Of a stretch of 64,000 bases of DNA, positions 1-64,000 are shown in pieces. The notes under the pieces were generated by a model. That model made no database searches. It worked only from the letters and a program-made list of their open reading frames with translations, and was not told the DNA's origin. This stretch comes from Embleya scabrispora DSM 41855 (GTDB taxonomy: Bacteria; Actinomycetota; Actinomycetes; Streptomycetales; Streptomycetaceae). A program made the translations under genes and the position numbers. The number at the start of each line of letters is the position of its first letter. Within the stretch, counting starts at the first letter, position 1. The stretch is taken from positions 124,001 to 188,000 of the forward strand of contig NZ_KB889651.1 in assembly GCF_000372745.1 (NCBI RefSeq). The letters run 5' to 3'.

Positions 1-2
1 GC

Positions 3-533
3 GTCGGCAACGCGACCCTGTACCGCCACTTCGCCGACCGCGGCGAGCTCGCACACCGGGTGATCCTCTCCGTTCTGGAGAGGATCACCGAGCAGGGCGA
101 GCTGGCCCTGGCCGAGGAGTCGGAGGCCTTCGCGGCTCTGCGGCGCTTCGCCCACGGCGCGACGAAGGAGCGGATCGGGGCGCTGTGCACGCTCGTGTCC
201 GCGACCGTGGACAAGCAACACCCCGAGCTGATCGCCGCCCGGACGCGGCTGGAGCACTTGGTCGAGACGCTGATGGAGCGTTCTCGCATCGAGGGCCGGC
301 TGCGCGCCGACGTCGGCTCGGGTGATCTGCTGATGGCGATCACCCAGCTCACCCGACCGCTGCCCGGGATGGGCGGCTGCATGGTGAACGACCGCTTTGT
401 GCACCGTCACCTCGACGTGCTGCTCGACGGTCTGGGCACGCCCGAACCCACCGCGCTGTCCGGCTCCGCCGTGGCGATGCGGGACCTGGAACACCTGGCC
501 GACGAGCCCGAGGGGCAGCCTTGCGGGCGCTGA
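3..533 (+). CDS. TetR/AcrR family regulator, N-terminus cut by window edge
   Basis: The reading frame is open from the first bases of the window and starts inside the helix-turn-helix: VGNATLYRHFADRGEL is the typical TetR recognition helix and following turn. The rest is the all-helical ligand and dimer domain (about 160 residues). The start codon lies upstream of the window. The protein is a DNA-binding repressor. An EmrB-type drug efflux gene follows on the same strand after about 160 bases, so it probably controls that pump. The ligand is unknown. Confidence 0.85.
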   Translation, partial: VGNATLYRHFADRGELAHRVILSVLERITEQGELALAEESEAFAALRRFAHGATKERIGALCTLVSATVDKQHPELIAARTRLEHLVETLMERSRIEGRLRADVGSGDLLMAITQLTRPLPGMGGCMVNDRFVHRHLDVLLDGLGTPEPTALSGSAVAMRDLEHLADEPEGQPCGR

Positions 534-692
534 CGCGCCCCACCGACTTCCGATTCTCCGAGCTTTCGCGGCCTCGCGTAGCCGCGTGATCGCGCACCAC
601 CCACAACACTTCACCGTCGCCTTGCCACTTCCGCGCGGGCGAGGGCGCACCGTCCGTCCCGCGACGCCCGCCGTCGCAACACACCCCCCGAA

Positions 693-2228
693 GTGAGTAC
701 CCCCATGTCTGCAACCGCCCCGCCCAAGACCACCGAGCCCGATTCCAGGCGCTGGAAAGCGCTCGTTTTCATCGCCATCGCCCAGTTGATGGTCGTCCTC
801 GACGGCACCATCGTGAACATCGCGCTGCCGTCCGCCCAGACCGACCTGGGCATCTCGGACGGCAACCGGCAATGGGTGATCACCGCATACGCCCTCGCGT
901 TCGGCGGGCTGCTGCTCTTCGGCGGCCGAATCGCCGACCTGTGGGGTCGACGCCGGACCTTCATCGTCGGCCTGGTCGGCTTCGCCGCCGCCTCCGCGCT
1001 CGGCGGCATAGCCGCGAGCACCGGCATGCTGCTCGGCGCCCGCGCGCTCCAGGGCGCGTTCGGCGCACTGCTCGCCCCGTCGGCGCTGTCCCTGCTCGCG
1101 GTGATGTTCACCGACGCCAAGGAACGCGCCAAGGCGTTCGGCATCTTCGGCGCGATCGCCGGTGGCGGCGGCGCGGTCGGCCTGATCCTGGGCGGCGTGC
1201 TCACCGAGTACATGAACTGGCGCTGGACCTTCTTCGTCAACATCCCGTTCGCCGCGGCCGCCGCGGCCGGTGCCGTCCTGGTCATCCGCGAGCCCGCCGG
1301 TACCCGCAACCGCTCGCCGTTGGACATCCCCGGAGTGGTGCTGTCCTCGGTCGGCCTGGGCACCCTGGTCTACGCGTTCACCCGTGCCGAGAGCCACGGT
1401 TGGACCTCGGGCAGCACGCTGGGTCTGTTCGTCGCCGCGGCCGTCCTGCTCGCGTCGTTCGTCTTCGTGGAGAGCCGGGTCAAGGCCCCGCTGCTGCCGC
1501 TGCGGGTGATCGCCGAGCGCAACCGGGCCGGCATCTACCTCTCGCTGGGCCTGGCCATCATCGCGATGTTCGGCATGTTCCTGTTCCTCACCTACTACCT
1601 CCAGATCGTCAAGGACTTCTCGCCGGTGATGACCGGCCTGGCGTTCCTGCCGATGATCGCGGGCATGATCACCGGCTCGACCCAGATCGGCGCCCGGCTG
1701 ATGACTCGGGTCCCGGCCAGGTTGCTGATGGGTCCGGGCTTCCTGACCGCCGGAATCGGCATGTTGATGCTCACTCAAATCGAGGTCGGCAGCTCCTACG
1801 TCGCGCTGATCCTGCCCGCGCAGATCCTGCTCGGCCTGGGCATGGGCACCGCGTTCATGCCGGCGATGAGCCTGGCCACCCACGGTGTCCAGCCGCGGGA
1901 CGCGGGCGTCGCCTCGGCGATGGTCAACACTTCGCAGCAGGTCGGCGGCGCGATCGGCACCGCGCTGCTGAACACCATCGCGGCAAGCGCGACCACCGCC
2001 TACGTGGCCTCGCACGCGGCGACCTCGGCGGGCGCCGAACAACTGCGCGTCCAGGCCGTCGTGCACGGCTACGCCACCGCGATCTGGTGGGCGGTCGGCA
2101 TCCTGGCCCTGGCCTCGGCGATCGCCTTCACCTTCATCACCGTCGGGCACGGCGACAGCACGGTGGTCGCCTCGAACGACAAGGACGCGGACGCGGACGA
2201 GGTGCCGATTCCGGTTCTCGTGCACTGA
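693..2228 (+). CDS. MFS drug efflux transporter, DHA2 (EmrB/QacA) type
   Basis: A 511-residue proton-driven exporter of the 14-helix DHA2 group in the cytoplasmic membrane. Visible family marks are LMVVLDGTIVNIALPSAQTDL in helix 1, WVITAYALAFGGLLLFGGRIADLWGRR (motif A region) and RALQGAFGALLAPSALSLL. Start choice is uncertain. The GTG used here has no Shine-Dalgarno, while an in-frame ATG at 705 has GAAGTGAG about 8 bases upstream and would shorten the protein by four residues. It lies downstream of a TetR gene on the same strand. The substrate is not predictable. Confidence 0.9.
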   Translation: MSTPMSATAPPKTTEPDSRRWKALVFIAIAQLMVVLDGTIVNIALPSAQTDLGISDGNRQWVITAYALAFGGLLLFGGRIADLWGRRRTFIVGLVGFAAASALGGIAASTGMLLGARALQGAFGALLAPSALSLLAVMFTDAKERAKAFGIFGAIAGGGGAVGLILGGVLTEYMNWRWTFFVNIPFAAAAAAGAVLVIREPAGTRNRSPLDIPGVVLSSVGLGTLVYAFTRAESHGWTSGSTLGLFVAAAVLLASFVFVESRVKAPLLPLRVIAERNRAGIYLSLGLAIIAMFGMFLFLTYYLQIVKDFSPVMTGLAFLPMIAGMITGSTQIGARLMTRVPARLLMGPGFLTAGIGMLMLTQIEVGSSYVALILPAQILLGLGMGTAFMPAMSLATHGVQPRDAGVASAMVNTSQQVGGAIGTALLNTIAASATTAYVASHAATSAGAEQLRVQAVVHGYATAIWWAVGILALASAIAFTFITVGHGDSTVVASNDKDADADEVPIPVLVH

Positions 2229-2246
2229 TCGCGGCAGTACCCCGGG

Positions 2247-2281
2247 CGCAGGCCCCATCGCCATCGGCGGTGGGGCCTGCG
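2247..2281. terminator. Bidirectional intrinsic terminator
   Basis: A 16-bp stem (one T:G wobble) with an ATC loop lies between two convergent genes, the MFS pump and the SDR. There is no long T-run, as is usual in high-GC actinomycetes. It can serve both strands. Confidence 0.75.
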
Positions 2282-2346
2282 TCGTATGCGCGCCCGGGCG
2301 ATCCGGATCGGTGCGCCGGGCCCGACGACAGCGGACCGCCCGCCGC

Positions 2347-3141
2347 TCAGGGCAGGATCGCGTCCACGTATCCGCCGTCCACCCGCACCGCGCCGCCCGT
2401 GGTCGCCGAGGCGAATGTCGAACTGAGGTACACCACCATGTGGGCGATCTCCTCGGGTTCGATCAACCGCTGGATCAGCGACTGTGGTCGGTGCAGCCGC
2501 ATGAACTCGCGCTGCGCCTGCGCCCACGGGAGCGAGGGGTCCACCAACTCGTAGACGAAGTCCTCGACTCCGCCGGTATGGGTGGGCCCGGCGAGCACCG
2601 AGTTGACCGTCACCCCGCTGCCCGCCGCCTCCTTGGCGAAGCCGCGCGAGACCGCGAGCAACGCCGTCTTGGACACGCCGTACTGGATCATCTCCGCCGG
2701 GGTGACCACCGCCGAGTCGCTCGCGATGTTCTGGATCCGCCCCCAGCCGCGTTCGCGCATCCCGGGCAGATAGGCGCGGATCATCCGCACCGCGGTGAGC
2801 ACGTTCACCTCGAAGTACCGCCGCCACTCGGCGTCGTCGATCTCCAGCGCGGGCCGGGTACCGAAGATGCCGAGGTTGTTCACCAGGATGTCCACGTGCG
2901 GTACCGCCGCCCACACCCGCTCGGCCCCCTCGTCGGCGGCGATGTCGCCGGGGGCCGCGAGGAAGTGCGCCCGCGGCAGTTCGCCGCGCATGCGCTCCAG
3001 CGCGGCGTCGACGGATTCCCGGGTGCGCCCGTTCACCGCGACCCGGGCCCCGGCGCGGGCCAGCCCCACCGCGATCGCGGCCCCGATGCCCTGGGTCGAC
3101 CCGGTGACCAGCGCGGACTTCCCGGCGAGATCGATCAGCAC
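2347..3141 (-). CDS. SDR family NAD(P)-dependent oxidoreductase
   Basis: A 264-residue classical short-chain dehydrogenase. Near the N-terminus is the Rossmann motif TGSTQGIG, then NNLG, an active-site serine region (NIASDSAVV) and the catalytic YGVSK (YxxxK). The C-terminus ends in the usual VDGGYVDA. The GTG start was chosen because GAAGGG sits 8 bases upstream and the protein then begins directly at the dehydrogenase fold (LIDLAGKSALVTG). Longer in-frame starts would only add low-quality sequence. The substrate is unknown. It stands alone between a convergent MFS gene and an LLM gene on the same strand. Confidence 0.9.
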   Translation of the reverse strand: MLIDLAGKSALVTGSTQGIGAAIAVGLARAGARVAVNGRTRESVDAALERMRGELPRAHFLAAPGDIAADEGAERVWAAVPHVDILVNNLGIFGTRPALEIDDAEWRRYFEVNVLTAVRMIRAYLPGMRERGWGRIQNIASDSAVVTPAEMIQYGVSKTALLAVSRGFAKEAAGSGVTVNSVLAGPTHTGGVEDFVYELVDPSLPWAQAQREFMRLHRPQSLIQRLIEPEEIAHMVVYLSSTFASATTGGAVRVDGGYVDAILP

Positions 3142-3328
3142 GCTGCGAACCCTTCGTCCGAACAAGCACTCTGCGGCGTCCAGTAGATCATCCGAGCGAC
3201 CCGATTCCGGCCGTCGACGGGCCGACCCGTACGAGCGGTTTCACCCGTGCGCGTCACATCGCATCGCATCGCGTTCCGTGCCGTGGCCCGACGGGCCGTC
3301 GATCGGATTCCGCCGCCGACCGTCCGTT

Positions 3329-4363
3329 TCAGCGGAACGCCGGGATCACCTCGGCACCGAACAGTCGAATCATCGAAGCCAGTTCGTCGAAGGATCCGCG
3401 CGTGGACACCGGGCTCGTGCCCGCGGGCAGACCCGCGCCGAACGCGGCGTGCACGTGATCGCTGTCGGTGAGGTCCCGGTAGCGGGTGATCTGGGCGATC
3501 ACGTCCTCGGGACCGCCCCACAGCAGACGGTCGTGCGCGATCTCCTCGGCGGGTACGTGCTCGCCCGCGTCCAGACGGCGGAACAGGTCCCGCTCGCCGG
3601 CGTCCTCGGCCGACTCGCGCCAGTGTTCGAGCAGGCCGCCGACATAAGCGGGCAACACGTCCTCGGCGACCGTGCGGCGGTCCTTGCCCAGCCACGCGTA
3701 GCGGCGCAACACCCAGTCCGGACGCCTGGCATGCGTCGCGCAGGCCGCCCGGTAGACCGCCAGACAGGATCGGGCCCTGGCCAACGACTGCACCGGGCCG
3801 CACAACCACGCATCGCCCAGCCGCGCGGCGCGCTCGACGGCGGCGTCGGCGACACCCGCCACCCACAGCGGGATGTTCTCCTGGACCGGGCGCGGGTGCA
3901 CGGTCAGTTCGGGGAAGGTGTGGAAGCGGCCCCGATAGCCGACGTTCTCCCGGCTCCAGAGCAAGCGCAGGATCTCCAGCGCCTCCTCCATCCGCGCGCC
4001 CCGGGTGCGGAAGTCGGATCCGTGCGCGGTGTACTCCAGCGGCCACCAGCCCAGTCCGACGCCGAGGGTGACCCGGCCGCCGGAGATCTCGTCGATCGTG
4101 GCGACCTGTTCGGCGACCCGCACGGGATGGTGCACCGGGAGCTGGAAGATGCCGGTGCCCACCCGCAGCGTCTCGGTCCGCGCGGCGACGGCGGCGAGCA
4201 GCGTGAGCGGGTCGCTCATGTTGCCCGGCATGAAGTGGTGGTGGCCGACGGTGGCGGTGTGGAATCCCGCCTCCTCGGCGATCCGGGCGAGCGCGAACGT
4301 CCGGTGGTACGGCTGCGCGTGACCGGGCTCGCGTAGCACGGGCAGCGACATGGAGAATTTCAT
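3329..4363 (-). CDS. LLM class (luciferase-like) F420/FMN-dependent oxidoreductase
   Basis: A 344-residue TIM-barrel flavin or F420 enzyme of the bacterial luciferase superfamily. It starts with the typical strand MKFSMSLPVLREPGH and has the conserved block SGGRVTLGVGLGWWPLEY. LRVGTGIFQLPVHHPVRVAEQVATIDE is the usual cofactor-side segment, and the C-terminal half carries a gatekeeping stretch with EDVIAQI. The start is at MKF rather than further upstream, because upstream residues run into the divergent gene's promoter. Most actinomycete members use F420; the substrate is not predictable. It is divergent from a Gfo/Idh oxidoreductase gene. Confidence 0.9.
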   Translation of the reverse strand: MKFSMSLPVLREPGHAQPYHRTFALARIAEEAGFHTATVGHHHFMPGNMSDPLTLLAAVAARTETLRVGTGIFQLPVHHPVRVAEQVATIDEISGGRVTLGVGLGWWPLEYTAHGSDFRTRGARMEEALEILRLLWSRENVGYRGRFHTFPELTVHPRPVQENIPLWVAGVADAAVERAARLGDAWLCGPVQSLARARSCLAVYRAACATHARRPDWVLRRYAWLGKDRRTVAEDVLPAYVGGLLEHWRESAEDAGERDLFRRLDAGEHVPAEEIAHDRLLWGGPEDVIAQITRYRDLTDSDHVHAAFGAGLPAGTSPVSTRGSFDELASMIRLFGAEVIPAFR

Positions 4364-4529
4364 GCGGCCGGAAGCTAGCAGCGTGCTCGCGAGCTTCCCA
4401 GGGGCATGCCGCGCCAACGAACGGCTCGGGAGCCGGGGCCGCGTACGTGCGTGGCGTGATCGGGTGGGCTCGGCTCGCCGGTACGCTCGCTCGGCGGGGT
4501 CGGCGGTGTGGGTGGCGGAGGCGATGACG

Positions 4530-5420
4530 ATGGTCGAGCGGGTCGCGGTGGGATTGGTCGGGGCCGGTCCGTGGGCGAGTCAGGTGCACGCACCGGTGTT
4601 CGCGACCGGTCCGGAGACCCGGCTCGCCGCAGTGTGGGCACGCCGTCCGGAGGCGGCCCGGGAACTCGCGGAGCCCTACGGGGCCCAGGCGTGTGCCCGA
4701 TTCGAGGAGTTGCTCGACCGATGCGAGGCGGTGGTCTTCGCGATCGCCCCCGAGGCGCAGCCCGCGCTCGCCGAACGCGCGGCCCGGGCGGGCAAGGCGG
4801 TGCTGCTGGAGAAGCCGATCGCGGGCGACGTGGAGACCGCCCGCCGGTTGGCCGACGTGATCGGCGCGGCCGGCGTCGGTTCGATGGTCGCGTTGAGCGC
4901 CCGATACGCGCCGCGGGTACGGGATTTCCTGGCCCACCTGGCGAGTGCCGAGACGGTCTGGCGCGGCGGCCGACTGGCCTGCGTCACCGACGCGTTCCTC
5001 GAAGGCCCGTTCGCGGCGTCGCCGTGGCGGCAGACCCGCGGGGCGCTTCTCGACGTGGGGCCGCACGCGTTCGACCTGATGAGCGTCGCGCTGGGCGACA
5101 TCGTGGACATGCGGGCCGATTCACCCGGTGCCGGCTGGACGGCGGTGCAGTTGGTGCACGCCGGCGGCGCGGTGTCCCAACTCGTGCTGTGCTGCGCCGC
5201 CGAGGCCGGCCACCGCTACGACGTGGAGCTGTACGGCTCGGCCGGGAACGCCGCGCTCGACCTGTCCACCGCGATCGACGGGGCCGCGTTCGCGGTGCTG
5301 CGCGCGGAGTTCGCGAGCCTGGTGCGCGACGGCGGCGAGCACGTGTGCGACGTCCGCCGCGGGCTGTATCTCCAGGAGATCATCGCCCGCGCCGAACAAC
5401 AACTCGCCGCGGCACGCTGA
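4530..5420 (+). CDS. Gfo/Idh/MocA family oxidoreductase
   Basis: A 296-residue NAD(P)-dependent dehydrogenase-like protein. The N-terminal Rossmann fold starts at VAVGLVGAGPWASQ and contains the family hallmark LLEKPIAGD (the catalytic lysine of EKP). The C-terminal half is the alpha/beta substrate domain with VGPHAFDLMSVALG. The second of two close ATG codons was chosen because GGAGG lies 8 bases upstream of it and only 2 bases upstream of the first. It may act on a sugar or inositol-like compound, but no pathway genes are nearby. Confidence 0.88.
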   Translation: MVERVAVGLVGAGPWASQVHAPVFATGPETRLAAVWARRPEAARELAEPYGAQACARFEELLDRCEAVVFAIAPEAQPALAERAARAGKAVLLEKPIAGDVETARRLADVIGAAGVGSMVALSARYAPRVRDFLAHLASAETVWRGGRLACVTDAFLEGPFAASPWRQTRGALLDVGPHAFDLMSVALGDIVDMRADSPGAGWTAVQLVHAGGAVSQLVLCCAAEAGHRYDVELYGSAGNAALDLSTAIDGAAFAVLRAEFASLVRDGGEHVCDVRRGLYLQEIIARAEQQLAAAR

Positions 5421-5453
5421 ACCCCGCGCGCCGCGACGATCACATGCGGTGGG

Positions 5454-6296
5454 TCAGGCCGTCGGCTTCTTGGCGATGCCGCCGGCCATCAGCTTCTGAC
5501 CGACCGTCAGCGGCTCCTCGACCGGCTCCTCCGGCTGCCACTGCGGCAGGAACACCACGCCCGGCGCGACCAGTTCCAGGCCGTCGAAGTACGCGGAGAT
5601 CTCCTCGATCGTGCGGAAGCGCCCCGAACCCAGGTCGGTGAGCAGCGCCTTCTCCAGCGCGACCGCATCCGGGCTGGACGCGCAGAAGTGGGTGAGGAAG
5701 AGGAAACTGCCGGGCGGCAGCGCCTTCTTGTACGCCTCGACGATCTGCTCCGGGCCCTCGTCGTCGTTGAGGTGGTGCACGACGCCCACCAGCATCAGCC
5801 CGACCGGCTGATCGAAGTCGATCAGCGCGCGCACGTCCGGGTGGTTCAGGATCTCGGCCGGCTCGCGCAGATCGGCGGTGACCACCGTGGTCCGGTCGTT
5901 CTCCGCGAGCAGCGCCCGGCCGTGCGCGAGCACGATCGGGTCCTTGTCCACGTAGACCACGCGGGCCTCGGGCGAGTGCTCCTGGGCCACCTGGTGGGTG
6001 TTCTGCACGGTGGGCAGGCCGGAACCCAGGTCGAGGAACTGCCGGATGCCCTGCTCGGCCATGTACCGAACGCCGCGCCCGAGTATCGCCCGGTTGTACC
6101 GGCCGACATCGCCGATCTCCGGGACGATCGCCAGCGACGCCTCGGCTATCGCGCGGTCCACCGGGTAGTTGTCCTTGCCGCCGAGCACCGCGTCGTAGAC
6201 TCGGGCGATGCTGGGCGTGGAGATGTCGATGCCGACCGGTCGCCAGTCGTCCGGCTCGACCGGAGCGTTGCCCGCCGTTTGCGAGTCGTCTGCCAT
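5454..6296 (-). CDS. SAM-dependent methyltransferase, DUF574 / SCO-type family
   Basis: A 280-residue protein of the actinomycete-expanded S-adenosylmethionine methyltransferase family (PF04672). Family signatures are STPSIARVYDAVLGGKDNYPVDR near the N-terminus, FLDLGSGLPTVQNTHQVA (SAM-binding motif I) and VYVDKDPIVLAHGRALL. Streptomyces genomes carry dozens of paralogues and few targets are known. The ATG at MADDSQ was chosen because GGAG sits 7 bases upstream; an in-frame ATG ten codons earlier lacks one. It is convergent with the Gfo/Idh gene, with 33 bases between the stops. Confidence 0.9.
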   Translation of the reverse strand: MADDSQTAGNAPVEPDDWRPVGIDISTPSIARVYDAVLGGKDNYPVDRAIAEASLAIVPEIGDVGRYNRAILGRGVRYMAEQGIRQFLDLGSGLPTVQNTHQVAQEHSPEARVVYVDKDPIVLAHGRALLAENDRTTVVTADLREPAEILNHPDVRALIDFDQPVGLMLVGVVHHLNDDEGPEQIVEAYKKALPPGSFLFLTHFCASSPDAVALEKALLTDLGSGRFRTIEEISAYFDGLELVAPGVVFLPQWQPEEPVEEPLTVGQKLMAGGIAKKPTA

Positions 6297-6486
6297 GAAG
6301 GCTCCAACCGTGGGTTGAGTGATCATCGGTTCCCGTTGGTGGTAAGCCTATTGGTGCTCGACTCGGTTTTGTTGCCCGGGGCAGCGGCCTTTCGCAGCGT
6401 TTCGAATCGCGCGGTCCCGGCCAACTCCCGTGCTGTGGGCGGACGTCGGTTGCGGGCGCGGCGTGCCCCAACGACGGTGGCCGAGG

Positions 6487-6759
6487 TCAGCTCCGGTCGG
6501 CTCGACCGTCGCCGCCCCGATCGCCGTAGCGGCGCTCGAACTTGGCGATCTCTCCCTCGGGATCCACCGGGCGGGCATTGCCGGTGTAGAACGGATGGCT
6601 CTCCGAGGAGATTTCGACGTCGATCACCGGATAGGTGTTGCCGTCGTCCCACTCGATGGTCTGTTCGCTGACCGCCGTGGACTTGGTGAGGAAGGCGTAT
6701 CCGGCGGACCTGTCCCGGAAGACGACCGGGCCGTACGACGGGTGCTTGTCCTGCTGCAT
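6487..6759 (-). CDS. rpmE2: 50S ribosomal protein L31, type B (zinc-independent)
   Basis: A 90-residue ribosomal protein with the L31 core SYGPVVFRDRSAGYAFLTKST and SSESHPFYTGNARPVDPEGEIAKFERRYG. It contains no cysteine, so it is the zinc-free paralogue that replaces the CxxC form when zinc is scarce; in actinobacteria this class is usually repressed by Zur. A strong AAAGGAG lies 6 bases before the ATG. No convincing Zur box was found by eye upstream, and it is not followed by the other zinc-free ribosomal genes often found with it. The C-terminal tail (GDRGGDGRADRS) looks slightly extended. Confidence 0.95.
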   Translation of the reverse strand: MQQDKHPSYGPVVFRDRSAGYAFLTKSTAVSEQTIEWDDGNTYPVIDVEISSESHPFYTGNARPVDPEGEIAKFERRYGDRGGDGRADRS

Positions 6760-6978
6760 GGTCGCTCCTTTGTTGCGTTCCGGCGTGCCATCGGGCCAAC
6801 GCGCGACGCGCCCGGGTTCTTCCGACAGCCTCGCGAACAATCGGGCACCCCGCGAGGGCGGTGAGCCGAAAGGTGTACCCGCCCGCGGTGCCGCCGGCGG
6901 TGCCGCGCGTCCCGGTTTCGCCCACGCCGAATCGGCCGCCGCGCCCGCCCGGCCCCGGCGGGGCCCAATAATCGATCC

Positions 6979-7776
6979 ATGGACCACATCAGCCATTTCC
7001 GCCGCGAGGTTCGTGCGTTCGAGGCCGCCGCGCGGCGGAGCCTGAACGCCGCCGAGGCGCCCGTCGTGCCGTCCTGCCCGGAGTGGACGATGTCCGATCT
7101 GGTGGTGCATCTCGGCGGCGTGCACCGATTCGTGACCCGGGTCGTCGTGGCCGGACTCACCGAGCCGCCGCCCGTCACCGACATCGACATCTACGCACTG
7201 CCCGAGGACCGCACCGGCTGGCCCCTCCCGGGCGGCCCCACCCCCACCCCGGGCCCGTTGCCGTCCGGGCTGGTCGACTGGTTCGCCGCCGGGGCGAGCG
7301 AGTTGGCCGACGCGTTCGGGCGCACGCCGGCCGCGCGAGCGGTCTGGACCTGGTCCGCCGAGCAGAGCGTCGGCTTCTGGCTGCGCATGCAGACCATCGA
7401 GGCCGCTCTGCATCGGTGGGACGCCGAGCACACGGTCGGCAGCGCCGCGCCGATGCACGCCGAGTTGGCTGCGGACGCGGTCGCCCAGCACTTCACCGTG
7501 ATGGTCCCGGCCCGGCGCGACCGGCGGCAGGCGCCGCCCGGATCCGGCGAACACCTGCGGTTCCGCCGGACCGACGGCCCGGGCGACTGGACGGTGCGGT
7601 TCTTCGGCGACGAGGTCCGCTTGGGTCCGGCCGACGAGCCGGGCGGCGTCGAACTGGCCGGTACGGCATCCGACTTGGCACTCTTCCTGTGGGGCCGCAT
7701 CCCGGCGGACCGACTGGCGATCACCGGCGACCACGACACCGTCGACCGCTACCTGGCCCTGGTCCCGTCCGTGTAG
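6979..7776 (+). CDS. Maleylpyruvate isomerase family mycothiol-dependent enzyme (DinB-like)
   Basis: A 265-residue protein with the MDMPI_N/DinB four-helix fold. The signature CPEWTMSDLVVHLGGVHRF carries the first metal-ligand histidine (H44), and TIEAALHRWDAEH carries the others. The C-terminal third is the small MDMPI C-domain. The family uses mycothiol, the actinobacterial thiol, or acts in detoxification; the specific reaction is unknown. There is no Shine-Dalgarno. AATAAT lies exactly 6 bases before the ATG, so the mRNA may be leaderless. Confidence 0.85.
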   Translation: MDHISHFRREVRAFEAAARRSLNAAEAPVVPSCPEWTMSDLVVHLGGVHRFVTRVVVAGLTEPPPVTDIDIYALPEDRTGWPLPGGPTPTPGPLPSGLVDWFAAGASELADAFGRTPAARAVWTWSAEQSVGFWLRMQTIEAALHRWDAEHTVGSAAPMHAELAADAVAQHFTVMVPARRDRRQAPPGSGEHLRFRRTDGPGDWTVRFFGDEVRLGPADEPGGVELAGTASDLALFLWGRIPADRLAITGDHDTVDRYLALVPSV

Positions 7777-7801
7777 GCCCGAACCGGCCCGGCGCCGGTC
7801 G

Positions 7802-8437
7802 TCAATCCGTCGTCGTCGTATCCGTGGAGGCGCCCGAGACTCTCGGGAACGGGCGCGGGTAGTGCACGCCGAGATGGAAGCGGTCGGCGAGGACGTCCGC
7901 GAAGGCCGCCGCGATGCGGTACTCGCCGGCCGGGTTGGGGTGCAGGCCGTCCCCGGTGTGGTCGGCCGCGACGAATTCGGCGTCGGTGGTGGCCACCACG
8001 ATCGGCGACTCGTCGGTGCTCAGGTCGGCCGCGATGGCGTCGATGCGGGCGTTGAAGCCCGCGGCACGGGCGGCGAACTCCGGGTCCGGGCCCGCCTGAT
8101 GGGTGGGCAACACATGACCGAGCACGATCCGCAGGCGCGGATTCGCCCGGCGGGCGTCGCCGATGAACGCGCGCAGGTCCGCGTCGAACCGAGCCGGTTC
8201 GACGGTCGGCCGCAGGTCGTCGACCCCGAGCAGGATCAGCAGGTAGTCGGGTTGGTGCTCGGCCACCTCGGCCTCGATGTCGCCGAGCGGGTCCTTGGAC
8301 CCGACCATGTCGAGCCGCACGTCGTGCGCGCGCAGGTGTCGCCACAGGCGATAGCGCCAGGTCCGGTCGCCGCTGCCGACGTGACCGATCGAGTCGCCGG
8401 CGATCATCACCGGGACCTCGTGTCTCGCGCCCGTCAT
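7802..8437 (-). CDS. SGNH/GDSL-type hydrolase, intracellular
   Basis: A 211-residue esterase-like protein without a signal peptide. It has the GDS nucleophile block (MIAGDSIGHVG), an LLGVDD segment at the place of block III (GxND in typical members, so Asn is replaced), and the C-terminal DGLHPNPAG block with catalytic Asp and His. The ATG was chosen because GGGAGG sits 5 bases upstream. The substrate is unknown; relatives include acetyl xylan and lysophospholipid esterases. It is convergent with the DinB-like gene, 25 bases apart. Confidence 0.8.
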   Translation of the reverse strand: MTGARHEVPVMIAGDSIGHVGSGDRTWRYRLWRHLRAHDVRLDMVGSKDPLGDIEAEVAEHQPDYLLILLGVDDLRPTVEPARFDADLRAFIGDARRANPRLRIVLGHVLPTHQAGPDPEFAARAAGFNARIDAIAADLSTDESPIVVATTDAEFVAADHTGDGLHPNPAGEYRIAAAFADVLADRFHLGVHYPRPFPRVSGASTDTTTTD

Positions 8438-8562
8438 CGTGCCTCCCGGGTCGATCCACCGGCCGTGTCCGGGCAGCGGTCCTGTCCACACGGTAGATTC
8501 GCCGCGCCGACGCCGCCTGCTCGGCTACCGCGAACGGGTGGTGCTCGATCGGGCGCCGTCCG

Positions 8563-10638
8563 TCACTTCAGCGCTTCGCGCAGCAGCGCCGGCAGCGGCC
8601 GGTTGTGCAGGATGTGCAACCGGGACACCGCTCTGGTCAGCACCACGTACAGGCGGCCCGCCCCGCGTGCCTCGGCGGCCACGATCGCGGCCGGCTCGAC
8701 CACCACCACGTGGTCGTACTCCAGCCCCTTGGCCAGCGTCGCCGGCAGTACGGTCACCCGTACGGCGCCGGTCGGGTCCGGTGCGTCCGCCGTCGTGGTC
8801 GCGACGTCGGCGTCGGCGAGCGCGGCACCCAGCGCCTGCGTCCGCGCGCCGTCCGCGATCACCCCGATCGAGCCGGGTCGGCCCAGCGCGGCGCGCACCG
8901 CCTCGACCGTCGCGGCGACCGGGTCGGCCACCTCGCGGATGGTCAGCTCGCCGTCCTCGCGCAACGACCGGGCCGCGGGTACGTCCACGTCCAGCCCGGC
9001 GAGCAGCCGGTTCGCCAGCGCGACGATCACCGCGGGCACCCGGAAGCCGACGGTCAGCGGCGCCACCTCCGCCTCGGGTCGGCCCAGGTGGGCAAGCAAC
9101 TCGGGCCAGGTGCGGGCGGACCAGGGCGTGGTGCCCTGGGCCAGGTCGCCGAGCACGGTCACCGAGCCGGAGCCGATCCGCCTGGCCAGCGCGCGGCACT
9201 GCATCGGGGACAGGTCCTGGGCCTCGTCGACCACCACGTGGCCATAGGTCGGCGGCCGCTCGATCAGGCCGCCGACCTCGTCGAGCAGGACCAGGTCGGC
9301 GGCCGTCCAGCGGGCGCTCCGCCACGAGCGCGGTGGCCGGGTCCATCGGATCGCCCGCTGTTCGTCGGCGGTGAGGATGCCGTCGGCCGCGGCGGCCAGT
9401 ACCTGCGAGTCGCCGAGCAGCTCGGCGAGGACCTGCTCGGGGTGCACCCTGGGCCAACAATGGTCGACGAACCCGCCGACGGCCTTCGAGCGGCCCATCC
9501 GGCGCAGCCAATCTCCGGTCGGCGGACCGGAGTTGCGCTCGGCCTGGCGTTGCAGCAGGGCCACCGCGCGGGCCCGGATCCGCTCCCTGCCGACCTGGTA
9601 GGGGGCGTCCTCGGCACGCACCCCGTCGACGATCCGGGTCAGTTCGTCCAGGGCGATCCGGCGCCGATAGGAGCCGTCGGGTACGGCGACCGGTTCCTTC
9701 GGGGCGACGACCCGGGCGTAGAGCGCGCGGCGCAGCACGGTCGCCATCCGGGGATCGTGCTTGACCACCTCGGCGGCGGGTTCGTCCCGGGCGCCGACCG
9801 GGTGCCGGCCGACCTCGTCGTCGATGGTGGCCTGCCGGATGCCGGTCTCGCCCAGGGCGGGCAGCACCTCGGAGATGTAGCGCAGGAAGGCCCGGTTGGG
9901 GCCGACGATCAGCAGGCCGGCGCGTTGGACGCGCTGCGGGTAGGTGTAGAGGAGGTAGGCCGCGCGGTGCAGGCCGACGGCTGTCTTGCCGGTGCCCGGA
10001 GCGCCCTGTACGCAGATCGAGGCGCTCGGGTCGCGGCGGACCAGGTCGTCCTGTTCGGGCTGGATGGTGGCGACGATGTCGCGCATCGGGCCGACCCGGG
10101 GCCGGCCGATCTCGCTTGCCAGGATCGCCCCGGCGCCGCCGGCATCGGCCGCGTTCGGCTCGGGATGCGCGGCGAGGTGCTCGTCCTCCAGGCTGGTCAG
10201 GTCCTCGGCGGCGCCGGTGCTCCACGGTGCCCAACCGAACCGGCGGCGGATCGCGACACCCTGCGGGTCGCGGGCACTGGCTCGGTAGAAGGCCCGGGAG
10301 ATCGGCGCGCGCCAGTCGACCACGAGCGGCGGGACGGCCGGATCGGTGCCGATCCGGCGCCGACCGATGTGATAGCAGCCGCCTCGGTGCTCACCGGCGG
10401 CCTCCGTCCCGACGAAGTCCAGGCGGCCGAAGAACAGTGGGGTGTCCGGGAGTTCGTCCATCTCCCGGGCGCGGCTGCGCAGCGTGTAGCCGAGCGCTTC
10501 GGCGTCCGCGCCGGAGGCGGAGACGTCGGCGCCGGTGAGCACGTGTTCGGCGGCGCCCGCGACCATCGCGGCCATCGCCTCGCGGCAGACCTCGTGGTAG
10601 GCGCGCTCCCGATCGAGTTCGGCATCGAGTGGCGTCAT
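8563..10638 (-). CDS. HelD-like superfamily 1 ATPase (RNA polymerase-associated helicase-like)
   Basis: A 691-residue UvrD/Rep-type ATPase. An N-terminal charged helical arm (residues 1-60) is followed by FFGRLDF and VVDWRAPISRAFYRA, both typical of HelD. Then come a Q-motif region (ATIQPEQDDLV), Walker A QGAPGTGKT (about 211-219), Walker B VVVDEAQDLSPMQ, and motif VI RLYVVLTRAVSRL near the end. HelD proteins bind RNA polymerase and remove stalled or inactive enzyme; some relatives protect against rifamycins. The gene lies 32 bases downstream of a TetR gene, with an inverted repeat and a -10-like TATCCT six bases before the ATG, and no Shine-Dalgarno. Confidence 0.88.
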   Translation of the reverse strand: MTPLDAELDRERAYHEVCREAMAAMVAGAAEHVLTGADVSASGADAEALGYTLRSRAREMDELPDTPLFFGRLDFVGTEAAGEHRGGCYHIGRRRIGTDPAVPPLVVDWRAPISRAFYRASARDPQGVAIRRRFGWAPWSTGAAEDLTSLEDEHLAAHPEPNAADAGGAGAILASEIGRPRVGPMRDIVATIQPEQDDLVRRDPSASICVQGAPGTGKTAVGLHRAAYLLYTYPQRVQRAGLLIVGPNRAFLRYISEVLPALGETGIRQATIDDEVGRHPVGARDEPAAEVVKHDPRMATVLRRALYARVVAPKEPVAVPDGSYRRRIALDELTRIVDGVRAEDAPYQVGRERIRARAVALLQRQAERNSGPPTGDWLRRMGRSKAVGGFVDHCWPRVHPEQVLAELLGDSQVLAAAADGILTADEQRAIRWTRPPRSWRSARWTAADLVLLDEVGGLIERPPTYGHVVVDEAQDLSPMQCRALARRIGSGSVTVLGDLAQGTTPWSARTWPELLAHLGRPEAEVAPLTVGFRVPAVIVALANRLLAGLDVDVPAARSLREDGELTIREVADPVAATVEAVRAALGRPGSIGVIADGARTQALGAALADADVATTTADAPDPTGAVRVTVLPATLAKGLEYDHVVVVEPAAIVAAEARGAGRLYVVLTRAVSRLHILHNRPLPALLREALK

Positions 10639-10644
10639 ACCGAA

Positions 10645-10679
10645 AGGATAGTGCAACTCGGTTAAAAATGTTACCGAGT
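10645..10679 (-). promoter_or_regulatory. Leaderless-type promoter with TetR operator-like inverted repeat
   Basis: On the minus strand TATCCT (TANNNT) lies exactly six bases before the ATG of the HelD-like gene, the geometry of a leaderless transcript. Just upstream, in the -35 zone, are 7-base arms ACTCGGT/ACCGAGT separated by 10 bases. The repeat overlaps the stop codon of the TetR gene. The natural reading is an internal promoter repressed by that TetR protein. Confidence 0.55.
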
Positions 10680-11336
10680 AATGGTCGCGTATCGGGTCAG
10701 TCCCTCGGCCAGCCGATCGAAAGCCCGCTCCGCCGTCGCCCGCGCCACCGGATGCAGGGCCGCCGCGCGTTCGCCCGCCGCGATCCGCCGCCAATTCTCC
10801 CGGGCCAGGATCCGCTGCACCGCGATGATCTGCCCGGCCGCCAACCGCGCCTGCATCCCGTCCGCGTCCACGTCCGCGTCCACGTCCGAAGCCGCGGCGC
10901 CCAGCGCGTCGGCCAGCGCCTGCTCCGAACGTTCGGTGTACGCGTACAACCGGGCCACCAGGCTCGGGGTCCCGTACAGCAGCCCGTGGAAGGCCAGTAC
11001 CTGCGGATGGTCGCTGAGCCCGGTCACCGGATCGTGCCGATCCAATCCGGCCAGGAAGTGCAGGCGCAGCGCCGCCAGCGCCGAAACGCCCGCCGGCCGC
11101 CCGGCCACCACCCGGCCGGCCTCGTCCTGGTGGTCGGCGAACCGGTGCAGCACCAGGTCCTCCTTGGTCGGGAAGTACCGGAACAGCGTCGGCTTGGAGA
11201 CCTCCGCGGCGTCCGCGATCTCGGCGACCGACACCGCATCGAAGCCCCTCGCCAGGAACAACCCGATCGCGACATCGGAGATCGTCGCCGCCATCCGCAG
11301 CCGCTTGCGCTCGCGCAACCCCATCTCACCGCTCAT
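10671..11336 (-). CDS. TetR/AcrR family transcriptional regulator
   Basis: A 221-residue repressor. The HTH is complete: MAATISDVAIGLFLARGFDAVSVAEIADAAEVSKPTLFRYFPTKEDL, shown here only as the span of residues 15-60. The C-terminal helical domain is of unknown ligand specificity. An alternative ATG four codons later (MGLRERK) is equally possible; neither has a strong Shine-Dalgarno. It is directly followed by the HelD-like gene on the same strand, and the stop codon lies inside an operator-like repeat, so it probably regulates that gene and perhaps itself. Confidence 0.9.
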   Translation of the reverse strand: MSGEMGLRERKRLRMAATISDVAIGLFLARGFDAVSVAEIADAAEVSKPTLFRYFPTKEDLVLHRFADHQDEAGRVVAGRPAGVSALAALRLHFLAGLDRHDPVTGLSDHPQVLAFHGLLYGTPSLVARLYAYTERSEQALADALGAAASDVDADVDADGMQARLAAGQIIAVQRILARENWRRIAAGERAAALHPVARATAERAFDRLAEGLTRYATITR

Positions 11337-11425
11337 GCGGGGCACCCTACGCCGAGCGGGGACGAGTACGGTCCGGCCCGTCCGGCGATCGCATACGGCG
11401 GACCGCGGGATCGACGGCGGGGTGG

Positions 11426-12061
11426 TTACGCGGCGTCCACGACGCCGATCTCGCGCGCCTGGAGTCCCGCGATCACCACGTCCGCCACCGACCGCGATCC
11501 GCATCCGTCGATGTCCACCACGATCGCGTGCCGAGGGTCGGCTTCGAGAGCGAGCGCGACATGCGCCTCCGCGATGCGCTCCAGCGCGCCACGGCGGGTC
11601 AGCCAGCCCCGGTCGTCGGCGGAGAGCACCTGCTGCGCGGACAGTCGGTCGCGCAGCGTACGGGCCGAGGCGGTCAGGTGGACCGTGACCGTCGGCTCCT
11701 CCAGCACGGCCCGGTACTCGGCGACCTGGGCGCTGAGCCTGCTCCCGTCGGCACGGTAGATCACCGCACCGTCGGCGGCCACGCCGGCCGCCCAGGTGTG
11801 CACGATCACCGGCCCCGCCGAGCGCTGTCGCCTGACCAGCGCGTCGGCCCGGAGCAACCCGGCCAGGCCGAGGCCGTATCCGGCGCGGGCGTCGAGGCGG
11901 ATCGATTCGGCACGCCCGGCGATCGGCGTGCAGCCGAGCGCGGCGCCGAGGGTATCGGCGAGCGCGGCGCCGCCCGCGCCGGGCGGCCCCTCGATCGCGA
12001 TGAACGTGTGGTGGTCGGTGCGCCCGGCGGGAGCGGGCCCTGCGAGCGTGGTCGGGGTCAT
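11426..12061 (-). CDS. P-loop NTPase-like protein with degenerate Walker A (kinase-like)
   Basis: A 211-residue protein resembling nucleoside/nucleotide kinases of the dTMP kinase type: FIAIEGPPGAGG sits at the place of the P-loop, followed by a LID-like SARTLRDRLSAQQVL region and a C-terminal hydrophobic strand (AIVVDIDG). The normal GxxGxGK[ST] reads GPPGAGGA, so both the phosphate-binding lysine and the Ser/Thr are missing. Conventional ATP binding is therefore unlikely. AGGA lies 8 bases before the ATG. It lies upstream of the TetR gene on the same strand with an 89-base gap. Function unknown. Confidence 0.65.
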   Translation of the reverse strand: MTPTTLAGPAPAGRTDHHTFIAIEGPPGAGGAALADTLGAALGCTPIAGRAESIRLDARAGYGLGLAGLLRADALVRRQRSAGPVIVHTWAAGVAADGAVIYRADGSRLSAQVAEYRAVLEEPTVTVHLTASARTLRDRLSAQQVLSADDRGWLTRRGALERIAEAHVALALEADPRHAIVVDIDGCGSRSVADVVIAGLQAREIGVVDAA

Positions 12062-12413
12062 CGCGGTGTCCTGATTCGCTGGGATGGCCGTCGGTCGCGG
12101 ACGGACCCGTCCGATCATGCGAGCACGTCGCCGGCCGTCGCCCCTCCACGGTGCCTGATCCCGGGATGCCCCCGCAGGATCGACCGGGCGAACATCAGAC
12201 GACCACGAGGGTACCCGGCGGGGCGGCCGAACATCGAACTCGCACTGCGTGAAGGCCCGTTCACGCTCACACACCGCACATTCCGGGACCTTCCCCACTC
12301 CGCCGCGCCCGGGGTGCGTCCCGGCTCCACCGGCGGAGGACCGGCGCCGGCCCGCCACGCTGATCGGCCGCCCATACGGACAAACCCGACGGTCCCTCGG
12401 TTAGGCTCCCCGG
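12062..12413. other. Intergenic region, 352 bases, divergent promoters
   Basis: The space between the P-loop gene and the HD-domain gene holds no credible ORF. The right end carries the HD gene's -10-like box (listed separately). GTTCACGCTCAC resembles half of a PhoP box but has no second matching repeat, so it was not called. Confidence 0.6.
12402..12407 (+). promoter_or_regulatory. Leaderless -10 box of the HD-domain gene
   Basis: TAGGCT (TANNNT) ends exactly six bases before the ATG and there is no Shine-Dalgarno. This matches the spacing of leaderless actinomycete transcripts. No good -35 is visible. Confidence 0.5.
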
Positions 12414-13016
12414 ATGTCACAGCTTCCGACGGTCGCCGAGATCACCGCACTGCACAAGGCATACGCACCGAGCCGAGCGGTCTTCGACAAGGTGCACACG
12501 CACTGCGGGATCGTCTGGCGGATCGCCGAGCAGTTGCTGACCGGACCCGGCGGTGCCGGCGTCGACCGCGACCTGGTCCGGGCCGGGTGCCTGCTGCACG
12601 ACATCGGGGTCTACCGGCTCTACGACGAGACCGGCCGACTGGACGGCGCCAACTACGTGCGACACGGACTGCTCGGTGTGGAGATCCTGCGCAAGGAGGG
12701 CCTGCCCGAGTCGCTGCACCGGTTCTGCTCGTGCCACACCGGCGTCGGGCTGACCCGGCACGACGTACTGAGCCGGCAGTTGCCGATCCCGGTGGACGAC
12801 TACGTCGCCGAGTCGGCCCAGGAGCGCCTGGTGATGTACGCGGACAAGTTCCACAGCAAATCGAACCCGCCACGCTTTTTGCGCCCCGACACGTTCGCCG
12901 CGAAGATCCGGCGCTTCGGGGACGACAAGGTGGTCGGGTTCCAGGCGCTGGCAGAGGAGTTCGGCACCCCCGAGCTGGAGCCGCTGGCAGCCGAGTTCGG
13001 GCACCGCATCACCTGA
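12414..13016 (+). CDS. HD domain-containing metal-dependent phosphohydrolase
   Basis: A 200-residue HD protein. The metal ligands are visible in order: a histidine in VHTHCGIVWRI, the HD pair in CLLHDIGVYRLYD, a histidine in CSCHTGVG, and an aspartate in VMYADKFHS. The family hydrolyses phosphomonoesters or nucleotides; this subgroup is close to the small uncharacterised HD proteins often compared with YfbR or UbaN-like enzymes. The substrate is unknown. The gene is followed by a hairpin and then the MMPL gene. Confidence 0.88.
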   Translation: MSQLPTVAEITALHKAYAPSRAVFDKVHTHCGIVWRIAEQLLTGPGGAGVDRDLVRAGCLLHDIGVYRLYDETGRLDGANYVRHGLLGVEILRKEGLPESLHRFCSCHTGVGLTRHDVLSRQLPIPVDDYVAESAQERLVMYADKFHSKSNPPRFLRPDTFAAKIRRFGDDKVVGFQALAEEFGTPELEPLAAEFGHRIT

Positions 13017-13080
13017 GCGGGTGGAACGGGGCCGGCCCGGGGTCCGCGGCCGGAACATCTTCGCCGGTTTCCCGGCCGGC

Positions 13081-13101
13081 GCGCCGGTGGATCGCCGGCG
13101 C
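13081..13101 (+). terminator. Hairpin after HD gene
   Basis: A perfect 7-bp G/C stem GCGCCGG/CCGGCGC with a 7-base loop lies 65 bases after the HD stop codon and before the MMPL gene. There is no T-run. A likely terminator. Confidence 0.45.
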
Positions 13102-13206
13102 GGGCGGGCCGGGTGAATCGTTTCTCGACGGGTGTCACATTCGCCGCGCGGGTCGTGTCAGCACAGTGACCGAAGCGGCGCAGGACGAGACCCCGGGCGA
13201 GCCACC

Positions 13207-15342
13207 ATGACCACACAGACGTCCCCTTCCCAACCGGCCGACGTGCCCTCTCCCGCACCACCGCCCACGCTCTTCGGGCGCTACGCCTCGTTCGTCGCCG
13301 GGCGGCGCTCGAAATGGGTGGTACTGGTGTGCTGGCTGTTGCTGATCGGCGTCGGCGGTTCGCCGGCCGCCAAGCTCGGCTCGGTGCAGAACAACGAGCA
13401 ACAGACCTGGTTGCCGGCGGATTCCCAGGCCACCAGGGCGCTGGACATCGCCGACGAGCACTTCACCGAGAAGGGCATCCTGACCGCGGTCGTGGTCTAC
13501 ACCCGCGCTCGGGGACTCACCCCGGCCGACCTGACCCGAATCGGCGAGGCCCGGAGCCGACTGCGCGAGCGAGGGATGGCCGCGGCGGAGATTGCGGACG
13601 TCGTGGTGTCGCAGGACCACAAGGCGGCCTACCTCACCGTGCCGCTGAAGGCCGACAGGAGCGACAACGCGGTGCTCGGCGACGCGGTCGAGGCCGTGCG
13701 CAAGCTCACCGGAAACGACATACCCGCCGGACTCGACGTCCGCATCGCCGGCCGGGCGGGCAACCTCGCCGACTTCATCGACGTGTATTCGGGCATGGAC
13801 GCGGCGCTCCTGGGCACCACGTTGGCGATCGTGGCGCTGCTGTTGTTGATCACCTACCGCAGTCCGGTGTTGTGGCTGATCCCGCTGATCTCGGTGGCAT
13901 TGGCCGGTCAGGTCGCCTCCGGCGTGGTGTACCTGCTCGCCAGGTACGCGGGGCTGGTGGTCAACGGGCAGAGTTCGTACGTGCTGGTCGTGCTGGTTCT
14001 GGGCGTCGGCACCGACTACGCGCTGCTGCTGATCGCGCGCTATCGCGAGGAGTTGCACCGCCACGAGGATCGACACGAGGCGATGGCGGCGGCATTGACC
14101 CGCTGTCTGCCCGCGATCGCCGCGTCCGCCGCCACGGTGGGCATCGCCACGCTGTGCCTGGTCTTCGGCAGCATGAACTCCACCCGCGGTCTGGGACCGG
14201 TGGTGGCCATCGGCGTGGTGATCGTGTTCTGCGCGATGACCTCGCTGTTGCCCGCGTTCCTGGTGATCCTCGGCCGGTGGGTGTTCTGGCCGCTGATCCC
14301 GCGCCATGCGGTGGGCTACGAAGGTGTGGGTGTGGAGCGCGAACACGGCGCGTGGGGGCGGGTCTCGCGCGCGGTGGGCCTGCGGCCCCGGCCGATCTGG
14401 ATCGGCAGCGTGCTGGTGCTGGTGGCACTGGCGTGCGGTGCGCTCACCCTGGGCAGCGGGCAGACCCAGGGCGAGCAGTTCACCAAGCGGGTCGACTCGG
14501 TGATCGGCCAGGAACGACTCGGCGAGCACTTCCCGGCCGGCTCGTCGGCGCCCGCGGACGTGTACGTGCGCAGCGTGGGTGCCGCCGCGACGGTGCGCCT
14601 GCTGCCGAGTGTGCCCGGGGTGAACTCGGCGGCCGAGGTGGCGAGTTCCGGCGGCTGGACGCACATCGCCGCGGTGTTGCGGGACAGTCCCGACACCCGA
14701 GCGGCCCGGGACACCGTCGAGCGGATCCGCGCGACGCTGCACTCGGGACCGGCGGAGGTCCGCTCGGCGCTGGTCGCCGGGCAGAGCGCGGTCGCGTTGG
14801 ACACCTCGCAGGCACAGGGCGAGGAGGAGAAGTTGCTGATCCCGCTGATTCTCGCGGTGGTGCTGCTCATGCTCGTGGTGCTGCTGCGCGCACTGGTCGC
14901 GCCGGTCGTGCTGCTGTTGTCGGTGGTGCTCTCGTTCGGCTCCGCGGTCGGTGCCGCGGCGCTGATCTATCACGCGCTGGGTTACCCGCGGATCGATCGT
15001 GGCCTGGTGCTGTTCGGTTTCCTGTTCCTGGTCGCGCTCGGCGTGGACTACACGATCTTCCTGATGACCCGGGCCAGGGAGGAGGTCCGGGTGCGCGGGC
15101 ACCGCGAGGGTGTGCTCACCGGGTTGACCGTGACCGGCGGTGTGATCACCTCGGCCGGTCTCGTACTGGCGGCCACGTTCGCCGCGCTGACCGTGATCCC
15201 GACGGTGAACTCGCTGCAACAGGGCGTCCTGGTCGCGGTGGGCGTGCTTCTGGACACCTTCCTGGTCCGCAGCCTGCTGATCCCGGCATTGGCGCTGGAG
15301 ATCGGCCCCCGGTTCTGGCGGCCGGGACATGCGAAAGACTGA
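13207..15342 (+). CDS. MMPL family RND-type transporter
   Basis: A 711-residue membrane transporter of the MmpL group, which exports lipids, polyketides or siderophores using proton motive force. It has the two-fold RND plan. TM1 follows a short cytoplasmic tail (SKWVVLVCWLLLIG), then a periplasmic porter domain, then TM2-6 with GVGTDYALLLIARYREEL. A second porter domain comes next, then TM8-12 with ALGVDYTIFLMTRAREE; the GxxxDY motifs carry the proton-relay residues. The start was placed at the ATG MTTQTSP; a longer GTG frame exists but adds low-quality sequence. A second MMPL gene is found near 48 kb. Confidence 0.92.
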   Translation: MTTQTSPSQPADVPSPAPPPTLFGRYASFVAGRRSKWVVLVCWLLLIGVGGSPAAKLGSVQNNEQQTWLPADSQATRALDIADEHFTEKGILTAVVVYTRARGLTPADLTRIGEARSRLRERGMAAAEIADVVVSQDHKAAYLTVPLKADRSDNAVLGDAVEAVRKLTGNDIPAGLDVRIAGRAGNLADFIDVYSGMDAALLGTTLAIVALLLLITYRSPVLWLIPLISVALAGQVASGVVYLLARYAGLVVNGQSSYVLVVLVLGVGTDYALLLIARYREELHRHEDRHEAMAAALTRCLPAIAASAATVGIATLCLVFGSMNSTRGLGPVVAIGVVIVFCAMTSLLPAFLVILGRWVFWPLIPRHAVGYEGVGVEREHGAWGRVSRAVGLRPRPIWIGSVLVLVALACGALTLGSGQTQGEQFTKRVDSVIGQERLGEHFPAGSSAPADVYVRSVGAAATVRLLPSVPGVNSAAEVASSGGWTHIAAVLRDSPDTRAARDTVERIRATLHSGPAEVRSALVAGQSAVALDTSQAQGEEEKLLIPLILAVVLLMLVVLLRALVAPVVLLLSVVLSFGSAVGAAALIYHALGYPRIDRGLVLFGFLFLVALGVDYTIFLMTRAREEVRVRGHREGVLTGLTVTGGVITSAGLVLAATFAALTVIPTVNSLQQGVLVAVGVLLDTFLVRSLLIPALALEIGPRFWRPGHAKD

Positions 15343-15408
15343 GCCGTCGCAGGCCGACCTGCGAAAGCGTCGATCATCCGAGCGAGCCGATCCGGAGGCA
15401 GCGTCACC

Positions 15409-15876
15409 ATGACCCCACCGCCATCCCCTCCCCGCACCGCCGAGCAGCGCAAGCAGGACACCCTCGACCGGCTCGAACACGACGTGGACGCGTGGGTGGC
15501 CACCGCCGACGCGAAGACCGGGACGCCGTACCTGGTGCCGCTGTCCTTCCTGTGGGACGGCAGCACGCTGCTGATCGCGACCGCCTCGGCGAGTCCGACC
15601 GCCCGCAACCTGCTGGCCGGCGGCACGCTGCGGCTGGGGATCGGCCCGACCCGGGACGTGGTCATGATCGAGGCCACCGCCGAGCCCCTCACGACAACCG
15701 AGATCCCCGGTGACGCGGCCGACGACTTCGCCGCGACGACCGGCTTCGACCCACGGACACTCACCACCTCCTATCACTACTTCCGTATTCGCCCGAATCT
15801 GGTGCAAGCCTGGCGCGAGGCGAACGAGATCGAGGGTCGCGAGGTGCTCCGCGACGGCACCTGGCTGGTTCCGTAG
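15409..15876 (+). CDS. Pyridoxamine 5'-phosphate oxidase-fold protein (FMN or F420 binding)
   Basis: A 155-residue split-barrel flavoprotein. Typical marks are WVATADAKTGTPYLVPLSFLWDGSTLLIAT near the N-terminus, RNLLAGGTLRLGIG, and VMIEATAEPL. The C-terminus ends with the conserved HYFRIRPNLVQAWREANE block, as in the actinomycete F420/FMN-dependent group. The reaction is unknown. GGAGG lies 11 bases before the ATG. It follows the MMPL gene by 66 bases and may be co-transcribed. Confidence 0.87.
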   Translation: MTPPPSPPRTAEQRKQDTLDRLEHDVDAWVATADAKTGTPYLVPLSFLWDGSTLLIATASASPTARNLLAGGTLRLGIGPTRDVVMIEATAEPLTTTEIPGDAADDFAATTGFDPRTLTTSYHYFRIRPNLVQAWREANEIEGREVLRDGTWLVP

Positions 15877-15912
15877 CCGCGAGTGTTGCGACGTGCCGGG
15901 TTCTCGACCGGC

Positions 15913-15988
15913 CCGCCGCCGGTCTCGCATGGGTGCCGGCGGCGGGGGTCGTCGGGGGCTCGGCTGCCGGGGGACGGCGGCAGCCGAG
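15913..15988. terminator. Two tandem terminator hairpins between convergent genes
   Basis: A 10-bp perfect stem (CCGCCGCCGG and its complement, 13-base loop) is followed by an 11-bp perfect stem (CTCGGCTGCCG and its complement, 8-base loop). They separate the PPOX gene from the convergent chitinase gene and can act on both strands. Confidence 0.7.
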
Positions 15989-15992
15989 CGGG

Positions 15993-18083
15993 TCAACCAC
16001 CGAAGTAGTTGTCGAAGTTGCGGGAGAATTCGAGATTGTTGAAGCGGTCCCAGTTGATCGACCAGGTCATCAGTCCGCGCAGGTTCGGGCGCACGCCGTG
16101 GGGCGTGTAGCCGCCGCAGTTGGTGCCCTTGGTCAGGCAGTCGAGGGCCTTGTTCACCTCGGTGGTGGACACCCAGCCGTTGCCCGCCTGGACCGAGGCC
16201 GGCATGCCGATCGCGACCTGTTCGGGTCGCAGTGCCGGGAACACGTTGTTGGTGTTGCCCGCGACCGGGAAGCCGGTGAGCAGCATGTCCGTCATCGCGA
16301 TGTGGAAGTCGGCGCCGCCCATGCTGTGGTACTGGTTGTCCAGGCCCATGATCGAGCCGGAGTTGTAGTCCTGGACGTGCAGCAGGGTCAGGTCGTCGCG
16401 CAACGCGTGGATGACCGGCAGGTAGGCGCCGCAACGCGGGTCCTGGCCGCCCCACTGGCCGGAGCCGTAGTACTGGTAGCCCATCTGCACGAAGAACGTC
16501 TCCGGCGCCATGGTGAGCACGAACCGGCCGCCGTACTTGGCCTTGAGCGTCTTGACCGCCGAGATCAGGTTGACGATCACCGGCGTGGTCGGGTTCCTGA
16601 AGTCGGTGTCGCCGGTGTTCAGCGACAACGAGTGGCCCTCGAAGTCGATGTCCAGGCCGTCGAGTCCGTACTCGTCGATGATCCTGCCGACCGATTCGAC
16701 GAACTTGTCCCGCGCGGCGGTCGTGGACAGTTGCACCTGACCGTTCTGGCCGCCGATCGAGATCAGTACCTTCTTGCCCGCCGCCTGCTTGGCTCGGATG
16801 GCGGTCTTGAAGTCGGCGTCGCTCTCCACGCCGGAGCATTCGGTGGCCGGGCAACGCACGAACCGGATGTCGCCGGAGGTGACCGACGTCGGCTCGCCGA
16901 AGGACAGGTTGATCACGTCCCAACTCGCGGGCACATCGGCCATCTTGGTGTACCCGGCGCCGTTGGCGAAGCTCGCGTGCAGGTAGCCGACCAGGGCGTG
17001 CGGGGGCAGTTGGCCGCCTCCGCCGTCGGTGGCGGTGGTGGCGGTGACGGCCGCCGACTTGGCCGACTCGCCGGCCGAGTTGGTCGCGCTGACCTGGAAG
17101 CTGTACGCGGTGGCCGGGCTCAGGCCGGTCACCGTGGCGCTCGGGCCGGTCACCGCTTGGGCCGACGCGCCGTTGCGGTACACGTTGTAGCCGGTCGCGC
17201 CGGGAACCGCGGTCCAGGTCAGCGGCACGGCCGTCGTGGTCGGGGTACCGGCGGCCAGACCGGTGGGGGTGGCCGGGATCTGGGTGCCGCCGCCCGTGGT
17301 GGTCGCGGTGACCGGCGCCGACTTGGCCGACTCGCCGGCCGAATTGGTCGCGCTGACCTGGAAGTCGTACGCGGTGTTCGCGGTCAACCCGGTGACGTTC
17401 GCACCGGTCCCGGACACCGATTGCACCTTCGTGCCGTTCCGGTACACGTTGTAGCCCGTCGCGCCGGGAACCGCGGTCCACGACAGCGGCACGCTCGTCG
17501 TGGTCGGGGTGCCGGCCGTCAGGCCCGTGGGCACCGCCGGGACCTGGGTGCCGCCGCCGGGGCCGGTCAGCGACAGGTCGTCGGCGTAGTAGGCCCCCGT
17601 GCCGTACCAGCCGTGCGTGTACAGGGTCACCGACGTGGTGTTCGCGCCGGTGCGGAACGTGGTGGTCAGCCGGGTCCAGTCCGGTGCGGAGCCGGTCCAC
17701 GTGGACGGGTCGGTGGTGCCGGTGCCGGTCGCGCCGAGGTAGACGTAACTGCCGCGCACCCAGCCGGAGATCACGTAGTCGGAGGAGGGCTGCACGGTGA
17801 CGGTCTGCGCGCAGCGCGCGTTGTCGCTGCCGGCCGGGGTCGCCTTCAAGGCCGAAGTCCCGGCGTGTGCGGGGGTGCTGACGGTTGCTCCGCTGCCGGC
17901 GCTGCAGGTCCAGCCGGTCAGGCCGGATTCGAAGTCGCCGTTCCGGACGAGTTCGGCGGCGTCCGCGCCGTCGGCGGTGCCGCCGGCCGCGGTGAGCATG
18001 GCGGCGGTCAACAGTGCGGTGCCTGCCGCGGCGACGAGGGGGCGCAGCCGCTTGTGGGGACGAACGCTGGTGGATCCGGACAT
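15993..18083 (-). CDS. Secreted GH18 chitinase, CBM + 2 FnIII + catalytic domain
   Basis: A 696-residue secreted enzyme. It has a signal peptide (about 1-42, twin Arg-rich then hydrophobic, ending near ADGADAA). A carbohydrate-binding domain of the CBM4/9-like fold follows (about 44-178, NGDFESGLTGW...ADDLSL), then two fibronectin type III repeats (about 182-262 and 270-350). The GH18 barrel starts at 362 and carries SIGG (442) and DGLDIDFE (475-482, acid/base Glu482). It cleaves chitin to oligosaccharides with retention. GAGGA lies 6-7 bases before the ATG. TGGTCGGGACGA, a 9 of 12 match to a DasR core, lies 14 bases before the ATG and may be a weak site. Confidence 0.95.
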   Translation of the reverse strand: MSGSTSVRPHKRLRPLVAAAGTALLTAAMLTAAGGTADGADAAELVRNGDFESGLTGWTCSAGSGATVSTPAHAGTSALKATPAGSDNARCAQTVTVQPSSDYVISGWVRGSYVYLGATGTGTTDPSTWTGSAPDWTRLTTTFRTGANTTSVTLYTHGWYGTGAYYADDLSLTGPGGGTQVPAVPTGLTAGTPTTTSVPLSWTAVPGATGYNVYRNGTKVQSVSGTGANVTGLTANTAYDFQVSATNSAGESAKSAPVTATTTGGGTQIPATPTGLAAGTPTTTAVPLTWTAVPGATGYNVYRNGASAQAVTGPSATVTGLSPATAYSFQVSATNSAGESAKSAAVTATTATDGGGGQLPPHALVGYLHASFANGAGYTKMADVPASWDVINLSFGEPTSVTSGDIRFVRCPATECSGVESDADFKTAIRAKQAAGKKVLISIGGQNGQVQLSTTAARDKFVESVGRIIDEYGLDGLDIDFEGHSLSLNTGDTDFRNPTTPVIVNLISAVKTLKAKYGGRFVLTMAPETFFVQMGYQYYGSGQWGGQDPRCGAYLPVIHALRDDLTLLHVQDYNSGSIMGLDNQYHSMGGADFHIAMTDMLLTGFPVAGNTNNVFPALRPEQVAIGMPASVQAGNGWVSTTEVNKALDCLTKGTNCGGYTPHGVRPNLRGLMTWSINWDRFNNLEFSRNFDNYFGG

Positions 18084-18137
18084 GGGATTCCTCGCGTGGT
18101 CGGGACGAAATCGAACGGGGCGGAGCGGGACGGGGCA

Positions 18138-18166
18138 CCCGGGCCGGTCGTGTGGTCCGGCCCGGG
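18138..18166 (-). terminator. Terminator after upstream chitinase gene
   Basis: A perfect 10-bp stem CCCGGGCCGG/CCGGCCCGGG with a 9-base loop lies just after the stop codon of the 18.2-20.1 kb chitinase. It separates the two tandem chitinase genes, so the second probably has its own promoter. Confidence 0.7.
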
Positions 18167-18175
18167 CGCCGGGCG

Positions 18176-20134
18176 CTACGGGAGCGTGTCGAGGTGCGGG
18201 CCGACCGTGTTGGAGAACTGGTTGCCGTTGAGGGCGTCCCAGTTGGTCGACCAGGTCATCGCGCCGCGCAGACCCGGATAGGTCTTGCTCGGCTTGAACG
18301 TCCCGCAGCCGGTGCCCTTGGCGAGGCAGTCGAGCGCGTTGTTGACCACGCTCGGCGAGACGTAGCCGGATCCGGCACCGCGCGGTGAGGCCGGCAGGCC
18401 GAGGCCGACCTGCGAGGGGGCCAGGCCGCCTTCGAGTTGGATGCAGGCGAGGCCGGTCATGAAGTCGACCGTGCCCTGGCTGTACACCTTGCCGTCACAG
18501 CCGAGCATCGCGCCGCTGTTGTAGTACTGGGTGTTGACGACGGTCAGGATGTCCTTGATCGCCAGCGCGGTCTTGAAGTACTCGGTGCCGGTGGACTGCA
18601 TGTCCAGCGTCTGCGGTGCCATGGTGATCACCAGGCCGGCGCCGACCTTGCCGGACAACGAGCGCAGCGCCTGGGACATGTAGGTGGAGTTGATCCCGTT
18701 CTCCAGGTCGATGTCCACGCCGTCGAAGCCGTAGGTCTGGATCAGCGTGTACAGCGTGTTCGCGAAGTTGGTCGCCGACGTGGAGCTGTTGACCGAGACG
18801 GTGCCCTTCTCGCCGCCGACCGAGATGATCACCTTCTTGCCGGCCGCCTTCTTGGCCGCGATGTCGGCCTTGAAGGCCGCCTCGGAGTAGTTCAGCGCCG
18901 GATCCAGGGTGAACGAGACGCCGCCCGGGGTGCCGGTGGCGTCCGCGAACGAGACGGCGATGATGTCGTATTCGGCGGGCACCTGGGCGATGGTCTGGAT
19001 GGTGGCGCCGTTGTTGAAGTTCTGCCAGTAGCCGGTGAGCACGTGCTTGGGCAGTTGGCCGCCGCCTCCGCCGCCGGTGGTGGTCGCGGTCACCGCGGCG
19101 GACCTGGCCGACTCACCCGCCGAGTTGGTGGCACTGACCTGGAAGCCGTAGGACGTGGACGCGGTCAGATTGACGGCCGTCGCACCGGTCCCGGACACGG
19201 ACTGCACCTTGGTGCCGTCCTGGTAGAGGTTGTAGCCGGTCGCGCCGGGGACGGAGTTCCACGACAGGGGCACACTCGTGGAGGTCGGCGCACCCGCGGC
19301 CAGGCCGGTGGGGACCGCCGGGATCTGGGTGCCGCCGCCGGTGGTGGTCGCGGTGACCGGCGCCGACTTGGCCGACTCGCCGGCCGAGTTGGTCGCGCTG
19401 ACCTGGAAGTCGTACACGGTGTTCGCGGTCAACCCGGTGACGTCGGCGCTCGTCCCGGTGACCGACTGCACCTTGGTCCCGTTCCGGTACACGTTGTAAC
19501 CGGTCGCGCCGGGGACGGAGTTCCACGACAGGGGCACACTCGTGGAGGTCGGCGCACCGGCGGCCAGGCCGGTGGGGACCGCCGGGATCCGGGTGCCGCC
19601 GCCGGGGCCGGCCAGGGTGATGTCGTCGGCGAAGTAGGCGGGTTGGCCGTACCAGCCGTGGGTGTAGACGGTGACCGAGGTGGTCGAGGGTCCGGTGCGG
19701 AACGTGGTGGTGAGTTGCTGATACGTTCCGGCGCCCGGCGTCCAGGTGGACGGGTCGGTGGTGCCGGTGCCGGTCGCGCCCAGGTAGACATAGCTGCCCT
19801 GGACCCAGGCGCTCAGTGTGTAGGCGGAGTTCGGCAACACCGTGACGGTCTGTGCGCACCGGGCGTTGTCGGAACCCGCCGGGGTGGCCTTGAGCGCGCC
19901 GGTGCCGGTATGCGTGGGGGTGCTCACCGCAGCGCCGGAACCGGCCGAACAGGTCCAGCCGGAGAGGCCGTTCTCGAAGCCGGGATTGCTCACCAGGTTG
20001 TCGGCGGCCTGTGCGCTGCCGGCGACGGCGACGGTCAGACCGGCGCCGGCCAGGGTGAGCGCCGCGAGTGCGGCGAGGGTGGGGTGTCCGCGGCGAGGGG
20101 ACTTCGCTCGCGGAAGGTGCGAAACGCGTGCCAC
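18176..20134 (-). CDS. Secreted GH18 chitinase, CBM + 2 FnIII + catalytic domain (DasR-type promoter)
   Basis: A 652-residue secreted enzyme with the same plan as its neighbour. The signal peptide ends near residue 44 (AGSAQAA). A CBM (about 46-178) and two FnIII repeats (about 182-350) follow, then a GH18 barrel with SVGG (438) and DGVDIDLE (471-478, acid/base Glu478). The barrel sequence differs clearly from the neighbour, while CBM and FnIII are very similar, so the modules were duplicated or converted recently. The GTG start was chosen because GGAGG lies 5 bases upstream and the signal peptide follows directly. Two DasR-like boxes lie 80-107 bases upstream. Confidence 0.95.
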   Translation of the reverse strand: MARVSHLPRAKSPRRGHPTLAALAALTLAGAGLTVAVAGSAQAADNLVSNPGFENGLSGWTCSAGSGAAVSTPTHTGTGALKATPAGSDNARCAQTVTVLPNSAYTLSAWVQGSYVYLGATGTGTTDPSTWTPGAGTYQQLTTTFRTGPSTTSVTVYTHGWYGQPAYFADDITLAGPGGGTRIPAVPTGLAAGAPTSTSVPLSWNSVPGATGYNVYRNGTKVQSVTGTSADVTGLTANTVYDFQVSATNSAGESAKSAPVTATTTGGGTQIPAVPTGLAAGAPTSTSVPLSWNSVPGATGYNLYQDGTKVQSVSGTGATAVNLTASTSYGFQVSATNSAGESARSAAVTATTTGGGGGGQLPKHVLTGYWQNFNNGATIQTIAQVPAEYDIIAVSFADATGTPGGVSFTLDPALNYSEAAFKADIAAKKAAGKKVIISVGGEKGTVSVNSSTSATNFANTLYTLIQTYGFDGVDIDLENGINSTYMSQALRSLSGKVGAGLVITMAPQTLDMQSTGTEYFKTALAIKDILTVVNTQYYNSGAMLGCDGKVYSQGTVDFMTGLACIQLEGGLAPSQVGLGLPASPRGAGSGYVSPSVVNNALDCLAKGTGCGTFKPSKTYPGLRGAMTWSTNWDALNGNQFSNTVGPHLDTLP

Positions 20135-20212
20135 TACTGCCTCCGTGCGTGGAGAAGCGATGTGGGTGGACGTGGTACCGCCGGATGCGCGACAGCCCGC
20201 CCTGTGCGCATA

Positions 20213-20241
20213 TTGGTCTAGGCCAAAGTGGTCCAGACCAA
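20213..20241 (-). promoter_or_regulatory. Two DasR-like responsive elements in chitinase promoter
   Basis: TGGTCTAGGCCA and TGGTCCAGACCA are near-perfect matches to the DasR element core TGGTCTAGACCA. They are 15 bases apart start to start. DasR represses chitin and N-acetylglucosamine genes in Streptomyces until glucosamine-6-phosphate accumulates. Streptomyces chitinase promoters are also known for such paired 12-base repeats. Confidence 0.8.
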
Positions 20242-20396
20242 TGGAGCGTGTCAAGGTTTTCCACCCGATCCGACTCCGTTTACCTCGCCGTCCCCAACCG
20301 GTTACGCTCCGCAGCGGCCCGATTCCCGTGCCCACACCCGGGTTTGCCGCGCGACCGGCCCTCGCCGACCGCACCGGCCCACCCGCCGCGTCGACC

Positions 20397-21218
20397 TCAC
20401 CCGGCGAGTTCCCTACGCAGGACGCCCACCGAGGCCGGGTCCCAGCCCGGACGCGGCGCGGACCCGACCAACAACCGGGTGTACGCGTGTCGCGGGTCGG
20501 TCAGGATGTCGGCGGTCGGCCCCTGTTCGACCGCGACACCGCGATAGAGCACCAGAATGTCGTCGGTGACCTGCTGCACCACCGCGAGGTCGTGGCTGAC
20601 GAAGACCAGCGCGACGTCCGTCTCCTCGCGCAATTCGGTGAGCAGGTGCAGGATCTGCGCCTGGATCGACACATCCAGGGCGGAGACCGCCTCGTCCAGC
20701 ACCAGGACTCGCGGGCGCGCCGCCAACGCCCGGGCGATGGACAACCGTTGCCGCTGCCCACCGCTGAGCCGATGCGGTCGGGCGTCGGCCTCGCGGGTGC
20801 CCAGGCCGACCTGGTCGAGCAGCTCACGCACCCGCTTGTCGCGATCCGCCTCGCCGTGCAGGCGCAACACGCCGGCCACGCACTGCGCGGCGGTGAGCCT
20901 GGGATCGAGTGAGACATACGGGTCCTGGAAGACCATCTGGATCTCCCGGGCCCGACGCAGCCGTTCCGCGGCGCCCTTGGCACGCGGCGCGCGCGGGCAT
21001 CCGTCCACCGCGATGGTGCCCGCGTCCGGGCGGACCAGGCCGACCAGCATCCGCGCGATCGTGGTCTTGCCCGAACCGGACTCGCCGACCAGGCCGAGCG
21101 AACCGCCCGGCGGCACGGCGAAGGAGATGTCGCAGGCCGCGACCGTGCGCTCGCCGCGTCGACCCGGCAGCGCGAACTCGCGGCACAAACCGTGTACTTC
21201 CAGAGCCGGGGTGGTCAT
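20397..21218 (-). CDS. Oligopeptide/dipeptide ABC transporter ATP-binding protein (DppF/OppF type)
   Basis: A 273-residue ABC ATPase. It has Walker A GESGSGKTT, Q-loop VFQDPYVSLDP (typical of OppF/DppF), signature LSGGQRQRLSIARALA and Walker B VLVLDEAVSALD, followed by FVSHDLAVV. The C-terminus carries the short extension with the HAYTRLL motif. It energises peptide uptake at the inner face of the membrane. Its ATG overlaps the stop of the preceding DppD-type gene by four bases (ATGA), so translation is coupled. It is the last gene of a C45-SBP-DppB-DppC-DppD-DppF operon. Confidence 0.94.
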   Translation of the reverse strand: MTTPALEVHGLCREFALPGRRGERTVAACDISFAVPPGGSLGLVGESGSGKTTIARMLVGLVRPDAGTIAVDGCPRAPRAKGAAERLRRAREIQMVFQDPYVSLDPRLTAAQCVAGVLRLHGEADRDKRVRELLDQVGLGTREADARPHRLSGGQRQRLSIARALAARPRVLVLDEAVSALDVSIQAQILHLLTELREETDVALVFVSHDLAVVQQVTDDILVLYRGVAVEQGPTADILTDPRHAYTRLLVGSAPRPGWDPASVGVLRRELAG

Positions 21219-22243
21219 CGGCGCACCTTCTCCGCAGGGTGGTCCAAATCGGTTCGGCGACACATCACGCTGCCGCCGTCGTCGAGTTCGCGCGCGACCG
21301 GCAGCCAGGTCTCGCACGCCGCCTCGGCCACCGGGCAGCGCGCGACGAACGGGCAGCCCGGGAAGGCGTCGTCCAGCGACGGCGGTCGGCCCGGGATCGG
21401 GCTGATCGGGCGCGGGTCGCCCAACTCGGGCGTGCAGGCCAGCAGGCCGGCCGTGTACGGATGGCGCGGATCCTCGAACAACCGCTCGGCGGTTCGCTCT
21501 TCCACGACCCGCCCGGCGTACATGACGTACACCCGGTCGCAGTAGGCCGCGGCCAGGTGCAGGTCGTGCGTGATGAACAGCAGGCCCAGTCCGCGCCCGG
21601 TGCGATGCTCGCGCAGGATGGCCAGGATCTCGGCCTGGGTGGTCACGTCCAGCGCGCTGGTCGCCTCGTCCGCGAGCAGCAGTTCGGGATCGCCCGCGAG
21701 TGCCGCCGCGATCACCACCCGCTGGAGCATGCCACCGGACAACTCGTGCGGGAATTGCCGCAGCCGCTCGGCCGGACGCACGATGCCCACCGCCTCCAGC
21801 AACCGCAGCGCCTCGGCGTACGCCTGCGCCTTCGGCCGGCCCAGGGTGTGGATCAGCCGCTCGGTCAGGAAGTCGCCGATCCGGCGCACCGGATTGAGCG
21901 AGGAACGCGGATCCTGGTGCACCATCGCCACCCGGCGGGCCCGAAGTTCGCGCAGGTCGCCCGCGTTCAGGGTGAGCACGTCGCGCCCGGCCACGCCCAC
22001 CCGGCCGCGCAGGTGCGCATCGCGCGGCAACATCCGCAGCACCGCCTTCGCGGCGGTGGACTTGCCCGAGCCGGACTCGCCGACCAAGCCCACCACTTCG
22101 CCTCGATCCACCCGCAGGCGCACCGCGTCGAGCACCGGACGTCGCGCCCCGACACCGGGCAACTCGACCGTCAGGTCCTCGATGTCCAGCAGGGTCTCGG
22201 CGTCGAGCGGGGTCTTTGCCGGGTCGCTCTCCTTCCGCACCAT
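21215..22243 (-). CDS. Oligopeptide/dipeptide ABC transporter ATP-binding protein (DppD/OppD type)
   Basis: A 342-residue ABC ATPase. It has Walker A GESGSGKST, VHQDPRSSLNPVRRIGDFL, signature LSGGMLQRVVIAAAL, Walker B LLADEATSALD, and ITHDLHLAA. The C-terminal domain contains GCPFVARCPVAEAACE, the cysteine cluster found in OppD/DppD-type subunits (iron-sulfur in some). It pairs with the DppF-type ATPase encoded next. The start codon overlaps the permease stop by one base (TGATG), so it is tightly coupled to the rest of the operon. Confidence 0.94.
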   Translation of the reverse strand: MVRKESDPAKTPLDAETLLDIEDLTVELPGVGARRPVLDAVRLRVDRGEVVGLVGESGSGKSTAAKAVLRMLPRDAHLRGRVGVAGRDVLTLNAGDLRELRARRVAMVHQDPRSSLNPVRRIGDFLTERLIHTLGRPKAQAYAEALRLLEAVGIVRPAERLRQFPHELSGGMLQRVVIAAALAGDPELLLADEATSALDVTTQAEILAILREHRTGRGLGLLFITHDLHLAAAYCDRVYVMYAGRVVEERTAERLFEDPRHPYTAGLLACTPELGDPRPISPIPGRPPSLDDAFPGCPFVARCPVAEAACETWLPVARELDDGGSVMCRRTDLDHPAEKVRR

Positions 22244-23136
22244 CAACGTTCCCTCACCCCCAGGCGGTCGGAGATCCGCACGCCGACGACATTGAAGGCC
22301 ACCACGACCAGGGCGATCGCGGTGCCGGGCACCAGGGCCGGCCACAGCGCGCCCTGGACCAGCGCGGCCTGCCCCTCCTTGACCATCAGACCCCATTCCG
22401 AACTGGGCGGCTGGGCGCCGAAGCCCAGATAGCTGAGCGTGGCCATGCCCATCAACACCTGACCGAACATCAGCACCAGGTAACCGATCAGCGACGGCGC
22501 CAGGTTGGGCACCAGGCGTCGGGCGCAGATCGCGAATCCGCCCATGCCCTGCACCCGATAGGCGTCGATGTAGGGCTTGGCCCGCTCGGCGAGCGCGATG
22601 CTGCGGGTGTACTTGGCCACCACCGGCGAATAGGCCAGCGCGAGCGCGATCACCGCCGTGGTCAACCCGTCGCCGAATACCGACACGATCAGGATCACGA
22701 ACAACAACCCGGGAAAGGCGAACATCACGTCGGTGACGCGCGAGACGAGCGCGTCCACCCAACCGCCGTGCCAGGCGGCCAGCGTGCCCAGCGCGATCCC
22801 GATCACCGACGCGAGCGCGAGCAGCGCAAGCGGCGCCACCAGGCTCGGCCCCGCCCCGTGCAGTACCCGGGAGAGCAGGTCGCGCCCGGACTGGTCGGTG
22901 CCCAGCACGTGCGCGCCGTCGGGCAGCGCGAGCGAGGCGTTCAGGTCGATGGCGTCCGGTTCGTACGGCGCCACCAGCGGCGCCAGGATCGCCAACGTCG
23001 CGGTCAGCAGCAGGAATCCGGCCGCGATCCGGAACGGGATCGGCCAGGTCCGGGCGGGCTTGGCCGACTTCGAGGACATCATCGGCACGGGCGGCACGGG
23101 CGGCACGGGCGGCGCGGCGGTTTGCGGGAGGGTCAT
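22243..23136 (-). CDS. Oligopeptide/dipeptide ABC transporter permease (DppC type)
   Basis: A 297-residue inner-membrane permease. A proline-rich N-terminal tail (PPVPPVPPVP, encoded by a 9-base tandem repeat) precedes TM1 (FRIAAGFLLLTATLAILAPLV). Then come the DppC signature VLGTDQSGRDLLSRVLHG and the cytoplasmic EAA-type loop ALAERAKPYIDAYRVQGMGG. AAGGA lies 9 bases before the ATG, which overlaps the DppB stop by four bases. Confidence 0.93.
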   Translation of the reverse strand: MTLPQTAAPPVPPVPPVPMMSSKSAKPARTWPIPFRIAAGFLLLTATLAILAPLVAPYEPDAIDLNASLALPDGAHVLGTDQSGRDLLSRVLHGAGPSLVAPLALLALASVIGIALGTLAAWHGGWVDALVSRVTDVMFAFPGLLFVILIVSVFGDGLTTAVIALALAYSPVVAKYTRSIALAERAKPYIDAYRVQGMGGFAICARRLVPNLAPSLIGYLVLMFGQVLMGMATLSYLGFGAQPPSSEWGLMVKEGQAALVQGALWPALVPGTAIALVVVAFNVVGVRISDRLGVRER

Positions 23137-24083
23137 GCGGCGCTTCCTTCGAGGCGCACCCGCGGATCGATCAGCGGGTGGACGAGGTCGACGAACGTGG
23201 TCACGAGCATGTAGGCGAGCACCATGAGCAGCAGCACGGCCTGGGTCACCGGGAAGTCGTGCGTGTTGATCGCCTGGACCAGCAGCGAGCCCATCCCGCT
23301 GATCCCGAACGCGGTCTCCACGACCACGGTGCCCGCGAACAGGCTCGCGATGATCAGGCCGCACATGGTCACCACCGGCGCGAGCGCGTTGCGCAGCACG
23401 TGCCGACGGATCACCTTGAACTCGGACAGTCCCGCCGCGCGAGCCACGGTGACGTGGTCCTGGGCGTACTGCTCCAGCATGCTCTGCCGGGTCACCCGGC
23501 TGACCACGGCCAGTTCGCCCAGCGCGAGCGAGAGCGCGGGCAGGGTCAGGTGGTGGAGGCGGTCACCGAAGCCCTCGCCGGCGCCGGTGACCGGGAACCA
23601 GCCCAACTGCACGCCCAGGAAGGCGACCAGGGCCAGTGCCTTGACGAACTTGGGAATCGACGCGAGCAGCGTGGTGACCGCGACGACGATCGAGTCGACC
23701 CGGCCGCCGCGCACCGCCGACAACACGCCGAGGGCGACGCCGGCCACGACGAACAGCACGGCCGAGTAGCCGACCAGGAACAGCGTGGTGGGCACGCGCG
23801 AGGACACCAGGTCCGCTACCTGGTCGTGGTACTGCATCGAGCGGCCGAGGTCGCCACGCAGGACGCCGCCGATCCAGTCCCCGTACTGCACCCACAGCGG
23901 GTCGTCGAGGTGGTAGGCGGCCCGGACGGCGGCCAGTTTCTCCGGCGTCGCGTCCTCCTGTCCGCCGACCAGGAACGCGGCCGGGTCGCCGGGGGCGGCG
24001 TAGATGGCGCCGAAGATCACGAAGGACGCGGCGAGCAGGGTGACGAGCAGCCCAAGGGTGATGCGCAGGGCGCGGGCGGGCAT
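23133..24083 (-). CDS. Oligopeptide/dipeptide ABC transporter permease (DppB type)
   Basis: A 316-residue inner-membrane permease. TM1 is LRITLGLLVTLLAASFVIFGAIY, followed by the DppB hallmark APGDPAAFLVG and a periplasmic loop with YHLDDPLWVQYGDWIGGVLRGDLGRS. The EAA-loop equivalent is YAQDHVTVARAAGLSEFKVIRRHVLRNAL. GGAGG lies 8 bases before the ATG. It is the first of four genes joined by start-stop overlaps, behind the binding protein by 95 bases. Confidence 0.93.
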   Translation of the reverse strand: MPARALRITLGLLVTLLAASFVIFGAIYAAPGDPAAFLVGGQEDATPEKLAAVRAAYHLDDPLWVQYGDWIGGVLRGDLGRSMQYHDQVADLVSSRVPTTLFLVGYSAVLFVVAGVALGVLSAVRGGRVDSIVVAVTTLLASIPKFVKALALVAFLGVQLGWFPVTGAGEGFGDRLHHLTLPALSLALGELAVVSRVTRQSMLEQYAQDHVTVARAAGLSEFKVIRRHVLRNALAPVVTMCGLIIASLFAGTVVVETAFGISGMGSLLVQAINTHDFPVTQAVLLLMVLAYMLVTTFVDLVHPLIDPRVRLEGSAA

Positions 24084-24178
24084 GGGGGACACCTCCGAGA
24101 GCGAGGGGAACGGGCCGGTGCGCGGCCGGGCGGGTGTGCCGGACACGTGTGTCCGCGCGGCCGGCGCAGCGCGGGGGA

Positions 24179-25825
24179 TCAGCCCTTGGCGCCGAGGTCG
24201 GCCAGCCACGGGTAGGCGACGTTGGCCATCGACGCGGGCGCGCCGGTCAGCTTGGCGCTGGTGACCAGCACGTTGGGCACCTGGACCAGCGGCAACCACA
24301 CCGCGTCCGCGGTGAACCGGCGCTCGGCCTCGACCAGCAGCTTGGCCCGGGCCGCGTCGTCGGTGGTGCGCAGCGCCTCGTTGACGACCTTGTCGTACTC
24401 GGGCGAACTGAAGCCGACCCAGTTGTTGTTCGAGCCGGTGAGCGCGTTGTCGTAGAAGCCGGCCGGGTCGGCCTTGGAGATGTACCAGTCGTCGGCGAAC
24501 ATGTCGACGCTTCGGCGCAGCGCCTGATCGGTGTACAACGAGGTGAAGTCCGCGCCGGACATGGTCTTGATCTCGGCCTTGAGACCGATCCGGCGGGCCG
24601 CGTCCACCACCGCGTTCGCGATCAGGTTGCGAGTGGGCGTGCCGTCGTTGGCGACCACGATGGTCGGCGCGGCGGGACCGACCTCGGCGATCAACTTCTT
24701 CGCCGCGTCCAGGTCGGCGGCGGTGGGCTGCGCGGGGGCGCCCTGGAGCGCGTCGTAGCCGGCCTGGAAGGTGGCCTTCTCGTAGCCCCACGCGCCCGGT
24801 CCCAGCGGGGTCTTCCACGGTGTGGCCAGTCCCGCGAAGGCCGCCTTGGCGATGCCCTGGCGGTCCAGCGCGAGCGAGAGCGCGCGCCGCACGCGCGGGT
24901 CCTTCATCCCGCCGCGCTCGGTGGGGATCAGCGTCCAGGCGCGCGAGGAGGAGCCGTAGGAGACGGTGAGTGCGCCGTTGCCGGCCAGCGGCGGAACCGC
25001 GCTCATCGTGGTGAGGTAGGTGCCGTCGGCGGCGCCGGTGGTCATGCTGTTGACCATGGCGTTCTCGTCCGCCCAACCGAATGTCGCCGAACGCACGAGC
25101 GGCTTGCGGGACTTGTCCCAGTAGGCGTCGTAGCGCTCCAGGGTGATCCGGCTGCCGGCCTTCCATTCCTTGAGCGTGTACGGGCCCGAGCACGCGTCGG
25201 CGCGGCCGGGGGTGCCGTAGTCCTTGCCCGCGGGCTCGGCCTGTTCGCGGTCGAGCACGATGCCCGCGTTGCCCGCGAGCGCCTTGGTGAACAGCGCGTC
25301 GGGCTCCTTCAGGCGCACGGTGACCTCGGCGTCGCCGGTGCGTTCGATCGAGCTCACACGCTCGAATTCGTCCGACTCGTTCTTCCCGTCCGCCGCGTGC
25401 CGTCGCAGGCTCCACACCACGTCGTCGGCGGTCATCGGCGAGCCGTCGTGGAAGGTCACGCCGGCGCGCAGCCTGAGCACGAGCGTCGTGGGGTCGGTGT
25501 AGGTCGCCGAGTCGGCCAGGTGCGGGCGCATGCCCAGGTCGGGTTGGGTCTGGAACAGTCGTTCGCAGACGTTGGCGAGCACCGCGTTGGAGTCGCTGTC
25601 CGAACGCACGTCCAGGTCGAGCGATTTGGGTTCCTTGGCCAGCAGCCACTTGACGCCGTCCACCGCGCCGGTGCCCTTGGCGGTGGTGTCGGTCAGCGCG
25701 AGGTCGGCGGGTTTGCCGGGGGTGCCCGCGGCGTGGTCGCCGCCGGCGGACTTGTTGGAGCACGCGGTGCTCAGGCCGAGCAGGGTCGCCAGGCCGAGCG
25801 CGGCGAGGGTGCGAGTGCGGGACAT
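24179..25825 (-). CDS. Peptide ABC transporter substrate-binding lipoprotein (SBP family 5)
   Basis: A 548-residue extracellular binding protein anchored by lipid at Cys22 (lipobox LSTAC). It has the SBP_bac_5 pattern: DSDSNAVLANVCERLFQTQ near the N-terminus, LRLRAGVTFHDGSPMTADDVVWSL, GPYTLKEWKAGSRITLERYDAYW, and a C-terminal lobe ending in NVLVTSAKLTGAP. Family members bind di- or oligopeptides, or other amide-type ligands. The gene lies between the C45 hydrolase and the permease genes, so ligand capture, uptake and amide-bond processing are likely linked. Confidence 0.93.
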   Translation of the reverse strand: MSRTRTLAALGLATLLGLSTACSNKSAGGDHAAGTPGKPADLALTDTTAKGTGAVDGVKWLLAKEPKSLDLDVRSDSDSNAVLANVCERLFQTQPDLGMRPHLADSATYTDPTTLVLRLRAGVTFHDGSPMTADDVVWSLRRHAADGKNESDEFERVSSIERTGDAEVTVRLKEPDALFTKALAGNAGIVLDREQAEPAGKDYGTPGRADACSGPYTLKEWKAGSRITLERYDAYWDKSRKPLVRSATFGWADENAMVNSMTTGAADGTYLTTMSAVPPLAGNGALTVSYGSSSRAWTLIPTERGGMKDPRVRRALSLALDRQGIAKAAFAGLATPWKTPLGPGAWGYEKATFQAGYDALQGAPAQPTAADLDAAKKLIAEVGPAAPTIVVANDGTPTRNLIANAVVDAARRIGLKAEIKTMSGADFTSLYTDQALRRSVDMFADDWYISKADPAGFYDNALTGSNNNWVGFSSPEYDKVVNEALRTTDDAARAKLLVEAERRFTADAVWLPLVQVPNVLVTSAKLTGAPASMANVAYPWLADLGAKG

Positions 25826-25883
25826 GCGACTCTCCGGGGGATTGCGGGGGACGGTGGGTCGGTTGCCGGGGCGGGCGGGTGGT

Positions 25884-27131
25884 TCAGGCGCCGCCGGGAC
25901 CGTCGTGCAGGTTCCAGGGCAGGAGTTCGTACTCGTGATCGCACGGGGTGCCGGCGGTGACGCGGTATTCGCCCGTGGTCAGGTCGACGCAACTGGAAAG
26001 GAGCGTCGCCCACTGCCGGACCGCCGGTCGGGCCGGATCCGGGTGGGTGCACAACGATTCGGGGTAGCCGAGGTGGTCGGACATCGCGGCGTGGATCAGC
26101 TTGCGGGTCTCGGCCGGGTCGCTCGCGTCCCGGCAGCGCCGCAGTCCGGCCTCGGCACGCGGTACCCGAAGCAGCGAATCCGGGGCCGAGGGGCGGTAGT
26201 TCGCGGCCAGTTGCGCGGGCATGAAGGCTTGGTAGTGGTTGCCGTGCACGAGCAGGCCGTCGGTGGGGTACATCCAGCCGTTCGCGCCGGGGGTGGTCTC
26301 GATGTCGATCGCGAAGCCCGCGCGATGGGTGAGCAGGGCGTTGCTGGCGATGTGCGCGCGGGTGCGAAAGAGCACGTCGAGCGCCTCGGCCGGGTTGGCG
26401 CAGTCGAGCACGCGGCGCCGGATCAGCGTCTGTGGGATGCCGACGGCGTGGTCGAAGCGCCCGCCGAGGCCGTTGGCGTTGAGCGCGAGGCCGGCCGAGT
26501 TGGCGCCCTGCCGGCCGACCTGACCCGCTTCGACCTGCATCACCACGGTGGGCTTGCCGGGCTGGACCACCCGCACGACCATGACCGTCTCGCGCACGCC
26601 GTAGCGCCAGTCCCAGTTCTGGCCGGCGTAGACGTGGCCGTCGCCGGAGGCCCGGTCGAGCAGGGCGAACGAGGTACAGCCGTCGGGGTTGTCCGGCGCC
26701 CTCGGCACCGCCGGGGCGTCCGGTGTCCCCGGTGTGTCCGAGGGTGCGTTCGGTGTCTTTGCCGCCTCCGGTGTCCTTGCCGCGTCCGAGGCCCCCGGCG
26801 CGTCGGGCGCTCCCATCGCGGCGAAGGTGTCGTCGTAGATGATCTCGCCGCGGGCGTTGAGGGCGAGGATGTCGAGCAGGTCGAGGCCGGCGCCCTCGGC
26901 GATCCCGGTCATCTCCTCGACCAGGTCGGGGGCGAAGGCGCGGGACGGGGCGAGCCAGTGTTCGGCCCGGTCGGTGACCTGACGCCAGGTCAGGCCACCG
27001 GCGGCGCCGAATGCCTCGGCGTAGTAGTCGACCGCGGTATGGATGAGCGCGCTCGCCCCTTCGCCGTACTGGCGGCCCCGGGTCCGGGGCTCGCCGCCGA
27101 TCTCGATGGTCGGAAGGGACACGCCACTCAC
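25884..27131 (-). CDS. C45 family autoproteolytic acyltransferase/hydrolase (penicillin acyltransferase-like)
   Basis: A 415-residue Ntn-hydrolase of the acyl-CoA:6-aminopenicillanate acyltransferase group. After self-cleavage the catalytic nucleophile would be Cys152 in DNPDG|CTSFALLD. The family pattern continues with GQNWDWR, NSAGLALNANGLGG and SNALLTHRAGFAIDIET. A 45-residue Pro/Ala/Asp-rich insert (about 107-150) lies just before the cleavage site, which is unusual. Members hydrolyse or transfer N-acyl groups on beta-lactams, peptides or amine conjugates such as carcinine. The GTG was chosen because GGAG lies 5 bases upstream. It is the first gene of the peptide ABC operon and divergent from an RpiR regulator. 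Confidence 0.88.
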   Translation of the reverse strand: MSGVSLPTIEIGGEPRTRGRQYGEGASALIHTAVDYYAEAFGAAGGLTWRQVTDRAEHWLAPSRAFAPDLVEEMTGIAEGAGLDLLDILALNARGEIIYDDTFAAMGAPDAPGASDAARTPEAAKTPNAPSDTPGTPDAPAVPRAPDNPDGCTSFALLDRASGDGHVYAGQNWDWRYGVRETVMVVRVVQPGKPTVVMQVEAGQVGRQGANSAGLALNANGLGGRFDHAVGIPQTLIRRRVLDCANPAEALDVLFRTRAHIASNALLTHRAGFAIDIETTPGANGWMYPTDGLLVHGNHYQAFMPAQLAANYRPSAPDSLLRVPRAEAGLRRCRDASDPAETRKLIHAAMSDHLGYPESLCTHPDPARPAVRQWATLLSSCVDLTTGEYRVTAGTPCDHEYELLPWNLHDGPGGA

Positions 27132-27258
27132 GTCGTCTCCTGGGTGCTGGGGTTGGGCGGGCGGGCGGGTGCTGCACGCTGTCCTGGGTGCCGCGAGCCT
27201 CGTGGCGACGCTCGTCGTCCGGGGCGGATGGGTTCGACATGCTTCGACCCCGGGCTCC

Positions 27259-27295
27259 GTAACATTCATTACGAATTCGCGGTAACATGTATTGC
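27259..27295. promoter_or_regulatory. Paired direct repeats between RpiR regulator and C45/ABC operon
   Basis: GTAACATTCATTAC and GTAACATGTATTGC lie 23 bases apart start to start, about two helical turns, in the divergent promoter region. The first is itself a GTAA/TTAC inverted repeat. The region is AT-rich against its surroundings. It is the obvious candidate operator of the adjacent RpiR regulator. Confidence 0.6.
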
Positions 27296-27314
27296 ACGTT
27301 TCATGAGGAGAGTA

Positions 27315-28241
27315 ATGGCTGATACCGGGGAGTCAAGAGGCGTGAGCGAACAACCGCAAAATCCGGCGCTGGCCCGACTCCGGGCGGCGATCCGTGATCA
27401 ATGGGGCGACCTGTCGCCGGCTGAGCGGAACGTGGCCGGATATCTGACCAACTGCTCCCCCGAACAGGTGCTCTTCGCCAGCGCCCAGGACCTGGGCGCG
27501 AGCATCGGCGTCAGCAACGCCACCGTGGTGCGCACCCTGCAGCGTCTGGGTCTGGGCGGCCTGTCCGCGCTCAAGCGCGACATCGCCGCCGACTTCAGCG
27601 CCGACGTGGCCCCCGAGGTCCGGCTCCGGCAGCGGATCACCCAGGTCGGCCAGGACCTCGACGGCATCCGCGCCCGGGTCTACGACGAGGCGATCGAACG
27701 GCTGGAACACGGCCGGACCAACCTGGACGCGACCGCCTTCCGACTGGCCACCCAACTGCTCGCCGACGCCGGCGAGGTGCTCGCGTACGGCGTCGGCGCC
27801 TCGGAGTTGGCCGGCCGGCACCTCGCGCTCAAGCTCAACCGCATGGGCCGGCGAGCCCGATTCGTCGGCACCACGGGCTTCGGGCTGGCCGACGAACTGC
27901 TCACGCTGCGCCGCCGGGACGTGGTGGTGATGTTCGTCCCCGGCCGCTTCCTGCGCGACATGGAGGTGCTGCTGGACCGCGCCCGCGTGGTCGGCGCCGG
28001 CATCGTGGTGGTCACCGATGAACTGGTCGAACGCCTGGCCGACCGCGCGGACGCGGTCCTGTACGCACCGCACACCCCGACCGGCATCACCGCCGAATCG
28101 CTGGCCGCGATCGTGCTCAGCGACACGCTGTTGCTCGCCGTCGCCTCCCTGGACGAGACCCGCTCGGTCGAGCACTCCCACCAACTGACGGCCCTGCGCT
28201 CCCAGTTGCTGGATCCCAAGGAGGGCCGGCCCAGGCGCTGA
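27315..28241 (+). CDS. MurR/RpiR family transcriptional regulator (HTH + SIS)
   Basis: A 308-residue regulator. The N-terminal RpiR helix-turn-helix spans about 15-90 (LSPAERNVAGYLTN then SAQDLGASIGVSNATVVRTLQRLGL). The C-terminal SIS sugar-phosphate-binding domain spans about 140-270 (VLAYGVGASELAGRHLALKLNRMG, VVVMFVPGRFLRDMEVLLDRA, GIVVVTDE). Such proteins sense phosphorylated sugars or related ligands. The ATG is preceded by GAGGAG four bases upstream. It is divergent from the C45/peptide-ABC operon across a paired-repeat region, so it most likely controls that operon. Confidence 0.92.
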   Translation: MADTGESRGVSEQPQNPALARLRAAIRDQWGDLSPAERNVAGYLTNCSPEQVLFASAQDLGASIGVSNATVVRTLQRLGLGGLSALKRDIAADFSADVAPEVRLRQRITQVGQDLDGIRARVYDEAIERLEHGRTNLDATAFRLATQLLADAGEVLAYGVGASELAGRHLALKLNRMGRRARFVGTTGFGLADELLTLRRRDVVVMFVPGRFLRDMEVLLDRARVVGAGIVVVTDELVERLADRADAVLYAPHTPTGITAESLAAIVLSDTLLLAVASLDETRSVEHSHQLTALRSQLLDPKEGRPRR

Positions 28242-28256
28242 AGGCGGGCCGGCCCT
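28222..28256 (+). terminator. Terminator overlapping the RpiR gene's end
   Basis: A perfect 11-bp stem AGGGCCGGCCC/GGGCCGGCCCT has the TGA stop codon in its loop. A likely terminator for the RpiR transcript. Confidence 0.6.
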
Positions 28257-28277
28257 GCGTGAAATCAGCCGACCGAG

Positions 28278-28640
28278 GGCCGGATCGGCGGCCGATCAAA
28301 CGTCACGCCGGCCGAGGACGACGGTCGCTTCCTGCGTCCGGATCGGTGGTTGCCGGTGGCCTTGGCGGTGGCGGCGGCGCTGCCGATCGGCTGGGCCGGG
28401 CGCAGGCCGCTGCCGGTGCTCGGACTGCTGCCGGTCGAGGCGTTCGCGGCCAGGACCTTCGGGACACGCTCGTGGCCGCTGTTCCCGGCGGCGGACGTGC
28501 TGGTCTTCCCTGTCGCGGTGAGCTGCGCCCGCCGGGCCGCGGCCGGGGCCCTGGTCGCCGTGCTGACCGGCTGGGGCCTGGGGGTTGGTGTGAGTCGGTG
28601 GGCCGGGGCCGGGAGAGAGGACCCGCGAGGCGGGCGGACC
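28278..28640 (+). pseudogene. Fragment of a sensor histidine kinase membrane domain
   Basis: An open frame without a proper start encodes DGRFLRPDRWLPVALAVAAALPIGW, then RRPLPVLGLLPVEAFAARTFGTRSWPLFPAADVLVFPVAVS, and ALVAVLTGWGLGVGVSRWAG. This looks like the first three or four membrane helices of an actinomycete two-component sensor kinase. After that the frame turns into Arg/Gly/Pro-rich sequence with no dimerisation or ATPase domain. No start codon lies at the proper place. I read it as a truncated remnant at both ends, not a working gene. Confidence 0.5.
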
Positions 28641-28669
28641 CGGAGCCGAACGCTCGGCGCCCGCGAGGG

Positions 28670-29002
28670 TCACCGCCGAACGGGTGGCGCCGGTCCGGGG
28701 TCCTCGGTCGGCGGTGCCACCCGGGCGGCTCCCGGTGAGGGGCGGCGGCGGTGCACGACGATCAGGACGTCCGCCCACGCGACGGCGGCAGCCACCGCGC
28801 ACACGGCGGCGGCCAGGATCCAGAGCCCGCGGGCATCGGCCAGGTCGGTGTCCGCGGCCACGGCGCACAGCGTGCAGGCCACGATCAGGACCGGCAGCGC
28901 GATCCCGGCGGGGGCCAGGCGTCGGGCGAGCGGGCCGAACTCGGCGGGCGGTCGGCCGCCGGAGCCCCGATGCGGAGTCGAGCGGGCGGCTGAGGCAGTC
29001 AT
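28670..29002 (-). CDS. Small hypothetical membrane protein
   Basis: A 110-residue protein of unknown function. A basic N-terminal tail (about 1-30) is followed by two hydrophobic segments (GIALPVLIVACTLCAVAA and LWILAAAVCAVAAAVAWADVLIVV). It ends in a proline/arginine-rich cytoplasmic-type tail. No family was recognised. Only a weak Shine-Dalgarno is present. The opposite strand carries the kinase remnant before it, so a coding role is likely but not certain. Confidence 0.5.
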   Translation of the reverse strand: MTASAARSTPHRGSGGRPPAEFGPLARRLAPAGIALPVLIVACTLCAVAADTDLADARGLWILAAAVCAVAAAVAWADVLIVVHRRRPSPGAARVAPPTEDPGPAPPVRR

Positions 29003-29098
29003 GGTCGAAACCTACCCGGGCCACACCGCCCACGTGGCCCGGCCGGTTCTCGGGCCGCCCGAACCGGACCGATCCCGACACACACGCCGCGTCGACGC

Positions 29099-29563
29099 CT
29101 ACCCGACCGTGTGCACCCGAGGCTCACGCGGGCCGCGGAACGGCTGCGTCCGGCTGAGCACGACGTTGGTGGTCGTGCTCCCGAACCGGGCCGGCGCGTC
29201 GACGATCTCCTCCAGGTGGGACATCGACGTGGCCGCGACCTTCAGGACGTAACAGTCGTCGCCGGTGGTGCGCAGGCACTCCAGGATCTCCGAACGCTCC
29301 CCGAGCAACCGGCGCAGCGGTTCGTGCCGGGTCCCCGGGTACTTCAGCCGAACCACGGCCGACACCGCGTATCCGGTCCGCTCCAGAGCCACTTCCGCCC
29401 GGTAGCCGGTGATCACGCCGGCCGCCTCCAGTCGCCGCACCCGCTCGGTCGTCGCCGACGCGCTCAGATTCACCCGCCGCGCCAACTCGGTATAGGCGAT
29501 TCGGCCGTCCCGCTGAACCTCGTCCAGGATCGCCCAGTCCGTCGCGTCAAGATTCTCGGTCAT
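29099..29563 (-). CDS. Lrp/AsnC family transcriptional regulator
   Basis: A 154-residue regulator. The N-terminal AsnC winged helix is LDATDWAILDEVQRDGRIAYTELARRVNLSASATTERVRRLEAAGVITGYRAEV (about 5-58). The C-terminal RAM ligand domain includes VSAVVRLKYPG, LECLRTTGDDCYVLKVAA, and LEEIVDAPARFGSTTTNVVLS. Such proteins sense amino acids or small effectors. TAATCT lies exactly six bases before the ATG, as in leaderless transcripts. It is divergent from an LLM oxidoreductase gene, a possible target. Confidence 0.92.
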   Translation of the reverse strand: MTENLDATDWAILDEVQRDGRIAYTELARRVNLSASATTERVRRLEAAGVITGYRAEVALERTGYAVSAVVRLKYPGTRHEPLRRLLGERSEILECLRTTGDDCYVLKVAATSMSHLEEIVDAPARFGSTTTNVVLSRTQPFRGPREPRVHTVG

Positions 29564-29569
29564 CCGCTC

Positions 29570-29575
29570 AGATTA
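29570..29575 (-). promoter_or_regulatory. Leaderless -10 box of the Lrp/AsnC gene
   Basis: On the minus strand TAATCT (TANNNT) is followed by six bases (GAGCGG) and then the ATG. GAGCGG could act as a poor Shine-Dalgarno, but the spacing of only zero bases to the start makes a leaderless message more likely. Confidence 0.45.
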
Positions 29576-29657
29576 CCGGTGGATCCCCGGCCGAACCGCG
29601 TCTGAACAGGGAGGATTCCCTTCTGACCGCCCCGGTCGCCCGGCTGGGCTCGACGTC

Positions 29658-30506
29658 GTGAAGATCGGAGTCAACGTCCTCAATTTCGGCCCCGGCACCG
29701 ACCCTGGCGTCCTGCGGGACTGGGCTCAGACTGTGGAAGGTCTGGGCTTCGACCTGCTGATGGTGTCGGACCACATCGCCATCACCCCCGACGTCGCCGA
29801 GCGGTATCCGGCGCCCTTCTACGAGCCCTTCACCACGCTGTCCTGGTTGGCCGGCATCACCACCCGGGTCCGGCTCGGCACGACGGTCCTCATCGCGCCC
29901 TACCGACACCCGCTGCTCACCGCCCGGATGGCGGCCAACCTGAACGAGTTCAGCGGCGGCCGGTTCGTCCTCGGCGTCGGGGTGGGCTGGGCCCGACAGG
30001 AGTTCGCCGCGCTCGGGGTCCCGTTCGAACGACGCGGCCGACTGACCGACGAGCACCTGCGGACGATCCGGGCGGCCTGGGCGGACACGGCCGCCTATGG
30101 GAGCGGAACCATCCCGGTGTGGGTCGGCGGCCACAGCGACGCGGGGTTGCGCCGGGCGATACGGCTGGGGGACGCGTGGCATCCGCTGCGCCGCACCATG
30201 CCGTGGCTGCGCGAAGGGCTGGTCAAGCTGCGGACCTTCGCGGACGAGGAACACCTCCCCGTGCCCGGATTCGCCCCACGGATCGCCCTCGGACCCACCG
30301 CGACGCCGGTCGACGGATCGCAACGGATCGCCGGGGAGGGCACGATCGACCAGATCATCGACGACCTCGAGCAGCTACGCCTGCTGGGCGCCGAGACCGT
30401 CGTCCTCGATCCGTACGGCGGCGACCCCCGCGAGACGAGCCATCCCCAGGCGGCCCGCCAGGCACTGGCCACGGTGGCCGCCCGGTTCGACACCACCCGC
30501 ACTTGA
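29658..30506 (+). CDS. LLM class F420-dependent oxidoreductase
   Basis: A 282-residue luciferase-like TIM barrel. It begins MKIGVNVLNFGPGTDP. Key blocks are LLMVSDHIAITPD, VRLGTTVLIAPYRHPLLTARM, and EFSGGRFVLGVGVGWARQEFAALGVPFERRGRLTDE, the typical F420 family segment. It is short for the family, as in the TIGR03619-type group. The GTG start has no Shine-Dalgarno. A deaminase gene follows after 11 bases, so the two form a small operon. The substrate is unknown. Confidence 0.9.
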   Translation: MKIGVNVLNFGPGTDPGVLRDWAQTVEGLGFDLLMVSDHIAITPDVAERYPAPFYEPFTTLSWLAGITTRVRLGTTVLIAPYRHPLLTARMAANLNEFSGGRFVLGVGVGWARQEFAALGVPFERRGRLTDEHLRTIRAAWADTAAYGSGTIPVWVGGHSDAGLRRAIRLGDAWHPLRRTMPWLREGLVKLRTFADEEHLPVPGFAPRIALGPTATPVDGSQRIAGEGTIDQIIDDLEQLRLLGAETVVLDPYGGDPRETSHPQAARQALATVAARFDTTRT

Positions 30507-30517
30507 ACGGAGCAGTC

Positions 30518-30946
30518 ATGACCACACCCGACGACCACACCCTCCTGCGGCAGGCGATCGAACTCGCGGCCCGGGCCCGCGCGGGCGGGAATCCGCCGTT
30601 CGGATCGTTGCCGGCGGGCCCGGACGGGAAGGTCCTGGCGGAGGCGCACAACACGACGCTCACCGACCGGGACATCACCGCTCACCCGGAACTGAAGCTC
30701 GCCAGATGGGCCGCCCGCGAGTTGGACGCGGCCTCGGCGGCGCAAACCACGATGTACACGAGTTGCCAGCCGTGCGAGATGTGCGAGGCGGTCATCCAGC
30801 GGGCCGGCCTGCGCCGGGTGGTGTTCGCCCTCTCCAACGAACAACTCCTGGACATCAGGCCGGGCAGCGGCCAACCCCCCGTGCCGCAGGTCGGACCCGC
30901 ACTGCTCGAAGAGGTCCGGGAAGTCGTCGCCGGCTACTACCGCTGA
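30518..30946 (+). CDS. Nucleoside/guanine deaminase-like zinc protein (CDA fold)
   Basis: A 142-residue cytidine deaminase-fold enzyme. The zinc motif reads HPELKLARWA (H-x-E) with SCQPCEMCEAVI (PCxxC), so ligands and catalytic Glu are all present. GGNPPFGSLPAGPDGKVLAEAHNT is typical of the guanine/tRNA-adenosine deaminase branch. It is a small cytosolic hydrolase that removes an amino group from a base or nucleoside; the precise substrate is unknown. GGAG lies 6 bases before the ATG, 11 bases after the LLM stop. Confidence 0.88.
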   Translation: MTTPDDHTLLRQAIELAARARAGGNPPFGSLPAGPDGKVLAEAHNTTLTDRDITAHPELKLARWAARELDAASAAQTTMYTSCQPCEMCEAVIQRAGLRRVVFALSNEQLLDIRPGSGQPPVPQVGPALLEEVREVVAGYYR

Positions 30947-31012
30947 CCTTCCGGCCGGAGCCCGGGCGGTGCGGACCGTTGCCGTCCCTCGCGGCTCCGG
31001 CTCGCCGCTCAT

Positions 31013-31018
31013 TAGAGT
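31013..31018 (+). promoter_or_regulatory. Leaderless -10 box of the GNAT gene
   Basis: TAGAGT (TANNNT) ends exactly six bases before the GTG start, and no Shine-Dalgarno is present. Another case of the leaderless geometry in this window. Confidence 0.5.
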
Positions 31019-31024
31019 GCACAC

Positions 31025-31639
31025 GTGAGCACTGCTTTTGCCCCCGTACCCGCACGCGTGGCGACGACCGAGGACATCGACGCGATCGTCGCCACCTTGA
31101 CCACCGCGTTCTTCGACGACCCGATGTGGGGCCCGGCGTTCCCGGACGTCGGCCGTCGGACCGAGCAGGCCGCCGCGCTGTGGCGGCTGTTCGCGACGTC
31201 GACACTGCGCTATCCCTGGACACTGGTGACCGAGCACGTCGAGGCGGCGGCTCTGTGGATCCCGCCGGGCGGGACGGAGTTGTCGGCCGACGAGGCGGAC
31301 GGCTTGGAGAAGTTCCTGGTCGACAACAGCGACCGGACGACGGCGGACAACGTCCTGCGGGTCCTCGAACTGCTCGGCGCCGCGCAACCCGCCGAACCGC
31401 ACTTCTTCCTGAGCCTGCTCGCCACCCACGACGACCACCGGGGCCGCGGACTGGGCATGGGCCTGCTCGCCGAAAGCCTGAACCGCATCGACGCGCTCGG
31501 CGCACCGGCCTACCTGGAGTCGAGCAACCCGGCCAACCACGCACGCTACGCACGAGCCGGCTTCGCCCCACTCGGCACCGTCACCCTCGACACCGGACAC
31601 ATCGTCACCACGATGTGGCGCCCGGCCCGCGACGGCTGA
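31025..31639 (+). CDS. GNAT family N-acetyltransferase
   Basis: A 204-residue acetyl-CoA-dependent transferase. It starts with DIDAIVATLTTAFFDDPMWGPAFPD, a common opening of this GNAT group. The acetyl-CoA motif A is FFLSLLATHDDHRGRGLGMGLLAESL (R-G-R-G-L-G). It then has YLESSNPANHARYARAGFAPLG with the late motif B. The acceptor is unknown. It is probably transcribed alone, from a leaderless-type promoter, after the deaminase gene. Confidence 0.9.
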   Translation: MSTAFAPVPARVATTEDIDAIVATLTTAFFDDPMWGPAFPDVGRRTEQAAALWRLFATSTLRYPWTLVTEHVEAAALWIPPGGTELSADEADGLEKFLVDNSDRTTADNVLRVLELLGAAQPAEPHFFLSLLATHDDHRGRGLGMGLLAESLNRIDALGAPAYLESSNPANHARYARAGFAPLGTVTLDTGHIVTTMWRPARDG

Positions 31640-31965
31640 ACACACCCGCACCCGCAGCCTCGGGGTCGCCGCCCTGTCCATGCGTGCCCGCTCGGCCTCG
31701 GTCGTCACCCACCCGTCGCAGCGCCCCGCCCGCCACCGGCGGCGGCAGCACCGCCACGTCCCGACGAGTCGATCCCCCTCGCCCCCTCGATCCCCCGCGT
31801 CACCCGCGCCCCGGGAACCTCACGTTTTGCTCAGATGTCGCCCGTCGGCCCCGTTCACCTCCTAGCCTCGTCGCCAACCCGGCGGCCCGGGCAGCACGTG
31901 GCATCTCGGCGATGCGCCGGTGGATACCGCGGCCCGGCCGACGGCCGACCGGAGAGGGGCCGGCG
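31640..31965 (+). other. Intergenic region, 326 bases
   Basis: No credible ORF was found. The right part (ACGTTTTGCTCAGATG and TAGCCTCG about 100 bases before the next start) may hold a promoter for the aminotransferase-like gene, but no clear -35 is present. Confidence 0.5.
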
Positions 31966-32985
31966 ATGACGCACACCAATGGCGAATCGACCCTCGACGG
32001 CCCCGACATCGCGCTCGCCGACCCGATGCTGCGCTCCAGGGCCCTGCTCGACGAGGTGGCCGGCCGGCACCCGAAAGCGATCTCCTTCGCCACCGGGCGC
32101 CCGTACGGGATCACCGCGGCGGGCATGCCGACCGCGGGCCGGGACGCGCTGTTTCGGGCGCTGCGAGTGCTGCGCGGCTCGGATCGGGACGTGGTGCTGG
32201 CGGTCGCGCCCGCCTACCTCGGGCTGACCGACGCGGCCCGGCGGGCCGACGTACCGGTGCTCCCGGTCGCCGACGGCCCGCGCGGCGTCGACCTGGACGA
32301 CCTGGCGGCGCAGGTGCACGGCGCCCGCGCGGCCGGCCTGCGACCCCGCGCGCTGTACACGGTCCCGGACTTCGCCGGCCCGTCCGGAATCGCCCTGGAC
32401 CGGCCAGCCAGGCGTGAACTCCTGGCCGCAGCCCTGGAGTTGGATCTGCTGCTGCTCGAGGACAACCCGTACGGCCCGATCCACGTCGCCGGCGATCGCC
32501 GACCGCCGACGCTGGAAGCCCTGGACACCCGGCAACGCGTCGTACACGTGGGCTCGTTCGCCGAAACCGGTCGGCCCGGTCCGCGCCGCCGCGTCGGCAA
32601 CCCGGCGCATCTGCTGGCCGGCCTCGCCGCCCGATTCGGCCGGCGTCCGGCTGCGGATCGGGTGCACTGGAACAGCCCGGACGGGGGCTTCCTCGTCGTG
32701 CTGACCGTGCCGTTCGTGGCGGACGACGAGTTGATGGAGCTGTCCGCCCGCGAGTACGGCGTGTTGTGGACACCGATGGCGCACTTCTACGACCCGGGCA
32801 TCGGACCCGCCCACCGCCTGCGGCTGTCCTGCGGCACGCTCGACCGGGCCACGATCGACCACGGCCTGGACCGCCTGGCGACCCTGATCGGGGATCGGAC
32901 CGGAATTTCGCCCGGAACCGGCCGCCCCGCCGCGCATCCGCGGCCCGTCGCGGGCCGCGGTCAGTCCCGAACCGGTGCCAGGTAG
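31966..32985 (+). CDS. Shortened aminotransferase-like protein lacking the PLP lysine
   Basis: A 339-residue fold-type I PLP aminotransferase relative. Still recognisable are the HPKAISFATGRPY opening, VVLAVAPAYLGLTDAARRADVPVLPV, LYTVPDFAGPSGIALDRPARRELL, LLLLEDNPYGPIHV, and the C-terminal NSPDGGFLVVLTVPF...EYGVLWTPMAHFY. The Schiff-base lysine motif S-x-x-K-T is VGSFAETGRPG, so Glu replaces Lys. Two segments, one after FATGRPY and one after the lysine motif, are strongly shortened against the usual roughly 430 residues. GGAGAGG lies 8 bases before the ATG. The frame is intact, so it is either a recent pseudogene or a repurposed protein. Confidence 0.7.
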   Translation: MTHTNGESTLDGPDIALADPMLRSRALLDEVAGRHPKAISFATGRPYGITAAGMPTAGRDALFRALRVLRGSDRDVVLAVAPAYLGLTDAARRADVPVLPVADGPRGVDLDDLAAQVHGARAAGLRPRALYTVPDFAGPSGIALDRPARRELLAAALELDLLLLEDNPYGPIHVAGDRRPPTLEALDTRQRVVHVGSFAETGRPGPRRRVGNPAHLLAGLAARFGRRPAADRVHWNSPDGGFLVVLTVPFVADDELMELSAREYGVLWTPMAHFYDPGIGPAHRLRLSCGTLDRATIDHGLDRLATLIGDRTGISPGTGRPAAHPRPVAGRGQSRTGAR

Positions 32986-34095
32986 GGCGCCACCGCGGCG
33001 GCAACCGCGGCCGAGCCGAGATAGTTCGTCGCCGGGTGGAAGGCGAACAGGCCGATGCTCTCGGCCAGATCGAGGTCGACCTCCGGGAAGTACGCGGTGA
33101 ACGGCCGCGGGATCGCCACCGGATCCCCGTGATCGGCCACGTTCACCCAACGACGCACACCGGGTGGACGGCTGCCGGTGCCGTCCGGAGTCGGCCGCAG
33201 GCGGTGGAAGACCGCGTGTGGGAGAGCCGGCGGCGAGCCGAGAGTGACCAGGAGATCGAGCTCCAACTCGGGATGGGCGTGCAGGGCCTCGTAGGTGACG
33301 ACCGTGCCGAGCGAGTGCGCGATCACCACGCGCGGCCGGTGCGCGGCGATACACGCGGCCACCTCCTCGCGGGCGCCGATCCTCGCCGGCCCATCCGCCT
33401 CCCGCAGGTAGGTGGTCACCTCTCGCACGAACAGCGACATGAACAGGTGGGTCAGCCGCCCGTCGAGCCGAAACCGGACCGCCACGGCCTGGGCTGCCTG
33501 CCGCAGCGGCACGGTCAGTCGGCCCTGCGCGGTCACCGCCGGCAGTTCCAGCGCCGCCATCCACTGATCGGCGAACAGCGCGAGAGCCGGATCAGCCGCG
33601 GCGAGCCGATCGAAGGCGTCCTCGTCCGTCCCCTGCGCGATTTTGCCAGTGCAACCGGGCGGCGTCCCCGGCGTAGCACAGGTCGAGCAGAAAGAGCACG
33701 GTCGGTGCCCCCTCGTCCTCGTCGTCCTCCAGGCGGACCAGCCATTGGTCCACGGCGGTGTCGACCCGGCTGCCGTCGCCGCCGACCACGTACAGACCGC
33801 CGCTGCCGCGGCCCCGCTGCCCGTGTGCGAGCAGGTGCACCACCGCGAGTCCCGGGCCGCCGCCCAGCACCGTACGGACCGCCTCGTCCAGCGCGCCGGC
33901 GCTGCCGGCGGGGTCGCCCGAGGACTCCGTCGGGTCGTATCGGTAGGCACTGTGCAGCAGTTCGCGGATCTGCCGGGCGTATTCCGGCGCGTACGCCAAT
34001 TGCGGCAGCGCGTCGGGCGCCTCCGTGCCGAGGTCGGCGCGGGCGGCACCGGCCACCCCGACCACCGGTGCGCGCCGCCGCGCCGGATTCGCCAT
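32961..34095 (-). pseudogene. Caspase-like peptidase (C14) fused to alpha/beta hydrolase, frameshifted
   Basis: The 5' part (about 150 residues) encodes a metacaspase-like p20 domain: VVHLLAHGQRG (catalytic His91) and VLFLLDLCYAG (catalytic Cys140), with a long acidic stretch RLEDDEDEGAP between them. A frameshift at a run of four A (minus strand) at 33641-33644 then leads into a second frame. That frame encodes a lipase/esterase-type end with the nucleophile elbow IAHSLGTVVTYEAL and SPPALPHAVFHRL. Removing one A would join them in frame. Alternatively two broken genes were joined. AGGGGAG lies 7 bases before the ATG. The 3' end overlaps the aminotransferase-like gene by 25 bases. Confidence 0.65.
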
Positions 34096-34401
34096 GCCCC
34101 CGCTCCCCTGCCGGTCCGAGCGCTCAGCCTAGGGTGCAACGCGGTTGCCCCGTACAAGGTTTCCGCAGCTCGAACGGGTGGCGGCGTTCGACGTGAAGTT
34201 CCATGGACCGGGCCTGCGTTCGGGCCGACTCGCCGGCGCGGCCGTTCCGCTTGGGCCCGCGTTCGAGTCGACCCGGGCACTCGCCGGCGCATCCGGCCGT
34301 TCCGCCGCCGTCATCGTGGTGGCGGTGTCGGGACGGCCACGTCCTCGATAGCATGCATGGTGCACTGAAATTGCTCATCGCCGAGCGAACAGGAGCACCT
34401 C
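34096..34401 (+). other. Intergenic region, 306 bases
   Basis: Divergent 5' region of the caspase-like gene and the VOC gene. Nothing coding was seen. TGCATGGTGCA, a small imperfect palindrome, lies about 50 bases before the VOC start and may be regulatory. Confidence 0.45.
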
Positions 34402-34914
34402 ATGGTCGTACCGGTAGCGCTGAACCACCTCGCCTACCAAACCCGGGACTTGGCGGCGACGCACCGTTTCTGGACCGATGCGGTCGGCGCGAAACTGGCG
34501 GGCGCGGTGCGCGAGGAGTCCCGCACCACCAGCAGCGGCGAGGTCACCGCACCGTTCCTGCACGTGTTCTACGCGCTCGCGAGCGGCGAGTGCATCGCGT
34601 TCTTCGACGTGGCCAAGGACTACGCGCCCGTGCCCGACGGCCTCGAATGGTGGACCCGGCACGTCGCGCTCGCGGTGGATTCCGTCGCCGAGGTCGACGC
34701 GATGGCCGAGCAGATCCGCCGACACGGGGTCGAGGTCCGGGGCCCGATCGACCACGACGGCGTCTGGTACTCGGTGTACTGCTTCGACCCCAACGGCGTG
34801 CACCTGGAAATCACCCACCAGTCCCGCCCGTTGACCGAGCAGGACGCCGCCGAAGCCCGGACCGCGTTCGACGCCTGGCTCGCCGATCGCGCGGCCGGCA
34901 GGCTTGCGGGCTGA
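34402..34914 (+). CDS. VOC family (glyoxalase/dioxygenase-fold) protein
   Basis: A 170-residue protein with the two-module VOC fold. It opens LNHLAYQTRDLAATHRFWTDAVGA (metal-ligand His9) and has RHVALAVDSVAEVDAM in the middle. The distal strand YSVYCFDPNGVHLEITHQ carries the glutamate ligand. The C-terminus has an extra helical tail. The reaction is unknown (members include glyoxalases, extradiol dioxygenases and resistance proteins). AGGAG lies 7 bases before the ATG. It is convergent with the DHFR-like gene, 27 bases apart. Confidence 0.9.
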   Translation: MVVPVALNHLAYQTRDLAATHRFWTDAVGAKLAGAVREESRTTSSGEVTAPFLHVFYALASGECIAFFDVAKDYAPVPDGLEWWTRHVALAVDSVAEVDAMAEQIRRHGVEVRGPIDHDGVWYSVYCFDPNGVHLEITHQSRPLTEQDAAEARTAFDAWLADRAAGRLAG

Positions 34915-34941
34915 GCCGCCCGGACCCGCGGCGGGCCGCCG

Positions 34942-35508
34942 CTACGCGCCGGCTCGTGCGTGGCGCAGCATCACCGTGCGTCCGTCGAACGTGCGCGAGT
35001 CGACCAGGTCCAGCGCGTACCGGGTGTCGCCGGGCCGGAAGACCGGCTTGCCGCCGCCCAGGATCACCGGGTGCACGAAGATCAGGTACTCGTCGATCAG
35101 GCCGAGTCCGGTGAGCGTGTTGGCGAGCCCGGAACCGCCGCTGAGCAGGATGTCCTTGCCGGGCTCGTGCTTGAGCGCGGTGATGTCCTCGGCGAGGTTC
35201 CTGCCGATCACCTGGGCGCCCCACTCGGCCCGGTCCAACGTGTTGGAGACGACCACCTTGCGGGTCGCGCGCCAGATCGGCGCGAACCGCAGGTCGTGCG
35301 GATCCGTGGAGATGGTCTCGGCGATCGGCCAGTAGCCGGACATCATCTCCCACACCACGCGCCCGTACAGGAACGTGTCGACTCCGTCGTTGACGGTCTG
35401 CCCGAAGTCGGACAGCTCCGGCCCCATCACCGGCCAGTCGAATTCGCCGTTCGGGCCCTCGATGTAGCCGTCGAGCGACTGGTGGACCATGTAGAGGATC
35501 TTGCGCAT
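34942..35508 (-). CDS. Dihydrofolate reductase family protein (RibD C-terminal fold)
   Basis: A 188-residue NADPH-binding protein of the DHFR/RibD-C fold. MRKILYMVHQSLDGYIEGPNGEFDW, DTFLYGRVVWEMMSGYW, KVVVSNTLDRAEWGAQV, ILLSGGSGLANTLTGLGLIDEY and VHPVILGGGKPVF are the family blocks. These small actinomycete proteins are usually uncharacterised reductases, not true DHFR. GGGAG lies 7 bases before the ATG. It stands downstream of the ECF42 sigma gene on the same strand, 185 bases away, and could belong to its regulon. Confidence 0.92.
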   Translation of the reverse strand: MRKILYMVHQSLDGYIEGPNGEFDWPVMGPELSDFGQTVNDGVDTFLYGRVVWEMMSGYWPIAETISTDPHDLRFAPIWRATRKVVVSNTLDRAEWGAQVIGRNLAEDITALKHEPGKDILLSGGSGLANTLTGLGLIDEYLIFVHPVILGGGKPVFRPGDTRYALDLVDSRTFDGRTVMLRHARAGA

Positions 35509-35693
35509 TTCGAAGCTCCCGACTGTGCCGTTCTTCGCTGTTCTCACGGAGAGGTCGGAGTCGATCCCGGGCCCTCGACATCTCCCGCCGAAATCCCGAG
35601 AAGAGTTCCCGCCGAGATTTCCCGCGCGTACGGGCCTGCGGGCGGACGAGCGGGCGGGCAGCCGGCGAGTCGACGCCTGGGGTGCCGCGCCCG

Positions 35694-36944
35694 TCATCTG
35701 CCGCGGGTGGTCCGGGCCGCGCGTATTTCCAGGTAGCGGCGCTCCGGGAGGCTCGTGGTGCGGCGGGACGCCTCGCGGTATGCCTCGCGGGCGGCCTCGT
35801 GGTCGCCGGCGAGTTCGAGCAGGTGGCCGCGCACCGCCCAGACCCGGTGATGCCCGGTCATCCGCTCGTCGCCGGCCAGCGTGTCGAGCAGGTCCAGGCC
35901 GGCTCTCGGTCCGTGCACCATCGCCGTCGCGACGCTGCGGTTGAGGGTGACCATCGGGCCCGGCGACAGGTGGTCGAGCAGCCGGTACAGCGCGAGGATC
36001 TGCGGCCAGTCCGTGTCCTCGGCGTGCGCCGCCTCCGTGTGTACCGCGGCGATCGCGGCCTGGAGCTGGTACGGGCCCGGCGGCCCCCAGGTGAGCGCAT
36101 CGGTGACCAACTCGGTGCCCTCGCGGATCGCCTCCGCGTTCCAGCGGCTCCGGTCCTGCTCGGCCAGCGGGATCAACCCGCCGTCCGCGGCGGTGCGTGC
36201 GGCTCGGCGGGCATCGGTCAGCAACATCAGCGCGAGCAAACCGGACACCTCGCCGTCGTCCGGCCGCAACCGGCGTACCGCACGGGTGAGCCGGATCGCC
36301 TCGGCGGTCAGGTCGGTGCGGAGCAGGTCCGGGCCCGAACCGGCCGTGTAGCCCTCGTTGAAGATCAGATAGAGCACGTGCAACACCGCGCCCAACCGCT
36401 CCATCGGCTCCGACCCGGCCGGCGTGCCGAAGCGAGCGCCGGCGGCCTTGATCCGCTGCTTGGCCCGGCTGATCCGCTGCGCCATGGTGCTCTCCGGCAC
36501 CAGGAACGCGTCGGCGATCTGCGCGGTGGTCAGGCCACCGACCGCGCGCAGCGTCAACGCGACCTGCGAGGCCCCGGTCAACGCCGGGTGGCAGCACAGG
36601 AACAACAGGGTCAGCGTGTCGTCGCGATCGCCGGCCGCGTCGTCGTCGGGTGCGGGCCAGACGTACTCGTCGGCCGGGGCCTGCGCGGCGAGTCGCTCCT
36701 CGCGGTTGCGTCGGGCCCGCTCGCTGCGCCAGTGGTCGATCAGCCGCCGGTCGGCCACGGTGAGCAACCAGCCCCACGGACTGTCCGGAATCCCCTCCAC
36801 GGGCCACTGCACGGTGGCCGCGAGCAGCGCCTCCTGGACCGCGTCCTCGCACGCGTCGAACTGGCCGTGCCGGCGGACGAGCACACCGAGGACCTGTGGG
36901 GTCAGTTCCCGCAGCAGGCCCTCGATGTGCACGTCCCGGCTCAC
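35694..36944 (-). CDS. RNA polymerase sigma factor, ECF42 group with C-terminal TPR-like domain
   Basis: A 416-residue sigma factor. It has sigma region 2 (ELTPQVLGVLVRRHGQFDACEDAVQEALLAA) and region 4 (LTTAQIADAFLVPESTMAQRISRAKQRI). A long C-terminal helical/TPR-like extension (about 170-416, including YLIFNEGYTAGSG and DLLDTLAGDERMTGHHRVWAVRGHLLELAGD) is typical of ECF42. The GTG start overlaps the stop of the DGPF gene by four bases (GTGA). GGAG precedes it. ECF42 sigmas are known to act without a classic anti-sigma and to drive their DGPF partner gene. Confidence 0.95.
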   Translation of the reverse strand: MSRDVHIEGLLRELTPQVLGVLVRRHGQFDACEDAVQEALLAATVQWPVEGIPDSPWGWLLTVADRRLIDHWRSERARRNREERLAAQAPADEYVWPAPDDDAAGDRDDTLTLLFLCCHPALTGASQVALTLRAVGGLTTAQIADAFLVPESTMAQRISRAKQRIKAAGARFGTPAGSEPMERLGAVLHVLYLIFNEGYTAGSGPDLLRTDLTAEAIRLTRAVRRLRPDDGEVSGLLALMLLTDARRAARTAADGGLIPLAEQDRSRWNAEAIREGTELVTDALTWGPPGPYQLQAAIAAVHTEAAHAEDTDWPQILALYRLLDHLSPGPMVTLNRSVATAMVHGPRAGLDLLDTLAGDERMTGHHRVWAVRGHLLELAGDHEAAREAYREASRRTTSLPERRYLEIRAARTTRGR

Positions 36945-37303
36945 ATCTCCGTCCCGGCGTCGGTCATCACCGGGCGGACCTCCATCGCCCAGTAGCGGGC
37001 GTCCGGCCAGCGTGCGGCGATCTCGACGGCGCGTTCGGTGCTCTCGCACTCGACCAGCAGGTAGCCGGCGAAGTGCTCCTTGGCCTCCACGAACGGGCCG
37101 TCGGTGACCGCCGGCACCCCGTCCCGGACCCGTACGGTCCGAGTCTGCGCGGGGTCGGCCAGCGCCTCGCCGCCCAGCAGTTCACCGGACGCGGTCAGCT
37201 CGGCCATCAGCGCGTCGACCTCGCCGAACAGTTCGGTGCGCTCGGCCTCGGAGAGTTCCTCCACGAATCCGGGGCGGTTGTGGATCAGCAGCATGAACTT
37301 CAT
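36941..37303 (-). CDS. YCII/DGPF domain protein, ECF42 partner
   Basis: A 120-residue small protein starting MKFMLLIHNRPGFVEELS. It carries the hallmark VTDGPFVEAKEHFAGYLLVE (DGPF motif) and ERAVEIAARWPDARYWAMEVRPV. DGPF proteins occur beside ECF42 sigma factors and are their main regulatory target; the biochemical role is unknown. AGGAG lies 7 bases before the ATG. It is translationally coupled to the sigma gene. An ECF42-like promoter lies about 135 bases upstream. Confidence 0.93.
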   Translation of the reverse strand: MKFMLLIHNRPGFVEELSEAERTELFGEVDALMAELTASGELLGGEALADPAQTRTVRVRDGVPAVTDGPFVEAKEHFAGYLLVECESTERAVEIAARWPDARYWAMEVRPVMTDAGTEM

Positions 37304-37616
37304 CGGTGACTCCTGGTCGCTCTGGTTCGGCTCGGTTTGGTTCGGTCGGGCCGGGTGCCCCCGGTCCGAGCGGCACGGCCCGATCGGGTGCTCGGGATCG
37401 TTTCGCCGAGTCGCCGGGCGGGCCGCTCGTATCCGGGTCGGAACGGGTCGACGGTTCTCGACATCCCGGCGGACAGAATGTCGGATCGATCCGCCGCAAA
37501 CGAGCCCACCCGGCCGTACCCGCTCCCGAACGCCCCGAACGGCGGCGTCCGACACGTCACCCACCCGCAACCGAGGTGCCTTCGGGCGGCGTGGCGCACC
37601 CGGCCGGCGAACCCGG
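37304..37616 (-). other. Upstream region of DGPF gene, 313 bases
   Basis: A non-coding stretch between the MFS stop and the DGPF start. It contains the ECF42-type promoter listed separately. Repeats of TTCGGTC/GGTTCGG near the DGPF gene are low complexity. Confidence 0.5.
37437..37463 (-). promoter_or_regulatory. ECF42-type promoter upstream of DGPF gene
   Basis: On the minus strand TGTCGA is followed by 17 bases and CGAC. ECF42 promoters are known to have TGTCGA at -35 and a CG(A/T)C-type -10. It lies about 135 bases upstream of the DGPF start, so a leader of roughly 125 bases is implied. This supports autoregulation of the DGPF-sigma pair. Confidence 0.6.
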
Positions 37617-38951
37617 TCAACCGGCCTGCGTCGGTTCCGGGCCGAGAGCCGGCGCGGTCGGCGCAGCGGGCACAGCCGCCACCCCGGGCTCGGTCGGCAC
37701 CGCGGATTCAGCCGCCACCGTGGGCACCCCGGGTTCGGCCGCCACCGACCGCCGGCGCGCCCGCGGCCGCAACACGCGATGGATGGCCAACGTGCCGGTG
37801 ATCGAGGCCGCGCCGACCAGCGCGATCACGTGCCCGGGGGCGAGCACGCCGGCCAGTGCACCCGCGCCCGCCATGGTGACGCCCTGGAGGGTCATCGTGC
37901 CGGTCATCGCCAGGCCCATCGCCTGGCCCGTGGCGGCCTTCGGCACGGCGTCCAGGAAGCGGCGCTGGAGACCGAGTTGGTAGGACAGACCCGCGCTGGA
38001 GAGTACGAACAGGCCGGCCGTCACCCACAGCGGCGGGCCCGCGGCGAGGAACGCCAGCGGGACGCCCAGTTGCAGGGCGAGCCACGGCGTCAGGCGTTCG
38101 CGCCGGGCCGGGCGCACGAAGCGGCCCACCAGCAGGTCGCCCAGGAGCATCCCGGTGGCGGCCGAGCCGTACAGGACACCGGCGTGGTCGGGCGCGTACG
38201 GGACGATCACGCCCTCGGCGGCCACGGTCAGGTTCGCCGGTATCCACTGCGCCAGCAGCAGGCCGCGCACGGTCCGGTCGCCGAGCAGTTCGCGATTGAC
38301 CCGCCACGTCGCGCGTACCGTGCCCTCGGTCCGGGCCGACGCGGCGCGCTCGGTGCGCGGCGCGGGCGGCAGGCCGAACCACAGGACCGCGGCGGAGGCC
38401 AGTGCGGTGCCCGCCGCGAACAACAGCGCACCGCTCGACCCCACCAGTGCGAGCAGCAGGCCGCCGACCGCATAGCCGAGCACCTGCATCGCGCCGGCGG
38501 TCATCCCGAACACCGAACGCCCGAGCACGTAGGCGTCGCCGTGCAGCAGTTCGGGCAGCGTGCGCTGCCGCGCGGCGCCCGCGACCGGGCTGACCAGCCC
38601 GACGCTCGCCAGCAGCAGCAGGACCGCCCACACCGACAGCACGTCGGCGGCGAGCACCAGCGCGAGCGCGCAGCGCACCAGGTCGTATCCGGCCATCGCC
38701 ACACGCACCGGCACCCGATCGGTGAGCGAGAGCAACAGCGCCCCGCCGAACGCCTGCGGGACGAACCCCGCGACGAAGGCGAGCGCGGACAGCGCCGGTG
38801 ACCCGGTGCGTTCGTAGACGAGCACGGCGAGCGCGAGCATCCGCACGGTGTCGCCGATCAACAGCAGCACATAGGAGCCGAACAACACCCGGAAGGCGCC
38901 CACCGCGAAGACCTCGCCGTAGGTCGCCGGTTTGACGTCGTCACCGATCAT
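37617..38951 (-). CDS. MFS transporter (MDR/macrolide efflux-like, 12 helices)
   Basis: A 444-residue membrane protein. It has FAVGAFRVLFGSYVLLLIGDTVRMLALAVLVYERTGSPALSALAF, GGALLLSLTDRVPVRVAMAGYDL (motif A region), SPVAGAARQRTLPELLHGDAYVLGRSV and PYAPDHAGVLYGSAATGMLLGDLLVGRF. These are blocks of the macrolide/tetracycline-like MFS branch seen in actinomycetes. The C-terminal 45 residues are Pro/Ala/Val-rich low complexity. The substrate is unknown. It is divergent from a DUF5937/ArsR regulator 87 bases away, its probable controller. Confidence 0.92.
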   Translation of the reverse strand: MIGDDVKPATYGEVFAVGAFRVLFGSYVLLLIGDTVRMLALAVLVYERTGSPALSALAFVAGFVPQAFGGALLLSLTDRVPVRVAMAGYDLVRCALALVLAADVLSVWAVLLLLASVGLVSPVAGAARQRTLPELLHGDAYVLGRSVFGMTAGAMQVLGYAVGGLLLALVGSSGALLFAAGTALASAAVLWFGLPPAPRTERAASARTEGTVRATWRVNRELLGDRTVRGLLLAQWIPANLTVAAEGVIVPYAPDHAGVLYGSAATGMLLGDLLVGRFVRPARRERLTPWLALQLGVPLAFLAAGPPLWVTAGLFVLSSAGLSYQLGLQRRFLDAVPKAATGQAMGLAMTGTMTLQGVTMAGAGALAGVLAPGHVIALVGAASITGTLAIHRVLRPRARRRSVAAEPGVPTVAAESAVPTEPGVAAVPAAPTAPALGPEPTQAG

Positions 38952-38991
38952 GAGGGCGAGCGTGCCGCGCCGCGCCGCACGCCGGCCATCC

Positions 38992-39009
38992 TTTCGGCCA
39001 CAACCGAAA
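38992..39009. promoter_or_regulatory. Operator-like inverted repeat between MFS pump and ArsR-type regulator
   Basis: TTTCGG and CCGAAA are perfect 6-base arms separated by six bases, located in the divergent region between the MFS gene and the DUF5937 gene. This is a natural site for the regulator. Confidence 0.45.
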
Positions 39010-39038
39010 CCTGGCAGGCTGCCCGGGGGAGGCGGCAG

Positions 39039-40022
39039 ATGCTCGGGATCGAGGTCGGACCGGCCGACATGGCGCGCAGCAGATTCGGCATCTCACCGCT
39101 GGGCGAGGTGGTCTGGGTGCTGCGGACGCTGTCGGGAAGCCATCAGGCCGGTCCGCTGCGGCCGTGGATCGAGCGGCTGCGGCCGGCGTACGACCGGCTG
39201 CGCCGCGAGCAACCGGCGGTCGCGGCGATGACGTCGCTGTACCGGCGCCGCGGCTACAACGCGGACTTCCTGCATCCGCCGCCGTCGGGTACGCCGGCCG
39301 GCATCGGGGACGAACTGGCCGTACTGCGCGCGACCCCCCTGGCGCGGGCCCGCTCCGAACTCGTGCGCAATCTGGAAGGGCTGCGCGCGCCCTCGGCCTC
39401 GGCGCGCGCGCTGCTCGACTCCCCCGATGTCGTGGCCCGGCTGGCGGACGCGATCGAGGCCGCCTGGACGACCCTGGTCGAGCCGGAGTGGCCGGCGCTG
39501 CGCGCGGTGCTGGAGCACGATCTGGTGCGCACCGCCGGGCGGTTGGCGGCATACGGCTGGGGTGCGGCATTGGGCGACCTGTCGCCTCGGCTGCGGTGGC
39601 GCGACGAGGGCGTGATCGAGGTTGTCCGCGAGGCGACCGACACGGTGACACTCGACGGCGCCGGGCTGTTGTTCGTGCCGTCCGCGTTCGGTGCGCTCAT
39701 CGTCTACGTGGAACCGCCGTGGCCGTACGCCATCGTGTATCCGGCCCGGGGCGTGGCCGAACTGCTGGGCGCCCCGGCCCGCTCGGACGACGAGGCGCTG
39801 GCCGACCTGCTCGGCACCACGCGCGCGACGATCCTGCGCGCGCTGGCCACGCAGGCGACCACCACCCAACTGGCCGCGCGGCTCAACCTCGGCCTGGGCA
39901 CGGTCGGCGACCACCTGGCCGTGTTGCGCCGCGCCGACCTGATCACCGGCCTGCGGGTGGGCCACTCCGTGCACTACCGACGCACCACGCTCGGCGAGGT
40001 ACTGGCCAACGGGCGCGGCTGA
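39039..40022 (+). CDS. DUF5937/ArsR-type winged-helix transcriptional regulator
   Basis: A 327-residue regulator. The large N-terminal domain (about 1-235) is the actinomycete DUF5937 with ARSRFGISPLGEVVWVLRTLSG and DLVRTAGRLAAYGWGAALGDLSPRLRW. The C-terminal HTH is TRATILRALATQATTTQLAARLNLGLGTVGDHLAVLRRADLITGLRVGHSVHYRRT (about 265-320), a typical ArsR-like winged helix. GGGGGAGG lies about 6 bases before the ATG. It is divergent from an MFS exporter and likely represses it; the inducer is unknown. Confidence 0.92.
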   Translation: MLGIEVGPADMARSRFGISPLGEVVWVLRTLSGSHQAGPLRPWIERLRPAYDRLRREQPAVAAMTSLYRRRGYNADFLHPPPSGTPAGIGDELAVLRATPLARARSELVRNLEGLRAPSASARALLDSPDVVARLADAIEAAWTTLVEPEWPALRAVLEHDLVRTAGRLAAYGWGAALGDLSPRLRWRDEGVIEVVREATDTVTLDGAGLLFVPSAFGALIVYVEPPWPYAIVYPARGVAELLGAPARSDDEALADLLGTTRATILRALATQATTTQLAARLNLGLGTVGDHLAVLRRADLITGLRVGHSVHYRRTTLGEVLANGRG

Positions 40023-40114
40023 CCCGCCCGGCAGCGCCCGAAGCATCCCGGCAGGACCGCCGTTCGAGGCGCCGGTCCGCCCCGCCCGCAGGCCCGTCCG
40101 GTGCCCGCCGGCCG

Positions 40115-40912
40115 TCAGCCGGTGAGTGCGACCAGGCCCGGGAGGTAGCCCTTCGCCTGGCCCGTGGCCTTCGGGTGGTACGACTCGTCGACCGGCAGCG
40201 TCAGCCCGTGCACCCACTCGTCCGCCGCACACACCCCATGCCCCGCGAAACGCGCCCGGACGTCCGCGAACTCCGCGCCGCCGGCCGCGGCCCGGCGCGC
40301 CGTGACGTCCGCCACCGTGTCGGCCGCGTCGTCCAGCACCCGCCGCTTGGCCACGCTCAACCCCAGGAGGCAGCTACCCGTCTCGAACAGGCGCGGATAC
40401 CCCAGCACCACGAGCCGCGCGTTCGGGGCCTGGCGGCGGATCTGCGCGTAGGTCGCGTCCAGGTCGGCCGGCAGGCGGTCGCGAGCGTACGCCGTGGACC
40501 TGGCCACCGCGTCCGAACAGTCCCCGTCGCTGCCGAGCACACAGGTCCTGATCGTGTCGGTGAAGCCGATGTCGTTGCCTCCGACGCTGATCGTCACCAA
40601 CGTGGTGTCGCCGGTCACCGCGGACAGTTGCCGCGCGCGCACATCCGCCGTGGTTGCCGAGGAGCAGGCCACGAACGCGAACTCGGCTGCGGAGTGGGCC
40701 TGTTGCCACAGCGCCGGGTAGGCGTTCGCGCTGCGCTTGCAGTCGCCGCCGCCCGCGAGGTAGTCGCCCGCGCCGACGCCCGAACTGTACGAGTCGCCCA
40801 GCGCCGCGTACCGCGCGACCGGTGCGGCGGGAGCCGGGTGTGCGATGCCTCCGGCGAACGTGAGGGCCGCGGCGGCGGCGATGGACGCGGCGACACGGGA
40901 CGGTGACGGCAC
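40115..40912 (-). CDS. Secreted SGNH-type lipase/esterase
   Basis: A 265-residue secreted enzyme close to the Streptomyces SGNH lipase group. The signal peptide is VAASIAAAAALTFAGGIAHPAPAAP (about 7-31). Catalytic blocks are GDSYSSG (Ser41), ISVGGNDIGF (GxND) and DESYHPKATGQ (catalytic Asp and His). Six cysteines, as in the family, form disulfide pairs. The GTG was chosen because GGAGGAG lies 8 bases upstream; the longer frame would spoil the signal peptide. It cleaves acyl or phospholipid esters outside the cell. Confidence 0.92.
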   Translation of the reverse strand: MPSPSRVAASIAAAAALTFAGGIAHPAPAAPVARYAALGDSYSSGVGAGDYLAGGGDCKRSANAYPALWQQAHSAAEFAFVACSSATTADVRARQLSAVTGDTTLVTISVGGNDIGFTDTIRTCVLGSDGDCSDAVARSTAYARDRLPADLDATYAQIRRQAPNARLVVLGYPRLFETGSCLLGLSVAKRRVLDDAADTVADVTARRAAAGGAEFADVRARFAGHGVCAADEWVHGLTLPVDESYHPKATGQAKGYLPGLVALTG

Positions 40913-41018
40913 GGGTGGATCTCCTCCGAGCGTGGGCACGTTGTCGGAGGTATCGACCGGAACGGGAGCCGGCTTGATCGCCCTCACCCATGGGAAGGAA
41001 GCCCCGCCGGCCGGTGCC

Positions 41019-42002
41019 TCAGCCTCGCGCCGGCATCGGCTCGTGGGTGCGGAAGGTCTGGCGGTAGGTCATCGGCGGCACCCCGATCGTGGCGACCAGG
41101 TGCTGGCGCAGCGAGGCGCCGGTGCCGAAGCCCGCCCGGTCGGCGATCCGGTCCACGGTCAGGTCGGTGGTCTCCAGGAGCCGGCGGGCGTGTTCGACGC
41201 GTTGCCGGGTCAGCCACTGCCCGGGGGTCATGCCCACTTCGTCCCGAAAGCGCCGGGTGAAGGTGCGTACGCTCATCCGCGCGTGCTCGGCCAGTTCGGC
41301 CAACGACAGCGGGCGGTGCAGGTGTTCGAGCGCCCAGGCCCGGGTCGCCGAGGTGGTGGCCGAGGACGGCTCCGGGACCGGGCGTTCGATGAACTGGGCC
41401 TGCCCGCCCTCGCGCCACGGCGGCGTCACGCAGCGCCGGGCGACCCGGTTGGCCACCTCGCTGCCGTGGTCGCGGCGCAGCAGGTGCATGCACAGGTCGA
41501 TACCGGCGGCCACCCCGGCCGCGGTGAGGATGTCCCCGTCGTCCACGAACAACACGTCCGGGTCGACCTCGACCCGGGGGAAGCGCTTGCGGAACTGCTC
41601 GACCTCGTTCCAGTGCGTGGTCGCCGGACGGCCGTCCAGCAGACCGGCGGCTGCCAGCACGTAGGACGCGGTGCAGATGGACACGATCCGCGTGCTCGGC
41701 CGCAGTCCCGCCAGCGCCCGGGCGAGCGGTTGCGGAAGCCAGTCCGGCTCGTCGTTCTCGTCGACACCGCACGTGAACGGCGGCAGCACCAGGGTGTCCG
41801 CGGTCGCCAGCACCTCGGCGCCGTGCTCGACGGCGATGGTGAAGTCGGCGCTGGTGCGCACCGGCCGGCCGTCGAGGCTGCAGGTGATCACCTCGTACAG
41901 CGGTTCCTCGTCGGCGCCGGTCGCGGTGCCGAAGATCCGGACCGGGATGCCCAGCTCGAACGGATAGACGTTTTCCAGGGCCAGGACCACGACTCGATGC
42001 AT
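41019..42002 (-). CDS. GlxA-type transcriptional regulator (DJ-1/PfpI + AraC HTH)
   Basis: A 327-residue regulator. The N-terminal DJ-1/PfpI-like sensing domain (about 1-190) has VVVLALENVYPFELGIPVRIFG, IVSICTASYVLAAAGLLDGRPATTHW, and VLFVDDGDILTAAGVAAGIDLCMHLL. The C-terminal AraC HTH (about 230-320) has LSLAELAEHARMSVRTFTRRFRDEVGMTPGQWLTRQRVEHARRLLETTD and FGTGASLRQHL. GlxA proteins occur in catabolic and stress control. It is divergent from a quinone oxidoreductase gene, 119 bases apart, which is a probable target. Confidence 0.93.
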   Translation of the reverse strand: MHRVVVLALENVYPFELGIPVRIFGTATGADEEPLYEVITCSLDGRPVRTSADFTIAVEHGAEVLATADTLVLPPFTCGVDENDEPDWLPQPLARALAGLRPSTRIVSICTASYVLAAAGLLDGRPATTHWNEVEQFRKRFPRVEVDPDVLFVDDGDILTAAGVAAGIDLCMHLLRRDHGSEVANRVARRCVTPPWREGGQAQFIERPVPEPSSATTSATRAWALEHLHRPLSLAELAEHARMSVRTFTRRFRDEVGMTPGQWLTRQRVEHARRLLETTDLTVDRIADRAGFGTGASLRQHLVATIGVPPMTYRQTFRTHEPMPARG

Positions 42003-42121
42003 GGCCGGATCCTTTCACATATTGGCTGCTCGGCCACTCGATGGGCCTCGGGGGCGACGGCAGAGTTGCTGCCACGCCGCCGGGCACGGCGGTCGAACCG
42101 CGGCACGAGCAGGGGAATGTG

Positions 42122-43063
42122 ATGAAGATGCGCGCCATCGGACAGGACACGCTGGGTGGGCCCGAGGTGCTGAGGATGGTCGAGGTCGAGCGCCCGACGC
42201 CGGGCCCCTCCGAGGTGCTGGTGCGGGTGCACGCGGCCGGCGTGAACCCGACCGACTACTGGCACCGCGCCAGCGGCGGCCTGCTCGGTGACACCCCCGT
42301 CCCGCTGGGCTGGGACGTGTCGGGCGTGGTCGAGTCGGTCGGCCTGGGGGTGAGCGTCTTCGCACCCGGCGACGAGGTGTTCGGCATGCCCCGACTGCCG
42401 CAGCCGGCCGGTACCTACGCCGAGTTCGTCACGTCGCCGGCCCGGCACCTGGCCCGCAAGCCGGCCGGCCTGTCGCACGTGGAGGCGGCGGCGCTGCCGG
42501 TGGCCGCGCTCACCGCGTGGCAGTCGCTGGTGGACGCGGCCGACGTACGGCCCGGACAGCGGGTGTTGATCCACGCGGCGGCCGGTGGCGTGGGCCATCT
42601 CGCCGTCCAGATCGCCAAGGCGCGCGGCGCGTATGTGATCGGCACCGCCCGCGCGGCCAAGCACGAGTTGGTGCGCGGCCTCGGTGCGGACGAGCTGATC
42701 GACTACACGAGCGTCGACTTCGCCGAGGTGGTGCGCGATGTGGACGTCGTGCTGGACACCATCGGCGGCGAGTACGGGCCGCGCTCGTTGCGGACGTTGC
42801 GGCCGGGCGGGCTGGTGGTCTCGCTCGCGTCGCCGGCGGAGCTGGAACTGGTGCCGGTGGCGCAGGCGGCGGGGCTGCGGGCGGGGTTCACCATCGTCGA
42901 GCCGGATCAGGGCGGGTTGAAGGAGATCGCGGCGCTGGTCGAGGCGGGCCTGTTGCGGCCGGTGATCGACGCGGTGCTGCCACTGGAGCAGGCGGCCAAG
43001 GCGCACGAGTCGGGCGAGAGCGGACGCACCTCCGGCAAGATCGTGCTGACCGTGGTGGAGTAG
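42122..43063 (+). CDS. NADPH:quinone oxidoreductase-like zinc-free MDR protein
   Basis: A 313-residue medium-chain dehydrogenase/reductase. It has VRVHAAGVNPTDYWHR, VPLGWDVSGVVESVG, FGMPRLPQPAGTYAEFV, and the Rossmann motif VLIHAAAGGVGHLAVQIAKARGAYVIGTAR. It contains no Zn-ligand cysteine set, so it belongs to the quinone oxidoreductase/crotonyl reductase-like branch. AGGGGA lies about 7 bases before the ATG; a GTG one codon upstream is too close. It is divergent from the GlxA-type regulator. Confidence 0.92.
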   Translation: MKMRAIGQDTLGGPEVLRMVEVERPTPGPSEVLVRVHAAGVNPTDYWHRASGGLLGDTPVPLGWDVSGVVESVGLGVSVFAPGDEVFGMPRLPQPAGTYAEFVTSPARHLARKPAGLSHVEAAALPVAALTAWQSLVDAADVRPGQRVLIHAAAGGVGHLAVQIAKARGAYVIGTARAAKHELVRGLGADELIDYTSVDFAEVVRDVDVVLDTIGGEYGPRSLRTLRPGGLVVSLASPAELELVPVAQAAGLRAGFTIVEPDQGGLKEIAALVEAGLLRPVIDAVLPLEQAAKAHESGESGRTSGKIVLTVVE

Positions 43064-43080
43064 CCGATCGCCCGGTCCAC

Positions 43081-43105
43081 GCGCCGGCCGGCCCGCGGCC
43101 GGCGC
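43081..43105 (+). terminator. Hairpin after quinone oxidoreductase gene
   Basis: A perfect 10-bp G/C stem GCGCCGGCCG/CGGCCGGCGC with a 5-base loop follows the stop codon by 17 bases. A likely terminator. Confidence 0.6.
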
Positions 43106-43188
43106 GCCCCCGGCCCGCCGACCAGACTTGACGAGCCGGCCAACCCGCGTTCGCCGATACGTCGCTCGGCGCCACTACACACATCTGC

Positions 43189-44742
43189 ATGACCTCAGTG
43201 GACAGAAGGACCCTCCTGCGCACCGGCTCCGTCGTCGGCGCGGGCCTGGCGATCGCCCCCGTGGTGGGCGGCGCCGCCTCGGCCTCGACGTCAAACGCGC
43301 CGGCGTACGTGGCCTCCGGCCGGCCGAGCCTGAGCCACGGCGTGCAGAGTGGCGACGCCACCGCGTCCTCGGCGATCGTGTGGGGCCGCGCCGACCGGCC
43401 CGGTCGGCTCATCGTCGAGTACGGCACCCGGCCCGACCTGCGCGACGCGCACCGCGTGCGGGGCCCGTGGTTGACCCCGGACGGCGACCTCACCGGGCGG
43501 GTCCGGTTGCGCGATCTGCCGTCCGGGCGGCGCATCCACTACCGCGTCCGGGTCGAGGGCGAGCGCGGTGCGGCCGGCGAGGCGGTGACCGGTTCGCTGT
43601 TCACCGCGCCGAGCGAACGCAGCCGCTCCGGCGTGCGGTTCGTGTGGTCCGGCGACACCGTCGGCCAGGGCTGGGGCAGCAACCCGGACATCGGCGGCAT
43701 GACGATCTTCGAGCAGATGCGCCGGCTGCGTCCGGACTTCTTCCTCAACAGCGGCGACACGGTCTACTCGGACGGCCCGCTGGTGGAGAGCGTGCCGCTG
43801 CCCGACGGCCGGATCTGGCACAACGTGGTCACCCCCGAGAAGTCCAAGGTCGCCGAGTCGCTGACCGAGTACCGGGGGCAGTTCGCGTACAACCTGCTCG
43901 ACCGCAACTACCGCGCGTTCGCCGCCGAGGTCGCCCAGATCAACCAGTGGGACGACCACGAGGTGCGCAACAACTGGTACCCGGGCCAGATCCTGGAGGA
44001 TGCCCGCTACACCGAGAAGCGCGTCGACGTGCTCGCCGCGCGCGCCGGGCAGGCGTTTCGCGAGTGGGTGCCGATCGGGGACGACCGGGTCTACCGCAAG
44101 CTGTCCTACGGCCGGCACCTTGACGTGTTCGTCCTGGACATGCGCACCTACAAGGACCCCAACGACGACAACCGCTACGCCGACCCCAAGCGCGGGTTGC
44201 TGGGCGAGCGGCAGCGCCGGTGGCTGATCGAGGGCCTGTCGCAGAGCCGGGCCACCTGGAAGGTGATCGCCAACGACCTGCCGCTGGGCCTGGTGGTGCC
44301 GGACGGCGCCGCCGCGCAGGAGGGCGTCGCGCAGGGCGACCCCGGCGAGCCGCTGGGTCGGGAGATGGAGTTCGCCACGATCCTGCGCACGGCGCAGCGG
44401 CGCGGCGTGCGCGGCATCGTGTTCCTGACCGCCGACGTGCACTACACCGCGGCACACCACTACGACCCGTCCCGGGCGGCGTTCAAGGACTTCGACCCGT
44501 TCTGGGAGTTCGTCTCGGGTCCGCTGAACGCGGGCGCGTTCGGTCCCAACGCGCTGGACGGCACGTTCGGCCCCAAGGCGGAGTTCGTGCACGCTCCGCC
44601 GCGCGCGAACTACTCGCCGCTGGAGGGCTTCCAGCACTTCGGCGAGGTCGAGATCGACGGCCCCTCGGGCAACCTGACGGTCAATCTGCGCGACGGCGCC
44701 TCCACCGTGCTGTGGAGCAGGACGCTGCGCCCGGTGCGCTGA
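43189..44742 (+). CDS. phoD: Tat-exported PhoD-type alkaline phosphatase/phosphodiesterase
   Basis: A 517-residue secreted enzyme. It carries a twin-arginine signal (VDRRTLLRTGSVVGAGLAIAP, RR at 6-7). After an Ig-like N-terminal part (about 45-140), the PhoD metallophosphatase domain has VWSGDTVGQGW, FFLNSGDTVYSDGPL, INQWDDHEVRNNW (metal-ligand aspartates and histidine), and IVFLTADVHYTAAHHYDP. It releases phosphate from organic esters or diesters outside the cell with a calcium/iron centre. No clear PhoP box was found upstream, although one GTTCGCC unit exists. It is followed by a strong hairpin. Confidence 0.94.
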   Translation: MTSVDRRTLLRTGSVVGAGLAIAPVVGGAASASTSNAPAYVASGRPSLSHGVQSGDATASSAIVWGRADRPGRLIVEYGTRPDLRDAHRVRGPWLTPDGDLTGRVRLRDLPSGRRIHYRVRVEGERGAAGEAVTGSLFTAPSERSRSGVRFVWSGDTVGQGWGSNPDIGGMTIFEQMRRLRPDFFLNSGDTVYSDGPLVESVPLPDGRIWHNVVTPEKSKVAESLTEYRGQFAYNLLDRNYRAFAAEVAQINQWDDHEVRNNWYPGQILEDARYTEKRVDVLAARAGQAFREWVPIGDDRVYRKLSYGRHLDVFVLDMRTYKDPNDDNRYADPKRGLLGERQRRWLIEGLSQSRATWKVIANDLPLGLVVPDGAAAQEGVAQGDPGEPLGREMEFATILRTAQRRGVRGIVFLTADVHYTAAHHYDPSRAAFKDFDPFWEFVSGPLNAGAFGPNALDGTFGPKAEFVHAPPRANYSPLEGFQHFGEVEIDGPSGNLTVNLRDGASTVLWSRTLRPVR

Positions 44743-44767
44743 GCCCACGGCCCGCACCCGCTCGAAC

Positions 44768-44799
44768 CGAAGGCCCTCGTCGGCGGACGAGGGCCTTCG
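44768..44799 (+). terminator. Strong intrinsic terminator after phoD
   Basis: A perfect 14-bp stem (CGAAGGCCCTCGTC and its complement) with a GGCG loop lies 25 bases after the stop codon. No T-run follows. Confidence 0.8.
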
Positions 44800-44891
44800 C
44801 GCGTGGGCAAACGGTCCGCGCGGCAGCGATCCCGCTCGTGGGCCTCGCCGCGGCGGCGCCGGGCGAAACATCCATCAGTACCCGAAAAAGC

Positions 44892-44921
44892 GCGACAAAG
44901 ATCGTTCGAGGCTTCGATTAT
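44892..44921 (+). promoter_or_regulatory. Candidate housekeeping promoter of binding-protein gene
   Basis: GCGACA, 18 bases, then GATTAT gives a reasonable sigma-HrdB-type promoter about 58 bases before the start of the peptide-binding lipoprotein gene. Confidence 0.4.
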
Positions 44922-44978
44922 GCTCCGCCACCGGTTGCCCCTCGGGGGTCGACGCACAGATCGAAGCGAGGCATACGC

Positions 44979-46607
44979 ATGGACACGACACGCCGGAATC
45001 CGCTCTCCGACGAACCGTCCCGAGCCCCGGCCGGCGCACGCGCCTTTCGCACCGTGGTACCCGCCGTCGCCGCGTGCCTGGTGCTCGGCGCATGCGGCGG
45101 AGGCGACGACAAGGCGGCGAAGACTCCGGACACCTCCACCGTCGCGCCCAAGGGCGGCGGGACACTGACCGTGGCCATGGCGAGCGACATGCGCTCGATG
45201 GACCCGTTCGGCGCGCTGAGCAATTCGTACACCGACAACACCCGGCTCAACGCGGTCTACGACTCGCTGTTCTGGCACGAGGCCAAGACCGGCAAGGTGA
45301 TGCCGCAGATCGGCGAGAGCCTGATCCCCGACCCGGGCAACGCGTCCTGGACGCTGAAACTCAAGCCGAACGTGAAGTTCTCCGACGGCACCCCCTACGA
45401 CGCGGCGGCGGTGAAGGCCACCTGGGACGAGCACGCCGCGCCGGCGCGAAAGTCGTACCAGGCGGGCACCATCGCGGCGGTCAAGGCGACCGAGGTGGTC
45501 GACCCCACCACCCTCAAGATCACCCTGACCGGGCCGAACGCCAACTTCGACCACATCGTCGCCTCCAACCTGTCCTTCATCGTCTCGCCCACCGCGTACC
45601 GGAAGGATCCGGCCGGTTTCGCCCGCAACCCGGTCGGCGCGGGTCCGTACACGTTCAAGGAGTGGACCAACGGCGACCACATGACCTTCGTGAAGAACCC
45701 CGGCTACTGGCAGGGCGCGGGCAAGCCCTACGCCGACACCGTGGTGTTCAAGATCATCCAGGACAGCACCCAGGCCCTGGAGACGGTCTTCTCCGGAGGC
45801 GCCGACCTGAAGGTCTCGGTCAACGCGGAGGATCCGGTCAAGGCCAAGCAGAAGGGCCTGGAGACCAAGACCGTCACGATCATCGGCGGCGAGTCCCTCT
45901 ACTTCAACAACAAGCGTGCCCCGTTCGACGACGTGCGCGCCCGGCGCGCGGTGCAGCTCGCGCTGGACGCGAACGAGGTGAACAAGATCTCCTTCAGTGG
46001 CAACGGCACGCCCACGCACAGCATCTTCCCGCCGGACAGCCCGCTCGTGGAGCCCGGCACCGAGACGGTTCAGCGCACCGACCGTGCGGAGGCGCAGCGG
46101 CTGCTGAACGAGTTGGCGGCCGAGGGCAAGCCGCTGAACTTCACGTATTCGATACCGCAGAACGCGAACGCGCAGCGGACCGCCGAATACATCATGACCT
46201 CGCTCCAGGGGCTGAAGAACGTCTCCGTCAAGATCGCGCCGATGCCGATCGCCGCGTTCCAGACCGACATCGTGATCAACAAGAACTACCAGGCCGCGAT
46301 GTTCAGCTACTACCTCTCGGACGCCGAGCCGGGGCTGTACGTGAACCTCTACAGCACCAGCCCGAACAACTACCTGCTGTACGCCAACCCCACCGTGGAC
46401 CAGAACCTGGACAAGGCCCGGACCACCAACGACCCGGCCCAGCGCAAGGCCGCGTACACCGCGGTCGCCGCGCAGCTCAAGCAGGACGCGCCACTGTGGA
46501 CCTACCAGTCCTCGGTGGTGACCGGATTCCACCGGTCGACGGTGGTGGGCATGGTGCTGACCAACGACGGCATGGTGTTGATGGACCGGATCGGCCTCAA
46601 GGGCTGA
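44979..46607 (+). CDS. Orphan ABC transporter substrate-binding lipoprotein (SBP family 5)
   Basis: A 542-residue extracellular binding lipoprotein. The lipobox LVLGAC places the lipidated residue at Cys39. SBP_bac_5 blocks are GGTLTVAMASDMRSMDPFGALS, LKLKPNVKFSDGTPYDAAAVKATWDEH, GPYTFKEWTNGDHMTFVKNPGYWQGAG and RRAVQLALDANEVNKISFSGNGTPTHSIFP. It probably binds a peptide or amide-like ligand. GAGG lies 8 bases before the ATG. Unlike the operon at 20-27 kb, no permease or ATPase gene is next to it, so it must share another transporter or act alone. Confidence 0.93.
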   Translation: MDTTRRNPLSDEPSRAPAGARAFRTVVPAVAACLVLGACGGGDDKAAKTPDTSTVAPKGGGTLTVAMASDMRSMDPFGALSNSYTDNTRLNAVYDSLFWHEAKTGKVMPQIGESLIPDPGNASWTLKLKPNVKFSDGTPYDAAAVKATWDEHAAPARKSYQAGTIAAVKATEVVDPTTLKITLTGPNANFDHIVASNLSFIVSPTAYRKDPAGFARNPVGAGPYTFKEWTNGDHMTFVKNPGYWQGAGKPYADTVVFKIIQDSTQALETVFSGGADLKVSVNAEDPVKAKQKGLETKTVTIIGGESLYFNNKRAPFDDVRARRAVQLALDANEVNKISFSGNGTPTHSIFPPDSPLVEPGTETVQRTDRAEAQRLLNELAAEGKPLNFTYSIPQNANAQRTAEYIMTSLQGLKNVSVKIAPMPIAAFQTDIVINKNYQAAMFSYYLSDAEPGLYVNLYSTSPNNYLLYANPTVDQNLDKARTTNDPAQRKAAYTAVAAQLKQDAPLWTYQSSVVTGFHRSTVVGMVLTNDGMVLMDRIGLKG

Positions 46608-46681
46608 TCGGGGCTCGGGGCCGATCCCCGGCTCGCGAACTCGTAGGCTCGCGACTCGGGGGACGCGAGGGGGACTTGAGT

Positions 46682-46696
46682 CTCCACCGGGTGGAG
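46682..46696 (+). promoter_or_regulatory. MerR autoregulatory operator-like palindrome
   Basis: CTCCAC-CGG-GTGGAG is a perfect inverted repeat directly behind CTTGAG (a -35-like TTGAGT). This is the layout of MerR-regulated promoters, where the dyad lies between -35 and -10. The right arm also contains the GGAGG Shine-Dalgarno of the MerR gene. Confidence 0.55.
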
Positions 46697-46704
46697 GCGG
46701 CACG

Positions 46705-47649
46705 GTGAGGGACATGGACGGCGCGACCCTGTATTCGATCGGCGACCTGGCGCGCCGGACCGGCCTGTCGGTCCGGACGATCCGGTTCTACGCGGACGCG
46801 GGAGTCGTGCCGCCCACCCGACGAAGTTCCGCCGGCTACCGGCTGTACGACCTCGACGCGCTGGTGCGCCTCGAACTCGTGCGCACACTGCGCGACCTCG
46901 GCATCGATCTGGTGACCATCCGACGGGTGTTGGCCCGCGAGGTCACCGTCGCCGAGGTCGCCGAGGCGCACGCGAACGCGGTGGACACGCAGATCCGCAC
47001 GCTGCGGTTGCGTCGGGCCGTATTGCGCGCGGTGGCTCGGCGGGCTTCCAGTCCCGAGGAGTTGGACCTGATGCACAAGCTCGCCAAACTGTCCGACGAG
47101 GAACGCCGGAAGATGATCACCGACTTCCTCGACGCGACCTTCGCCGACCTGGACGTGGACCCGGATTTCCTGGCCAAGATGCGCTGCGGGTTGCCGGCTC
47201 TGCCGGACGACCCGACCACCGAGCAGGTCGAGGCGTGGGTCGAACTGGGCGAACTGGTCGCCGATCCGGACTTCCGCGCGTCGATTCGGCGGATGGCCGA
47301 GTACCAGGCACGCACCCGCGGCGACGACGTCGCTCCCGGCACCCACGAGCGGCTGACCACGATCACCCGTGAGTGGGTCGAGGCGGCCCGCACGGCCGGC
47401 GTCGAGCCGACCTCGCCGGAGGCCGAACCGGTGCTCGCCGACCTGCTCGCGGAATACGCCACCGCCTTCGGCCGGAACCCCGACGACGCCTTCGTCGCCT
47501 GGCTGGCCGAGCGCTTCGAGGTGGGCACCGACCCGCGCGCCGAACGCTACTGGCAACTGCTCGGCGTGATGAACGGTTGGCCGTCCTGGCCGAGCCTGGC
47601 CCCGGTCTTCGACTGGTTCCTCGCCGCGCTGCGGGCCCGGAGCCGGTAG
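46705..47649 (+). CDS. MerR family transcriptional regulator with long effector domain
   Basis: A 314-residue regulator. The winged helix is at the N-terminus (about 10-80): YSIGDLARRTGLSVRTIRFYADAGVVPPTRRSSAGYRLYDLDALVRLELVRTLRDLGIDLVTI. A helical linker and a roughly 200-residue C-terminal ligand domain follow (VEPTSPEAEPVLADLLAEYATAFGRNPDDAFVAWLAERFE), typical of actinomycete MerR multidrug sensors. The GTG start has GGAGG 7 bases upstream; an ATG three codons later is possible. It probably controls itself and perhaps the convergent MMPL gene. Confidence 0.93.
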   Translation: MRDMDGATLYSIGDLARRTGLSVRTIRFYADAGVVPPTRRSSAGYRLYDLDALVRLELVRTLRDLGIDLVTIRRVLAREVTVAEVAEAHANAVDTQIRTLRLRRAVLRAVARRASSPEELDLMHKLAKLSDEERRKMITDFLDATFADLDVDPDFLAKMRCGLPALPDDPTTEQVEAWVELGELVADPDFRASIRRMAEYQARTRGDDVAPGTHERLTTITREWVEAARTAGVEPTSPEAEPVLADLLAEYATAFGRNPDDAFVAWLAERFEVGTDPRAERYWQLLGVMNGWPSWPSLAPVFDWFLAALRARSR

Positions 47650-47668
47650 CCGCCCGCGCGGACGCGAA

Positions 47669-47705
47669 GAGGGTGGTGGGCGCGTGCCATCCGCCCACCA
47701 CCCTC
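47669..47705. terminator. Bidirectional terminator between MerR and MMPL genes
   Basis: A perfect 14-bp stem (GAGGGTGGTGGGCG and its complement) with a 9-base loop separates two convergent genes. Confidence 0.8.
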
Positions 47706-47745
47706 GATCAGCGGGCCCCGATCAACGGATCGGCGCCCTGCCGGT

Positions 47746-49875
47746 TCAGCCGACCAGGACGCCCTCGCGGTCGCCGTCGCCGCCGGCCTTCGGCTCCTCC
47801 TCGTCCGGGTGCTGCGCGAGCTTGCTCGGCCACCAGATCTTGCGGCCGATGTCCAGGCCCAGCGCGGTGACCAGGACCGAGCGCACGATGAAGGTGTCCA
47901 GCAGCACGCCCAGCGCGACGGTGAAGCCCATCTCGGCGAACGCGACGATCGGCAGCGTGCCGAGCACCGCGAACGTGGCCGCCAGCACCAGGCCGGCCGA
48001 GGTGATCACGCCACCGGTCGCGGACAGGCCGATCAGCACGCCGCGCCTGGTCCCGTGCTTCTTCGACTCCTCGTGCACCCGACTCATCAGGAACACGTTG
48101 TAGTCGATGCCCAGGGCCACCAGGAAGACGAACACGAACAGCGGGAAGCCCACGTCGGTGCCCTTGAAGCCGAGCAGGTGCTCGAAGGTGAACACGCTGA
48201 TGCCCAGCGCCGCGGCGAAGGACAACACCACGGTGGCGATCAGCACCAGCGGTGCGATCACCGCCCGCAGCAGCAGCCCGAGCACGATCAGCACCACGAG
48301 CAGGATGAGCGGGATGATCACCTTGTCGTCGTGCTCGGACGCCTTGGCGACGTCCATCTGGGTCGCGGTGCCGCCGCCGACCTTGGCCGCGCCGTCCGGG
48401 ACCGCGTGCATCGCGGTGCGAACCCGCTTGACGGTGTCCTTGGCCGCCGCCGAGTCGGGCGACGCGCTCATCACGCCCTCGATCTGCACCCGCCCGTTGG
48501 CCGTGCCGGTCCGGCGGACTCCGTCGGGAGCGATCCCGGGGGTCGTCTGGAGCTTTTGCATCAGCGCGGTCGCGGCCGACTCACGGCCGATCACCACGAT
48601 CGGGTCACCGGAGCCCGCCGGGAAGTAGCGCTCGGAGATCTCCTGGCCGGTGATCGACTGCGGCTTGTCGGTGAACGAGTCCTTGTTGGCGATGCCGTCA
48701 CCGTTGAGGTTGGTCAGGCCGATCGTCATCACGCCGAGGATGATCGCGGTCACGATCCACACCAGGCGCGGGCCGCGGGCGATCTGCCGGCCGACCTTGG
48801 CCCAGATGCCGTTCTCGTCGTGGGTGATCGCGTCCGGCTCGTAGGCCGGGCGGACCGGCCAGAACACCCAGCGGCCGACGATCACGAGCAGCGCGGGCAG
48901 CAGCGTGGTCATCGCGATCAGGCCGACCACCACACCGAGCGCGCAGACCGGGCCCAGGCCCTTGGTGGACTGCATCTCCGCGGCCATCAGGCACAACATG
49001 CCGACGCCGACGGTCGCGGCGCTGGCCACGATCGCCGGTCCGGCGCGGAACAGCGCCGCCGCCATCGCCTCGTGCCGGTCCTCGTACCGATGCAGTTCCT
49101 CGCGGTAGCGGGCGATCAGCAGCAGCGCGTAGTCGGTGCCCGCGCCGAAGATCAACACGGTCAGGATGGCCGCGCTCTGGCCGTTGACGACCAGGCCGGC
49201 CTTGGTGAACATGTACACCACGGCCTGCGCGGTGAACAGCGCCGCGACCGCCGAGATCACCGGGAGCAGCCACAACACCGGGCTGCGGTAGGTGAACAGC
49301 AGGATCAGCACGACCACGCCGAGGGTCGCGTACAACAGCGTCCCGTCGATGCCCTCGAACGCGGCGGCCTGGTCCGCGCCGAGCCCGGCCGGGCCGGTGA
49401 CGTACGACTTGAGCCCGTCCGGGTTGTCCTTCAGGCTCTTCTTGATCTCGTCGACCGCGTCACCGAGGTCGTTCCAGCCACCGTCCTTGATGGTGATCGG
49501 AACCAGGACCTGCGCGGCCTTGTTGTTCGGTTCGAACCGCGCGTCCTCGACCTTGTTCGTGACCCCCTTGGCGGTGCCGAACTTGGCCTGGTCGTCGGCG
49601 ATCGCCTTCGTGTCGTCCGGCGTCAGGCCGGAGGCGCGCTCGTAGACCACGACGGCGGGCACCGTCGTGTCCGGGCGGAAGTCCTTCTGTTCGTTGATCA
49701 CCTTCGTGGACTCGGCCTCGGCGGGCAGCCACGACGAGACCTCGTTGTTCTGAGCGTCGGTCAGCTTGGCCGAGAGCGGTGCTGCCGCAACGAGCAACAC
49801 CAACCACAAAGCAAGCACGACCCACTTGGATCGACGCCCGCACGGCAACGCCGCAAGCGCCTTGATCCGGTTCAT
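47746..49875 (-). CDS. MMPL family RND-type transporter
   Basis: A 709-residue membrane transporter. TM1 is SKWVVLALWLVLLVAAAPL. The two RND halves carry FGAGTDYALLLIARYREEL and ALGIDYNVFLMSRVHEESKKHGTRRG, the GxxxDY relay motifs. Periplasmic domains lie between the first and second helices of each half. A lysine/glutamate-rich tail follows. The start was placed at ATG MNRIKAL after GGGGGA, since the frame upstream adds a poor N-terminus. The export substrate (lipid, pigment or drug) is unknown. Its 5' region is 381 bases long and carries an inverted repeat. Confidence 0.93.
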   Translation of the reverse strand: MNRIKALAALPCGRRSKWVVLALWLVLLVAAAPLSAKLTDAQNNEVSSWLPAEAESTKVINEQKDFRPDTTVPAVVVYERASGLTPDDTKAIADDQAKFGTAKGVTNKVEDARFEPNNKAAQVLVPITIKDGGWNDLGDAVDEIKKSLKDNPDGLKSYVTGPAGLGADQAAAFEGIDGTLLYATLGVVVLILLFTYRSPVLWLLPVISAVAALFTAQAVVYMFTKAGLVVNGQSAAILTVLIFGAGTDYALLLIARYREELHRYEDRHEAMAAALFRAGPAIVASAATVGVGMLCLMAAEMQSTKGLGPVCALGVVVGLIAMTTLLPALLVIVGRWVFWPVRPAYEPDAITHDENGIWAKVGRQIARGPRLVWIVTAIILGVMTIGLTNLNGDGIANKDSFTDKPQSITGQEISERYFPAGSGDPIVVIGRESAATALMQKLQTTPGIAPDGVRRTGTANGRVQIEGVMSASPDSAAAKDTVKRVRTAMHAVPDGAAKVGGGTATQMDVAKASEHDDKVIIPLILLVVLIVLGLLLRAVIAPLVLIATVVLSFAAALGISVFTFEHLLGFKGTDVGFPLFVFVFLVALGIDYNVFLMSRVHEESKKHGTRRGVLIGLSATGGVITSAGLVLAATFAVLGTLPIVAFAEMGFTVALGVLLDTFIVRSVLVTALGLDIGRKIWWPSKLAQHPDEEEPKAGGDGDREGVLVG

Positions 49876-50256
49876 GTATCCCCCAGCTGATGGGCTGATT
49901 CCAAGGAAGCAGCGGTCGATCGACAACATGGAGTCAGCTCTACGCCGGCTCCGTGACCGGGCGATCGAGACTGTCCGCGACCCCTCCCGGAGCCAACCGG
50001 TCGGTGTCGAATTTTCTGTGTTGCATACAGGAGTTCAGACTGGCCAGCGCCCCGAAACTCATCGCTTGCCGGCAGTCCGACGGCGGATTGTCCCCGATGG
50101 ACGCTCCCACCGTCCACCGATTAACCCCCAGTTGGGCACAGGGCGGGTTAATACATGGTGAACTCGCCGAATCGGAAGGGCATATCGGCGGTCGGACGAC
50201 GAGGCGAACCGCAGCCACCGCATCGGCCGACCCGTTGGTCGGGTGTCACCCGTCGG
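49876..50256. other. Intergenic region, 381 bases, with inverted repeat
   Basis: Lies between the MMPL start and the TetR stop. No credible ORF was seen. It includes ATTAACCC/GGGTTAAT (50120-50127 and 50145-50152), perfect 8-base arms 17 bases apart, a candidate regulator site or hairpin for the MMPL gene. Confidence 0.55.
50120..50152. repeat. Inverted repeat ATTAACCC/GGGTTAAT
   Basis: A perfect 8-base inverted repeat with a 17-base spacer, AT-rich against its surroundings, about 245 bases upstream of the MMPL start. It may be an operator. Confidence 0.4.
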
Positions 50257-50994
50257 TCAGACGTCCTCGGCCGCGGTTGTCCCTCCCCCGTCGCGCTTCG
50301 GATTCCGGGGCAGCACGGCCAGGCCGTCCAGGAACCGTTCGAGGATGAACTCGAATCGTTCGTCGATGTGCGGACCGGTGAGCTCGCGCGCCGTCGCCAC
50401 CAGGTGCGGATAGGTGTCCGCCGGGAAGGCCGCGATCGTGTCGCCGATCGCGGTCACCGCCTCGCGGACGGGCACCCCGGCGACCACCGCCGCCGAGATC
50501 GGTCGCTGCTCGCCGTACACGAACCCGGTCACCAGCGTACTGAGGCCGTAGGTGATGTACGCCGCGTCCTGCCGGCCGAACCCGGCCCGGTCCAACATCG
50601 CGAGTTGGTGCTCCATCACCGCGGCCATCCCGGGGCCGGACGGGAAACGGCCCATCAGCACCCGTACGGAGTCCCGCCTGCGGTTCAAAAAGCTACGGAA
50701 CGCCCAGGCCAGATCGCGCAGTTCGACCCGCCAGTCGCCGCGGACCGGCGGCAATGCGGGGACACCGATCCCGAGCAGTCCATCGGCGAGCAGGTCGAGC
50801 AGTTCCTCCTTGTCCCGCACGTGCCAGTACAACGACGGTGCCCGCACGCCGAGTTCGGCCGCCACCGAGCGCATCGACAGGGCATCGAGGCCGTCGCGCT
50901 CCAGCACGACCAGTCCCGCCCGGACCAACGCGTCGAGGGTCACCGCCGGCCGCCGTCGCGCGCCGTCCGCCGGCGCCCGGCCCTTGCCCGTCAT
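50257..50994 (-). CDS. TetR/AcrR family repressor (TetR_C type)
   Basis: A 245-residue repressor. The N-terminal HTH is VTLDALVRAGLVVLERDGLDALSMRSVAAELGVRAPSLYWHVRDKEELLDLLADGLL (about 20-75), as in true TetR proteins. The C-terminal domain resembles TetR_C. AAGGAG lies 5 bases before the ATG; a GTG two codons earlier is too near. It is divergent from an EmrB-type pump, and two perfect CTAAC/GTTAG operators lie in front of that pump, so it very likely represses it. Confidence 0.94.
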   Translation of the reverse strand: MTGKGRAPADGARRRPAVTLDALVRAGLVVLERDGLDALSMRSVAAELGVRAPSLYWHVRDKEELLDLLADGLLGIGVPALPPVRGDWRVELRDLAWAFRSFLNRRRDSVRVLMGRFPSGPGMAAVMEHQLAMLDRAGFGRQDAAYITYGLSTLVTGFVYGEQRPISAAVVAGVPVREAVTAIGDTIAAFPADTYPHLVATARELTGPHIDERFEFILERFLDGLAVLPRNPKRDGGGTTAAEDV

Positions 50995-51128
50995 GCCCAC
51001 TCCTTGTCGTCGACCCCGGCGGGTGTTGCCGCGGACCTCGTCGGGTCGATCCTCCTACGGATTCAGGTCATTCCTCTTCCGCATTCGGAGCGTTTCCGCC
51101 CCGGGACCCGAATCCGGATCCGCGCCCC

Positions 51129-51170
51129 GGTCCGGGCCGGGGTCCGGGCCGGGGTCCGGGCCGGGGTCCG
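51129..51170. repeat. 12-base tandem repeat, about 3.5 copies
   Basis: GGTCCGGGCCGG is repeated three times perfectly and followed by a partial degenerate copy. It lies in the TetR 5' region between the two divergent genes. It could form hairpins and may affect expression of the TetR gene. Confidence 0.7.
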
Positions 51171-51214
51171 GATCCGGATCAATCCTCTTGCGTCGATGCC
51201 CGGCGGAGTGCAAT

Positions 51215-51247
51215 CTAACACCGTTAGACAACAACTAACACTGTTAG
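51215..51247. promoter_or_regulatory. Two TetR operators
   Basis: CTAAC-ACC-GTTAG and CTAAC-ACT-GTTAG are two palindromes 20 bases apart start to start, just before the EmrB-type pump gene. The second runs into its AGGGAG Shine-Dalgarno. Repeated CTAACA/TGTTAG operators are classical for TetR-type repressors. Confidence 0.8.
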
Positions 51248-51256
51248 GGAGCGACA

Positions 51257-52885
51257 ATGGCGCACGATCCGCCCGGTCCGATACCGGGAGCGCGACCCCC
51301 CTCGACCACGCCGGGCGGCACCGCCCCGGCCGCACCGGCGCGGGACGGCACGCCGCGCAAGGGTCTGATCCTGGCCACGCTGTGCGTCGCGCTGTTCGTG
51401 GCCATGCTCGACAACGTGGTGGTGTCCAACGCGCTGCCCAGCATCGACCGCGATCTCGACGCGGGGGTCAGCGGACTGCAATGGGTGATGGAGGGCTACA
51501 GCCTGGTCTTCGCCGCGCTGCTGCTGACCGGCGGCACCCTGGGCGACCGATACGGCCGGCGCCGCGTGTTCCTGATCGGCCTCGGCGTGTTCACGGCCGG
51601 ATCCATCGCCTGCGCGCTGGCCGGTTCGCTCACGGCGCTGATCGCCGGACGCGCGATCCAGGGTGTGGGCGGCGCACTGTTGTTGCCCGGCAGCATGTCG
51701 ATCATTCGACACGTGTTCACCGACGACCGGGAGCGGGCCCGCGCCATCGGCATCTGGTCGGGGGTCTCCGGCGCCGGGCTCGCGCTCGGCCCGGCGATCG
51801 GCGGCCCACTGGTGGACACGTTCGGCTGGGCGAGCGTGTTCTGGATCAACGTGCCGGTCGGTATCGCCGGGATCGTGATCGGCGCCTGGGTCCTCCCCGA
51901 ATTCGCGGAACGCCGCAGTCGCTTCGACGTGCCGGGACTGCTCCTGGGCGTACCGGCGGTCGGTGCGCTGGTATTCGCGCTGATCGAGGGCCCGGCCCAG
52001 GGCTGGACCTCGGCCCTCGTACTCAGCGCCGCCGCCCTGGCCGTGGTCGCGCTGATCGCCTTCGTCTGTGTCGAACTGCGGGTCGAGCAACCGATGCTCG
52101 ACCTCGGCTTCCTGCGCGACCGAGTGATCGGCGCCGCCATGTGGGGCGGCTTCGCGGTGAGCTTCGGGATGTTCGGCGCCTTGTTCTTCCTCGGCCTGTA
52201 CATGCAGGACGTGCTCGGGTACACGCCGACCGAGGCGGGCTTCGCGTCGTTGCCGTCGACGCTGGCGATCATGATCGCGGCGCCGATCTCCGGGCAGTTG
52301 GCGGGCCGGATCGGGCCGCGCGTGCCGCTCGTGGCCGGGTTGACCCTGTGCGGGGTCGCCCTGGGCGGGCTCTCCTTCTACGGGGCGGACGTGTCCTACG
52401 TGGAATTCTTCTGGGTGTTGCCGTTCCTCGGCGCGGGCATGGGGTTGTGCTTCACGCCGATCTCGGTCGCGGTGATGTCGCGGGTCGAACCGGCCCGGGC
52501 CGGCATGGCGTCGGCGGTCACCAACACCGCCCGCGAACTGGGTGGCGTGGTCGGCATCGCCGCACTCGGCGCGGTGCTCACCGGGCGGCTGTCGAGCCGG
52601 TTGACCGAACTGTTGGCCGACGCGCGGGTACCCGCGGACGACACGCGCCGGATCGTCGATGCCGCCACGTCGGGGGGTGGCGGCGGGATCGGGCACCTGG
52701 GCGGTGCGCCGACGGTGGTCCGTGAGGCCGCGACGACGGCGTTCATGGACGGCCTGCACCTGGCGCTGTGGACCGGCTCGGCGATGTTGCTCGGGTCGGC
52801 GGTGTTGGTGGCGTGTCTGATGCGGGATCGGCCCCGGGCGGCGGTGGGCGGCGAAGCGGGCGCGTTGGCGAAGGTCGCGGCCTGA
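51257..52885 (+). CDS. MFS drug efflux transporter, DHA2 (EmrB/QacA) type
   Basis: A 542-residue 14-helix exporter. ATLCVALFVAMLDNVVVSNALPSIDRDLDAG (helix 1), WVMEGYSLVFAALLLTGGTLGDRYGRR (motif A), and GRAIQGVGGALLLPGSMSIIRHVF are family blocks. A C-terminal stretch after the last helices is glycine- and alanine-rich. AGGGAG lies 5 bases before the ATG. Regulation by the divergent TetR repressor through two operators is highly likely. The substrate is not known. Confidence 0.95.
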   Translation: MAHDPPGPIPGARPPSTTPGGTAPAAPARDGTPRKGLILATLCVALFVAMLDNVVVSNALPSIDRDLDAGVSGLQWVMEGYSLVFAALLLTGGTLGDRYGRRRVFLIGLGVFTAGSIACALAGSLTALIAGRAIQGVGGALLLPGSMSIIRHVFTDDRERARAIGIWSGVSGAGLALGPAIGGPLVDTFGWASVFWINVPVGIAGIVIGAWVLPEFAERRSRFDVPGLLLGVPAVGALVFALIEGPAQGWTSALVLSAAALAVVALIAFVCVELRVEQPMLDLGFLRDRVIGAAMWGGFAVSFGMFGALFFLGLYMQDVLGYTPTEAGFASLPSTLAIMIAAPISGQLAGRIGPRVPLVAGLTLCGVALGGLSFYGADVSYVEFFWVLPFLGAGMGLCFTPISVAVMSRVEPARAGMASAVTNTARELGGVVGIAALGAVLTGRLSSRLTELLADARVPADDTRRIVDAATSGGGGGIGHLGGAPTVVREAATTAFMDGLHLALWTGSAMLLGSAVLVACLMRDRPRAAVGGEAGALAKVAA

Positions 52886-52887
52886 GC

Positions 52888-52919
52888 GGGCGGGTGCGGT
52901 GGTTGGGCGGGTGCGGTGG
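52888..52919. repeat. G-rich direct repeat after the EmrB-type pump
   Basis: GGGCGGGTGCGGTGG occurs twice with a 2-base gap, at the start of a 217-base, strongly G-rich non-coding stretch reaching to the trmO stop. It may form G-quadruplex structures. No ORF was seen. Confidence 0.5.
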
Positions 52920-53102
52920 CCGGGCCGGGCAAGGTGGCCCGGGGGCACGGGGGCGCGGTCGCCCGGGGGCGCGGTGGCCGGGCGGCCGGGCCGGCCGCGC
53001 GGGCGGACCACCGCGCGGCTCGGCGGTCGCGGGGCGGATGCCGGGAGCGGGCCTGCTCGGGGCTCCCGTCCCGGCTGTGCGACCGCCGGTGGCGGGTGTG
53101 TG

Positions 53103-53519
53103 TCAGCGTTCGGACCCCGGGCCGAGGACGGGTTTGACGTCCAGGATCGGGGTGCCGTCGATCGCTTCGAGATTGCGTACGTGCAGCCTGAGGCCGTCGA
53201 CCGCGGTGAGCACGACCCGGTGCAGTCCGATCGGGTTCGGCCGGTCCGGCGAGCGGGTGCTGAACACGCCGGTGGCCGGCCGCTCCCGGTCACCGCGCGG
53301 ATGCACGCTCAGCACGTCGCGGCCGGCCCGGTCCAGCCAGGTCAGCAGGACCACCTCGTCGCCCGCGCGCAGGTCGCCGAGTCCCGCGCGCACCTCCTCC
53401 TCGAACACGAGCCACGCGTCGGGCGCCCCCTCGTCGGCCTGCCGGGGTGCCGAACTCCGGTCCACGAGCGTCGATTCGACCCTGCCGATGGGTCGCACCG
53501 TGTACACGTCCCGGGCCAT
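53103..53519 (-). CDS. trmO: tRNA (N6-threonylcarbamoyladenosine37-N6)-methyltransferase TrmO (UPF0066)
   Basis: A 138-residue SAM-dependent enzyme of the UPF0066/TrmO family that methylates N6 of t6A37 in tRNA. The hallmark blocks are VRPIGRVES at the N-terminus, VLLTWLDRAGRDVLSVHPRGD, FSTRSPDRPNPIGLH, and DGTPILDVKP. The start was set at MARDVYT because GGAGG lies 8 bases upstream; a GTG three codons earlier is too near. It lies downstream of trpS on the same strand, 54 bases after its stop. Confidence 0.92.
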   Translation of the reverse strand: MARDVYTVRPIGRVESTLVDRSSAPRQADEGAPDAWLVFEEEVRAGLGDLRAGDEVVLLTWLDRAGRDVLSVHPRGDRERPATGVFSTRSPDRPNPIGLHRVVLTAVDGLRLHVRNLEAIDGTPILDVKPVLGPGSER

Positions 53520-53573
53520 CGGGACCACCTCCTCGTTGCGAGCCGCCGGGCCGTGCCGCCGGCGGATCGTCGC

Positions 53574-54719
53574 TCAGTAGAGGCTCATCATCGCGCTTCG
53601 CACCTCGCGCAACGTCGCGTCGGCCACCGCGTTCGCCCGCTCGTTGCCCGCGTGCAGGATGCGCCGGACCTGGCCGAGGTCGCGCGCGTACTCGGCTCGA
53701 CGCGCCCGGATCGGGGCCAGGAACTCGTTGACCGCCTCGGTGACGGTGCGCTTGAGCGCGGCGGCGCCCGCCGTACCGATCTCCTCCGCGACCCGGTGCG
53801 GGTCCCGGTCCTGACACAGCGCGGCCAGCAGGACCAGGCCCGAGACCTCCGGACGGGTCGTCGGGTCGTAGGTGATGTGCCGGTCGGCGTCGGTCTTGGC
53901 GCCCCGGATCAGCTTGGCCGTCTCGTCCGCCGTTGCCGCGAGGGCGATCGAGTTGCCTCGGCTCTTGCTCATCTTGGTGCCGTCGGTGCCGAGCAGCAGC
54001 GGCGCGGCCGACAGCAGCGCCTCGGGTTCGGGGAAGACGGGTCGTCCGCCCGCCGGGTAGCGGTCGTTGAATCGGCGGGCGATGGTGCGGGTGAGCTCCA
54101 GATGCGGCAACTGGTCCTGGCCGACCGGGACCAGATTGCCCTTGCAGAACAGGATGTCGGCCGCCTGGTGCGCGGGATAGGTGAACATCAACCCGCTGAC
54201 GGCGGCCTGTCGCGAGTGCGCGATCTCGTCCTTGACGGTCGGATTGCGGCTCAACTCGGCGACCGAGACCAGGCTGAGAAACGGCAGCAACAACTGGTTG
54301 AGCGCCGGGATCGCGCTGTGCGTGAAGATTGTGGTCCGGTCCGGGTCGATCCCGACGGCCAGGTAGTCGAGCAGCAGGCCCTCGACGTACTCGACCAGGT
54401 GGTCCGCGACATCGCGATCGGTGAGCACCTGGTAGTCGGCGATGATCAGGTATTGCTCGACGCCGAGGTTCTGCAGGCGCACCCGGTTGTGCAGGGTGCC
54501 GAAGTAGTGGCCCAGGTGCAGGCGTCCTGTCGGGCGGTCTCCGGTGAGTACGCGAAAAGCCCCGGGTTCACGTCGAATCCGCTCTTCGAGCACCACACTT
54601 CGGGCCTGCGCGGCGCTCGTCCCGATCACATCCGTGACATCCATCGAGTCCGCCGAGGCGGCCGGTGTCGCGGGGATTGTGACAGTCGCGTCGGCCGCGC
54701 TGTTCGGTGTGCCGTTCAT
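53574..54719 (-). CDS. trpS: Tryptophanyl-tRNA synthetase, auxiliary (indolmycin-resistant type)
   Basis: A 381-residue class I tRNA synthetase that charges tRNA-Trp. A low-complexity N-terminal extension (about 1-50) precedes the Rossmann core with HLGHYFGTL (68-76, HIGH motif) and GTKMSKSRGN (KMSKS, 249-253). Residues aligning with the indolmycin-sensitivity positions differ from the sensitive type: Arg62 replaces Gln9, and Gln97 replaces His43 (Bacillus numbering, aligned by eye). With the trp leader, this fits the auxiliary Streptomyces enzyme TrpRS1. AGGAGAAG lies 7 bases before the ATG. Confidence 0.95.
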   Translation of the reverse strand: MNGTPNSAADATVTIPATPAASADSMDVTDVIGTSAAQARSVVLEERIRREPGAFRVLTGDRPTGRLHLGHYFGTLHNRVRLQNLGVEQYLIIADYQVLTDRDVADHLVEYVEGLLLDYLAVGIDPDRTTIFTHSAIPALNQLLLPFLSLVSVAELSRNPTVKDEIAHSRQAAVSGLMFTYPAHQAADILFCKGNLVPVGQDQLPHLELTRTIARRFNDRYPAGGRPVFPEPEALLSAAPLLLGTDGTKMSKSRGNSIALAATADETAKLIRGAKTDADRHITYDPTTRPEVSGLVLLAALCQDRDPHRVAEEIGTAGAAALKRTVTEAVNEFLAPIRARRAEYARDLGQVRRILHAGNERANAVADATLREVRSAMMSLY

Positions 54720-54782
54720 GATCTCTTCTCCTGGTCGACAGGTCGGTCGCCGTCCCGACGGCACCGCCCCGAACCAGGGCAC

Positions 54783-54810
54783 AAAAAAGGGCCGTCCGTC
54801 CGAACGACCC
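54783..54810 (-). terminator. Attenuator terminator in trpS leader
   Basis: On the minus strand a 7-bp stem GGGTCGT/ACGGCCC (one T:G pair) with an 8-base loop is followed by six T residues. It lies 34 bases after the tandem Trp codons of the leader peptide and 64 bases before the trpS start. An alternative pairing of GGTCG at 54805-54809 with CGACC at 54824-54828 would prevent it. Confidence 0.85.
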
Positions 54811-54831
54811 ATGCAAAAACGATGGTCGCCC

Positions 54832-54873
54832 CTAAGTGGAGCGCCACCAACTCGAACCCCCTGCACACAACAT
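54832..54873 (-). CDS. Trp leader peptide of trpS (ribosome-mediated attenuator)
   Basis: A 13-codon ORF encoding MLCAGGSSWWRST, with two adjacent Trp codons at positions 9-10 and a TAG stop. It is too short for standard ORF calling. A G-rich stretch lies directly upstream as a weak Shine-Dalgarno. When charged tRNA-Trp is scarce, the ribosome would stall at the TGGTGG codons, which favours the antiterminator and lets trpS be read. This matches the known attenuation of auxiliary trpS in Streptomyces coelicolor. Confidence 0.88.
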   Translation of the reverse strand: MLCAGGSSWWRST

Positions 54874-55359
54874 CCCCCCACCATACCGCCCCTCTCCCGA
54901 CGACAGACCCGCCCGACCCGGTCGCGATGGGCGCGTGGTCGGGCGGGCTTCACTGCATCGTCGGGTCGACGGGCTTCGGAGTGGCGGCGGGCCCGAGGTG
55001 TTCGTGCTTGCCCGGGGCACGGTGGCGGCCGTCGACGTCGGATCCTGCCGGCCCGGAACGGGTTCGGCGGCACGACGGGCGAACTGATGGCCGCCGCGCA
55101 GCGCCCCGCGCCGGCCGTTGAGCGCTTGCGCACAATTACCGTGTTTCCCGACACGATCCCCCGAAATCCTGTTCACTTTGCGCCCCCGGCCACCCCCGAC
55201 AGGCCCCTCATCTGCGGGGCTTCCGCCGAAAACGCCCCATCGGCCTTCCCTGGGGCGCTACCGTCGCCTATAAGGACCCGATGCCCACAGGCTCGATCCG
55301 TCCACGCTGCCGACCCCGGGTGGCGGGTCCGGAACACCCGCCAGGAAAGGCCCACCGCC
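54874..55359. other. Divergent promoter region of trpS leader and kinase-like gene, 486 bases
   Basis: No credible further ORF was found. TATAAG at 55269-55274 with TTCCCT 17 bases upstream is a possible promoter of the kinase-like gene, about 85 bases before its start. The trpS leader promoter should lie in the left half, but no clear hexamers are visible. Confidence 0.5.
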
Positions 55360-56205
55360 GTGCCGCACCCACTGCTCGACGCCATCGACACCACGCAGGA
55401 TCCGGCCGATTTCCTGCGCTCGATCGGAACCGTGCACACGACCTTCGGCGACCAGGATTCGGGTGCGGTCTCCTACGGTGTGCACGCCGAGGGCAACTGG
55501 TTCGTCAAGACCGGCCCCAACGCGGCGTCCGCGCTGTGCCTGCGCCGCGCGATCGAGTTGCACGCGCACGTCCGGCACCCGGCGATCGTGCCGGTGCTGC
55601 ACTCGTTCACCGCCAACGGCATCCCCGTGACGGTGGGGCCGTGGCACGCGGGCGAGGTGCTGTATCACTCGACGGTCAAGCGCGCGGGCAAGCAATTGCG
55701 CACCGGCGCGGCCTCGCCGCTCGCCCGCTTTCGCGCGCTGCCGCTGGATGACGTGCACGCGGCACTGGACGCGATCCTCGACGCGCACCGCCTGATCGAC
55801 GCGGCCGGCTACGTCGGGGTGGACTGGTACGACGGCTGCGTCCTCTACGACTTCGCCGCCCGCCGGGTGCACCTGATCGACCTGGACGAATACCGCAGCG
55901 CGCCGTTCGTGCTGGACACCGCCCGGCTGTCGGGGTCCACCCGCTACATGCCGCCCGAGCACAGCCGCCGCGGCGCGCTGGTCACCCGGGCGGGCACCGT
56001 GTTCCTGCTCGGCCGCACCCTGCGCCTGCTGCTGGACGCGGGCGACGAGGAGCGGGCCTGGCGCGGCACGCTGGCCCAACTCGCCGTGGTCGAGCGGGCG
56101 ACCCGGCGCGACCCGGCCGAGCGCTATGCGAACGTCACCGAACTCTTCGACGCGTGGTGCGCGGTCGCGCCCGCGGGCCTGCTCTCCGGCAGCCGTCGGG
56201 TCTGA
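55360..56205 (+). CDS. Serine/threonine protein kinase-like protein
   Basis: A 281-residue small kinase-fold protein. The N-lobe has FGDQDSGAVSYGVHAEGNWFVKTGPN (VK as candidate ATP lysine) and LCLRRAIELHAHVRHPAIVPVLHSF. The catalytic loop is GYVGVDWYDGCVLYD rather than HRD, and IDLDEYRS stands at the DFG position (D-x-D-E). These replacements are shared by an actinomycete kinase-like subfamily, so activity is plausible but not sure. The GTG was chosen because AGGAAAGG lies 9 bases upstream. It is convergent with the ROK remnant. Confidence 0.8.
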   Translation: MPHPLLDAIDTTQDPADFLRSIGTVHTTFGDQDSGAVSYGVHAEGNWFVKTGPNAASALCLRRAIELHAHVRHPAIVPVLHSFTANGIPVTVGPWHAGEVLYHSTVKRAGKQLRTGAASPLARFRALPLDDVHAALDAILDAHRLIDAAGYVGVDWYDGCVLYDFAARRVHLIDLDEYRSAPFVLDTARLSGSTRYMPPEHSRRGALVTRAGTVFLLGRTLRLLLDAGDEERAWRGTLAQLAVVERATRRDPAERYANVTELFDAWCAVAPAGLLSGSRRV

Positions 56206-56232
56206 CCCGCACAGCACACCGGGCGGCCGTAC

Positions 56233-57120
56233 TCAGCGCCCCGACCCGCCGAACAGGTCGTCGCGGGCAGCGTCGAGCGCGGTCGGCACGGCACCGTCCA
56301 GGATCGCGTTGCCGGGCGCCGTGGCCGCCGGCACCCGCGTGCTCAGCGGCGACACCTCGGCGAGTCGGGCCTCGACCCGATCGGCCGGCGCCGCACCGCC
56401 GGCCCGCCCGGTCGCGCCGCCCAGCACCACGCGGCCGGGGTCGAGGATGACCGCCGGCGCGGCGATACCGACCACGACCCGGTCGGCGAGTTCGTCCGGC
56501 AGCGCCACCGCGCCGCCCGCGTCCCGCCCCGAACCGACCTGTTCGGCCGCCGCCCGCACACACTCCTCGGCGCTCCCGGCGAAGCCGTGCCGGGCGGCCG
56601 GTTCCTCGATCGCCAGACCCGAGACCAGGCCGTGGAAGCCGCCCGAGCCGTCACCGCGCGAGGGCAGCCGGCCGGTACCCGGGACCGGAAGGAAGCCCAG
56701 TTCACCGCTGCCACCGGAGGCTCCGCGCCGCAGTCGGCCATCCAGCATCACCCCCGCACCGATGCCCTGACCGAGCCAGGCCGGCACGAACGTGTCCAGG
56801 CCCCGGGCCGTGCCGAGGCGGTGTTCGGCGATGGCGGCGAGGTCGGACTCGTTCTCCGGCACGAGCCGGCCGCGCTCGCGGAGGGCGGCGACCAGGAGGG
56901 TGTGCGGCCGGGCAGGAAATCGGCCGCACCCAGATTGCCGGACACCGGATGATCAGGCCGGGCGCACCGATACCGAAGGTGTGCAGCGTGTCGGCGCCGG
57001 CCCGGGCCGCGGTGGCGTCCAGCACGTCGAGCACGTCGGCCAGGACCAGGGCCGAATCACGTCCCGGCGCCACGGTCAACGCGCCGGTCGCGGCGGTACG
57101 GCCGGTCGGAAGTCTTTCTT
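56233..57120 (-). pseudogene. ROK family protein, N-terminally truncated, two frameshifts
   Basis: Three frames together give one ROK protein: RTAATGALTVAPGRDSALVLADVLDVLDATAARAGADTLHTFGIGAPGLI, then SGNLGAADFLPG, then HTLLVAALRERGRLVPENESDLAAIAEHRLG...LGQGIGAGVMLDGRLRRGASGGSGELGFLPV. One base appears missing near 56950-56953 and another near 56904-56912. The N-terminal helix-turn-helix and first third of the ROK fold are absent; the frame begins next to the divergent MFS gene. The former product was a sugar kinase or repressor. Both indels could be assembly errors, but the truncation could not. Confidence 0.65.
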
Positions 57121-57135
57121 TCAGGAACCCTCCCT

Positions 57136-57146
57136 GATAATTTATC
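57136..57146 (+). promoter_or_regulatory. Palindrome and -10-like element of the MFS gene
   Basis: GATAATTTATC is a perfect 11-base palindrome ending 5 bases before the ATG. It contains GATAAT, a good -10 hexamer. It may combine promoter and operator, but a repressor site is only inferred. Confidence 0.35.
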
Positions 57147-57151
57147 GCACC

Positions 57152-58606
<1,455 letters not shown>

Positions 58607-58787
58607 CGCCCGGACACAGCACCCGGCCGAGGGCACGGCAGCGCGTTCCGCGGCCGGCCACACCGCCTCGAACGCACCGGAGAAGGCGACGAAAGCCCCG
58701 AGCCGGGGCGGTATCGGGATCACCGACGCCGACCCGGCCGAGCGAGCCACCGTTCGGCGCGGCGGCGGGCTCGGCGACCGGCGGATC

Positions 58788-58812
58788 GGCGGTCGCCGAT
58801 TCGGCGACCGCC
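58788..58812. terminator. Bidirectional terminator between MFS and DJ-1 genes
   Basis: A perfect 11-bp stem GGCGGTCGCCG and its complement with an ATT loop lies between two convergent genes. Confidence 0.75.
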
Positions 58813-58839
58813 CGGCGGATTTCCCGGCCGCCGCCCCGG

Positions 58840-59535
58840 TCAGTTCAGGATCTTGACCATTTCCGCGGCCAGCGGGGCGGCCGAGGCCGGGTTCTGGCCG
58901 GTGTAGAGGTTGCGGTCGACGACCACGTTGGGCACCCACGGAGCGCCCTCCCGGAAGTCGACACCCAGGGCGACCAGACGGTCCTGGAGCAGCCATACGG
59001 CCTTGTCCGCCAAGCCGGCCTGAGTCTCCTCGGCGTTGGTGAACGCGGTCAGCCGGTAGCCGGCGAACGGCGAGGTGCCGTCGGCGCGCTCGGTGGCGAG
59101 CAGCGCGGCCGGCCCGTGGCAGACCACGCCCAGCGGCTTGCCCGAGTCGAGCACCGCGGTGAGCAGCGCGCCCGAGGTGGCGTTCACCGCGAGGTCCTCC
59201 ATCGGCGCGTGGCCGCCGGGGTAGAAGACCGCGGCGTACTCGGCCGGGTCGACGTCGGCCAGGTCGATCGGCGAGCGCAGCGCGCTGAACCGCTCCAGCG
59301 CGGAGGCGACCGCGGCCACCCCGTCCGGGCCGCCGTTCACCTCGGGCGCCAGGCTCGCCCGGTCGACGGTCGGCGTCACGCCGCCGGGTGTGGCGACCAC
59401 GATCTCGTGGCCGGCCACGGTGAACGCCTCGAACGGGGCGACGACTTCCTCGGCCCAGAAGCCGGTCGGGTGCCGGGTGCCGTCGGCCAGCGTCCAGTAG
59501 TCGGAGCCGCTGAGCACGAACAGGATCTTCGCCAT
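58840..59535 (-). CDS. DJ-1/PfpI (type 1 glutamine amidotransferase-like) protein
   Basis: A 231-residue protein of the DJ-1/Hsp31 superfamily. FVLSGSDYWTLADGTRHPTGFWAEEVVAPFEAF is the typical HchA-like start. VFYPGGHAPMEDLA leads to the nucleophile elbow GVVCHGPAALL (Cys139). Family roles are glyoxalase III or deglycase-type activity, protein repair, or stress response. GGAG lies 7 bases before the ATG. It is divergent from a LysR-type regulator gene and probably its target. Confidence 0.93.
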   Translation of the reverse strand: MAKILFVLSGSDYWTLADGTRHPTGFWAEEVVAPFEAFTVAGHEIVVATPGGVTPTVDRASLAPEVNGGPDGVAAVASALERFSALRSPIDLADVDPAEYAAVFYPGGHAPMEDLAVNATSGALLTAVLDSGKPLGVVCHGPAALLATERADGTSPFAGYRLTAFTNAEETQAGLADKAVWLLQDRLVALGVDFREGAPWVPNVVVDRNLYTGQNPASAAPLAAEMVKILN

Positions 59536-59845
59536 GGGTTTCTCCATTCGGTACCGGGAGCGGGGTGCGCTCCGGCGCCATCTGATCGCTTCGCCGGGTC
59601 GTGATCGTCGGGTCGTCGGACGTCGCGGGCGGGTCGTGCGGGGTCGACCGGTCGCGGTTCGATCGTCGCCTCCGGCCGTCACGGCAGTGATCGCGGCCGG
59701 TCGACGCCGCCCGCGGTCGCGCCGTCGAACTCGAACGTAGATCGCCCACCCATCGGGATCCAAACAGGCTTGCCACCATGAGCCATGAAGATTCCGATGG
59801 GTCACGGGGACGGGACACCGGGGCGGGTCGATACCGGACTCGGCC
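59536..59845. other. Divergent promoter region DJ-1/LysR, 310 bases
   Basis: No credible ORF was found. It carries ACCCATCGG (59748-59756) and CCGATGGGT (59794-59802), a long-spaced inverted repeat that fits a LysR-type operator pair. Confidence 0.5.
59748..59802. promoter_or_regulatory. LysR-type operator candidate
   Basis: Nine-base perfect arms ACCCATCGG/CCGATGGGT lie 37 bases apart, in front of the LysR gene and upstream of the DJ-1 gene. LysR proteins often bind such separated half-sites. Confidence 0.4.
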
Positions 59846-60755
59846 ATGCGCGGGCCGCTGGATCCGACCCTGCTGCGCACGTTCCTGGCGGTGCATCGCG
59901 CCGGTTCCTTCACCGGCGCCGCACGCGTGCCGGGCCTGTCCCAGCCCACGGTGACCACCCGGATCCGCGCGCTGGAGCGCCGGCTGGGCCGGGCCCTGTT
60001 CGAACGGTTGCCCCGGGGCGTGGCCGCCACACCGATCGCGGACGACCTGGCGATTCGGGTCGCGGAGCCGCTGGACGCGCCGGCCGAGGTGGCCGATGGG
60101 GATCGGTTCGGCGTCGACAGCCCGGCGGAGCCGGTGCACCCGGCCGGGTCCCGCCGAGGTCCTGTGCCTGCGTGCGCTGCCCGCGCCGGCGCCGCTGATC
60201 GAGCGCGGAGTACTGCTGCGGATCACCACCGGGCTCACCGACGACCTGCTCGACGGACTGCGTGCGGGCCGGTACGACCTGGTCCTGGCCACGACCCGAC
60301 CGCGCGGGCGCACGCCGGCCGCCGTCCCGCTGATGGACGAGGAATTCGTGCTGGTCGCGGCGCCGCGGTGGGCCGAGCGCATCGGCCCGGGCCGGGTCGC
60401 CGTCGAGGGTCCGGCAGCGCTGCGCGGCGTACCGCTGGTCAGCTACGCGGAGGACCTGCCGATCGCCCGCCGCTACTGGCGACACGTGTTCGGCACCCGG
60501 CTCACCGAACGGGCCGCCGTCACCGTCCCGGATCTGCGCGGTGTGCCGGCCGCGGTGGTCGCCGGCACGGGACTGACCGTGCTGCCGCGCTATCTGTGCG
60601 CGGCCGAACTCGCGTCCGGCGCGCTCGTACCGCTGCTCACTCCCGACGATCCGCCGATCAACACCGGCTACCTGGTCCGCCGCGCGGGCACGGCGGACCA
60701 CCCGCATCCGACCCTGGTCCACGATCACCTGGTCCGGGCGGCCCGCACCTGGTGA
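59846..60755 (+). pseudogene. LysR-type regulator, frameshifted
   Basis: The N-terminal winged helix is intact: LDPTLLRTFLAVHRAGSFTGAARVPGLSQPTVTTRIRALERRLGRALFERLPRGV. The effector domain (CLRALPA...LLRITTGLTDDLLDGLRAGRYDLVLATTRPRG...LRGVPAAVVAGTGLTVLPRYL) continues in another frame. One extra G in the GGG at 60146-60148 explains the shift. The linker between DNA-binding and effector parts (RVAEPLDAPAEVADGDRFGV) is also short. It could be a working gene with a sequencing error. It is divergent from the DJ-1 gene. Confidence 0.65.
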
Positions 60756-60866
60756 GCGGCGGTCGGATCGCCGTCCGCCGGGCCGGGTCCACCCGTCCGA
60801 TCACATCGCCGGCGCCCGCCGCGCCCATCCGGCACCGGCGGGTCACGCCCGGGCCGCGTCTCCGGG

Positions 60867-61919
60867 TCAGGAGCCCTCGACCGCCGTGGTGAGCTCGGCC
60901 AGCAGATCCGGCCCACTCCACTGCCGGGCCTGCCCGGCCGGCGCGGCCTCCGCCTCGCGGATCAGTGCGATCATGCGCGCGTTCGCCGGCGCGGTCAGTC
61001 CGTTGCGTTCGGCGATCGCGAGTATCTCGCCCTGCACGCTGTCGACCTCGGTACGCCGACCCCGTTGCAGGTCCTCCCACATCGAGGAGCGGGCCTTCGC
61101 GTCGATCCGCAGCGCGGAACCGGCCAGCCGACGAAACAGCGGATCGGGCAGTCCCAGCAACTGCCGGTTGCGCGCGGCGGACCCGGGGCCGAGCTTGGCG
61201 GGCCGGATGCCCTCGGCCCGGAACGCGATGAGCGCCTCGCCCTGGCACAGCGCCAGGCACGCGCGGTAGTCGCGCTGCCCGAGCTGATCGCGCAGCGGCA
61301 GGCCGGACAGCGCGTTGATCGCGTTGTTCAGGTTCATCAGCAGCTTCGCGTGCTGCACCTCGGGCATGTCCTCGCGGACCTGCACCGAGATGCCGGCCTC
61401 GGCCAGCACGTCCACGAGCGGGATCGCCCGCGGATTGGCGTCGATCATCAGCACGCCCGACGTGCCCTGATGAAATACCGCGGGCTCGGTCCGCAGCACG
61501 TTGTACGGGACCATGCCGGCCAGCACGGTATGCCCGGGCAGCGCGGCCCGCAGCACGGCCGGGTTGCGCACACCGTTTTGCAGGCTGACCACGATCGCGG
61601 CCGGGCTGAGGCGACCGGCCAGTTGCCGGCCGGCCTCGGCGGTGGCCGCGGACTTGACGGTGACCAGTACGAAGTCGGCGCCGGCCACCGCGTCCGGCGT
61701 CTCGGCCAGGGTCAGCCGCTCCGGTTCTACCACCGTCGCGGGACGGCCCGCGCCGGTGACGGTCAACCCGTCCGCGAGCGCGTCCAGGACGGCCGGGCGG
61801 CCGATCAGGGTGATGTCGGCGAACGCGGCGAGCCGGCCACCGAGCTGGCAGCCGACGCTGCCGGCACCAAAGATCGCGATCCGGGGTCGGGGTCGCGAAC
61901 GTGGAGCGGGTTGGGACAT
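60867..61919 (-). CDS. Ketopantoate reductase family protein (PanE/ApbA-like)
   Basis: A 350-residue NADPH-dependent reductase. The N-terminal Rossmann motif is IAIFGAGSVGCQLGGRLA, followed by VLVTVKSAATAEAG and the active-site-side SLQNGVRNPAVLRAALP. The C-terminal domain has HAKLLMNLNNAINALSGLP, which carries the conserved catalytic lysine and asparagines, and WEDLQRGRRTEVDSVQGEILAIAERNGL. It reduces 2-oxo acids such as ketopantoate; with no pan genes near, the true substrate may differ. GGAGG lies 6 bases before the ATG. Divergent from an SDR gene. Confidence 0.92.
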   Translation of the reverse strand: MSQPAPRSRPRPRIAIFGAGSVGCQLGGRLAAFADITLIGRPAVLDALADGLTVTGAGRPATVVEPERLTLAETPDAVAGADFVLVTVKSAATAEAGRQLAGRLSPAAIVVSLQNGVRNPAVLRAALPGHTVLAGMVPYNVLRTEPAVFHQGTSGVLMIDANPRAIPLVDVLAEAGISVQVREDMPEVQHAKLLMNLNNAINALSGLPLRDQLGQRDYRACLALCQGEALIAFRAEGIRPAKLGPGSAARNRQLLGLPDPLFRRLAGSALRIDAKARSSMWEDLQRGRRTEVDSVQGEILAIAERNGLTAPANARMIALIREAEAAPAGQARQWSGPDLLAELTTAVEGS

Positions 61920-62077
61920 GTACGGCCTCCGCCTACGGATGGAAGAGCCAGGGAATCAATCCGCAAGCGTACGTCGCTCGACCCGCACCCGCGTTCGACG
62001 CATCCGGTGCCGGGCGCCGGGCATGCGAGCCGCCGGGCTCCGCACGGACATCGCTCCCACCCGCCCCGATGCACGCA

Positions 62078-62119
62078 CGATCGTTTGACCCTGCCGTTGG
62101 CGACAGGGTTGAACGATCG
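62078..62119 (+). promoter_or_regulatory. MerR-type operator in front of SDR gene
   Basis: CGATCGTTTGACCCTG and CAGGGTTGAACGATCG are 16-base arms, 14 of 16 matching, with a 10-base spacer. TTGACC (a -35) and CCCTG...CAGGG are the usual MerR-site layout. The ATG follows only four bases later with no Shine-Dalgarno, so the transcript is probably leaderless. Confidence 0.65.
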
Positions 62120-62123
62120 CGGC

Positions 62124-62888
62124 ATGAACCTCGATGACACCACCTCCCGGGCACCCCGCGTCGTGCTGATCACCGGTGCGGGCACCGGCATCGGCCGGGC
62201 CGCCGCGCACGCCTTCGCCGCCGAGGGCGCGCACGTGATCGCCGTCGGGCGCCGCGCCGAACCGCTCGCCGAGACCGCGGCGGGCCACCACCGGATCACC
62301 CCGCTCACCGCCGACATCACCGCCGACGGCGCGGCCGAGCACATCGTCCGCACCGTCACCGACACGCACGGTCGACTCGACGTCCTCGTCAACAACGCGG
62401 GCATCGTCGGCACCGGCAACCTGAGCACCTACACCCGGGAGACGATCGACCCGCTGCTCGCCACCAACCTGATCGCCCCGGTCCTGCTCACCAGGTCCGC
62501 GCTGCCGCTCCTGGAGGCCGCCGGCGGGGTGATCGTCAACATCACCACCTCCGTCGGCCGGCGCGCCTGGCCGGGCAACTCGCTCTACGCGGCGACCAAG
62601 ACCGCCCTCGAACTGCTCACCCGGAGCTGGGCCGTCGAGCTCGCCCCGCGCGGGGTCCGAGTCGTCGCGGTCGCCCCCGGCGCGATCACCACGCCGATCG
62701 CCGAGCACCAGGGCTGGACCCCCGAACAGCGCGCCGCCATCCGCGCCTGGCAGCTCGCGCACACGCCGATGGGCCGGATCGGCGCTCCCGAGGAGGTCGC
62801 CTGGGCGATCACGACGCTCACCGCTCCCGGTGCCTCCTTCGTCACCGGCGTGGTCCTCCCGGTCGACGGCGGCGCGGTCGTGGCGTAG
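62124..62888 (+). CDS. SDR family oxidoreductase
   Basis: A 254-residue classical SDR. It has LITGAGTGIGRAAAHAFAAEG (cofactor motif), VLVNNAGIVGTGNL, an active-site stretch NITTSVGRRAWPGNSLYAATKTALELL with the YxxxK pair, and GRIGAPEEVAWAITTLTAPGASFVTGVVLPVDGG at the C-terminus. The substrate is unknown. There is no Shine-Dalgarno. The long inverted repeat directly upstream and the MerR gene 163 bases downstream indicate that this gene is induced by the MerR regulator. Confidence 0.93.
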   Translation: MNLDDTTSRAPRVVLITGAGTGIGRAAAHAFAAEGAHVIAVGRRAEPLAETAAGHHRITPLTADITADGAAEHIVRTVTDTHGRLDVLVNNAGIVGTGNLSTYTRETIDPLLATNLIAPVLLTRSALPLLEAAGGVIVNITTSVGRRAWPGNSLYAATKTALELLTRSWAVELAPRGVRVVAVAPGAITTPIAEHQGWTPEQRAAIRAWQLAHTPMGRIGAPEEVAWAITTLTAPGASFVTGVVLPVDGGAVVA

Positions 62889-63002
62889 GCCGTCTCGGTG
62901 CCCCCGACGGGCCACGCGCCCGGCGCGGGCGACTTGCCGCCGGGGCGGCTCCGGGCCCGGTTCGATCGGGGGCACCGGTCGAGTCCTGTGCTCGTGATAG
63001 GA

Positions 63003-63018
63003 GTGGTGGGATCACCAC
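63003..63018. promoter_or_regulatory. Inverted repeat before MerR gene
   Basis: GTGGTG-GGAT-CACCAC is a perfect 6-base inverted repeat, 33 bases before the MerR start. It could be an autoregulatory site or a small hairpin. Confidence 0.35.
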
Positions 63019-63051
63019 GGCGGGATCGTGGTGGGGATCGGAGGCGTCCGG

Positions 63052-63429
63052 ATGCGGATCGGTGAACTGGCGAAGGCGACCGGTGCCACGCCACGTGCGC
63101 TGCGCCACTACGAGCAGGCGGGGCTGATCGAATCGGCCCGGTCGGCGAACGGCTATCGGGTCTACGACGAGGCTGCCGTGGCCCGGGTCCGCTCGATCCG
63201 CGACCTGCTCGGCGTCGGGCTCACCCTCGACGACGTGCGCGCCTTCCTCCCGTGCCTGGACGCGGGCGTCGACGTCGCCGCGCGGCCCCCGTCCGCCTCG
63301 GCCGTGCGGATCGCCCTGGACCGGTTGGCCGTCCTGGACGCCCGGATCGCCGCCCAGACCGAGGCTCGGAACAACCTGGCGACGGCGCTGCGCCGAGCCG
63401 GCGTGCAGCGCATCCGCCCGGTGGCCTGA
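63052..63429 (+). CDS. MerR family transcriptional regulator
   Basis: A 125-residue regulator. The winged helix is MRIGELAKATGATPRALRHYEQAGLIESARSANGYRVYDEAAVARVRSIRDLLGVGLTLDDVRAFLPCLD (1-70). A short C-terminal coiled-coil of about 40 residues follows (LDRLAVLDARIAAQTEARNNLATALRR), as in small MerR redox or metal-type members. Only one cysteine is present, so a metal site is unlikely. GGAGG lies 7 bases before the ATG. It follows the SDR gene and fits the long MerR-type repeat in front of that gene. Confidence 0.92.
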   Translation: MRIGELAKATGATPRALRHYEQAGLIESARSANGYRVYDEAAVARVRSIRDLLGVGLTLDDVRAFLPCLDAGVDVAARPPSASAVRIALDRLAVLDARIAAQTEARNNLATALRRAGVQRIRPVA

Positions 63430-63695
63430 CCCGGCCGCCCGGGCCGGCCACGGCCTGCGGCGCCCGGCCGGCACGCGTACCCGGGTGAAGGGTCGGCGCC
63501 GGACGAGCGCAGCCGTACCGGCGACGACCGGGCGGTCGCCGGGCGGTGCGTCCGAGGTCCCGCGGCGGTGCGTGCGGCGGCCGGCGACGAACGCGCCTTT
63601 CGATCGCGCGGAGCGGCACGGTGTCGGACGCACCGTCGGCCGCGCGGGTCGCGCCGAACCCGCTCCGCGCCGACCCGGGTGCGCGTCGACGCGGA

Positions 63696-64000
63696 TCAGG
63701 CCCGGTCGGGAGTCGACCTGGTCCGCTGGGTCAGCACGATGCAGCCGAGTACGCCGAGTGCGGCGATCGGCATTGCGGGCGACAACGTCTCGCCCAGGAT
63801 CAGCACCGCCCACACCAGGGTCAACAGCGGTTGGCCCAGTTGCAGTTGGCTCGCCGCCGGTACGCCGATCGCGGCCATCCCCCGGTACCACACGACGAAG
63901 CCGAGGAATTGCGAAATGGCCGCCAGGTAGAGCAGGCCGCCCACGCCTCGGGCATCGAGGTGGACCGGCTCGGTGGCCAGTCCCAGTATCGAGATCAGCG
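63696..64000 (-). CDS. EamA/DMT family transporter, partial
   Basis: The C-terminal end of a 10-helix drug/metabolite transporter continues past the window edge. LLYLAAISQFLGFVVWYRGMAAIGVPAASQLQLGQPLLTLVWAVLILGETLSPAMPIAALGVLGCIVLTQR is the usual last helices of the EamA fold with the conserved VWYRGM and QPLLTL...LGE elements. The substrate is unknown. The start lies outside. Confidence 0.88.
   Translation of the reverse strand, partial: LISILGLATEPVHLDARGVGGLLYLAAISQFLGFVVWYRGMAAIGVPAASQLQLGQPLLTLVWAVLILGETLSPAMPIAALGVLGCIVLTQRTRSTPDRA

Follow-up and report, generated by a model that had tools for sequence, protein, structure and literature searches.

A probable ribosome-mediated attenuator upstream of an auxiliary tryptophanyl-tRNA synthetase gene in Embleya scabrispora and its relatives

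How might a bacterium switch on a back-up tryptophanyl-tRNA synthetase (TrpRS) when charged tRNA-Trp runs low? The question is raised by a trpS gene of the soil bacterium Embleya scabrispora that lies behind a very short open reading frame with two adjacent Trp codons. In the E. coli trp leader, the classical attenuator, tandem Trp codons are coupled to the logic of three helices (i.e. 1:2, 2:3 and 3:4), and these elements are common to the Embleya leader. In E. coli, by contrast, a ribosome binding site serves the leader peptide, and the operon under control is the biosynthetic one. There is also no sequence similarity between the two, and the Rfam Trp_leader family does not match the Embleya leader.

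Closer precedents exist in Streptomyces. A classical attenuator was predicted for trpS2 of S. avermitilis (Seliverstov et al. 2005, PMC1262725); by its description this resembles the Embleya case, lying ahead of a second TrpRS gene in Streptomyces. In S. lividans TK24 a leader, trpL2, ahead of trpS has been mapped as leaderless by RNA-seq (PMC8079986). With this system we group, as the closest known, the auxiliary TrpRS of S. coelicolor, for which Vecchione and Sello (2010, cited in PMC4787780) report, to go by the title, ribosome-mediated attenuation of an auxiliary antibiotic-resistant TrpRS. Ribosome-mediated attenuation of trpS is thus already known in Streptomyces, and it is the clade-level picture presented below that may be new.

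A Trp-codon leader and its conservation

The window, i.e. the whole stretch analysed, comprises 64,000 nt of the forward strand of E. scabrispora DSM 41855 (GCF_000372745.1, NZ_KB889651.1, positions 124,001-188,000), and all positions given here are counted within it. The leader peptide MLCAGGSSWWRST has 13 residues and is encoded on the minus strand at 54832-54873 by the codons ATG TTG TGT GCA GGG GGT TCG AGT TGG TGG CGC TCC ACT TAG, the start codon being 54873-54871 and the stop codon 54834-54832. The two adjacent Trp codons, the regulatory ones, occupy 54844-54849. An intrinsic terminator hairpin follows on the same strand at 54789-54810, found by a terminator scan and in the alignment described below. 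Its stem of 9 bp, six of them G-C, pairs 54810-54802 with 54797-54789 around a loop at 54801-54798, and a run of six T residues comes directly after it (54783-54788). The trpS gene (53574-54719, minus) starts with the ATG at 54719, preceded by AGGAG. Direct reading therefore bears out the order of elements in the first-pass annotation, from the 13-residue frame with its adjacent Trp codons to the hairpin, the six T residues and trpS. The gap of 34 bases that it placed between leader and hairpin was too long; 21 nt separate the stop codon from the stem. Directly 3′ of trpS is the gene for TrmO, a tRNA t6A methyltransferase (53103-53528, minus), which may be co-transcribed with it.

Relatives were gathered by protein similarity, the presence of a leader not being a criterion. 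This gave 30 loci from 61 relative genomes together with 80 named loci, and removal of duplicates and of other TrpRS types left 103 loci of the window's TrpRS type. An equivalent leader, with the majority form MHLSSCLSWWRSS, is present at 97 of these. Five leaders (at L014, L023, L024, L027 and L098) were missed by the automatic detector and were confirmed by a relaxed scan. Leaders are found in Streptomyces, Embleya, Streptosporangium, Nonomuraea, Microbispora, Planotetraspora, Microlunatus, Labedaea, Kutzneria and Saccharopolyspora; the putative attenuator is strongly conserved over several actinomycete families.

Six of the 103 loci lack a leader. At two (L036 and L099) a transposase or integrase coding sequence occupies its place, so that trpS has possibly been freed from attenuation. 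At the remaining four (L054, L081, L083 and L108) there is no detectable leader and no insertion was seen, the upstream sequence for L083 and L108 being short.

In an alignment of 91 leaders the Trp codons hold their register with the hairpins although the neighbouring codons vary. The pair WW is retained in 83, and the remainder have WR or RW. We note that one Trp codon has turned into an Arg codon in the leaders of L070, L082, L101 and L020-L027, suggesting that a single Trp codon may suffice.

The spacing of promoter and start codon is fixed as well. In the window the -10 hexamer TATGGT (54880-54885, minus) precedes the leader ATG by 6 nt, and the -35 region is weak. Across 96 leaders a TANNNT box is found either 6 nt (85 leaders) or 7 nt (11 leaders) ahead of the start codon. 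The detector demanded such a box 4-8 nt upstream, so the evidence lies in the concentration at 6-7 nt and not in the presence of the box. In L012 and L013 the leader is longer by one or two codons, and the -10 box shifts along with the start codon. A pyrimidine (C or T) occupies position -1 in 98% of the leaders. The start codon is ATG in 85 of the 96 and GTG in 11, and nothing resembling a Shine-Dalgarno sequence was seen. The mean distance from -10 element to start site in S. lividans promoters is 6.3 nt (PMC8079986). The spacing of the -10 box and the lack of a Shine-Dalgarno sequence fit a leaderless mRNA, from which the peptide is probably translated, transcription probably starting at or beside the leader ATG. 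The first-pass annotation does not mention this likely coincidence of the two starts.

Alternative helices in the leader RNA

Three helices are predicted for the leader RNA, each supported by the 91-leader alignment and by computed folds. The 5′ arm of hairpin 1:2 (54838-54849, minus) has the Trp codons inside it, and its 3′ arm (54820-54832) has a bulged A at 54826. Segment 2, GGGCGACC (54824-54831, minus), falls within that 3′ arm. It can pair instead with segment 3, GGTCGTTC (54802-54809, minus), which otherwise forms the bulk of the terminator's 5′ arm (54810-54802). The first-pass annotation had proposed pairing of 54824-54828 with 54805-54809; the pairing is upheld, but its extent is 8 bp and not five, 54831-54824 being opposed to 54809-54802.

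The proportion of alignment cells that are paired is 95.4% for hairpin 1:2, 99.6% for terminator 3:4 and 98.6% for the 8-bp antiterminator 2:3. When the register of the antiterminator was slid, pairing was at most 61%. There are 19 cells with double changes in the antiterminator, a number reached in none of 500 shuffles, although the shuffles leave the relatedness of the sequences in place and this inflates the statistic. The co-varying variants include CGCCTC/GAGGCG, CGCTTC/GAAGCG and CGTCCC/GGGACG. In the three Embleya sequences a G-C pair of the antiterminator is replaced by A-U, a change that serves the antiterminator only: the base concerned is bulged in hairpin 1:2 and makes a U-G wobble in the terminator.

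Hairpin 1:2 has an outer extension (54811-54866, minus, in the window) in which leader codons pair with the spacer. It is variable, as long as 11 bp in certain species and rich in G-U pairs in the window. It shows two-sided changes in the alignment, and scores 15.86 compared with 14.11 ± 0.26 in a control in which leaders and spacers were swapped. RNAalifold missed both the antiterminator and this variable helix, because it outputs a single structure.

Folding of the minus-strand leader RNA had been put forward as a check in the first-pass annotation, and the folds computed with ViennaRNA match three states of the ribosome. The free window RNA folds as hairpin 1:2 plus the terminator. With a ribosome placed at the stop codon the terminator forms. 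When the Trp codons are masked and arm 4 is absent, the 8-bp antiterminator forms at -13.0 kcal/mol. One calculation counts against the model: with the Trp codons masked and arm 4 present, the minimum-energy fold retains the terminator. Antitermination would therefore have to be kinetic; the antiterminator precedes synthesis of arm 4 in all six cases displayed. The weak -35 element and the four loci with neither a leader nor a visible insertion also speak against the model.

The leader thus combines a tandem-codon reading frame, an intrinsic terminator before the gene, a covarying antiterminator that shares an arm with the terminator, and a hairpin 1:2 over the regulatory codons. With compensatory changes in the alternative helices, a fixed position of the Trp codons and a fixed spacing of promoter and start codon, the earlier proposal of ribosome-mediated trp attenuation gains considerably, and the Embleya trpS leader is very probably a classical ribosome-mediated transcription attenuator.

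Could the arrangement be a random tandem-Trp frame beside the terminator of an upstream gene? Tandem Trp codons in a short frame are no rarity in themselves, two such frames being present in the window where 2.5 are expected. One that is followed by a hairpin and T-run, however, is found once in the 64 kb (i.e. the leader itself), and 40 Markov-shuffled windows contained none. The terminator at 54810-54789 is the only terminator-like site on either strand of the 1.4-kb neighbourhood 54000-55400, and on reading the list of open frames the plausible upstream coding frame, which is kinase-like, lies on the opposite strand to the leader. Retention of the leader at 97 of 103 loci and the compensatory changes in its helices also argue against coincidence, which we regard as extremely improbable. 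Hardly more credible is a leader RNA of another kind (a T-box, a ligand riboswitch or a protein-bound leader) in which the WW peptide is incidental. A terminator with an alternative pairing would fit any RNA that attenuates transcription, yet Rfam gave only sub-threshold chance matches, with no family near threshold, and the T-box and Trp_leader covariance models did not match the leader at E values up to 10. Nor would this account for Trp codons that remain in register with the hairpins while the flanking codons change.

The synthetase and its relatives

The protein encoded behind the attenuator is a TrpRS by TIGR00233. The nearest solved structures are those of the Deinococcus TrpRS II, 1yi8 and 2a4m (242 and 241 bits), the next best scoring 190. 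By its sequence the enzyme belongs to an Arg/Gln type that forms a separate clade, closest to Deinococcus TrpRS II. Where all 48 aligned TrpRS of the Gln/His type hold Gln and His, the enzyme carries R62 and Q97. From their position in the alignment we take these sites to correspond to Gln9 and His43 in Geobacillus TrpRS and to contact indolmycin. The altered residues that the first-pass annotation had noted at the two indolmycin positions are thus confirmed, and the enzyme is probably insensitive to indolmycin. A second TrpRS in the Embleya genome (C127), the housekeeping copy, is of the Gln/His type. The S. griseus enzyme SGR_3809, which is reported to be indolmycin-resistant (PMC6804068), may be of the same type as that of the window.

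On a tree with 84 rows, leader presence requires four changes, compared with 24.9 for shuffled labels. Trp leaders occur in the clade of the window's enzyme and in a separate clade of the Lys/Thr type (14 of 14 rows), while none of the 47 rows of the housekeeping clade has one. A divergent row outside both auxiliary clades (L201) has no leader. Three additional loci with the Lys-type motif all have a leader; a more divergent one (L208) is without. The window TrpRS was considered as a Lys-type auxiliary enzyme and rejected, since it has Arg at the site equivalent to Gln9 and falls in a separate clade. The Lys-type enzymes, presumably of the S. coelicolor TrpRS1 type, have a leader type of their own, e.g. 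MTSRALTHLWWAA (L130, L173, L184, L186, L191, L195, L196, L198, L200 and L205-L207), which has the same helix logic as the window leader but different sequences.

It is to this second clade that the mapped S. lividans system seems to belong. Like the window, trpL2-trpS has a leader of 13 residues with Trp towards the end, then hairpins and a TrpRS gene, and its start is leaderless, as that of the window probably is too. Its leader MMTRTCTQLWRAA, however, has one Trp and lacks a U-rich tract, where the window leader has two Trp codons and six T residues. It resembles the leader MTTRTCTQLWWAA of the Lys-type locus L200, not the Arg/Gln type, and we infer that the mapped attenuator serves the Lys-type clade. 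The Streptomyces precedent invoked in the first-pass annotation holds for the mode of control, while the window TrpRS is not of the type found behind the mapped leader. We suggest tentatively, at somewhat less than even probability, that two auxiliary TrpRS clades of actinomycetes (the TrpRS II-like Arg/Gln clade and the Lys/Thr clade) each lie behind their own leaderless Trp attenuator, of different sequence and the same helix logic, and housekeeping TrpRS do not. The attenuator would then be found repeatedly alongside back-up synthetases, the one at the TrpRS II-like clade being hitherto undescribed.

A different role for the same attenuated enzyme, in place of antibiotic insensitivity, would be the one reported for Deinococcus TrpRS II: partnership with nitric oxide synthase (NOS), for nitration of Trp or under stress. 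The Deinococcus enzymes are the nearest solved relatives, and the Embleya genome has a NOS gene (L204, at G000:C180:103456-104481). Among 61 genomes, 18 have both genes, 10 only the TrpRS and 8 only NOS (Fisher p 0.002, the related genomes not being independent). Against this, 10 of the 28 genomes with the window's TrpRS type have no NOS, the Embleya NOS gene is on a contig other than that of trpS, a back-up synthetase fits a switch responding to Trp starvation more directly, and the resistant S. griseus enzyme is possibly of this type. With many genomes having one gene without the other, we keep the NOS partnership as a rival and not as the main role; it is unlikely, though far less so than the two alternatives to attenuation discussed above.

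Attenuation finds further support in Trp leaders at other genes. The covariance model scored the window leader at 62.2 bits in the Embleya genome, with the next match at 23.6 bits. The latter is a second Trp leader, VIAISFHRSSWWPVPAAAH (L112, G000:C114:114144-114252, plus strand), before a chorismate-binding, anthranilate-synthase-like gene. It is the Embleya equivalent of the S. lividans trpE leader trpL1, MFAHSTRNWWWTAHPAAH (PMC8079986), which is a leaderless Trp leader with a terminator, as the window leader probably is; the Streptomyces trpE leader differs in controlling biosynthesis and in its peptide and hairpin sequences. In other actinomycete families the model matched leaders ending in WWPAS or WWRAS (L123, L124, L125, L129, L131 and L134). 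That of L123 precedes trpD, and trpE-like (chorismate-binding) genes lie behind others. These matches place the leader in the relevant pathway, which supports attenuation, and there is apparently a widespread set of leaderless Trp attenuators in actinomycetes. Matches that had no Trp leader (among L114, L127, L128, L132, L133, L135-L141 and L143) were set aside by eye as apparent look-alikes of the terminator. The leaderless polycysteine short frames of mycobacteria (Canestrari et al. 2020, as cited in PMC13236596) are likewise actinomycete attenuators that respond to an amino acid; they differ in sensing cysteine, and Seliverstov et al. found no intrinsic terminator.

Proposed mechanism and its significance

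In the mechanism that we propose, transcription would begin at or beside the leader ATG. When charged tRNA-Trp is ample the ribosome would clear both Trp codons, reach the stop codon and cover segment 2, so that the 3:4 terminator halts transcription ahead of trpS. When charged tRNA-Trp is low, whether Trp is lacking or the housekeeping TrpRS is inhibited, the ribosome would stall at the Trp codons and open hairpin 1:2. Segment 2 would then pair with segment 3 and keep the terminator from forming, and the cell would make the auxiliary TrpRS, which is probably insensitive to indolmycin. In an untranslated leader, hairpin 1:2 would sequester segment 2, giving termination by default. The alignment of 91 leaders leaves this helix model open to direct mutational test.

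Such an arrangement would be a compact, drug-inducible resistance switch: inhibition of the housekeeping enzyme lowers charged tRNA-Trp, and the substitute enzyme would come on. The association of the attenuator with auxiliary and not housekeeping synthetases suggests a route to other genes of target duplication.
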